From positions 1 through 32,681 of IMG/VR virus record IMGVR_UViG_3300027747_000283: a DNA stretch of 32,681 nucleotides. One strand, written 5' to 3'. This DNA is from a virus. The notes beneath the pieces are model-generated. The model was given only the letters and a program-made list of their open reading frames with translations, had not been told where the DNA came from and ran no database searches. Shown one piece after another: positions 1 to 32,681 of the stretch. Position numbers and translations under genes: made by a program. Position 1 is the stretch's first letter, and each line of letters begins with the position of its first letter.

Positions 1-1935
1 TTAAATAATGATTTTGTGGTTACCGGCGTGGGTTCAGGTACTTATACGGTAACGCTTCCAGTTACTCCTGGCGTTGGAAATACGGGTACTGGTGGCGCTG
101 CGGTAGTTATTTATTATGAGTATCCAATTGGTAATGACGTAGCTACGATTGGTACGGGTTGGGGTGCAGGTCCTTGGTCTCCAAGCACTCCTATAGCTTT
201 AGGTAGTAACCCCTTTGCCACAACAAGCGGAAGCGGAACAATAACAGTTACTCAAACTGCACACGGATATACTACTACGGCAGGGGCTTTTGTAGTTGGT
301 AGAGAATATAGAATTACATCGGTGGGAAGTACAGACTTTACATTAATTGGCGCTTCTGCTAATACAGTAGGGGTTCTCTTTTTTGCTACTGGGGTAGGTA
401 CTGGTTCCGGAACTGCTTCAGTGCCTTATGTCTATTTTACGGGGGCAACAGCAACTGGGGGTATATCGGCTAGTGTATTAAATATTACTTATTTGATTAC
501 GGTTACTAGCGCCAATGCCTACACAATTCTTACCCCTGGCACTACGACAAACAATAGTAATGCTGGAACCATTTTATTAGCTACTTCTACAACAACTGGT
601 GGCGGTGGTGGTGTTACTGCTTATCCACAATCTGGGACTCGTGGTTGGGGTACTGGGTACACTTCTGGTATTCCGCAGCAACTGCGCCTTTGGTCTAACG
701 ATAACTTTGGGCAAGATTTAATTATTGCGCCACGAGGCGGGGGTATTGCATACTGGTCGGCAACTGCAGGGTTAAGTGTTCATGCAGTACCACTAGCAAA
801 AGCCGCAGTAGCTGTAGTAGGTGCAGGGGATGCCGCGTTCTGTCCAGTTGCTACAAACCAGGTTATTGCTTCGGCTATTCAACGATTTGTTATTGCTTTG
901 GGTTCTAACTCTTACGACCCGACAAATTCTGGCACTGCGTTTAATCCAATGCTGGTGCGCTGGTCAGATCAAGAAAACCCGTTCCAATGGACACAGACTC
1001 CTACAAACCAAGCAGGTGAGTTCCTGTTAAGTAATGGGTCTTTTATTATGGCTGGTCGTGCTACACGCCAAGAGATTTTAGTATGGACAGATTCAGCTAT
1101 CTATTCTATGCAGTATTTAGGGCCTCCTTATGTATGGGGCTTTAACCTGCTGATGGATAACATTTCTGTTATGTCCCCAAATTCTATGATTACTGTTAAT
1201 AACGTAACGTATTGGATGGGGCGGGATAAGTTCTATATGTATTCTGGACGAGTAGAAACCCTACCTTGCTCGTTACGCCAGTACATCTTTAATGACATTA
1301 ATACAACTCAGTCTTTCCAAATTTTTGCTGGGGCTAACGAGGCTTACAACGAAGTCTGGTGGTTCTACGTAAGTGAAAGTAGTGGTACTGATACAGTAGA
1401 TAAATATGTGATATACAACTATTTAGACCGGGTTTGGTATTACGGTACTATGGCTAGAACATATTGGCTAGATTCTGGTATTCGCCCATACCCAATGGCT
1501 GCAGATTACAACAGACGTGTTCTGTATCATGAGTCTTCTGTTGATGATGTGTCTGGTGAAACTTCCGTACCAATTTATTCTTATATACAGTCCTCTGATT
1601 TTGATATTGGTGATGGGCACAACTTTGGTTTTGTATGGCGTATCTTGCCAGACGTAAACTTTAACGGCTCTAACATAAATAATCCTGTTGTAACCATGAC
1701 AATTAAACCTCGTCAAAACTCAGGCACTGCTTATGGCCAAGCGGATAGTCCATCAGTAGCTAGTGCGGATAATTATAGTGTTAAAAAGGTCTATAACATC
1801 CAGCAGTTTGACGGGCAAGTCTATACAAGGCTACGGGGTAGGCAGTTGGCGTTTAGGATTGAGTCAAGTACGCTTGGGGTAGCTTGGCAGTTAGGCACAC
1901 CCCGAATTGATATCCGACAAGACGGTAGAAGATAA
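1..1935 (+). CDS. Head-tail connector/tail hub-like structural protein (5' end outside window)
   Basis: The reading frame is open to the left edge, with no stop between base 1 and the GTG at 16, so the true start lies upstream and this is a C-terminal part of at least 640 residues. The N-terminal visible third is Gly/Thr/Val-rich and beta-like. The rest is rich in Trp, Tyr and Asp (for example 'LVRWSDQENPFQWT', 'WTDSAIYSMQYLGPPYVWGF', 'YNEVWWFYV') and ends 'LGTPRIDIRQDGRR'. This pattern resembles phage stabilisation/tail-tube proteins of the P22 gp10 or T7 gp12 beta-propeller kind, but I recognise it only by style and by its place at the head of a structural block. It ends in a TAATG overlap with the next gene, so the two are probably translated together. 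A general tail or receptor-contact protein is the alternative. Confidence 0.6.
   Translation, partial: LNNDFVVTGVGSGTYTVTLPVTPGVGNTGTGGAAVVIYYEYPIGNDVATIGTGWGAGPWSPSTPIALGSNPFATTSGSGTITVTQTAHGYTTTAGAFVVGREYRITSVGSTDFTLIGASANTVGVLFFATGVGTGSGTASVPYVYFTGATATGGISASVLNITYLITVTSANAYTILTPGTTTNNSNAGTILLATSTTTGGGGGVTAYPQSGTRGWGTGYTSGIPQQLRLWSNDNFGQDLIIAPRGGGIAYWSATAGLSVHAVPLAKAAVAVVGAGDAAFCPVATNQVIASAIQRFVIALGSNSYDPTNSGTAFNPMLVRWSDQENPFQWTQTPTNQAGEFLLSNGSFIMAGRATRQEILVWTDSAIYSMQYLGPPYVWGFNLLMDNISVMSPNSMITVNNVTYWMGRDKFYMYSGRVETLPCSLRQYIFNDINTTQSFQIFAGANEAYNEVWWFYVSESSGTDTVDKYVIYNYLDRVWYYGTMARTYWLDSGIRPYPMAADYNRRVLYHESSVDDVSGETSVPIYSYIQSSDFDIGDGHNFGFVWRILPDVNFNGSNINNPVVTMTIKPRQNSGTAYGQADSPSVASADNYSVKKVYNIQQFDGQVYTRLRGRQLAFRIESSTLGVAWQLGTPRIDIRQDGRR
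277..417 (+). other. Inserted ~46-residue module inside the first structural protein
   Basis: The encoded stretch reads 'GREYRITSVGSTDFTLIGA' and ends in 'FATGVGTGSGTA'. This matches from memory a short module (Y-x-I-x-S-x-G-x-T-D-F-x-x-I-G ... F-x-A-T-G-x-G-x-G-x-G-x-A) scattered across unrelated phage tail proteins. It interrupts a second recognisable unit: 'TITVTQTAHGYTT' on the left and 'YVYFTGATATGGISASVLN' on the right read as one continuous domain if the module is removed. The boundaries are estimated by eye. Confidence 0.5.
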
Positions 1936-2240
1936 TGGTTACTAAGGTTAAAAATCTTCAAGTTATAGGGACAAAAGCCCCTAATTTACCTATTGGGCCG
2001 GTCGCTTATAACCAGCAGTATCAAGACCAGTTTAGTAATGCCCTACGCCTTTATTTCACCCAAATAGATAACTTTACCCAGTCTGTTAGTATCCCTGATT
2101 CTGGCACTACGGCAAATCGCCCAGTAAGTACAAACCTTGTAGGGGTTCCAATTGGGCAGATTTACTACGATACCACCTTGGGAATTCCTGTTTGGTGGAA
2201 CGGTACGGTGTGGAAAAACGCTAGTGGAACAACGGTTTAA
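1935..2240 (+). CDS. Small virion-associated protein of unknown function
   Basis: This 101-residue protein has an ATG overlapping the upstream stop (TAATG). It has no signal peptide or membrane segment. The C-terminal half carries 'GQIYYDTTLGIPVWWNGTVW', a short motif common at the ends of phage fibre and appendage proteins, where it looks like a small beta-hairpin unit. The tight coupling to the preceding head-tail gene suggests an accessory tail or fibre component present in similar amounts. I do not recognise a defined family, and no catalytic motif is visible. Confidence 0.6.
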   Translation: MVTKVKNLQVIGTKAPNLPIGPVAYNQQYQDQFSNALRLYFTQIDNFTQSVSIPDSGTTANRPVSTNLVGVPIGQIYYDTTLGIPVWWNGTVWKNASGTTV

Positions 2241-2279
2241 TATGATAAAATCAACCCCAAATACTATTAGGAACTAATT

Positions 2280-3329
2280 ATGGCAGATGCAGGAATTGGC
2301 GAGGCAATGTTAATCAGCGCAGCTGTAGGCGCTGGTACGGGAGCAGCTGGGTCTGCTATTTCCGGGGGTGACCCCTTAAAAGGCGCTTTAATGGGCGCAG
2401 CTACGGGCGCAGTTACTGGTGGAGCTATGGGTGCTTTTAGTGGCGGTGCTGGTAACGTAGGTGCTGGGTTACTGGATACAACGGCCATCCAATCAGGTGC
2501 TAGTGGTACTGGGGGTTTTGTACCCGCTGCTGGGTCTGGTGCTAGTTTTAGTACCCCTGCTGCTTCTGTTCCTGGGGCTATTCCTGGATATTCAGCCGCT
2601 GCTGTTCCTGCTGTTACTCCCCCTGTTACTCCCCCTGTTACTCCTCCCCCACCAACACCTTCTCCTAATGCTTTTGGTTATTCTAACCTTTCTAATACCC
2701 AATTAGGGATAACTGGTGCTGGAACAGCTCTTCAAGGTGCTATGGCTGCAGAGCGCAATAGATACGGAATACCCCCACAAAAACCATATAACGGTTCTTT
2801 ATCTAAGTTCAGTTACGACCCAAACACTTATACACCGCAACCGTATCCAGTACAAAGATACGCAGATGGGGGGATTGCTGCTTTAGCTGGTGGTGGTATG
2901 GATAGCCCTGGTTTAGGGGACAATATGCACTACCCACAAGCTCAGGCAGATAAAACTCAGTATGCCACGCCAAGTCAAATGCCTACTAGCGCACAAGTAA
3001 TGGCTTCTGGTTACGAACCAAAAACAAACCCATACACTGGTATTGAAAGCCCAATTGGTATGAAATCTGGTGGTATTGCTGGACTATTAAAAGGACGAGG
3101 CGATGGAATGTCAGACTCAATTCATGCGACTATTGCGGATAGGCAACCAGCACGTTTGGCTGATGGTGAGTTTGTTGTTCCTGCTGACGTTGTCTCGCAT
3201 CTTGGTAACGGGTCTACTGATGCTGGCGCAAAGCACTTATATAAAATGATGGATAAAGTTCGCAGTGCTCGTACTGGTACAAAGAAACAAGGTAAACAAA
3301 TTAAAGCTGGAGGCTATCTGCCCGCATAA
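2280..3329 (+). CDS. Virion protein with glycine-zipper N-terminus and conserved LADGEFVVPADVV C-terminal domain
   Basis: This 349-residue protein has an AGGA a few bases before its ATG. Residues 10-70 are Gly/Ala-rich with repeated small-xxx-small spacing (a glycine zipper), suggesting a segment able to insert in or lie on a membrane. Residues 95-130 form a Pro/Thr linker with a VTPP tandem repeat. At 194-206 lies 'YADGGIAALAGGG'. The C-terminal 90 residues, 'GRGDGMSDSIHATI ... QPARLADGEFVVPADVV ... LGNGSTDAGAKHLYKMM', are a strongly conserved-looking domain that I have seen in virion proteins of many uncultured phages, without a proven function. Position between head-tail and ejection genes suggests an internal or ejected protein. 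That role is inferred. Confidence 0.65.
   Translation: MADAGIGEAMLISAAVGAGTGAAGSAISGGDPLKGALMGAATGAVTGGAMGAFSGGAGNVGAGLLDTTAIQSGASGTGGFVPAAGSGASFSTPAASVPGAIPGYSAAAVPAVTPPVTPPVTPPPPTPSPNAFGYSNLSNTQLGITGAGTALQGAMAAERNRYGIPPQKPYNGSLSKFSYDPNTYTPQPYPVQRYADGGIAALAGGGMDSPGLGDNMHYPQAQADKTQYATPSQMPTSAQVMASGYEPKTNPYTGIESPIGMKSGGIAGLLKGRGDGMSDSIHATIADRQPARLADGEFVVPADVVSHLGNGSTDAGAKHLYKMMDKVRSARTGTKKQGKQIKAGGYLPA
2613..2648 (+). repeat. 12-bp tandem repeat encoding a (VTPP)n linker
   Basis: Three in-frame copies of GTTACTCCCCCT lie head to tail (2613, 2625, 2637; the last is slightly diverged). They encode Val-Thr-Pro-Pro units that lengthen a flexible linker between the glycine-rich N-terminus and the C-terminal domain. 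Copy number could change by slippage without breaking the frame. Confidence 0.85.
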
Positions 3330-3330
3330 A

Positions 3331-3744
3331 ATGAATCTAACTATTAAATTTGTACCTTTAGAGTACTGTGCCCAAACGTGGCCGTTAGTAGAAAAATATG
3401 TTAAATCGGCAATGCAGTACGGGCATGGAGACTACACAGTCGATCAAATTAGGTTATTTGTTAATACAGGGCAGTGGTTGTTATTAGTAGCAATAGATGA
3501 AGAAGGAGTTATACATGGTGCGGCAACATCTTCATTTATTAATTATCCAAACAGTAGGGTTGCATTTATTACTTTTATTGGTGGTAAGTTAATTTCTAAT
3601 AAAGAAACATTTGAGCAAATGAGCGAAATTTTAAAGAATCGTGGAGCAACAAAAATCCAAGGGATGGCTAGGCCATCTATCGCTCGTTTATGGAAACGGT
3701 ATGGCTTTGAAGAGCGTACCACATTAGTGGAAGTAAAAATATGA
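3331..3744 (+). CDS. GNAT-like acetyltransferase-fold protein
   Basis: I place the start at the ATG one base after the upstream stop, giving 137 residues; an in-frame upstream GTG at 3265 would lie inside the previous gene. The N-terminus 'MNLTIKFVPLEYCAQTWPLVEKYV', the middle beta strands ('WLLLVAIDEEGVIHGAA', 'RVAFITFIGGK') and the C-terminal 'KIQGMARPSIARLWKRYGFEERT' follow the layout of small GNAT proteins found among phage virion genes. The classic acetyl-CoA loop (R/Q-x-x-G-x-G/A) is not clear, so it may be a degenerate or structural GNAT fold. It ends in an ATGA overlap with the next gene. The substrate is unknown; acetylation of a virion or host protein is possible. Confidence 0.6.
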   Translation: MNLTIKFVPLEYCAQTWPLVEKYVKSAMQYGHGDYTVDQIRLFVNTGQWLLLVAIDEEGVIHGAATSSFINYPNSRVAFITFIGGKLISNKETFEQMSEILKNRGATKIQGMARPSIARLWKRYGFEERTTLVEVKI

Positions 3745-5123
3745 GCTTTTTAAAATCTAAACACAGCGGCTGGTTATCTGATGGTACACGCACCCCATTC
3801 TTTGGCGGTGGTGGTGGTGGTGGGCCAACTAATACAACTACGCAAACTTCCAACATCCCTGATTGGCTTCGTCCTCAAGTAGAGGCGGCTATTGGCGCAA
3901 GTACTCAAGAACTTTTTAATACAAAAGCACAAGCTCCAACTTATGATGAAAACGGTAACCAAACTAATAAAGGCCAAGTAGACATCGAAAGTATTAAAGG
4001 CTACACACCATACAGCACAAAAGGTTCTGACTATGTAGCTGGGTTTACTGGCCCACAACAAAGAGCAATGGACTCTATTTACGCCATGCAACAACCAGGT
4101 CAATATGGTGAAGCTACTGGAATGACTAGCCAAGCAGGGCAAGGTCTTTTAGGTTCAGCAACTCCTGCTTATGGTTACGGTAGTTTAGGTAATCAATATG
4201 GCGGTCAAGGTGCTAACATCGGACAAGGTGGTTTAGGGTACGGCGCAATGGGCGCTGGTATTGGGGCGCAAGCTGCTCAAGCAGGAAATCAATATAACGC
4301 AATGGCGACTAATCCTGGCGCTCAACAAGCGTTTATGTCACCATATATACAAAATGCGCTACAACCCCAACTTGAAGAAATGCAGCGCCAATACGCAATT
4401 AGCGGGAATCAAGCGGCGGGCAACGCTGTAAAATCTGGAGCTTTTGGTGGAAGCCGTGCGGCATTAGAGCAGTCTGAAAACCGCCGCAACATGAACATAG
4501 GTATGAATCAAGCAATTGGTCAAGGATATCAAAACGCATTTCAAGCCGCACAACAAGCACAACAGTTTGGCGCTAACTTAGGTCTACAAGGCCAACAAAC
4601 AGGCATTCAAGGCGCAAACACTGGTATTAGTGGTATCAACACCGCATTGACTGGTAATGCTCAGGGTATGCAAGGTGCTCAAATTGGTCTACAAGGTGTT
4701 AATGCGGCACAGGCTGGATATACTGGAGCCGGTCAACAAGCTACAAATTTGGCTAATATTGGTACACAAGATCTTGCAGCAAGACAAGCCATTGCAAACC
4801 AACAAATGCAAGTGGGTGGTCAAGAACAAGCAATGAACCAACGGGCTATTGACCAAAATATTCAAAACTTTGCTAACAAAACTGTTTATCCACAACAACA
4901 ATTGGCGTTCTATAACTCTATGATTCGTGGTTATGCAACTCCTACACAAACTACTGCAACATACCAAGCGGCTCCAAGTGCAGTGTCGCAATTAAGTGGG
5001 CTTGGTTTAACTGCGGCTGCAGGTTATGGTTTAGCTAAAGGTAAAGCAGGTGGTGTAATTAAAAAGAAAAAGAGCGATGGTGTAGATACACTTGGTCTTT
5101 ATAATATTATGAGTAAGGGTTAA
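3741..5123 (+). CDS. Gln/Gly/Ala-rich internal or ejection-type virion protein
   Basis: This 460-residue protein starts at an ATG inside an ATGA overlap. It begins with a polyglycine run (about residues 22-29) followed by 'IPDWLRPQVEAAI'. Most of the body is low-complexity Gln, Asn, Gly and Ala with predicted helix, for example 'QRQYAISGNQAAGNAVKSGAFGG'. Residues 281-336 form a 7-residue repeat. The C-terminal part has 'YPQQQLAFYNSMIRGY' and a short 'AGGVIKKKKSDG' near the end. Composition and position between the GNAT-like and transglycosylase genes fit the elongated internal/ejection proteins of podoviruses (as P22 gp7, gp16 and gp20 or T7 gp14-gp16 are in role), but no homology can be shown here. 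Confidence 0.6.
   Translation: MSFLKSKHSGWLSDGTRTPFFGGGGGGGPTNTTTQTSNIPDWLRPQVEAAIGASTQELFNTKAQAPTYDENGNQTNKGQVDIESIKGYTPYSTKGSDYVAGFTGPQQRAMDSIYAMQQPGQYGEATGMTSQAGQGLLGSATPAYGYGSLGNQYGGQGANIGQGGLGYGAMGAGIGAQAAQAGNQYNAMATNPGAQQAFMSPYIQNALQPQLEEMQRQYAISGNQAAGNAVKSGAFGGSRAALEQSENRRNMNIGMNQAIGQGYQNAFQAAQQAQQFGANLGLQGQQTGIQGANTGISGINTALTGNAQGMQGAQIGLQGVNAAQAGYTGAGQQATNLANIGTQDLAARQAIANQQMQVGGQEQAMNQRAIDQNIQNFANKTVYPQQQLAFYNSMIRGYATPTQTTATYQAAPSAVSQLSGLGLTAAAGYGLAKGKAGGVIKKKKSDGVDTLGLYNIMSKG
4581..4748 (+). repeat. Heptapeptide (21-bp) repeat, consensus G-[LIM]-[QS]-G-x-[NQ]-[TAI]
   Basis: Eight consecutive in-frame 21-base units read GLQGQQT, GIQGANT, GISGINT, ALTGNAQ, GMQGAQI, GLQGVNA, AQAGYTG and AGQQATN. 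Gly at positions 1 and 4 and a hydrophobic residue at position 2 recur, and the last two units are degenerate. The DNA copies have diverged, so the period is kept at protein level and is not a recent duplication. Confidence 0.75.
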
Positions 5124-5125
5124 TC

Positions 5126-7135
5126 ATGATCGGAAGCTTAATGAGCCGCATGGCGGACGCTGAAAAATTATCGGTGGATCAATTACAAAAAGCAATTCAA
5201 ACTGGTACATTACCTGCCTATGTTGGTATCCCGTTGATTCAAGATAAAATGAATCAGCAAAAAGAAGCCCAAGCTATGATGCAGGGTGGCCAACAAAAGC
5301 AGCCCCCAATTGCAGATCAAGTTATGGCCGAAGCTGCCCAGCATGGTATTGATTCAGCGCCTAGTAATCTCCCAACTGAAATGGCTGGTGGGGGCATTAT
5401 TGCTTTTGATGATGGTGGTTTAGCTGAAGATGAAGAAGACGATACCGATAATCAAAAACAAGATTTGGCAATGTTTAAAAGAAACTTAGCTGCTATAGCT
5501 GGAGATAATGGCGAAGATGATAGTTATGACGATGAAGAAATGCCCGAAGGTATCATGGCAGCTATGCACCATAAAAAAGAAACCGAGAATAGGGGTGTAG
5601 GTATAAACCCGGAATCTAAAGGCGGTATTGGTATTAAAGACGTAATCGCCGCAAAAGCTGCGGAGAATAAATTACCCCCAGAACTATTAAATAAAATTGC
5701 TGGTATAGAAAGTGGCTATAAAGCATCTGCGGCTAACCCAAATAGCACGGCTAAAGGGCTTTTCCAGTTTACTGATTCCACATGGAAAGGTATGGGCGGC
5801 AAAAAAGGTGAGCAATTTGACCCAGAAAAAAATGCGGAGTTAGGCGCTAAGTTTGTTCGTCAAAACGCTGAAGGACTAAAAGGTGCTTTAGGACGTAATC
5901 CAACTTATGGAGAGGTTTACGCATCTCATTTCTTTGGGTTAAAAGGCGCTAAAGATCTTTTAAATATGGACCCTAAAACCCCTATGAATGAGGCGGTTTC
6001 CGCTCAAGTATTAAAAGCTAACCCACAACTTAAAGATAAAACTGTTGGGCAAGTAATGGCTGGTTTAAATAATAAGATGGGCGATGGTATTGTTAGTTTA
6101 GCTGGTGGTGGAGTAGTTGCTTTTGGAAACCCTAAATTAAACCCAGACGAAGAACAACTTGTAGAAGATGCTCAACAAAAACAAGACAAAGAAGACTTTA
6201 TGATGGGTCTTAAAAAGCTTGGCGCTTCTGCTGCAGACGTAGTTACACTGCCTGTGCGTGGGGCTATGGGTGCAATTAATACTGGTATTGTTCGTCCTAT
6301 TCGTGCAACTGGGCTTAATCTACCTTATATTCCAGAAGAAGCTTTTGGTGGTTCTTCATCTAGTATGACCCCATATTATGATAGGTATGTTCGTGCAAAT
6401 GAAAAACCAGATACTCAAGAGGCTCCTGCAAATATACCTCCAGTAGCGGATTTAACTGGTAGTAAAATGGCTGGGGATGCTTTCCGATTACCTGTAAAAG
6501 AAACGGATAATGAAAGACAAGCTAGAGAAGATGCTGCAAAAGTTGAAGGACGCCAAGCTATGGATATTTCTTCCTTAAAAGAGATGCTTGACGAACGTGC
6601 TAAGAGCGCTAAGAATCAAAAGAACATCGACAACTACATGGCTTTGTTACAAGCAGGTCTTGGTATGATGGGTGGTACTTCTCCATACGCTGCCGCCAAT
6701 ATTGGTCAAGGTGGGGCTAAAGGTATTGCTCATTTGGCAGATGCTCGTAAGTCTCAAATTGCTGAAGAAAACGCTATTCTATCTGGTCGCCTTGGTTTGT
6801 CCCGTGCCCAGCTATACGAACAATCTAGAAAAGACGCATTAGCAGCTAAAATCAAGAACGATGCAAATAGAAATGCATATAATCAACAAATGTTTGGAGT
6901 TAGACAACAACAAGCTAATGCGCAACTTGGTCAATTAAGAGTTAAAGGTTTAGCTGCATGGGAAAATTCTAGTGAAAAAGCTAGTATAGAAGCAGATCTT
7001 AAAAAACAAAAATCAGATTGGAAAAATGACCCTAAACTAATGGGACAGTATAAAATTGCTCAGAACAGATATATTAATAATATAATGCAGGGGGGAGAAG
7101 ATACCGAGGCTCCTACCTTTAATTCGCTAAAATAA
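5126..7135 (+). CDS. Ejection-type virion protein with lytic transglycosylase (SLT-like) domain
   Basis: This 669-residue protein starts at ATG with an AAGG shortly upstream. Residues 1-75 hold 'LSVDQLQKAIQTGTLPAYVGIPLI' and 'PPIADQVMAEAA'. A 'MAGGGIIAF' motif is at 86-94, followed by an acidic stretch. Residues about 170-315 are a soluble lytic transglycosylase-like domain: 'IAGIESGY' with likely catalytic Glu195, 'TAKGLFQFTDSTW', and 'YGEVYASHFFG'. A second 'LAGGGVVAF' follows at about 325-333. The C-terminal 200 residues are charged helices ('DISSLKEMLDERAKSAKNQKN', 'GRLGLSRAQLYEQSRKDAL') resembling internal core proteins. The likely role is cutting peptidoglycan during DNA ejection. It is also possible that it acts at lysis, but the long non-enzymatic part argues for a virion component. 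Confidence 0.75.
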   Translation: MIGSLMSRMADAEKLSVDQLQKAIQTGTLPAYVGIPLIQDKMNQQKEAQAMMQGGQQKQPPIADQVMAEAAQHGIDSAPSNLPTEMAGGGIIAFDDGGLAEDEEDDTDNQKQDLAMFKRNLAAIAGDNGEDDSYDDEEMPEGIMAAMHHKKETENRGVGINPESKGGIGIKDVIAAKAAENKLPPELLNKIAGIESGYKASAANPNSTAKGLFQFTDSTWKGMGGKKGEQFDPEKNAELGAKFVRQNAEGLKGALGRNPTYGEVYASHFFGLKGAKDLLNMDPKTPMNEAVSAQVLKANPQLKDKTVGQVMAGLNNKMGDGIVSLAGGGVVAFGNPKLNPDEEQLVEDAQQKQDKEDFMMGLKKLGASAADVVTLPVRGAMGAINTGIVRPIRATGLNLPYIPEEAFGGSSSSMTPYYDRYVRANEKPDTQEAPANIPPVADLTGSKMAGDAFRLPVKETDNERQAREDAAKVEGRQAMDISSLKEMLDERAKSAKNQKNIDNYMALLQAGLGMMGGTSPYAAANIGQGGAKGIAHLADARKSQIAEENAILSGRLGLSRAQLYEQSRKDALAAKIKNDANRNAYNQQMFGVRQQQANAQLGQLRVKGLAAWENSSEKASIEADLKKQKSDWKNDPKLMGQYKIAQNRYINNIMQGGEDTEAPTFNSLK

Positions 7136-7142
7136 GGCAATT

Positions 7143-10100
7143 ATGCTTCTTGACTTACCAAAACTGGGGGCTGTTCAGTTTGATGATAATTTATCGGCTG
7201 AAGAATTAAGTTCCCAATTAGAACATTTAGCTAAAAAGTATGATTTTGAAATACCTAAAGGAAATGTAGGCTATGGTGAAATGGCTAAAAAAGCCTTTAC
7301 TCGTGGCACAAAACAACTAGGTTCTACTTTTGGTGACATCATTCCTGCTATGGCAGGTAAAGCTCTTGGGTTTGATGAGTTTGCTGAAAGACAGATGGGT
7401 GAGGCAAAAGCCACCCAAGAAGAAATAAATAAGTACTATGCTCCGCAATATAAAGAGCTATCGGACGTAAAAGGTATTACTGATGCTCCTGGATTTGTTT
7501 TAGAGACGATTGTTGAGCAAATACCTAATATCTTAACCTCGTTAATTCCTGGTGTTGGTCTTCAAGCAGTAGCCGCCCGAACAGCTGCCAATGGTATTGC
7601 TAAAAATCTTGCAGTTCAAGCTGCTGAAAAAGGGCTAGCTGGAGAAGCTGCAAATGCATTTATTGCCCAAGGTGTTAAACAATCTCTTCCACAATTAGCA
7701 AATATAAAAAGTGCCGCACAAAACGCTGGTATTTTCTTAGGCTCTTACGCACAAAATGCTCCCGAAGTTTTTCAAAATATATACGAAGAAACTGGCAAAC
7801 TTGAAGTAGGAACATCTTTATTGTTTGGTGCTGGTTCTGCCGCATTAGACTCTGTGCTGCCTTCTCAATTAGCCAAAAGCTTAACTGGTCCAATGAGGGT
7901 TGGGGTAGTAGAAAAAATACTTGAGAAGTCTGGCATGGACAAAGGCTTACTGCGTACAGTAAGCGCTAATATGTTAAAAGGCGCCGGTTTTGAAGGTATG
8001 ACCGAAGGTGCGCAAGAAGCTATTAGTATTGCTGCCGAACGATTTGTTTCGGATAACCCACAAGTATTTGGTAGTAAAGAGTGGAATCGCATCATGGAGT
8101 CCAGCGTCCGTGGCGCTGTAGGTGGTGCAGGATTTGGTACGGCTGGTGGTGCTACTGAAGCTGCTCGCCGTCAATCTCAATACAATGCTGCCCAACAGAA
8201 ACGTGCTGGTAGACTAGATCAATATAAACAAGCCGCTGATTTAAAAGCCGAAGCTGATGCCGCAGGGGTATCCGTAGAAGAGTACCAACAACTACAAGAC
8301 CAAGGCGAACTTCCTGGTTTAGAGACTGGTCCTTATACAGAACTATATGACGCTAATGCTATTAAAGCTCAAGCTAAAGAAGATGCCAAGCTAGCTAAAG
8401 AGGCTGCTAAAAATGCACCTAAAGATTTATCAGGCAAACAAGTAACTCTGTTTGATGAGAACGGGCAACCTACCAAAGCTGCTGAACTTGCCAAAACTAA
8501 AGGTGACAAAGCTGAAGCTAACCGCATCCGCCAAGCGGAGCAAAAAGAAAAGACCGCATTAAAAGAAGCTCAAGCTAAACTTAAAAAAGTACTAGGAGCT
8601 AAACAAGCAGACTTGTTTGAAGGTACTAAACTGCCTACAGCCAAAGAAGCCGAAGCCGCCTATAAAGCTGCTGAAGAAGAACGCAAAGCTAACGTTGGAC
8701 AACTTGGTTTATTTGGTCAACCAGCACCTGCAGCAACTACACCACCTCCAGCACCCGTGGCAACTGCACCAGAAGAAGTTATTGCCGAGCCTGTAGTTCG
8801 TGCTAAACCTACACCAGTTACAGTAGAACAACTTCCTACAACAATTGACGACTCTACATTTAGAACACTAGGTATTGGTCCAACCGCAACGTTTATTAGA
8901 AACAAGTTAATACATGGTAAAGATATTACCGACCCAGCTCAAGCTGCTGAAGTAAAAGCCGTATTAGAAGCGGCTGCAGAAAAACACAAAAACAAAGAAA
9001 CTAAGGCTAAGATATCTACGTTCTTATCACGTCCAGAGTTTCAACAATTTATACAGGAGACTTCAAATGAACCTATCGCCGGAACAAGTCAGCCTAGCAT
9101 TCAAGATACTACAGTCGCCCAAGACGTGTCTGGACTTGGACCTGCCCAAAGCATTACAAAACCTAACGCAGGAGGAGTGGCTGCACCTGGACTTTCTGTT
9201 GGACAAGATATTGCAGGAAAAGGAGCAGTCGAGCGTCCACTAGGGGTAAAAGAAGCTAAAGATGTAGCTAAAACCCAGACTAATGCTGAACTTATTCTTG
9301 AAGACCAAGCCCAAGAAATTGAAAAAAATGAAGTTCGCACTGCCTTAAACCTTAGTCGCAAAATAGATAAAACGGCGGAGAAAGAAGGGTTGTTGCCTAA
9401 TGAAGTTAATATTACTCCAGAAGATGTTAAAGAAGCCGTAGATATATTACGCTTGCCCGCACTGTTTAATAGCGCACTTGATTTGCAAGATAGCGTTAAC
9501 AATTTTGAAGACACCTCAGCTGGACGTGCTAAACGTGCAAGAGATATTACTCAGTTGCAAATGGTTAAAGAAGCCGTTGCTAAATCAGGCGCAGAAGCTA
9601 CTAGGTTATTAAATAATCTAATGACTGCCAGTCAAAAAGATAGGGCTGACGGTATTTCTTTTCTTAACAAGCATGGTAATGATTTATTTGATTCGGTTAT
9701 TGCTGGCAAAATTGTTGAGGCTAAACAACGCCTTGAAAGCGAAAGTAAAAACAAAGAACTTAAAAAAGAACAAGCGTCTCAAGCTGCTGAATTAGGCAAA
9801 GCCCGTGAAGCGTCTTCTGACCGCAGAAAAGAAAAAAGACAAGAAGCTGAACTTGAAGAAGATGTAGATTACTTATCCTATGGGCTTGCTGGCTTACCAA
9901 AAAGTATTGAAGAAGCCGTTGATAACAACCAGTTCCAAGAGTTTATTACTGGTCTAGCTGCTACCGAAACAGATCCTACAATTAAAGGCATTCTCCAAAA
10001 GATTGAGAAGATGCGCCTTAAGACCAAGACTAAGGTGGGTAAAGTAACCCGTAAAAAAGGCAGTCTTGGTGGGGAATCCGATGCTGGTGCATATGACCCA

Positions 10101-13100
10101 GCTACTGACACAATTACACTTGACCCAGAGTTAGGGTTAACCCGACATACTGGTATCCACGAATCCGTTCATGCTGCTATATCACACGTACTGCGTAACC
10201 CTGACCACCCACTAACTAAACAGCTTACAGCCATATACGAGAGTGTTTACAGTCAATTAGGTAGCTCTTATGGTGCGCAAGATATTCAAGAGTTTGCTGC
10301 TGAGTTAGTCGGTAATCCAGAGTTTAGAAATGCGTTAAAAGGTATCAGTGCTCCTAGAAGCGGCAATATGCTCCAACGTATTGTTCAAATTTTGGCTGAG
10401 TTCTTTGGTTTCCGTAAAGGTACAAGTGCATACGAAGCTGGTATTAAAGCCATCAATGACATCCTAGATATTGCAGATACTGTAGCGCCTTCTAATGGTG
10501 AGCAGATGTTTAACATTATTAGCGATGCTAGAAACGCAATGCCTGTTCTTGGTAAGCAAGCTATAGAACAAACTTTAAATACCTTTTCTAACGTACAAGG
10601 TGCTGGCTGGAAAGCAATGGGTTTAAGTTTAATGCGTCTTGACCATATAAATAAAATATGGGGTGATAAGTTACCTGCTATCCAAACGCTGATTGACGCA
10701 CTAGAAAAGCGTAGGGGTTACCAAGAAGCCGCTATAAAACAAGTTAAAACTAACTACAGCAACTTTTTAAAGATTGCTAAGTCTGACCCTGCTGGTGTTC
10801 GCCGTATGGAAGATATGGCTTATGAAGCTCGTATGGCTGGTGTTGACCCTGCTAATGTTAATTTTGTAACAACCCCTGTCAATGCTGCGAAGTACCAACA
10901 GCTCCGCGCTATATATAACGCTTTACCAAAAGATGTTAGAGGGATGTACGATACCCTACGTAATGACTATAAGAAAGCGTTTGATACATACAAAGACTTC
11001 TTACTTAATAGCACAGATGACCCAACTTTAAAGCAAAAGATTAAAGCTCAGTTTGAAACTAACTCAAATGTTGTAGCCTATATACCGTTTTTACGCCGTG
11101 GCGATTATTGGGTTCGTTATCCTGACCCAGTTACTGGAGAAGAAGCGGCATCTGCTTTTGAATCTATCCGTGAGCGCCAACAATTTATTGATAAAAACCT
11201 AAAAAACATACAGCATACAACTTATCAAAACTTGGAAAGCATGGACTATAATTCACGGTCTATTCCATCATCCTCATTTATTGCACAAGTAATGAAAGGG
11301 TTATCAGTTAAAGACCCAGTTACAGGTAAGATGACCCCTGCTTCTCAGCAGCAAATGAATAACGTGTACCAAGCCTATCTGGCCCTATTCCCTGCAGGCT
11401 CTATTGCAAAGAACTTTATGCGTTCTAAAAACGTACCGGGTATGGAAAAAGATATTATTCGTGGATACGGCGACACAATGCTTAAGTGGACTAGAAAACT
11501 TGCAGACACAATCTATGTCCCACAAATTGATGCGGCAGTAGAAGGAATAAAAGAACAAGCCAAAGGTGACGATACTTTAACGGCTGTATATAAAAATATT
11601 AAACAGCAGCAAGATTTTTTTCATAACCCAACTTTTAATAAATTTACTCATGCAGCTACGGCTCTTAGCTATTTTGAATACATTTCAGGTAACATTTCTT
11701 CCGCATTAATTAACTTAACTGCGCTTCCTATGCTGGTATACCCTATACTGGGTGCACGATTTGGTTTTGCTAAAGCGGCGGCAGCTATGACTGCTTCTAA
11801 TAGGACTGCTTCTAATTGGGTATTAAAGGGCGACAACACAGACCCTAAGTACAAAGGACTGTATGACTACTTGCAAGATCATGGGCAGTTAGAACATACA
11901 CAAGCTAGAGAATTAATGGAAGGTCGCCGCACTAATACTGCAGACCAAGTTGGTCTTAAAGCTAAAATATTAGATGGTCTGTCTATTCCTTTCTCCGCAA
12001 CTGAAAAATACAACCGTGCTATTACCGCCATTGCTGCTTACGATTTAGCTAAAGCTAATAATTTTTCAGAAACCAAAGCTTTGCAATATGCAATAGACAC
12101 CGTAAAAGATGTTCATACATCCGGTATGGCTGAAACCGCTCCTTTATGGATGCAAAATTCTATAGGTCGTGTGTTCTTTACATTTAAATCATTTGCTTGG
12201 AATAGCGCTTTTTTAATGGCTAGAGCTTTTCACCAGTCTTTTGCAAAAGATCCTAGCCTTAGTGCGGAAGAAAATAAAGTAATTCGTGATATAGCTCGCC
12301 GTCAGTTGTTAGGCACTATAGCTATGACTAGCGTTTTTGCTGGGGTTAAAGGTATGCCGTTCATGGGACTAGCCCAAGTAATGGGTCAAATGCTTCATGC
12401 ATTGTTTGGTGACGATGACGAGCCGTATGATTTCAATGAGGACTTGCGTGATTTCTTTGGTGAACTTATGTACAAAGGTCCAGTTAACTACATTACTAAC
12501 TTAGAAATTGCTAACCGTGTAGGTGTTGCGCAAGATTTAATTTGGAGAGATGACCCCCGTGCAAGTGACGGGCTTGTTTTAGGCGCTATGCAAAGAGCGT
12601 TTGGTCCAGCGGGTAGTTATTTAGTTAACGTAGAGAATGCCGCAAAGATGTTCAACGAAGGGCACACAGAACGTGCTATTGAAGCAGTCCTACCTAGTTT
12701 TATTCGCAATGGCATGAAGGGTACTAGGTACATGGTGGAAGGCGCACGTACCCTTAAAGGTGATCCAGTAGAAGAAGATATTGGTGCGTATAACTCCATG
12801 ATGCAGGTTGTTGGATTCAGTCCGGCTTCTCTCTCTTCCAAATATGAAATTACTTCTGCCGCTAAAAACTACGAAAAGAAAGTAGCAGACAGGCGCCAGC
12901 GCCTCCTAAATATGTACGACATGGCTCGTACTGGCGGTGATTACGACCTAATGGCAGAGGCTAGAGAAGATATTAATGACTTTAATTCTGCCCACCCAGG
13001 AAATAGAATTACAGGCACAACACTGCAAAAGTCTCAATCCGCACGGAAAGCCGCAGAACGTAACATGATTAACGGGGTAACTTTCAATAGAAAACTATTA

Positions 13101-13139
13101 CCTGAGATTAGAGATAAGTTCTTTGACGAAGAAAATTAA
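7143..13139 (+). CDS. Giant polyvalent virion protein with zincin-like metallopeptidase motif
   Basis: This 1998-residue protein starts at ATG seven bases after the previous stop. Residues about 100-330 contain several hydrophobic Gly/Ala segments ('IPNILTSLIPGVGLQAVAA', 'GAVGGAGFGTAGGATEAA'). Residues 345-540 are Lys/Ala/Glu-rich coiled coil with three QxxLF pentapeptides. Around residue 990-1060 lies 'HTGIHESVHAAISHV' (HExxH, His1006-His1010), with Glu1050 or Glu1054 as candidate third ligand, a zincin-like layout. The C-terminal 600 residues ('IGRVFFTFKSFAWNSAFL', 'MLHALFGDDDEPYDFNEDL', 'VVGFSPASLSSKYE') resemble the C-terminal domains of large polyvalent phage proteins (LPD38-like, from memory). 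Such proteins are thought to be packaged and ejected with the genome. Protease activity is inferred from the motif only. Confidence 0.75.
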   Translation: MLLDLPKLGAVQFDDNLSAEELSSQLEHLAKKYDFEIPKGNVGYGEMAKKAFTRGTKQLGSTFGDIIPAMAGKALGFDEFAERQMGEAKATQEEINKYYAPQYKELSDVKGITDAPGFVLETIVEQIPNILTSLIPGVGLQAVAARTAANGIAKNLAVQAAEKGLAGEAANAFIAQGVKQSLPQLANIKSAAQNAGIFLGSYAQNAPEVFQNIYEETGKLEVGTSLLFGAGSAALDSVLPSQLAKSLTGPMRVGVVEKILEKSGMDKGLLRTVSANMLKGAGFEGMTEGAQEAISIAAERFVSDNPQVFGSKEWNRIMESSVRGAVGGAGFGTAGGATEAARRQSQYNAAQQKRAGRLDQYKQAADLKAEADAAGVSVEEYQQLQDQGELPGLETGPYTELYDANAIKAQAKEDAKLAKEAAKNAPKDLSGKQVTLFDENGQPTKAAELAKTKGDKAEANRIRQAEQKEKTALKEAQAKLKKVLGAKQADLFEGTKLPTAKEAEAAYKAAEEERKANVGQLGLFGQPAPAATTPPPAPVATAPEEVIAEPVVRAKPTPVTVEQLPTTIDDSTFRTLGIGPTATFIRNKLIHGKDITDPAQAAEVKAVLEAAAEKHKNKETKAKISTFLSRPEFQQFIQETSNEPIAGTSQPSIQDTTVAQDVSGLGPAQSITKPNAGGVAAPGLSVGQDIAGKGAVERPLGVKEAKDVAKTQTNAELILEDQAQEIEKNEVRTALNLSRKIDKTAEKEGLLPNEVNITPEDVKEAVDILRLPALFNSALDLQDSVNNFEDTSAGRAKRARDITQLQMVKEAVAKSGAEATRLLNNLMTASQKDRADGISFLNKHGNDLFDSVIAGKIVEAKQRLESESKNKELKKEQASQAAELGKAREASSDRRKEKRQEAELEEDVDYLSYGLAGLPKSIEEAVDNNQFQEFITGLAATETDPTIKGILQKIEKMRLKTKTKVGKVTRKKGSLGGESDAGAYDPATDTITLDPELGLTRHTGIHESVHAAISHVLRNPDHPLTKQLTAIYESVYSQLGSSYGAQDIQEFAAELVGNPEFRNALKGISAPRSGNMLQRIVQILAEFFGFRKGTSAYEAGIKAINDILDIADTVAPSNGEQMFNIISDARNAMPVLGKQAIEQTLNTFSNVQGAGWKAMGLSLMRLDHINKIWGDKLPAIQTLIDALEKRRGYQEAAIKQVKTNYSNFLKIAKSDPAGVRRMEDMAYEARMAGVDPANVNFVTTPVNAAKYQQLRAIYNALPKDVRGMYDTLRNDYKKAFDTYKDFLLNSTDDPTLKQKIKAQFETNSNVVAYIPFLRRGDYWVRYPDPVTGEEAASAFESIRERQQFIDKNLKNIQHTTYQNLESMDYNSRSIPSSSFIAQVMKGLSVKDPVTGKMTPASQQQMNNVYQAYLALFPAGSIAKNFMRSKNVPGMEKDIIRGYGDTMLKWTRKLADTIYVPQIDAAVEGIKEQAKGDDTLTAVYKNIKQQQDFFHNPTFNKFTHAATALSYFEYISGNISSALINLTALPMLVYPILGARFGFAKAAAAMTASNRTASNWVLKGDNTDPKYKGLYDYLQDHGQLEHTQARELMEGRRTNTADQVGLKAKILDGLSIPFSATEKYNRAITAIAAYDLAKANNFSETKALQYAIDTVKDVHTSGMAETAPLWMQNSIGRVFFTFKSFAWNSAFLMARAFHQSFAKDPSLSAEENKVIRDIARRQLLGTIAMTSVFAGVKGMPFMGLAQVMGQMLHALFGDDDEPYDFNEDLRDFFGELMYKGPVNYITNLEIANRVGVAQDLIWRDDPRASDGLVLGAMQRAFGPAGSYLVNVENAAKMFNEGHTERAIEAVLPSFIRNGMKGTRYMVEGARTLKGDPVEEDIGAYNSMMQVVGFSPASLSSKYEITSAAKNYEKKVADRRQRLLNMYDMARTGGDYDLMAEAREDINDFNSAHPGNRITGTTLQKSQSARKAAERNMINGVTFNRKLLPEIRDKFFDEEN

Positions 13140-13164
13140 AAAAAGCCCCTAACTAGTAGGGGCT
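13136..13164 (-). terminator. Rho-independent terminator of the leftward operon
   Basis: The arms AGCCCCTA (13144-13151) and TAGGGGCT (13157-13164) form an 8-bp GC-rich stem with a 5-nt loop. Read on the - strand, the stem is followed by a seven-T run (complement of the As at 13138-13144). On the + strand no T run follows, so it should stop only leftward transcripts. It overlaps the stop codons of both converging genes. Confidence 0.85.
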
Positions 13165-13399
13165 AAACCTCTGTAAGAGGAGAGTGCGGCTTAAGTATAC
13201 CATCAGTCCGCCAAACTCTAACCCCGTACTTGCCTTTTTCTACAACGTGTTTACAGATGATGTTAATCTGTAAACGCCGGGCCTCTGTTGTAACAAACCT
13301 TTCGGTCAAAGCCCTATCAATACAGGGCACAAAAAACGAAGTCCCAGGTTTAAACTTCTCCCACTGGATTAGCAGGGGCAGGTTCAGTATCTTCAGCAT
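13163..13399 (-). CDS. Small conserved-looking phage protein (GTSFFVP ... GVRVWR)
   Basis: This 78-residue protein is the last gene of the leftward operon. Its ATG lies inside the 3' end of the primase-helicase gene (50-bp overlap) and its TAG is part of the terminator stem. The core 'KPGTSFFVPCID', 'TTEARRLQINI' and 'VEKGKYGVRVWR' looks like a small mixed alpha/beta domain. Similar small proteins with a G-x-S-F-F-x-P start and G-V-R-V-W-R end occur in other phages as I remember them, with no known function. No clear ribosome binding site is seen, so coupling to the upstream gene is likely. The start could lie at a later non-ATG codon. Confidence 0.6.
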   Translation of the reverse strand: MLKILNLPLLIQWEKFKPGTSFFVPCIDRALTERFVTTEARRLQINIICKHVVEKGKYGVRVWRTDGILKPHSPLTEV

Positions 13400-16214
13400 T
13401 TAATAACACAGTCTCGTTAAAGAAGTCTAATTTAGTAGTATCAAAGCACAGGGCATTTACAGGGGCTTGAGTATTTGCCACCGTTCCAGCCGTCATACGC
13501 TTTTTCTTAGTACCCAGTAAAGAACTATTCTTACGATATTGGGCTAGGGACTCTTCAAAGTTCATAAAGTTCTTAGAGCAGTCGTCACGATAGCTTTTTA
13601 CAACTACATAAAGCATCTTAGTATCAGGCTCATAGCGAGACACCAAAGCCCCTCTAGGCTCTCTGATTGGACCGTGTTCTAAACCGTTGCGGCTATCTCT
13701 ATTGCCATTGATAACTAGAATCTCATGGAAGTGACGCTGTAAGAATCCACCCAAGTATTCATCGTTATCAAACATATACTCTTTGTTGCGGTTACGGGTT
13801 TCCTTAATTAAGTTAATAGCATAATCAAACACAGGCTTAACAGGAATGTCGTGCAATCCTAAAGCTTGGGCAATCGTACCCCCAGTAATTGCAATCGTAG
13901 CCATAGCAGACCAATAACGCTCAGTATTCTTAATGTCTGCCGCCTTGTCTACACGTTCTTGCATCTTGTTCATGGTCTCAATAACCATAGGTAGCTGACT
14001 TACCAACGCTTGGGCATACGGCTCAATAGCATGACCGTAGTTATTCATAAGTTTGCCAAAGTGTTGCTTAGACCATGTAGCATCCGCCTCTTCTGCTTTG
14101 ACTTGAATTTCCAAGATACGCATTAGTTCTCCCTCAGGGAAACTCTTAATAGATAACAAGGAGTCAGTGATTGATCGGTTGGAAGAAGTAACTAAACCCA
14201 AAGCCCACTTAGAATGGTTAAGTCGCTCTGCATTCTCGTGTTGTTTCATACGGTTCTTACCTTTACCCGAAGTAATGTCATAAACCTGATTTGACATCTG
14301 CTCTGCTGGCATATTGGTAATCTCATCCATAGTGGCACAAAGACTTTGCATAGTACCAAAGCGTTGCATACGGAAGTTGTATGTATCTTTAGGCGACATC
14401 AAAAGTTCTTTTGGTCTTCCATATATCGAGTTAATTGCATGAAGAACCGTTGTTTTACCACTTCCAGACTCTCTACTGAGTAGATTAAGCAAGAAGCCAT
14501 CCAAGTTAGTAAAGCGCATAAGCAAAGACCCAAAGCCCATAAAGAAGGCAAAAGCACGGTTCTCCATACCTTCTCTACCATATGAGTTAATAACATCTTT
14601 CCATACATGGAAGTCTCCTTTAGGTTGAAAGAATGGAACGATTGGTAAAGTTGGGGAAGATGGCGGACTATATGCTATCTCAGTAGCACGTATTTCTCTA
14701 TCGCCAATAATGATTGCCCCGTCTCCTTCAATCCATCCAAATTGTTTGTGTGCCTTTTCGGCTTCAGTTGTTAATTGCAATTGTTCCACCCATTTTGTTA
14801 CGTATCCCATTAACTCGTCTTGCTTTTTACCTAGCACGGCAAGCCCATGAGAAGCGATTGTGTCTCTAAATCTATCTTTAGCCATCACAGTAGCTAAAGG
14901 CATAATGAACTCTCTCACACCATCTTTTGGTAGGTGTAATCTAAACAACAAAGTTTCGCCATGATCGGGGTCTTGCATACGCTTAACCACATAAAAATCA
15001 TAGGGATAGACAAGGGCATCTTCTTCCTCATCATCTTCTTTAGACTTTCTATGCACATATATACCACCGCCCTTACCACGGAAATATGGGAACGGATAAG
15101 AAGGTATTGTGAATGTCTTAAGTTCCTTAGTAATTGGCTCAATGTCCATTACCGTATTGTCTTCTTCAGTAGCTTTAATAATCTCTTTACCTAATTGGAT
15201 AGGAGATGTAATCTTTAGAGTGCAACCTTCACAGGCGCTGGGGTTTAGCTTTTTAAAAGTCTCGCAGGTATAAGGACCTTTTGTCTCATTAGCCTTTCTA
15301 TCGGTCTCCTCAGGGTTATACTCAGGATGCTTTTTAGATAGGTTATGGATACCCGACTCTCTGTCCACACAATGCTGGGCAATACTTAATCCAGCCCTCC
15401 AAAGGGGCTCTTCTAAATCCGTTTGGTTCTCATAGATATTGGCTAGTTGCTGGCAACCTTCACCTTGCAACGACTTCATCATTATGGTCTTAAACCTAGC
15501 CTGACTGCTACCCATTAGCGCTAGAGTAGTGGCATCCATAGGACGCTTGAACTCCGCCTTATCTAGGGCTTTTAAAATCTCTTCGGTAGGGGTCAAGATA
15601 CCAGCTATGTCGTCTAATGCCACAGTTGGGGCAGTCATTAGGACTTCTACTTGAATAGGGTTCTTGAAGTCTTTAAGGTGCATGGTGTTTGGCACACGCA
15701 AAATCCTAGCCGCATCTGTTGTTACAGAAGAGTCAGCATTAAAATCATGCTCCACACATAACTGCTTTAAACGCTCGGCAAAAGGCTTCCATTCGGCTCT
15801 AGGTATTTCCTTGTCTAGAACCCAATAAACGTGCGCACCACGACCTGATTTAACCACCATAGGCTTAGGTAGCCCCGTGCTTTTACAAAAGCTTTTAAGC
15901 GCCGTTAAACCAGCATTTATGTCGGTATAGGGTTTACCCTCACCACAATCAACGTCTAAGAAAAAAGACTTTAAAGATACCGCATTAGTCGCATATCGAC
16001 CTTGGTCTGCGGATGTAAATTTTGCCAGCGCAAAGAAAGAATTAAAATTCTCACTAACTAATCTGTCTGCTTCAGCGCTAAGTTCTTCAATACTTCCTAC
16101 AAACTTCTGTTCAATTGAATTCTTTTCAACTGCGCTATTGCCCCAACTGCAATATTGTTCCCCTTCTTGTAGGGGTGGTAATACTAAAGATAGAAACTCT
16201 GTCCTCGAAAGCAT
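13350..16214 (-). CDS. Primase-helicase: AEP-type primase domain fused to DUF927-like ATPase
   Basis: I choose the ATG at 16214 (954 residues) because it has AAGGA five bases upstream; a GTG 63 bases earlier lacks one. The primase part shows 'FFLDVDCGEGK' (metal-binding Asp87/Asp89), 'KSGRGAHVYWVLD' (about 122-134) and 'TTDAARILRVPNT' (about 165-176), the motif set of archaeo-eukaryotic primases. A Cys trio (CETFKKLNPSACEGC, about 317-331) may bind zinc. The C-terminal part has a Walker A 'ESGSGKTT' at 582-589 and Walker B 'LCATMDE' ending 631, with 'FFMGFGSLLMRF' before it, as in DUF927-type helicase/ATPase domains. It should prime and unwind DNA at the phage fork with the nearby polymerase and SSB-like protein. 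Confidence 0.85.
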   Translation of the reverse strand: MLSRTEFLSLVLPPLQEGEQYCSWGNSAVEKNSIEQKFVGSIEELSAEADRLVSENFNSFFALAKFTSADQGRYATNAVSLKSFFLDVDCGEGKPYTDINAGLTALKSFCKSTGLPKPMVVKSGRGAHVYWVLDKEIPRAEWKPFAERLKQLCVEHDFNADSSVTTDAARILRVPNTMHLKDFKNPIQVEVLMTAPTVALDDIAGILTPTEEILKALDKAEFKRPMDATTLALMGSSQARFKTIMMKSLQGEGCQQLANIYENQTDLEEPLWRAGLSIAQHCVDRESGIHNLSKKHPEYNPEETDRKANETKGPYTCETFKKLNPSACEGCTLKITSPIQLGKEIIKATEEDNTVMDIEPITKELKTFTIPSYPFPYFRGKGGGIYVHRKSKEDDEEEDALVYPYDFYVVKRMQDPDHGETLLFRLHLPKDGVREFIMPLATVMAKDRFRDTIASHGLAVLGKKQDELMGYVTKWVEQLQLTTEAEKAHKQFGWIEGDGAIIIGDREIRATEIAYSPPSSPTLPIVPFFQPKGDFHVWKDVINSYGREGMENRAFAFFMGFGSLLMRFTNLDGFLLNLLSRESGSGKTTVLHAINSIYGRPKELLMSPKDTYNFRMQRFGTMQSLCATMDEITNMPAEQMSNQVYDITSGKGKNRMKQHENAERLNHSKWALGLVTSSNRSITDSLLSIKSFPEGELMRILEIQVKAEEADATWSKQHFGKLMNNYGHAIEPYAQALVSQLPMVIETMNKMQERVDKAADIKNTERYWSAMATIAITGGTIAQALGLHDIPVKPVFDYAINLIKETRNRNKEYMFDNDEYLGGFLQRHFHEILVINGNRDSRNGLEHGPIREPRGALVSRYEPDTKMLYVVVKSYRDDCSKNFMNFEESLAQYRKNSSLLGTKKKRMTAGTVANTQAPVNALCFDTTKLDFFNETVLLNAEDTEPAPANPVGEV

Positions 16215-16313
16215 AGCCGTCCTTGTTGTACCGTTTTTTATTATTAAAGGATTGGGCAGGAGTGTTACGGCACACACTCTTTTCGGTAGCTAACCTAGCC
16301 CCCCTCGTTACCA
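16215..16313 (-). other. Leader of the primase-helicase gene with hairpin
   Basis: This non-coding 99-base gap is long for this compact operon. On the - strand it contains GAGTGT ... ACACTC arms (16274-16279 with 16260-16265, 8-nt loop), followed by an AT-rich stretch and the ribosome binding site. A run of six G and a GGTTAGCTACC near-palindrome precede the hairpin. No T run follows the stem, so it does not look like a terminator. It may shape expression of the downstream gene or be an RNA processing site; both are inference. Confidence 0.4.
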
Positions 16314-16544
16314 TTAACCTACTTTTGCAAGCAGTTTTGTCATCTTTTCAGCGTATTTGCCTGATACGATTGATTCACCCTTAAACCATGCATACACAGT
16401 CATTCTACTAACTTTAAAGTGTTCTGCAACATCTTGTACGGGTATATCCTTACTTAAACAAAACTTGCCTAACTTGACCCCAAGTAATTTAGAATCAGCG
16501 GACTTAATCTCATCCGCCATTGCTAGCGAATATCCTTTAGGCAT
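16314..16544 (-). CDS. Small Cro/XRE-like HTH DNA-binding protein
   Basis: This 76-residue protein has an ATG that overlaps the stop of the SSB-like gene (TAATG). Residues about 35-56 ('IPVQDVAEHFKVSRMTVYAWFKG') form a clear helix-turn-helix with the recognition helix 'SRMTVYAWF', and a basic C-terminal helix follows. Its size fits a Cro-like repressor or an accessory transcription factor. It sits between SSB-like and primase genes, so it may regulate replication genes. No target site can be assigned, although the dyads in the right part of the window are candidates. Confidence 0.75.
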   Translation of the reverse strand: MPKGYSLAMADEIKSADSKLLGVKLGKFCLSKDIPVQDVAEHFKVSRMTVYAWFKGESIVSGKYAEKMTKLLAKVG

Positions 16545-17413
16545 TATTCATCATCCCAATCACTAAGGATTTTGGAGATGTCTTTCTTTGGTGCAGGAGC
16601 TTCATCTTTCTTAGCCACACGCTTGACTGGCTCGGCAACTACTTCTTCCTCAACTTTTGCCTTAGGTGCTGACAACTTAGGCTTTACACCATCAGCATCA
16701 GACACGGTCATAGTAATAGCTTTTTGAGCCTTGTCGGATTTGCCCTGAGTAATAACAATCTCATGCTCGTCAGAATCTAAAACACGCACTGGCTTAAAAG
16801 CAATCTTAGGTGTAGCGGCTTCTGTATCAAAACGCATTTCAGTTACTACCGCAGTGATAGGAACACCCTTACTACCAATCATCTTGGCATAAGTTTGCAA
16901 AGGCCATTTTCCTGGCTCTCCAGCACCGAAGATAGAAGAAGCTGGCAAGGTTAACTGCATTACTTCGCCTTCTAAATCATTAGCCAATACAACCGCTAAA
17001 CGCTGGCTAAAACGGCAAGCACGGGAATCACCTTGACCTGACCCTTTAGCATTTTGTGCGCAGTCTACGCAACGGCTAGCTTGTGGGGCAGTAGCTTTAG
17101 CATCAGGAACTTCTCCGTCTGCTGACCAGCAATCAGGGGCTTTAGCTTCTCCACCTTCAGAGTATGTACCAGCATAGAAAGTGCGAGATACCTTAGGTGC
17201 GGCGGCTACCACTACTACGTTCATAGCACGGTCTTCGTTCTTAGCAACTTCTTTGCCGTTGACCATCATGCGCCATACACCACCTTTGATGGAGATGCGT
17301 TTCATTCCGCCCGTACCACCACTACCCATCAGGGCTCTTGTAGTTGCATCGAGTTCTACTTCTTTAAGATAGGATGGAAGACCGCTACCTAATACTGATA
17401 ATTCATTGCTCAT
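16544..17413 (-). CDS. Putative single-stranded DNA-binding protein with zinc-type cysteines
   Basis: This 289-residue protein starts at ATG 17413, two bases after the previous gene. Residues 37-180 look like a beta-rich OB-type domain ('MKRISIKGGVWRMMVNGKE', 'AMNVVVVAAAP', 'RLAVVLANDLEGEVMQLTLP') interrupted by a Cys set C95, C115, C118 and C133 that may bind zinc. The C-terminal third is a Lys/Glu/Pro/Ala linker ending in acidic 'ILSDWDDE', the kind of tail by which SSBs and T7 gp2.5 recruit replication partners. Neighbouring primase-helicase, SNF2 helicase and polymerase support a replication role. The family assignment is inferred from architecture. Confidence 0.6.
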   Translation of the reverse strand: MSNELSVLGSGLPSYLKEVELDATTRALMGSGGTGGMKRISIKGGVWRMMVNGKEVAKNEDRAMNVVVVAAAPKVSRTFYAGTYSEGGEAKAPDCWSADGEVPDAKATAPQASRCVDCAQNAKGSGQGDSRACRFSQRLAVVLANDLEGEVMQLTLPASSIFGAGEPGKWPLQTYAKMIGSKGVPITAVVTEMRFDTEAATPKIAFKPVRVLDSDEHEIVITQGKSDKAQKAITMTVSDADGVKPKLSAPKAKVEEEVVAEPVKRVAKKDEAPAPKKDISKILSDWDDE

Positions 17414-17415
17414 AA

Positions 17416-17805
17416 TTATTCCTTACCTTTTGTAATTACTACACTCATTGTTGTATCCGCATATAGCCCTGGCGGATGTAGATCAGGGTTCTCCTCCAAA
17501 AACTGCTCCATATTGGCATTGTGTAATCGTTGTTGCAGTAACGCAAATGCATCATGTTCTTTAACAAAATTAAACAACTCATGCCAATCACTAGTATGGT
17601 AGTTCTTTTTGATTCGTTTAGAAATAGTTCCGTACTTGGTTCTTATTAAACTTGAACCTTGCTCTTTACATATTCCAAGAATCTCATTAGATATTAAGTT
17701 CAACTGTTCTTCTAACTCTTTATCTTCCTTGTAAATCTCTCGCCGTCTATCACGAATCTTGACGTAAATCTTTACAAGCTTTTCAGCGTTTAGTTCTTCA
17801 CTCAC
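17416..17805 (-). CDS. Coiled-coil protein of unknown function
   Basis: This 129-residue protein uses a GTG start at 17805, with a strong AAAGGAG six bases upstream; no ATG fits as well. The N-terminal half is a charged helix ('KIYVKIRDRRREIYKEDKELEEQLNL' region) likely to form a coiled coil. The middle 'SLIRTKYGTISKRIKKNYHTSDW' and the C-terminal 'LHPPGLYADTTMSVVITKGK' look globular. It is the first gene after the strong promoter at 17839-17867 and precedes the SSB-like gene by two bases, so it should be made early with the replication proteins. The function is not recognised. Confidence 0.7.
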   Translation of the reverse strand: MSEELNAEKLVKIYVKIRDRRREIYKEDKELEEQLNLISNEILGICKEQGSSLIRTKYGTISKRIKKNYHTSDWHELFNFVKEHDAFALLQQRLHNANMEQFLEENPDLHPPGLYADTTMSVVITKGKE

Positions 17806-17838
17806 TGCGCACTCCTTTCTTTTTATAACTACAACTAC

Positions 17839-17867
17839 AGTATAAGGGCATTACTATACAATGTCAA
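17839..17867 (-). promoter_or_regulatory. Sigma70 promoter, TTGACA-17-TATACT
   Basis: On the - strand a perfect -35 TTGACA (17862-17867) is followed by a 17-bp spacer and a -10 TATACT (17839-17844, one mismatch). The stop codon of the SNF2 helicase gene (TGA, 17864-17866) lies inside the -35 box. It should drive the 129-aa gene, SSB-like, HTH, primase-helicase and 78-aa genes, ending at the terminator at 13136-13164. Confidence 0.85.
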
Positions 17868-19411
17868 GTATCTTCCATAATATTTTTATAAAGATCAATT
17901 AATCTAGTATGAATGTCCACCTTCTCTGACAACATCTTATAAATCTTTTTCTCCACAGGAGAGCCTTGCAAATGCACTACAGTACAGGGGTTGCGTTGAC
18001 CAGCACGATGCACACGGGCATTGGCTTGGAGGTATGTTTCTATTGATGTAATCGGACCCCACCACACCACTACGTTAGCGGCATGAAGCGTTACTCCATG
18101 TGCAGCGGCTTGAGGTTGTATTACAAGGACTTGCGGGTTTTTTTCTGTTTGAAAAGAATTAAATATTTCTGTTCGTTTTGTTGCGGAAATACCACCATGA
18201 ATCTTTTCTGCGGGTATACCCTTAGCTTTTAATTCATCTGCAATGATTTCGATTGCGTGTCTGAATGGTGCAAATATAATTACTTTGTGGCTGGCTTCTT
18301 CAATAACTTCTAAGAGTGCTGACAATCTACCGCCCGCATCAAAAGCAATGACTTCTCCAGTATCCGAGTAAACTGCACCGCATGAAAGCTGTAATAGTTT
18401 ATTTAGGTTAGCGGCGGCATTAACTGTTGTAATGGTTTCCCCAGCCGCTACGGTAAGCATATCTCTTTTAATTGCCTCGTAAAACTTTAACTGCTGGGTA
18501 GATAGTGGTGTCTCTCTGAATGTGTACGTCATATCTGGTAGATCTAAACATTCCTCTTTGGTAAAACGTATTGCTGGTTGAAGCGCTTCATGGATGACAT
18601 TTTGTGCATTGGGCTTTGGTATCCATTTGAACTGTGTAATCTTATTCATTACAAGGTCTCTGAACGCACCATAAAACTTAGGTACTCCGTCAGGGTTAAT
18701 TATCTTTGCCAATCCGTATGCATCTGTCGGTGATTGTGCGGCTGGTGTTCCTGTTAGCATCCATACCCATGTGGTTGGTTTAACTAGTTGTTTCAAAGTT
18801 TTCCAACGCTTAGTAGCTACATTTTTGTAAGCATTTGCTTCGTCAATAACTATTAAATCAAACCCTTCGGCTTCTATTTCATCCCTAATTATTTCTACTC
18901 CATCGTAGTTAATAATGACAAACTCAGCATCACTTTGGATTGCTTGTATCCGTTTGTCTCTAGAGTAGCTATGGGCAATAGCACAAGTTCTATGCATTGC
19001 AAATCTAAACAAATCGCCCTCCCAAGCAGACTGCATAATGGATAGAGGGCATAGCACTAACACACGTTTGATAGCACCGACGTTAATTAAATAGTCGGCA
19101 GCCCAAATTACGGAAGAGGTTTTGCCCGTGCCTTGTTCGTTAAAACAAAAGGCTCTACGGTGCATGGTTAAAAAAGCTGATGTTGTTTTTTGATGTGCAA
19201 AAGGTTTGTATGCGCCAGTCCATTCGTACTGGGCTTCAATCGGAGATGGCACGTTCTTAATACTCAGGTTCTTTAATACTTGGGCTTCATCCAGCCCCCA
19301 CTTTACCAACACTTCGCCTGAGTCTAAAACTTTTGATTTAGGAATAACAGTAGTTATCCGTTGTGGGTCTCTTAGCCTTAAGAGTAATGCCTTGTTATCA
19401 ATGATTTGCAC
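17864..19411 (-). CDS. SNF2-family (SF2) DNA helicase/ATPase
   Basis: This 515-residue protein uses a GTG start at 19411 with GGAG about seven bases upstream. Helicase motifs are in order: Q-like 'YKPFAHQKTTSAFLTMHRR', motif I 'NEQGTGKTSS' (Lys97), motif II 'LIVIDEANAYKN' (Asp190-Glu191), motif III 'WMLTGTPAAQSP' (about 218-228), 'VIIFAPFRHAIEII', and motifs V/VI 'AAAHGVTLHAANVVVWWGP' and 'QANARVHRAGQ' with Arg466/Arg469. This is the compact phage SNF2 form without accessory domains. It probably translocates on dsDNA during replication or recombination. It follows a structured leader of about 170 nt and an extended -10 promoter, the only gene here with such a leader. Confidence 0.9.
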   Translation of the reverse strand: MQIIDNKALLLRLRDPQRITTVIPKSKVLDSGEVLVKWGLDEAQVLKNLSIKNVPSPIEAQYEWTGAYKPFAHQKTTSAFLTMHRRAFCFNEQGTGKTSSVIWAADYLINVGAIKRVLVLCPLSIMQSAWEGDLFRFAMHRTCAIAHSYSRDKRIQAIQSDAEFVIINYDGVEIIRDEIEAEGFDLIVIDEANAYKNVATKRWKTLKQLVKPTTWVWMLTGTPAAQSPTDAYGLAKIINPDGVPKFYGAFRDLVMNKITQFKWIPKPNAQNVIHEALQPAIRFTKEECLDLPDMTYTFRETPLSTQQLKFYEAIKRDMLTVAAGETITTVNAAANLNKLLQLSCGAVYSDTGEVIAFDAGGRLSALLEVIEEASHKVIIFAPFRHAIEIIADELKAKGIPAEKIHGGISATKRTEIFNSFQTEKNPQVLVIQPQAAAHGVTLHAANVVVWWGPITSIETYLQANARVHRAGQRNPCTVVHLQGSPVEKKIYKMLSEKVDIHTRLIDLYKNIMEDT

Positions 19412-19583
19412 TCAAAACTCCAATGGGTTATCGCTCGAAAGTGGTCTTTCGATTTTTTATTTGACTCCTTACGGGAGTCAGTCGGTTAGTTCACCCCCTA
19501 TATGCTAACGTGAGGTATTACATATAGCAAAGCCCTAACTGGGGTAGTTCATTATGCGCACTTGCCCCTACACGCATGAAATT
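19412..19583 (-). ncRNA. Structured leader candidate upstream of the SNF2 helicase gene
   Basis: This 172-base non-coding stretch is the longest gap in the window. Read on the - strand it holds TGAACTA, then CCCC, a 13-nt stretch, CTATATG, a 16-nt loop, CATATAG, GGGG and again TGAACTA: nested inverted repeats flanked by a direct repeat. Two further hairpins follow, GACTCC-CGTAA-GGAGTC (19463-19479) and TCGAAAG-ACCA-CTTTCGA, before the GGAG ribosome binding site. No T run follows any stem. It may be a regulatory RNA or a protein-binding leader; no known riboswitch class is recognised. Confidence 0.45.
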
Positions 19584-19592
19584 ATTATATCA
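19584..19592 (-). promoter_or_regulatory. Extended -10 promoter candidate (TGATATAAT)
   Basis: On the - strand TATAAT (19584-19589) is preceded by TGA, giving the extended -10 form TGnTATAAT. There is no good -35 at 17 bp. The TGA is also the stop codon of the HNH-like gene. It would start a transcript covering the structured leader and the SNF2 helicase. Confidence 0.5.
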
Positions 19593-19883
19593 CTTTTTTC
19601 GTTCACGTTTGCTAACTTCTGACACTAAATTCTTTTTGGCATCCCGTTTGAATGAACGATTTGCAGAGGCACTTTCAATCTTGTATCCATCTTTAATTGA
19701 ACCGCCCTTGTCCATAGCTTTTTTATGTGATATGTCTTTACCATCACCTTTATGAACCTTACCTTCTTTCAGTAGCTTACGGCGAATTTTATTACGCTCA
19801 ACTCGGTTTTTGACTTGTTCGGGAGTATCTTCATACTCTGCGGCTTGCTTGTACTTACGATCTGCTTTATTTTTATATGGCAT
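19590..19883 (-). CDS. HNH-like small basic protein
   Basis: I place the start at the ATG at 19883 ('MPYKNKADRKYKQ', 97 residues); a longer frame upstream would overlap the nuclease gene and adds a sequence unlike the rest. The protein is very rich in Lys and Arg. Residues about 50-80, 'HKGDGKDISHKKAMDKGGS' and 'ESASANRSFKR', match the D-x-x-H ... G-G ... N layout of small HNH-type phage proteins, with the first His replaced by Ser or Asp. It may nick DNA or act as a non-catalytic DNA-binding relative. An AGG lies about seven bases before the ATG. Confidence 0.6.
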   Translation of the reverse strand: MPYKNKADRKYKQAAEYEDTPEQVKNRVERNKIRRKLLKEGKVHKGDGKDISHKKAMDKGGSIKDGYKIESASANRSFKRDAKKNLVSEVSKRERKK

Positions 19884-19890
19884 ATTAAAC

Positions 19891-20565
19891 CTATCTATAA
19901 TTGGATTTACCGTTATGAACGCAATCTTTAACAGCGCACCATTTGCTACAACTAAAATTGGGTTTTGGATTCCAAACATCTAATTCTATCGCTTTTTCGA
20001 GCCTATTGGTATCCTCAATCCAACGCATCCAGTAGACCCCCTCTTTTTCTGCCTCGTAATCGGCTTTTATAAACTCGCTGGCTACCACAAAGAGTAAACC
20101 CCCCTTAACTTTCTTGACTTGAGGGTAGTGTTTGAACACCGCTAGGGATAGGATTTCTAACTGTTTTGTGTCGGCATACTTGGCAGACTTCCCTGTTTTG
20201 TAGTCTATTACGTAAGCACTATCATCTTTTAAGATAATGAGGTCAGCCACACCCCTCCACCAAACATCTTTGTCAAAAAAGCCACAAGGCTCCAGGGCCC
20301 TGGTTAAACCCAAACGTTCTTCACAAAGATGTTTACCGTTGATCTTACTCAGTAGCTCAAGTGGCTCACGTATAAAAGCATACTTCTCAGGAACAGGCTT
20401 TCCATCCCTAATAAACTCTTCTGCCGCTTTATGGACTTCTAGCCCATAGTTCAAATGTTCTGTAGGTGGGTCGACTATATCTTTCTTTACTCGCATTCGG
20501 TAATACTTATAGGGGCATTGTTTAAATAAATCTAAGCTAGAGTAAGACCATGTATATTTAGTCAT
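19891..20565 (-). CDS. Cas4/RecB-like PD-(D/E)XK exonuclease with Fe-S cysteines
   Basis: This 224-residue protein has an ATG that overlaps the previous gene's 3' end (20558-20565). The motif series is 'YGLEVHKAAEEF' (His45), 'WWRGVADLIIL' (Asp108), 'AYVIDYKTGK' (Asp121, Lys123) and 'TKQLEILSLAVF' (Gln135), the core of RecB-type nucleases. Cys17 ('KQCPYKYYRM') and Cys206, Cys210 and Cys215 ('CSKWCAVKDC') reproduce the one-plus-three pattern that binds a 4Fe-4S cluster in Cas4 and AddB. The likely role is 5' or 3' end resection for phage recombination beside the SNF2 helicase and SSB-like protein. No CRISPR genes are nearby. Confidence 0.85.
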   Translation of the reverse strand: MTKYTWSYSSLDLFKQCPYKYYRMRVKKDIVDPPTEHLNYGLEVHKAAEEFIRDGKPVPEKYAFIREPLELLSKINGKHLCEERLGLTRALEPCGFFDKDVWWRGVADLIILKDDSAYVIDYKTGKSAKYADTKQLEILSLAVFKHYPQVKKVKGGLLFVVASEFIKADYEAEKEGVYWMRWIEDTNRLEKAIELDVWNPKPNFSCSKWCAVKDCVHNGKSNYR

Positions 20566-20743
20566 TCTGTTTCGTTTCTTTTAATTTAGTTAAATGGTGT
20601 GTAGGATACACACGATTATGTTTGGCATCATATACATCGTAAGCTAAAAAAGAAGGCACAAAAGGTTTAGTCTTTTGCTCATGTGCCTCCAATATAGGCA
20701 TAACTTCGTCTATTATTTCTTTCAAAGTAATGTTTTTTAACAT
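20558..20743 (-). CDS. Small protein of unknown function
   Basis: This 61-residue protein starts at ATG 20743, overlapping the end of the 56-aa gene upstream, and ends inside the start of the nuclease gene. It is a mix of helix ('LKEIIDEVMPILEAHEQK') and a Tyr/His-rich C-terminal part ('FLAYDVYDAKHNRVYPTHH'). No family is recognised. The continuous overlaps support that it is a real gene. Confidence 0.6.
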   Translation of the reverse strand: MLKNITLKEIIDEVMPILEAHEQKTKPFVPSFLAYDVYDAKHNRVYPTHHLTKLKETKQND

Positions 20744-20907
20744 CTACCATCCATGTCAAAATCATCATCTTTAGACTTATTTATTAGCTCTTGCTTTAGC
20801 CTGTTTATTTCATGTTGTTGGGCATGAATCTGCTCCCTTAACATACCCTCTGTATCTTCTTTGTCGTCTACCCATCCAACAAATGGGATTGGCTCTCCTT
20901 TTGTCAT
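20737..20907 (-). CDS. 56-aa small protein with GWVDD motif and short coiled coil
   Basis: This short gene fills the gap between two others. Its ATG (20905-20907) forms an ATGA overlap with the upstream stop, and its TAA (20737-20739) overlaps the next start. The product begins 'MTKGEPIPFVGWVDDKEDT' and continues with a charged helix ('LREQIHAQQHEINRLKQEL') ending in an Asp-rich 'SKDDDFDMDGRC' tail. Proteins beginning with a Pro-Phe-x-G-W-x-D type motif occur in other phages as I remember, without known function. Perfect coupling on both sides makes it convincing. Confidence 0.7.
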   Translation of the reverse strand: MTKGEPIPFVGWVDDKEDTEGMLREQIHAQQHEINRLKQELINKSKDDDFDMDGRC

Positions 20908-21146
20908 TGCACCCACTCCTCATCGTCATCTACATCAGCGTGTTCAAGTATTGTTTTCTTAGCCCGTTCTAATAACCAAACCATAAGAGCAGAGTCGCCC
21001 GTGCTGGAAACCAATCGTTCTGCGCCCATTTTGGTGTAGCCAATAATAATTACACACTCATACTCACCTTTATTGTTTTCAAGTACAACATCAGGGTCTA
21101 TATCAGCAAATGTTTCGCCTGTAAAAGGTACAATTTTATCGCTCAT
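20904..21146 (-). CDS. Small acidic protein of unknown function
   Basis: This 80-residue protein starts at ATG 21146 in an ATGA overlap with the upstream gene. It reads 'PDVVLENNKGEYECVIIIGYTKMG', then 'SSTGDSALMVWLLERAKKTIL', and ends acidic ('DVDDDEEWVQ'). The beta-beta-alpha look (a 'viiG' strand followed by a 'WLlE.ak' helix) is a pattern I associate with small phage accessory proteins of unknown role. It lies in a run of coupled small genes between polymerase and nuclease. Confidence 0.65.
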   Translation of the reverse strand: MSDKIVPFTGETFADIDPDVVLENNKGEYECVIIIGYTKMGAERLVSSTGDSALMVWLLERAKKTILEHADVDDDEEWVQ

Positions 21147-21385
21147 TTTTTACTCGCTTTCTTTTTCGCCACAGGCTTTTTGATTGCTGGCTTTCTTGTC
21201 TTAACAGGGAAATCATTAGCTCGGCTAGCAATTTGGTCGGCAGTGGCATATTCATTAATGGCTTCTTTAAGCATACTGATAAGCCCCCACTGTACAAGCG
21301 TTTCGAGTCCGTCTTTGTCGAATCTAACGATAGCATCAGCCGAACCATCCTTGTTCTCCTTAGTAATTTTTATTGAAATATCCAT
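21143..21385 (-). CDS. Small protein with Lys-rich tail, unknown function
   Basis: This 80-residue protein has GGA four bases before its ATG. The first 50 residues look like a beta strand pair plus helix ('ISIKITKENKDGSADAIV', 'LETLVQWGLISMLKEAI'). The last 25 are Lys/Ala/Pro-rich ('KKPVAKKKASKK'), suggesting contact with nucleic acid. Function is not recognised. It is coupled by ATGA to the gene downstream. Confidence 0.65.
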   Translation of the reverse strand: MDISIKITKENKDGSADAIVRFDKDGLETLVQWGLISMLKEAINEYATADQIASRANDFPVKTRKPAIKKPVAKKKASKK

Positions 21386-21395
21386 ATCATTCCTT

Positions 21396-21629
21396 TCATC
21401 TAGTTTTTCTCACTCTCTTTTTAATTGCAACAATACCTTCTTCGGTTTTTGCATTACGGGCTTCTAACATAGCATCTGCCAGTTCATAAGACCTTCTAGC
21501 AATACAATCTTCGGGCATAAGTTCAGGATGTAAACCGCCTCTTACAATAACACCCATCATTGCAAACATCGCAAAGCAATCCCTCAAATCTTCTTCGTTC
21601 ACGCTGTCTCCCATTTCAAAGCCATCCAT
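21396..21629 (-). CDS. Small conserved-looking phage protein (RDCFA ... ADAMLEAR)
   Basis: This 77-residue protein starts inside the 3' end of the preceding gene. 'EEDLRDCFAMFAMMGVIV' and 'SYELADAMLEARNAK' are two helices typical of a widespread family of short phage proteins that I know by this pattern but not by function. The tail is basic ('IKKRVRKTR'). An internal ATG (MGDSVNEEDL) is an alternative start. Confidence 0.65.
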   Translation of the reverse strand: MDGFEMGDSVNEEDLRDCFAMFAMMGVIVRGGLHPELMPEDCIARRSYELADAMLEARNAKTEEGIVAIKKRVRKTR

Positions 21630-21838
21630 CCACCATCCGTTTCTTTTACGTACGACATATTGGGTTGTTCTCCCACATATACGTCTATACGTTTTATTTC
21701 GGGGTCTATGTTTTTAAAACATTTAATAGTGCTACTCATATCGGGGTAGTTTAATTCGGGAGTGTGTAACTCTCCCATATATTTATCCACATTCACTACT
21801 ATTTTTTCTACGTTACACATTACGTTCCATCTTCTCAT
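21599..21838 (-). CDS. Small protein of unknown function after DNA polymerase
   Basis: I choose the ATG at 21838 (79 residues), which overlaps the polymerase stop as TGATG and has GGAG seven bases upstream; an ATG six bases earlier would sit too close to that site. The product contains 'EKIVVNVDKYMGELHTPEL' and 'EIKRIDVYVGEQPNMSYV' and ends 'GGWMALKWETA'. It is beta-rich with no recognised family. Confidence 0.6.
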   Translation of the reverse strand: MRRWNVMCNVEKIVVNVDKYMGELHTPELNYPDMSSTIKCFKNIDPEIKRIDVYVGEQPNMSYVKETDGGWMALKWETA

Positions 21839-23664
21839 CAACATTCTCCATAAGATTTACCCATACCCGACTCACAGTTCAAAGGCAAATCCTTAGCCCA
21901 ATCAGGTCTCCAACGCATACAACTTTCCACATACTCTTTAGCCTTTTGTGCCTCATTCTCAGGTGCAATACAAGCCACCGCATCATGGACTGTTAACACC
22001 ACCTGATACCTTTGGGCTATCTTTAACATCTGTTCTGCAATCACACAACGAGCAACGGCTTGGCATAGGTTCTCTACAACCTTTCCACCATAGATTTTAA
22101 CCGCACCTTTACGGGTTTTATACTGATATTGAGTCTTTCCTTCGGGGTCAGTAAACTTTTCTAACGTGTCATATTTTTGCCATAAACCACTAGGTAATAG
22201 AAAGCCCTTTTTAGTAGGGTCAAACTCAACTGCGGCTACTACTCCGAAGTCGGCCCCTTGCCCAGTAAGCATCGCCTCTATACATCTTTGTGCTTGTGCC
22301 CAAAGTTTAGGAATCTTCGCATATGTCTGTCTATAAACACTTATGATACGGTTAGCTTCCCCTTCTTCAATATCCGTTCCAAATGCTTTAAGTTGCGCTT
22401 GGAATTTCTTAGCCCCCATGCCGTAGCCACATCCGAGAATTGTAGTTTTGCCAACGAACCTTTCTTCCGAAGTAATCTCGCTCTCGTTCTTTCCATATAT
22501 AGCTGAAGCCATGATCTTGTATACATCTTCGCCTTTCTCAAAAGCATCTAACAAATCTTGTTGCCCTGATAACCAAGCCACCACCCTAGCTTCAATCTGC
22601 GAGGAGTCGCAATCAATAATTACATACCCATGTGGCGGTTGAATAGCTTTCTTTAACTTGTTACCATTAACTCCACGACTAGGTAGGTTTTGCAGATTTA
22701 TTTTGTCGTCTCCGCCCCATCTTCCTGTGTGAGCCGCATAGTATTTAATCGGGACTGGTAATTTTCCTCGGCTTGCGATATCCATGAACCTTTGAGTGCG
22801 AGTTTCTTCAAGAGTTGTTTTGTTTCCGAGCCTTGCTGAGACAAGGACTTGGACTGTTGGGTCGGGATGTTCAAGCAAGGACTTAAACTCTTCATCTGTT
22901 TTGGCAAACGCATATGCTTCCTTTCCTGTTCTAGCAGATATTTTCATAGGGGGAACTACCCCCAGTTTAATTAGCAACTCAGCAAACTTTTGATTAGACA
23001 TAAGGTCGGCTAACTCCACCCCAGCATCCTTTAAAAGATTAGCCTTGATGTTCTTCACCGTTTCCAAATGGTCTACAAGTAAAGACTCATCCAACATCAG
23101 CGTAGGTTGTATAAACATCTTTAGCGTTGTGTCTATAACTTTTAACTCCTTTGTTGGGAAAGTTTTGTGTAATATATTGAACAATTTTCGGGTCAAATCC
23201 ACATCGTTCTTACAGTATTCCCCATACTGAGCCAAGTCTGCATCCGTAAAGTCTGAGCGATATTTACCTTTAGCATCAAGAACTTCTGTGCCTTTTTGCC
23301 CAAGGTTATAGCGTTCTACTAACTTAGCTAACGAACCGCCAGCATCTACTCCATGTGTCGCTCTTGCCATGCACAAAGTATCTAGGTAAGCCTTAGGTTT
23401 AATCCCATACTCCCAGTTAAGAATAGCCCCATCAAACATAGTGTTGTGTGCAAGCAACAAAGAAGTACCCCAGTTAATCTTTTGTAGCTCACGCTTGATT
23501 TCATAACGAGTGCCAGTAACCCATCTAGGCTTCTCATCATCAACGGCATAGGCTACCCCGATTACTTCAAATAAATCTGAACGGATATATTCCTCTGTGG
23601 TTAGCTTTGAAAGACTAAACTGCTGATCGTAGTAAGTCTCAAAGTCTAATGTAATTATGCTCAT
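21838..23664 (-). CDS. polA: Family A DNA polymerase with 3'-5' exonuclease
   Basis: This 608-residue protein starts at ATG in an ATGA overlap. The exonuclease motifs are complete: 'LDFETYY' (Asp7, Glu9), 'AHNTMFD' (Asp78) and 'YCKNDVD' (Tyr150, Asp154), so it should proofread. The polymerase domain has 'HTGRWGG', motif A 'DCDSSQIEARV' (Asp353), motif B 'RFVGKTTILGCGYG' (Arg402, Lys406, Tyr414) and motif C 'LTVHDAVACI' (Asp561). By alignment with E. coli Pol I, the residue at position 762 is Leu410, and motif C has Ala where most have Glu. There is no 5'-3' exonuclease domain, as is usual for phage enzymes. It is the replicative polymerase of this phage. The symbol is by family, not by orthology to the host gene. 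Confidence 0.93.
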   Translation of the reverse strand: MSIITLDFETYYDQQFSLSKLTTEEYIRSDLFEVIGVAYAVDDEKPRWVTGTRYEIKRELQKINWGTSLLLAHNTMFDGAILNWEYGIKPKAYLDTLCMARATHGVDAGGSLAKLVERYNLGQKGTEVLDAKGKYRSDFTDADLAQYGEYCKNDVDLTRKLFNILHKTFPTKELKVIDTTLKMFIQPTLMLDESLLVDHLETVKNIKANLLKDAGVELADLMSNQKFAELLIKLGVVPPMKISARTGKEAYAFAKTDEEFKSLLEHPDPTVQVLVSARLGNKTTLEETRTQRFMDIASRGKLPVPIKYYAAHTGRWGGDDKINLQNLPSRGVNGNKLKKAIQPPHGYVIIDCDSSQIEARVVAWLSGQQDLLDAFEKGEDVYKIMASAIYGKNESEITSEERFVGKTTILGCGYGMGAKKFQAQLKAFGTDIEEGEANRIISVYRQTYAKIPKLWAQAQRCIEAMLTGQGADFGVVAAVEFDPTKKGFLLPSGLWQKYDTLEKFTDPEGKTQYQYKTRKGAVKIYGGKVVENLCQAVARCVIAEQMLKIAQRYQVVLTVHDAVACIAPENEAQKAKEYVESCMRWRPDWAKDLPLNCESGMGKSYGEC

Positions 23665-23939
23665 GTGTAGTTAAATAACTTTCCTGTCGTAGTTTTTGAC
23701 ATTGGTTTTGGGTTTAGGTCTAGTTCTAGTTGGTCTTCGTCCGTAAGTAATGCGCCCATTACTTCTTTTTCAAACATAGGCAACCTCACTTCTCTGTATT
23801 GTTTACCAAGAGCCTTAGCTTCTTCTTCAGTAAAAATATCTTTAAAGCTATGCATTATATAAACCCATTTACCACTACCACCAAACTCCTCAGGGTTTGT
23901 TTTCATTCGTTCCAAAAGTATTTTTACGCACTTGTTCAT
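23661..23939 (-). CDS. Small conserved-looking protein upstream of DNA polymerase
   Basis: This 92-residue protein is joined by ATGA overlaps on both sides. It begins 'MNKCVKILLERMKTNPEEF' and includes 'GKWVYIMHSFKDIFTEEEAKAL' and 'LPMFEKEVMGALLTDEDQ'. The sequence is mostly helical with an acidic middle. This gene type is common next to phage polymerases in my memory but has no assigned function. A role in modulating replication would be a guess. Confidence 0.65.
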   Translation of the reverse strand: MNKCVKILLERMKTNPEEFGGSGKWVYIMHSFKDIFTEEEAKALGKQYREVRLPMFEKEVMGALLTDEDQLELDLNPKPMSKTTTGKLFNYT

Positions 23940-24241
23940 ACAGCCTCCAAGTTGCCAACCAATTCGGTAAACTTAACTCCTGTGCGTATTAGCTTTACTC
24001 GACCATCATCAGGATTATTAACAGTTGTTAATAATTTCTTCTTCAAAAGCATCTGTAAATTTTTGTGCGTAGTTGCTTGGCTGGTCAACGGAAATCCCTC
24101 AAGAATTTGCATGATAGTAACCTTGCCATCCAAATGTTTGTTAGCCAGCACCACCTCATTAAGTAACTCCAAATGCACAGGCTCTAGCTTATAAGTCTTA
24201 CGCACCATGTTGAGAGTTGCAACCAAATTCAATAGTTTCAT
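23936..24241 (-). CDS. MarR-like winged-helix transcription regulator
   Basis: I start at the ATG at 24241 (101 residues, AAGG seven bases upstream), which forms an ATGA overlap with the gene before it; a longer open frame upstream adds a Cys/Gln-rich sequence unlike the domain. 'LEPVHLELLNEVVLA', 'VTIMQILEGFPLTSQATTHKNLQMLLKKKLL' (HTH) and 'NPDDGRVKLIRTGVKF' (wing) are arranged as in MarR family regulators, though the dimerisation helices are short. It lies directly after another small winged-helix protein. A 22-bp dyad lies within its coding sequence (24014-24035), so it may regulate its own operon. That link is inference. Confidence 0.75.
   Translation of the reverse strand: MKLLNLVATLNMVRKTYKLEPVHLELLNEVVLANKHLDGKVTIMQILEGFPLTSQATTHKNLQMLLKKKLLTTVNNPDDGRVKLIRTGVKFTELVGNLEAV
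24014..24035. promoter_or_regulatory. Dyad copy F: 10-bp arms, best palindrome of the family
   Basis: The arms ATTATTAACA (24014-24023) and TGTTAATAAT (24026-24035) around GT form a perfect 10-bp dyad inside the MarR-like gene, 75 bases before the next start codon (23939). It is the longest of six related sites in the window. Its function is unknown, and an operator is most likely. Confidence 0.6.
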
Positions 24242-24444
24242 CTTATTACCTTGTAGTAGTTTAAATTTCTTAGTTTGTAACTGAAGACAATCTTGCCTTC
24301 CATCTGTAAATCGTTGACATAAGCACAGGCTCGGTCTTTCTTTACCTTTAACCAACGAGCCACATCTTTAGTAGAAAAAGCATATTGGCTCTCCAGCATA
24401 CGCATCAACCGCACCTTGTTAGCATCACTCGGTAGGGTTCTCAT
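24238..24444 (-). CDS. Small winged-helix DNA-binding protein
   Basis: I start at ATG 24444 (68 residues, GAGAG five bases upstream); a TTG 12 bases earlier is possible. 'NKVRLMRMLESQYAFSTKDVARWLKVKKDRACAYVNDLQMEGKIV' is a helix-turn-helix followed by a wing strand 'FSYKLRNLNYYKVIR'. It overlaps the DUF6378-like gene upstream by 20 bases and the MarR-like gene downstream by ATGA. Two adjacent single-domain regulators suggest a paired control circuit, but targets are unknown. Confidence 0.7.
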   Translation of the reverse strand: MRTLPSDANKVRLMRMLESQYAFSTKDVARWLKVKKDRACAYVNDLQMEGKIVFSYKLRNLNYYKVIR

Positions 24445-24709
24445 CGCATCTCTCAATCAAAGCGGCATATCCACATATGTCTACCAAGTTGTCTCTGTGT
24501 GTTGGGTCATTAGCAAAACGTGCAACCTTTACAAGCATCATCATCGCCGCAACATCTTTAGCAGTGATCTCAGGGGTTTGCTTGTTGTTGATATACACAT
24601 CCCACATAGTCGCAATAGCCTTAAGGTTCTTGGCTGGATGCCCATAGGTTTTCTCCCTGTCGCCATAGATAATGGCATGGGCTTCTTTTAGTATCGTTGT
24701 TTCACTCAT
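24425..24709 (-). CDS. DUF6378-like protein
   Basis: The ATG at 24709 overlaps the upstream stop as TGATG and has GAGGAG upstream, giving 94 residues. 'LKEAHAIIYGDREKTYGHPAKNLKAIATMW', 'ITAKDVAAMMMLVKVARFAND' and 'HRDNLVDICGYAALIE' match the small all-helical phage family I know as DUF6378, found with replication and nucleotide-metabolism genes. The Glu/Asp-rich helices recall MazG-type folds, but no NTP-hydrolysing motif is clear. Confidence 0.8.
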   Translation of the reverse strand: MSETTILKEAHAIIYGDREKTYGHPAKNLKAIATMWDVYINNKQTPEITAKDVAAMMMLVKVARFANDPTHRDNLVDICGYAALIERCDENPTE

Positions 24710-25284
24710 CACATCTCCTCTACAAAACTTTTTAATTGGTCACTACGACTTGGATACCGCATCTTACGCAATGCCCTAGCTTCCAGTTGCCTAACCCTGT
24801 CTCTTGATACACCAAGTTCTTTACCAACCTCTTCTAGGCTTTTGTCATCATCAAACCGCAGACCTATAATCTGTTGTTCTCTGTAAGTTAAAGTCTTACG
24901 CACCGCATCCATAGTTTTCTTAAGTTCTTGCCCAGCAACCGAGTCCAATAAAGACTTTTGCTCACCATTCATCAGCACATGGAGTTCTTCTTTACCCATC
25001 ACCGACCAGCTACTACTTCTCTTTAGATTCATGGTTAGTTGTTCTTCTGTCCACAAGTCCGTAGGGCAAGCACCTAAAGCTTCCATGACTTGATTAGCCA
25101 CCTTAGTGAACTCTCCTTCCCTAGTCATTGGGGATATTCGCAACCCACACAACATATTTACATAAGATGTACCGCACCCAATAGCCCTAGCAAACTCTGA
25201 TTGGTTCTTATATCCTGCATCTTCGATGGCTCGTAACAACAAGTTATTACTTACCGAGACCTTGACTCTATACTCCTCACTCAT
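24709..25284 (-). CDS. XRE-type HTH fused to sigma70 region 4
   Basis: This 191-residue protein starts at ATG 25284, overlapping the nuclease gene by 8 bases. Residues about 14-80 are a Cro/CI-type HTH ('NQSEFARAIGCGTSYVNML', then 'ALGACPTDLWTEEQL'). Residues about 130-191 are a complete sigma70 region 4, 'LTYREQQIIGLRF', 'LEEVGKELGVSRDRVRQLEA', 'LRKMRYPSRSDQLKSF', very close to the RpoD C-terminus, including its last residues. Positions that contact the -35 element in E. coli RpoD (R584, E585, R588, Q589) correspond to R161, D162, R165 and Q166. Regions 1-3, which bind the -10 element and the polymerase core, are absent, so it cannot be a normal sigma factor. It may redirect host polymerase or bind -35-like sites. 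Confidence 0.85.
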   Translation of the reverse strand: MSEEYRVKVSVSNNLLLRAIEDAGYKNQSEFARAIGCGTSYVNMLCGLRISPMTREGEFTKVANQVMEALGACPTDLWTEEQLTMNLKRSSSWSVMGKEELHVLMNGEQKSLLDSVAGQELKKTMDAVRKTLTYREQQIIGLRFDDDKSLEEVGKELGVSRDRVRQLEARALRKMRYPSRSDQLKSFVEEM

Positions 25285-25612
25285 ACTTTCCTCCGTCTAA
25301 CATATCGTAAATAACTCCAGCATTAGGGAATCCCACCTTCAACAAATGCTTAAACTTATCTATCCCTGTCTCGTCTACAAGCACCGCTATACCGCCTGTA
25401 TTCATAATGTCCATTAGATTCTTTTCTTGTAGTGCAGTAGGCTTTCCACCGTTAGCTTTACACTCCACACCAATGAACCTACCGTGAATACAAGCGACAA
25501 TGTCAGGAACACCACTAGCACCATAACCACTAGCAACGGGGTAAAAATGGTAAGCACCAACATCTTTAAGAAGTTTGACAACATTATTCTTTACCTTTTT
25601 CTCAGGGGTCAT
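25277..25612 (-). CDS. VRR-NUC nuclease
   Basis: This 111-residue protein starts at ATG in an ATGA overlap with the mini sigma4-like gene. 'ASGVPDIVACIHGRFIGVECKA' holds the Asp and the E-x-K catalytic core (PD ... ECK), followed by 'GKPTALQEKNLMDI' with the conserved Gln, the signature of stand-alone VRR-NUC enzymes of phages. These nucleases act on branched DNA, such as Holliday junctions or replication debris. It lies between the two sigma4-like genes, away from the other recombination genes. Confidence 0.88.
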   Translation of the reverse strand: MTPEKKVKNNVVKLLKDVGAYHFYPVASGYGASGVPDIVACIHGRFIGVECKANGGKPTALQEKNLMDIMNTGGIAVLVDETGIDKFKHLLKVGFPNAGVIYDMLDGGKYE

Positions 25613-25767
25613 AGGACATCTTCCAGCTTTATACCTCGTTCTTCCAAAGCTTTCTTAAGTTTATCCATAGCTTGTTTTTCTATATAGTTCACCATGCTTC
25701 TGCTAACTCCTATAGCTTGGGCTATTTCGGTTTGAGTCATTTCAAAATGCTCTTGTAATTGGTTCAT
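25609..25767 (-). CDS. 52-aa sigma region-4-like HTH protein
   Basis: This short gene is locked in place by ATGA overlaps on both sides (stop 25609-25611; start codon 25765-25767). The product carries 'MTQTEIAQAIGVSRSMVNY' and 'IEKQAMDKLKKALEERG'. The HTH and following helix match sigma region 4.2 (compare SRxRVRQIExxALxKL). At the positions that read the -35 box in RpoD it has Arg23, Ser24, Asn27 and Tyr28 where RpoD has Arg, Glu, Arg and Gln, so DNA specificity should differ. It could also be a generic small HTH protein. Confidence 0.7.
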   Translation of the reverse strand: MNQLQEHFEMTQTEIAQAIGVSRSMVNYIEKQAMDKLKKALEERGIKLEDVL

Positions 25768-25979
25768 TTCTCTTGTGCCTTTCTTAGTATTGCTCTAGCA
25801 AAATCAATAACACTTTCTGCCGTATTTACTGGTCGCTTCATCCACACTTCTTTTATTTCCTCATCTGTTAGTTCTGCTGGATGGGTATAAAGTGGGGTAA
25901 GGTCATCTACTGGAAAAAAACTATTCTTATCAAAGTAATTGCCTTTGCCGTCTGTCCACGCTACTGGTTTATTACTCAT
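25764..25979 (-). CDS. Small phage protein (YTHP / FARAIL motif)
   Basis: This 71-residue protein is coupled by ATGA on both sides. 'KPVAWTDGKGNYFDK', 'PLYTHPAELTDEEIKEVW' and 'VIDFARAILRKAQEK' follow a pattern seen in many phages as a short protein with P-V-A-W at the N-terminus, Y-T-H-P in the middle and F-A-R-A-I near the end. The function is unknown and no catalytic motif is seen. Confidence 0.75.
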   Translation of the reverse strand: MSNKPVAWTDGKGNYFDKNSFFPVDDLTPLYTHPAELTDEEIKEVWMKRPVNTAESVIDFARAILRKAQEK

Positions 25980-26254
25980 TTATTAACACCTGTTAACTTT
26001 TTGATTTCTTTAAACTCGTCATGGTTTAAATAGATAGTGAATCTGTTTGGCTCTAACCGCCTACCAATAGTTTCACCCCTAGCAGTTTTACTTATGTCTG
26101 TTAGCCTCAACAACGCACTCCTCTCATGTAAGAAAAAGGGAATCTCGGTAAAAGATAATTTTTTAGTAACAAACATCTTGTTATCATTTAGCACCGCCCT
26201 TACAATACTTCCTTGCTCATCGGTTACTACTGACACCGTATAGGGTCGTTTCAT
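25976..26254 (-). CDS. Small basic protein of unknown function
   Basis: I start at ATG 26254 (92 residues), with GAGGAG four to five bases upstream; the in-frame GTG 12 bases earlier lies within that site. The product reads 'MKRPYTVSVVTDEQGSIVRAV', 'KKLSFTEIPFFLHERSALLRL', 'ARGETIGRRLEPNRFTIYL' and is mixed alpha/beta with a basic middle. It is the first gene after the promoter at 26289-26317. No family is recognised. Confidence 0.65.
   Translation of the reverse strand: MKRPYTVSVVTDEQGSIVRAVLNDNKMFVTKKLSFTEIPFFLHERSALLRLTDISKTARGETIGRRLEPNRFTIYLNHDEFKEIKKLTGVNK
25983..25996. promoter_or_regulatory. Dyad copy E: TTAACA-CC-TGTTAA
   Basis: A perfect 6-bp dyad lies in the last codons of the 92-aa gene, three bases before the next start codon (25979). 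It belongs to the six-copy family; its position so close to a start would allow it to block translation or transcription. Confidence 0.55.
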
Positions 26255-26288
26255 TATACTCCTCACTAATACTACAAATTATAGAAAT

Positions 26289-26317
26289 ATTATAACCACT
26301 AAATATTCCAATAGCAA
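26289..26317 (-). promoter_or_regulatory. Sigma70 promoter, TTGCTA-17-TATAAT
   Basis: On the - strand TTGCTA (26312-26317, four of six to consensus) is separated by 17 bp from a perfect -10 TATAAT (26289-26294). It sits in the 67-bp gap between the 269-aa and 92-aa genes and would start the regulator and polymerase section of the operon. A second TATAAT (26278-26283) has no -35. Confidence 0.65.
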
Positions 26318-26321
26318 GGAT

Positions 26322-27131
26322 TTATTCTTGGGGTTTACCCTCAATCCAAAATTCTTTTGAACTTACTTTTGTTCCAATCTCAGGGATACGCTCTCGGTCA
26401 TCCATCATCTTTAACATACCAACTGCTTGTTGGATAAACATGGGACACGCATCCATAGATTCTTTAATCGAACTGCTTTTGTCATCGCCACGCATGATAG
26501 TAACTACAACGGAATCATCAGGGTTTATATGGATATTGTAGTTAGGCTCTTGCATTGCTTCTCTACGCTTCATCTCTTCAAATTGCGGGATCCCGATTCT
26601 AACTATTTCTGCAAACTTCTCTGTAGGTGGTTCGATACCCAACGCTTGTAGCTTAACAATACCTTCCATCCAATCGTTATGGTCTAGGTCTCTAATGGCT
26701 TCTCTAACACCCCAAGATGGTTTCATTTGCCATTGCTCAAACTCATGTTGCACACCTCGATAGCTTTTTTGTGCAATCTCTTGACCTGAGAACGGCTTGA
26801 TATATTCTTTCATATACTTAAACATCTTCTTTAGGTCATGGGTAGACCTAGTACGAAACTTGTCGTTATGACATGCAAACTTCTCGTTATTGATTAGCCT
26901 AGACTCAATAGTTATTGTAGGTTTTTCCTCTGCGTTTTCCACATACAACATCGCCAGCATATTAGACACATTAAAACGGTCTGTGGGGAATCTGCTATCA
27001 ACAAATCCTATCAACATCCCACTTTTCTCAACCACTACATCTATCGGGAATCGGCTTACTTGCACTCGTCTAAACTCGTTTATCAAATGTTTAAACTGTG
27101 GGAAATCAACTTCATCTTTAATCACTAGCAT
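26322..27131 (-). CDS. Unknown protein, 269 aa
   Basis: The ATG overlaps the upstream stop as TAATG. The N-terminal half looks alpha/beta ('FPIDVVVEKSGMLIGFVDSRF', 'PTITIESRLINNEKFACH'), the middle is helical and Trp-rich ('FEQWQMKPSWGVREAIRDLDHNDWMEGI'), and the C-terminal part has 'YNIHINPDDSVVVTIMRG'. No catalytic or binding motif is recognised. It is the last gene before a promoter gap and so belongs to the early AAA+/VWA transcript. A part in that module is possible but only by position. Confidence 0.65.
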   Translation of the reverse strand: MLVIKDEVDFPQFKHLINEFRRVQVSRFPIDVVVEKSGMLIGFVDSRFPTDRFNVSNMLAMLYVENAEEKPTITIESRLINNEKFACHNDKFRTRSTHDLKKMFKYMKEYIKPFSGQEIAQKSYRGVQHEFEQWQMKPSWGVREAIRDLDHNDWMEGIVKLQALGIEPPTEKFAEIVRIGIPQFEEMKRREAMQEPNYNIHINPDDSVVVTIMRGDDKSSSIKESMDACPMFIQQAVGMLKMMDDRERIPEIGTKVSSKEFWIEGKPQE

Positions 27132-27547
27132 TACTCACTCACTTTCTTTAGTTTGTCTAATTTAATTCCTGTATCCACCATACGCACTACAAATGGATAC
27201 TCCAACTCATACCCATCATCGTTAAACCAATCTTCTTCTGTGTCGTCTGACTCCTCTCCTGTCCTAGCAAACTTAGCTTTAAAATTCTCGTCATAATTTT
27301 CTGCCATTTCAAGCAACTCGGTAAAACCAATCTTTGAATCTTCATACCACTTCCAATGATTGTGGTAGAAGTGAACACCCCCAACAGGAGTATCTTCTTC
27401 TAGTATTGGTTCGGGATACATATCTATATACATATACTTCATAAAATCTTTGAATATCTCCCGACCATCAACTTTCATTAAGGCAATAAACTCCTCAGGG
27501 TCTTTAGTAAATTCAATGTAAAACCCCACCTCGCTTCGGTATCCCAT
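27131..27547 (-). CDS. MGYRSEV-type phage protein
   Basis: This 138-residue protein starts with 'MGYRSEVGFYIEF', an N-terminal signature I associate with a family of small phage proteins of unknown function. It continues with 'VGGVHFYHNHWKWYEDSKI', which is rich in His and Trp, then an acidic region ('GEESDDTEEDWFNDDGYEL') and 'PFVVRMVDTGIKLDKL'. It is mostly acidic and soluble. Its start follows the stop of the 28-aa membrane peptide by one base. Confidence 0.7.
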   Translation of the reverse strand: MGYRSEVGFYIEFTKDPEEFIALMKVDGREIFKDFMKYMYIDMYPEPILEEDTPVGGVHFYHNHWKWYEDSKIGFTELLEMAENYDENFKAKFARTGEESDDTEEDWFNDDGYELEYPFVVRMVDTGIKLDKLKKVSE

Positions 27548-27548
27548 A

Positions 27549-27635
27549 TCAGTCTCCTTTTCTACATAACTTTATGACCTGACACACCGCAATAATTACA
27601 ACCGCAAGCACTAACATCTCATCTAAATCAAACAT
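27549..27635 (-). CDS. 28-aa single-pass membrane peptide
   Basis: In the 97-bp gap between two larger genes an ATG at 27635 with a strong AAGGGGGA just upstream opens a 28-codon frame. The product has an acidic start 'MFDLDE', a hydrophobic stretch 'MLVLAVVIIAVCQVI' (about residues 7-21) and a basic end 'KLCRKGD', which by the positive-inside rule suggests N-out/C-in. The stop (27549-27551) is one base before the next ATG. It could act on the host envelope or anchor a partner; no homology is claimed. Confidence 0.55.
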   Translation of the reverse strand: MFDLDEMLVLAVVIIAVCQVIKLCRKGD

Positions 27636-27644
27636 ACATCCCCC

Positions 27645-28478
27645 TTAGAACATAGATAGAATTTCATCAACCTTGGATTTAACATCCAACCGCACTTCAT
27701 CGAACTTACGTAAATCACCTGCATCTACCCCTACAAGTGCAACCTCCAACTTCTTTCTACATGACTCTAGCTTGGGGTCTGCCGTTACATTTAACCTAGT
27801 AAGCAACTGACACATCTCTACTGCGTTATCTACTAGAGAGTCTCGGAATATTTGTTTCTCATGCCCAGCCAACTTATCACTCATCTTACTTAGGCAATCG
27901 TGTAACCTATTCCAAGCATCTTGCATAGCCGTATTCACTCGTTCTTCGTAGAACTTCTCATACTGAGCCTCCAATTCTTCCTTGTATGTATCGCCTACAT
28001 CGACCCGAAAATCACCAGCACTCGGCACGGGCAAGAATACTGACCTGAACTTAAACTTATCTTGTAGCTTGTGGACATCAGGGTATTCGTCTGAACTGAA
28101 CAAATCACCTAATTGAAAAGCTGCTGCCGATACAAGCGTTGGATACTCGACCAAGAACTCGTTGACACATTCCTCAAACTGCTTCTCCCACGCGTTGAGT
28201 GTAGCTTTATAGTCAAAGAAGTTTGCCATTGGTAACAACCTACTACCACCATCGCTCCAAGGTAAAGTCTGCTCGTAGTGCCAAGTGCGAATACCCGACA
28301 CCAACTTCTGCAACTCGTCTAGCTTTTGCGTACCAGCCAAAAGTTTTTTGTGATAGTTTCCAGCCCTCGCATGAGTGCCTTTGCTTGCATCAATCTCTTC
28401 CGAGACTTTCTTATCCATCTTACGACCAGTCCACACCGAAATGTTTAGGTCAACTAACATCGAACTATTCTGAATCAT
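27645..28478 (-). CDS. Third component of the AAA+/VWA cassette (possibly DUF3150-like)
   Basis: I choose ATG 28478 (277 residues) with GAGGAG seven bases upstream; a TTG 18 bases earlier overlaps that site. The protein is soluble and mostly helical: 'NISVWTGRKMDKKVSEEID' at the N-terminus, 'GNYHKKLLAGTQKLDELQKLV', 'FDYKATLNAWEKQFEECVNEFL', then 'FLPVPSAGDFRVDVGD' and a C-terminal coiled coil. A protein of this type between a MoxR/CobS-like ATPase and a VWA protein recalls the DUF3150 gene in similar trios on integrative elements, as I remember them. Identity to DUF3150 cannot be verified here. Confidence 0.55.
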   Translation of the reverse strand: MIQNSSMLVDLNISVWTGRKMDKKVSEEIDASKGTHARAGNYHKKLLAGTQKLDELQKLVSGIRTWHYEQTLPWSDGGSRLLPMANFFDYKATLNAWEKQFEECVNEFLVEYPTLVSAAAFQLGDLFSSDEYPDVHKLQDKFKFRSVFLPVPSAGDFRVDVGDTYKEELEAQYEKFYEERVNTAMQDAWNRLHDCLSKMSDKLAGHEKQIFRDSLVDNAVEMCQLLTRLNVTADPKLESCRKKLEVALVGVDAGDLRKFDEVRLDVKSKVDEILSMF

Positions 28479-28590
28479 GCTTGCTCTCCTCAACAATATT
28501 AATTAACTGTTCTAACTTTGGCTTCAAGTAGTCGTCATAATCTGACTCATCCGCCAACCTCTCACTCAACTCCACAATGAATTTAATCAT
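28465..28590 (-). CDS. 41-aa small acidic protein
   Basis: An ATG at 28590 with GAGGAG about six bases upstream opens a 41-codon frame, 'MIKFIVELSERLADE', then 'SDYDDYLKPKLEQLINIVEE', ending 'SKHDSE'. It overlaps the start of the next gene by 14 bases. It is acidic and helical. The leader carries one copy of the repeated dyad (28610-28623), the same set-up as before the AAA+ gene, which supports that it is translated. Confidence 0.65.
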   Translation of the reverse strand: MIKFIVELSERLADESDYDDYLKPKLEQLINIVEESKHDSE

Positions 28591-28609
28591 TTAATTCTCC
28601 TCACTTTTA

Positions 28610-28623
28610 TGAACAACTGTTAA
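28610..28623. promoter_or_regulatory. Dyad copy C in leader of the 41-aa gene
   Basis: TGAACA-AC-TGTTAA on the + strand (one mismatch in the 6-bp dyad). On the - strand it is followed within 20 bases by GTGAGGAG and the ATG at 28590. The sequence is nearly identical to copy B before the AAA+ gene. Confidence 0.6.
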
Positions 28624-28627
28624 TAAA

Positions 28628-29836
28628 TTACTTCACCTTTACAGTCTTACCTACTTCACTTACTACATCACTTGTAATACCCCACAGCGTAGGGCATGAC
28701 CACTCACCCCAACTAGATACATAGCCATCGGTAAGAATCACCGCACACTCAGGCTTTAGCTTATGGTCTGCAATATACTTAGGGATACATTCGGGGTCTG
28801 TACCACCACCACCCTTAGGCTTAGTGCTTGATAACAAGTTATCCAATTGGTCTTGCTCATACTTCTCATGCTGACATACTTCGGTATCCCAATAGAGTAA
28901 GTCGATACCCTCAGGTCTAACTGTTTCGCATATCTTACGCACCTCACCCAAGAACTGACCTATCTCCTCTGCACCGATAGAACCTGACATATCAATTCCG
29001 ACTACGATACGCCCCACACTTTCACCGATAAGACTAGGCATATAAACATCTTGGTCAATCCATCTACGATTAGGTCTTCGCCATGTTGACTCATCCTTAT
29101 CCATACAGAATGATGTAACGAATTCACGCATCGCCTCTCGCCAATCAACCTTTGCTTCCAACTCATCGGCAATCTCTCTCGGCACATTAGCACTCAACTT
29201 ACCAGCAAGAATCGCACCTTGTCTCAATGCTTGGTCGACATCCTTTGCCAATGCTTCCTTCTCCTCGGTAGACAAAGACTCCGCACCTTCCCAATCATGT
29301 TCATCAAATCCCTCACCTTTCATATCGTCATCACCACTAACAGGAATATCTTTACCCTCAGGGCAATCAATAGTCTTTACATGAACCGAACCTTTCTTAG
29401 CTTGTTGCATCAAGTCTCGGAACACCGCACCCGAATCCATACCCTTATACTTTTGGTCAAGCAACCCACCATCAGGTAAGGTAACATCTGAACCGCTTGG
29501 GTCTGAATCAACAATCATTAAGTTAATAACATAATCGCAAGCCATGTTCGCCAACTGAGGATGCTCTTTGTATAAGTGTTTCCATGTAGTCGTATGACGG
29601 AAAGCCTTGTGTAGATTCTCATGTAGGATAAGCCCATTCAACTTAGCCTCTCCCAACTTATCTACAAACTTCCTACCATAAAAGGTATCACGACCATTGG
29701 TACAAGCAGTAGGAACATCATCTTTGACCTCTGTCTTACCAATCATAAAGACACCCGAATACAAACAATACCTAGGGTCTTTCATCAAGGTCACATGACT
29801 ACGCTGAACTCTTTGCTCTGCTGATAGTTTACTCAT
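28628..29836 (-). CDS. DUF2201-like protein: zincin (HExxH) plus VWA domain
   Basis: I start at ATG 29836 (402 residues), overlapping the previous stop by 8 bases and with GGAGG about eight bases upstream; a longer frame upstream is unlikely. The N-terminal part has 'LNGLILHENLHKAFRH' (His72-Glu73-xx-His76) and 'LANMACDYVINLM' (Asp101 a likely ligand), as in the metallopeptidase-like half of DUF2201 proteins. The C-terminal part is a VWA fold with an intact metal site: 'VVGIDMSGSIG' (D282-x-S284-x-S286), 'GGGGTDPEC' (Thr346) and 'AVILTDGY' (Asp370). Such proteins work with MoxR-type AAA+ ATPases, here encoded two genes upstream. The substrate is unknown. Confidence 0.85.
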   Translation of the reverse strand: MSKLSAEQRVQRSHVTLMKDPRYCLYSGVFMIGKTEVKDDVPTACTNGRDTFYGRKFVDKLGEAKLNGLILHENLHKAFRHTTTWKHLYKEHPQLANMACDYVINLMIVDSDPSGSDVTLPDGGLLDQKYKGMDSGAVFRDLMQQAKKGSVHVKTIDCPEGKDIPVSGDDDMKGEGFDEHDWEGAESLSTEEKEALAKDVDQALRQGAILAGKLSANVPREIADELEAKVDWREAMREFVTSFCMDKDESTWRRPNRRWIDQDVYMPSLIGESVGRIVVGIDMSGSIGAEEIGQFLGEVRKICETVRPEGIDLLYWDTEVCQHEKYEQDQLDNLLSSTKPKGGGGTDPECIPKYIADHKLKPECAVILTDGYVSSWGEWSCPTLWGITSDVVSEVGKTVKVK

Positions 29837-30107
29837 GCTCTTTACCTCCCTCTTCATCTTCGTCAAACTTGTTATTGAAATCGGTCTTGGCATCTAGCAC
29901 ATCATACTTAAACGCTTCTGCCATACGGCTATATACCGAACGCATCTCGTCAAAAGTCTCGCCACCTACTGTTGCTTTGCAATACCCACATGGCTCATCT
30001 TTGTCGTTGTAATACACTTCGGATATTTCGTAGTAATGCTCGGTAACTTCTTCATCTTCAAACATATACTTAATTGTTTCTTTAACTACTCGATTGTTCC
30101 AATGCAT
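29829..30107 (-). CDS. Small acidic phage protein (YYEISEVYY motif)
   Basis: This 92-residue protein has AGGAGAG upstream of ATG 30107. 'EHYYEISEVYYNDKDEPCGYCKATVGGETFDEMRSVYSRMAEAFKYDVLD' follows a pattern (Y-E-I-x-E-V-Y-Y, then G-E-T-x-x-E-M) I have seen in short phage proteins of unknown role. The end is very acidic ('FDEDEEGGKEHE'). It lies between the KOW/SH3-like small gene and the VWA gene, with an 8-base overlap to the latter. Confidence 0.7.
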   Translation of the reverse strand: MHWNNRVVKETIKYMFEDEEVTEHYYEISEVYYNDKDEPCGYCKATVGGETFDEMRSVYSRMAEAFKYDVLDAKTDFNNKFDEDEEGGKEHE

Positions 30108-30116
30108 CTCACTCTC

Positions 30117-30311
30117 CTATTTGTTAACACTTGTTAATAAAACATCAAACGCTGGGTCAATCGGGGTCATGCTTTCTTTACGAATCATACTAGCCATAGG
30201 GTCGCTACTTTTAAATCGCACTAGACTAAAATCTTTCATAAAGTTATACATCTCTACTCTACCGATTCCCCTACCCTCAACCATTACCCAATCGCCTTTT
30301 AGAATAGCCAT
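30117..30311 (-). CDS. Small SH3-like protein of unknown function
   Basis: I start at ATG 30311 (64 residues), which overlaps the last codons of the AAA+ gene; an ATG 18 bases earlier is possible. 'MAILKGDWVMVEGRGIGRVEMYN' followed by 'FSLVRFKSSDP' looks like a small KOW/SH3-type beta barrel of the 'G-D-x-V ... G-x-G-x-V' kind. The last codons overlap dyad copy D. Function is unknown; placement between AAA+ and VWA genes is suggestive only. Confidence 0.6.
   Translation of the reverse strand: MAILKGDWVMVEGRGIGRVEMYNFMKDFSLVRFKSSDPMASMIRKESMTPIDPAFDVLLTSVNK
30124..30137. promoter_or_regulatory. Dyad copy D: TTAACA-CT-TGTTAA
   Basis: A perfect 6-bp dyad in the last codons of the 64-aa gene, 16 bases before the ATG at 30107, and preceded on the - strand by the same TTTA run seen in copies B and C. 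Confidence 0.6.

Positions 30312-32681: not shown

What the first reader, a model, noticed from the sequence alone, without database searches (positions are those of the whole stretch)
24709..25284. XRE-type HTH fused to an RpoD-like sigma region 4, lacking regions 1-3
The C-terminal 60 residues read like the very end of a primary sigma factor and keep the residues that contact the -35 box, but the -10 and core-binding regions are replaced by a Cro/CI-like HTH. This suggests a transcription factor that uses the sigma4/beta-flap contact or -35 recognition to redirect host polymerase, perhaps with the XRE part binding a second site. Phage genes made from a sigma4 domain are known, but this fusion is not one I can name.
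Basis: partly seen in the sequence, partly recalled or inferred. Interest (0 to 1): 0.7.

Follow-up and report, generated by a model that had tools for sequence, protein, structure and literature searches.

The report
Phage repressor-fold and sigma-region-4 fusion
A freshwater-type phage gene joins a repressor-like DNA-binding domain to the tail end of a bacterial sigma factor; many uncultured phages carry the same fusion, and it probably steers the host's RNA polymerase to phage genes, though no experiment has tested this.

Summary
The ORF at 24709-25284 (-) encodes 191 aa. Residues 131-190 are a bona fide RpoD-like sigma region 4 (Pfam 2.5e-17; aligned to the last residues of solved RpoD chains). 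Residues 5-84 fold as a Cro/CI (XRE) domain: AlphaFold pLDDT 95.8, best structural matches ImmR, SinR, CylR2, P22 c2 and 434 Cro. A profile comparison prefers XRE (P 96%) to sigma region 3 (13%). No region-2 gene was found in 20 records of the family. The fusion is conserved: 73 of the 80 kept IMG/VR relatives carry the N-terminal domain, under purifying selection. In 84,980 cellular genomes the only true hit was a viral contig misbinned in a MAG. It sits in replication, recombination or packaging gene clusters. My ten paper searches found no description of it, although sigma4-only 'minimal' phage sigma factors and sigma4 mimics (gp33, AsiA, SigO) are known. Best reading: a host-polymerase-directed transcription factor in which XRE gives a phage-specific site and sigma4 takes the flap/-35 position. 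The function is inferred. Novelty: new variant of a known kind.

The parts
24709..25284 (-). XRE-sigma4 fusion gene, 191 aa, whole coding sequence with stop
25033..25272 (-). Cro/CI (XRE) type domain, residues 5-84 (strand 5-10; helices 14-22, 28-35, 39-46, 61-70, 74-77)
   Evidence: AlphaFold of residues 1-98, pLDDT 95.8; VIA-align Z 8.3 to ImmR, 7.9 SinR, 7.7 P22 c2; hhalign XRE 96% vs sigma3 13%
24895..25032 (-). linker, residues 85-130 (41-63 residues in relatives), including strand 91-96 and the first sigma4 helix 112-129; lowest confidence at residues 101-120
24715..24894 (-). sigma region 4 of RpoD type, residues 131-190
   Evidence: Pfam Sigma70_r4 2.5e-17; RpoD/SigA chains
26289..26317 (-). 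sigma70-like promoter TTGCTA-17-TATAAT, 10 of 12, upstream of the gene run that leads into the fusion gene; conserved in L001, L002, L003 and L006
25277..25612 (-). upstream neighbour, VRR-NUC-like endonuclease (phrog_93), overlaps the start of the fusion gene
24425..24712 (-). downstream neighbour (phrog_474 'phosphofructokinase' family), overlaps the stop of the fusion gene
21838..23664 (-). family A DNA polymerase of the same co-directed gene run; abuts the fusion gene in several relatives

Best explanation
A phage transcription factor that acts on the host RNA polymerase. The N-terminal Cro/CI-type domain, probably as a dimer, binds a phage-specific DNA site. The tethered RpoD-type region 4 then occupies the beta flap tip and the -35 position at that promoter, in place of or beside host sigma region 4, while host sigma70 region 2 still opens the -10. 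It would thereby switch host polymerase to phage middle or late promoters after sigma70-type promoters have started the early genes. Shown by computation: the two domains, the long variable linker, conservation of the family, absence of a recognisable region 2 or T7-type polymerase, and host-type promoters in the window. Inferred: DNA binding by the XRE part, flap binding, activation rather than repression, and the timing.
For: Sigma4 keeps most -35-reading positions over 44 members: R/K at the R584 position 33 of 44, E/D at E585 39 of 44, Q at Q589 34 of 44, R at R588 41 of 44. Leu at the L607 position, outside the DNA helix, 31 of 44. XRE fold. The XRE recognition helix is the most variable helix of that domain (mean entropy 2.26 bits against 1.16 for the sigma4 recognition helix), as expected of a site-specific reader joined to a constant module. 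Linker 41-63 residues. Sigma70-type promoters in the window, one 12 of 12, and a TTGACA kept across lineages. No Sigma70_r2 in 20 of 20 records (control rang in 10 of 14 genomes). [quoted passage not shown]
Against: No site for it was found. The repeated palindrome TTAACA-NN-TGTTAA is replaced by unrelated palindromes in L063 and L064, whose fusion proteins read the same. The N-terminal domain is not basic (net charge -3 to +9 over 44 members, 22 of 44 negative). A lone sigma4 must compete with the tethered sigma4 of host sigma70, and no AsiA-like helper was sought. Among close relatives sigma4 changes faster than XRE: L006 is 89% identical in XRE and 65% in sigma4, with an altered recognition helix. 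The low entropy of the sigma4 helix is partly a search artefact, because one search pattern lay there.
Confidence: 0.45

Rival explanations
1. A repressor or roadblock: the sigma4 half binds -35-like sequences, the XRE half adds affinity, and together they occlude host or early phage promoters against sigma70 holoenzyme, with no positive role.
For: XRE domains are mostly repressors (family names); -35 residues kept; early sigma70-type promoters present to be shut off.
Against: The C-terminal helix at the flap-contact end is partly kept (Leu at the L607 position 31 of 44), which a pure DNA blocker would not need. A free sigma4 usually binds -35 DNA weakly (recalled).
Confidence: 0.2
2. Half of a split sigma factor: it works with a separate, divergent region-2-like phage protein, as in SigO-RsoA or gp33-gp55.
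For: SigO-RsoA and gp55/gp33 exist (PMC8103513 and PMC2988020, passages). The related records still hold small ORFs without a name.
Against: 0 of 20 records of the family have Sigma70_r2 at E<=0.01, while the control rang in 10 of 14 genomes; the records may be fragments and a gp55-like partner could be missed.
Confidence: 0.12
3. An elongation or antitermination factor: the sigma4 half grips the flap of paused polymerase near a DNA site bound by the XRE half, like lambda Q.
For: The flap is also the site of lambda Q (PMC2988020, passage). In one lineage the gene lies between terminase and portal genes (L068).
Against: Lambda Q lacks a canonical RpoD-type region 4 (recalled). In the other lineages that I examined the gene is in the replication or recombination region, not next to a late promoter.
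Confidence: 0.08
4. The XRE fold is only a dimerisation or protein-binding piece and the protein is a sigma4-only 'minimal sigma factor' in function.
For: N-terminal domain near neutral or acidic in most members. Sigma4-only phage proteins with other N-termini came up in the same searches (L086, L088-L093). Minimal sigma factors are described in jumbo phages (PMC7824862, passages).
Against: The recognition helix of the XRE domain varies most while its framework is kept, which fits DNA reading better than a fixed protein contact.
Confidence: 0.15

Closest known systems
Minimal (single-HTH, sigma4-like) sigma factors of group 2 jumbo phages (PMC7824862, passages read)
   Same: Phage-encoded, sigma4-like HTH alone, no region 2, host polymerase presumed target
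   Different: Those are described as just the single HTH; here an XRE domain and a linker of 41-63 residues precede it, on viral contigs of 4-65 kb
T4 AsiA plus MotA, sigma appropriation (PMC6755090, passages read)
   Same: A phage factor fills the sigma4 place on the flap and anchors upstream DNA, another domain reads a phage box
   Different: Two proteins, neither a sigma4 relative by sequence (recalled); AsiA removes host sigma4 first. Here one polypeptide with a true sigma4
T4 gp33 (with gp55), late transcription (PMC2988020, passages read)
   Same: Sigma4 mimic on the beta flap
   Different: gp33 does not read DNA sequence and needs gp55 and the sliding clamp; no region-2 gene found here
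SigO-RsoA split sigma of Bacillus subtilis (PMC8103513, passages read)
   Same: Sigma4 carried by a protein without sigma2
   Different: Needs RsoA for sigma2; no such partner found here; no XRE domain (recalled)
ArpU / RinA / Ltr late regulators (PHROG 36 hit; PMC13123087, passages on Ltr)
   Same: Phage regulators with an HTH to which the sigma4 half shows weak similarity (phrog_36 5.7e-6)
   Different: No RpoD-type C-terminus and no XRE N-terminus known (recalled)
Lambda CI N-terminal domain bound to sigma4 on DNA (PDB 1rio, sigma chain listed; complex recalled)
   Same: The same two folds side by side at a -35
   Different: There two proteins, with CI contacting a separate sigma4; here covalently joined

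Membership tests
Sigma-70 region 4 (Pfam PF04545) | Score over the curated cut-off | tested here: met
   62.5 bits against 24.1; 44 of 44 aligned members match at E<=0.01
Sigma-70 region 4 (Pfam PF04545) | -35-contact residues kept | tested here: met
   R161, D162 (Glu to Asp), R165, Q166; counts over 44 members; roles recalled
Complete sigma-70 factor | Region 2 present | tested here: not met
   No region 2 in the protein and no Sigma70_r2 in 20 records
Complete sigma-70 factor | Region 3 present | tested here: not met
   N-terminal profile vs 22 sigma3 sequences: hhalign 12.7%, score 21, below the generic sigma3-XRE match of 50%, score 25
XRE / Cro-CI family | Five-helix lambda-repressor-like fold | tested here: met
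   Model helices and Z 8.3 to 7.3 with ImmR, CylR2, SinR, P22 c2, 434 Cro over 61-65 residues; Foldseek alone gave no match at E<=0.001
XRE / Cro-CI family | Sequence profile similarity | tested here: met
   hhalign 96%, E 2.8e-9, 63 columns, against 26 XRE domains; relative L078 passes the HTH_3 cut-off; the query alone has no Pfam hit
XRE / Cro-CI family | Binds an operator | not testable with these tools
   The repeated palindrome does not follow the protein
Split sigma (SigO-RsoA type) | Separate sigma2 partner encoded nearby | tested here: inconclusive
   0 of 20 records, which may be fragments
ArpU/RinA late regulators | Best match to that family rather than to RpoD | tested here: not met
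   phrog_36 5.7e-6 against phrog_351 (sigma factor) 1.9e-18

The most novel reading that the evidence does not exclude
One-protein sigma appropriation: a phage activator family that carries its own sigma region 4 and swaps it for the host's at promoters chosen by a fast-evolving Cro/CI domain, doing with one polypeptide what T4 does with AsiA and MotA, and spread over many different uncultured phages.
Probability: 0.3. Interest if true: 0.75.

Novelty: new variant of a known kind. Interest (0 to 1): 0.5.

Why it matters
If right, a widespread group of phages replaces only the -35-reading part of the host holoenzyme and adds its own address label. That would give a compact natural tool for redirecting bacterial RNA polymerase, and a direct test of whether a detached sigma4 can displace the tethered one. 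It would also give function to a family that public databases appear to mislabel (one apparent member is named 'Sigma-70 region 3 domain protein').

Tried and rejected
(1) N-terminal domain as a relic of sigma region 3, suggested by RpoD alignments reaching residue 15 of L025 and by a database name: rejected by profile comparison. (2) The palindrome TTAACA-NN-TGTTAA as this protein's operator, including the idea that its half-site resembles a -35 element and that sigma4 reads it: four perfect and two one-mismatch copies in the window, no six-base-arm family of three copies in 30 shuffles, and repeated palindromes in several relatives. But L063 and L064 share 97% DNA over the gene and a fusion protein that reads the same, yet carry different palindromes, so another protein probably reads them. 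(3) T7-type RNA polymerase in the family's records: 0 of 20 (control silent); the same family rang in T7 and not in the window. (4) The same fusion in isolated phages: tblastn of six members against 50,697 phage records gave no record that I could identify as the fusion. The matches listed are mostly sigma4 or RpoD-like, many rows were not listed, and the unannotated faecal contigs were not opened. One search had five records covering over 80% of L068 at about 34% identity and two covering over 80% of L078 at about 25%; these were not followed up. Plasmids: one record covered over 80%, annotated RpoD/SigA. (5) Promoter-like sites overall are not enriched (36 against 44.9 expected); only the intergenic 10-12 of 12 sites were used. 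(6) Paper searches: ten found no description of the fusion; the held library lacks most subscription journals.

Full report
What is there. The ORF at 24709-25284 on the minus strand has 191 codons, an ATG start and a good ribosome site, and overlaps its neighbours slightly on both sides. It lies in a run of co-directed genes of a 32,681-base virus record. Downstream are a family A DNA polymerase, an exonuclease, a helicase and a primase-helicase; directly upstream is a VRR-NUC-like endonuclease (the names VRR-NUC and family A are mine, from the PHROG labels 'endonuclease' and 'DNA polymerase' and the sequence). The structural genes lie on the other strand.

C-terminal half. Pfam Sigma70_r4 matches at 2.5e-17, RpoD models of NCBIfam at up to 1.1e-22, the best of them from residue 108 or later, and PHROG 351 (sigma factor) at 1.9e-18. 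In solved structures the best sequence matches are SigA and RpoD chains; in the alignments shown the match runs to their last residues with only short gaps near residue 145. The -35-reading positions R584, E585, R588 and Q589 of E. coli are Arg, Asp, Arg and Gln here. Positions are mapped; their roles are recalled. Over the 44 aligned members R or K stands at the first in 33, E or D at the second in 39, R at the third in 41 and Q at the fourth in 34.

N-terminal half. Neither Pfam (E<=0.05) nor PHROGs (E<=0.01) sees a family in residues 1-98 of the query. AlphaFold on 44 relatives gives pLDDT 86.4 for the whole (pTM 0.57, so the mutual placement of the halves is not fixed) and 95.8 for residues 1-98 alone. 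Foldseek's own E-values are weak (best 0.11). VIA-align on its candidates gives Z 8.3 to the ImmR DNA-binding domain, 7.9 SinR, 7.7 P22 c2 and 7.5 434 Cro over 61-65 residues. Relative L078 passes the curated cut-offs of both HTH_3 and Sigma70_r4.

The family. A scan of IMG/VR with a 12-member alignment found 110 relatives, of which 80 were kept. Of these, 73 carry all or part of the N-terminal domain (a few are cut by contig ends, e.g. L012, L066, L067, L073) and 7 are sigma4 proteins with other N-termini. For the alignment I took 44 sequences, leaving out duplicates, near-duplicates and truncated ones. Identity to the query falls to 26-30%. Against L003, L004 and L006 the gene shows dN/dS of about 0.07, 0.19 and 0.24. 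A scan of 84,980 genomes with the N-terminal domain of the near subfamily gave two contigs. One is 100% identical to viral contig L045 over 3,365 of its 3,639 bases; the other shows no fusion protein in its reading frame. The family is therefore viral at this sensitivity, which covers the near subfamily only.

Neighbourhoods. A relative of the window's DNA polymerase lies in 17 of 73 loci, abutting or overlapping the fusion gene in several (L010, L025, L026, L028, L042, L063, L064), and a relative of its helicase in 15 of 73. In L081 the order is primase, fusion, helicase, polymerase; in L033 the fusion follows Erf and exonuclease genes; in L068 it lies between terminase and portal genes. No Sigma70_r2 was found in 20 of 20 records searched. 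No T7-type polymerase was found in the same 20 (silent control); in a separate run T7 rang and the window did not.

Promoters. The window has a 12 of 12 sigma70 promoter with extended -10 at 31471-31443 (-), an 11 of 12 one at 17867-17839 (-) whose TTGACA is kept in several lineages, and a 10 of 12 one at 26317-26289 (-) that leads into the fusion gene's operon and is kept in L001, L002, L003 and L006. Promoter-like sites as a whole are no more frequent than in shuffles. So early expression by host sigma70 is likely, and the phage still needs a way to time later genes.

How it may work. Across the family the XRE recognition helix is the most variable helix of that domain (mean entropy 2.26 bits) and the sigma4 recognition helix one of the least variable stretches (1.16); the linker is 41-63 residues. 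One caution: a search pattern lay in the sigma4 helix, so part of its constancy is selection by the search. Another: among the closest relatives the order is reversed. L004 and L006 differ from the query more in sigma4 (65% identity each) than in XRE (82% and 89%), and L006 has a changed sigma4 recognition helix. I read the protein as an activator that brings its own sigma4 to a site chosen by the XRE domain. [quoted passage not shown] None of the steps after folding is shown here.

A lead that failed. The palindrome TTAACA-NN-TGTTAA occurs six times in the window with at most one mismatch, all in 24-32.5 kb. Five copies stand shortly before a start codon and one (24018) lies inside a coding frame. 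Several related phages have their own repeated palindromes. L063 and L064, with a fusion protein that reads the same, have different ones, so these are probably sites of another, immunity-like regulator.

Verdict. A real, conserved phage protein family with a two-domain layout that I could not find described in ten searches. It is a new variant of the known kind 'phage sigma4-like factors that work on host RNA polymerase'. Its mechanism is a reasoned guess.

Noticed in passing
window 24018, 25983, 28610, 30124, 31392, 32445 (14 bases each): Repeated 14-base palindrome TTAACA-NN-TGTTAA, five copies just before start codons and one inside a coding frame; stoperator-like. Relatives L054, L063, L064, L082 and sigma4-only phages L088-L090 (CTAACA-N-TGTTAG, six perfect copies each) carry other repeated palindromes.
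   Followed up: partly
window 25609-25767 (-): A 52-aa protein that is only the second half of sigma region 4 (Sigma70_r4 positions 20-50, 34.7 bits), two genes upstream of the fusion; relatives in 7 of 73 loci.
   Followed up: partly
L092:9950-10513 (and L020 near 8001-8927): Phage protein joining sigma region 4 to an RNA polymerase alpha C-terminal domain (both over Pfam cut-offs in L092; L020 read by eye): two host-polymerase parts in one protein.
   Followed up: partly
L006:3404-3979: 79% identical relative whose sigma4 recognition helix reads KQGVGFIESRALRKL in place of RDRVRQLEARALRKM; possible change of -35 specificity.
   Followed up: partly
L094 (JAURHD010000045.1): Contig filed in a Cephaloticoccus MAG is 100% identical over 3,365 bases to an IMG/VR phage contig (L045); probably viral contamination of the MAG.
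   Followed up: yes
window 31443-31471 (-): Perfect TTGACA-17-TATAAT promoter with TG before the -10, upstream of an AAA ATPase gene and followed by one of the palindromes.
   Followed up: no
L063 and L064, near 7907: Sharp break between 97% identical DNA (including the fusion gene) and mostly 64-79% identical DNA upstream; looks like recombination that swaps the palindrome-bearing part.
   Followed up: no
window 16314-16544 (-): 76-aa HTH protein of the same gene run, with a sub-threshold HTH_3 match; one candidate reader of the palindromes.
   Followed up: no
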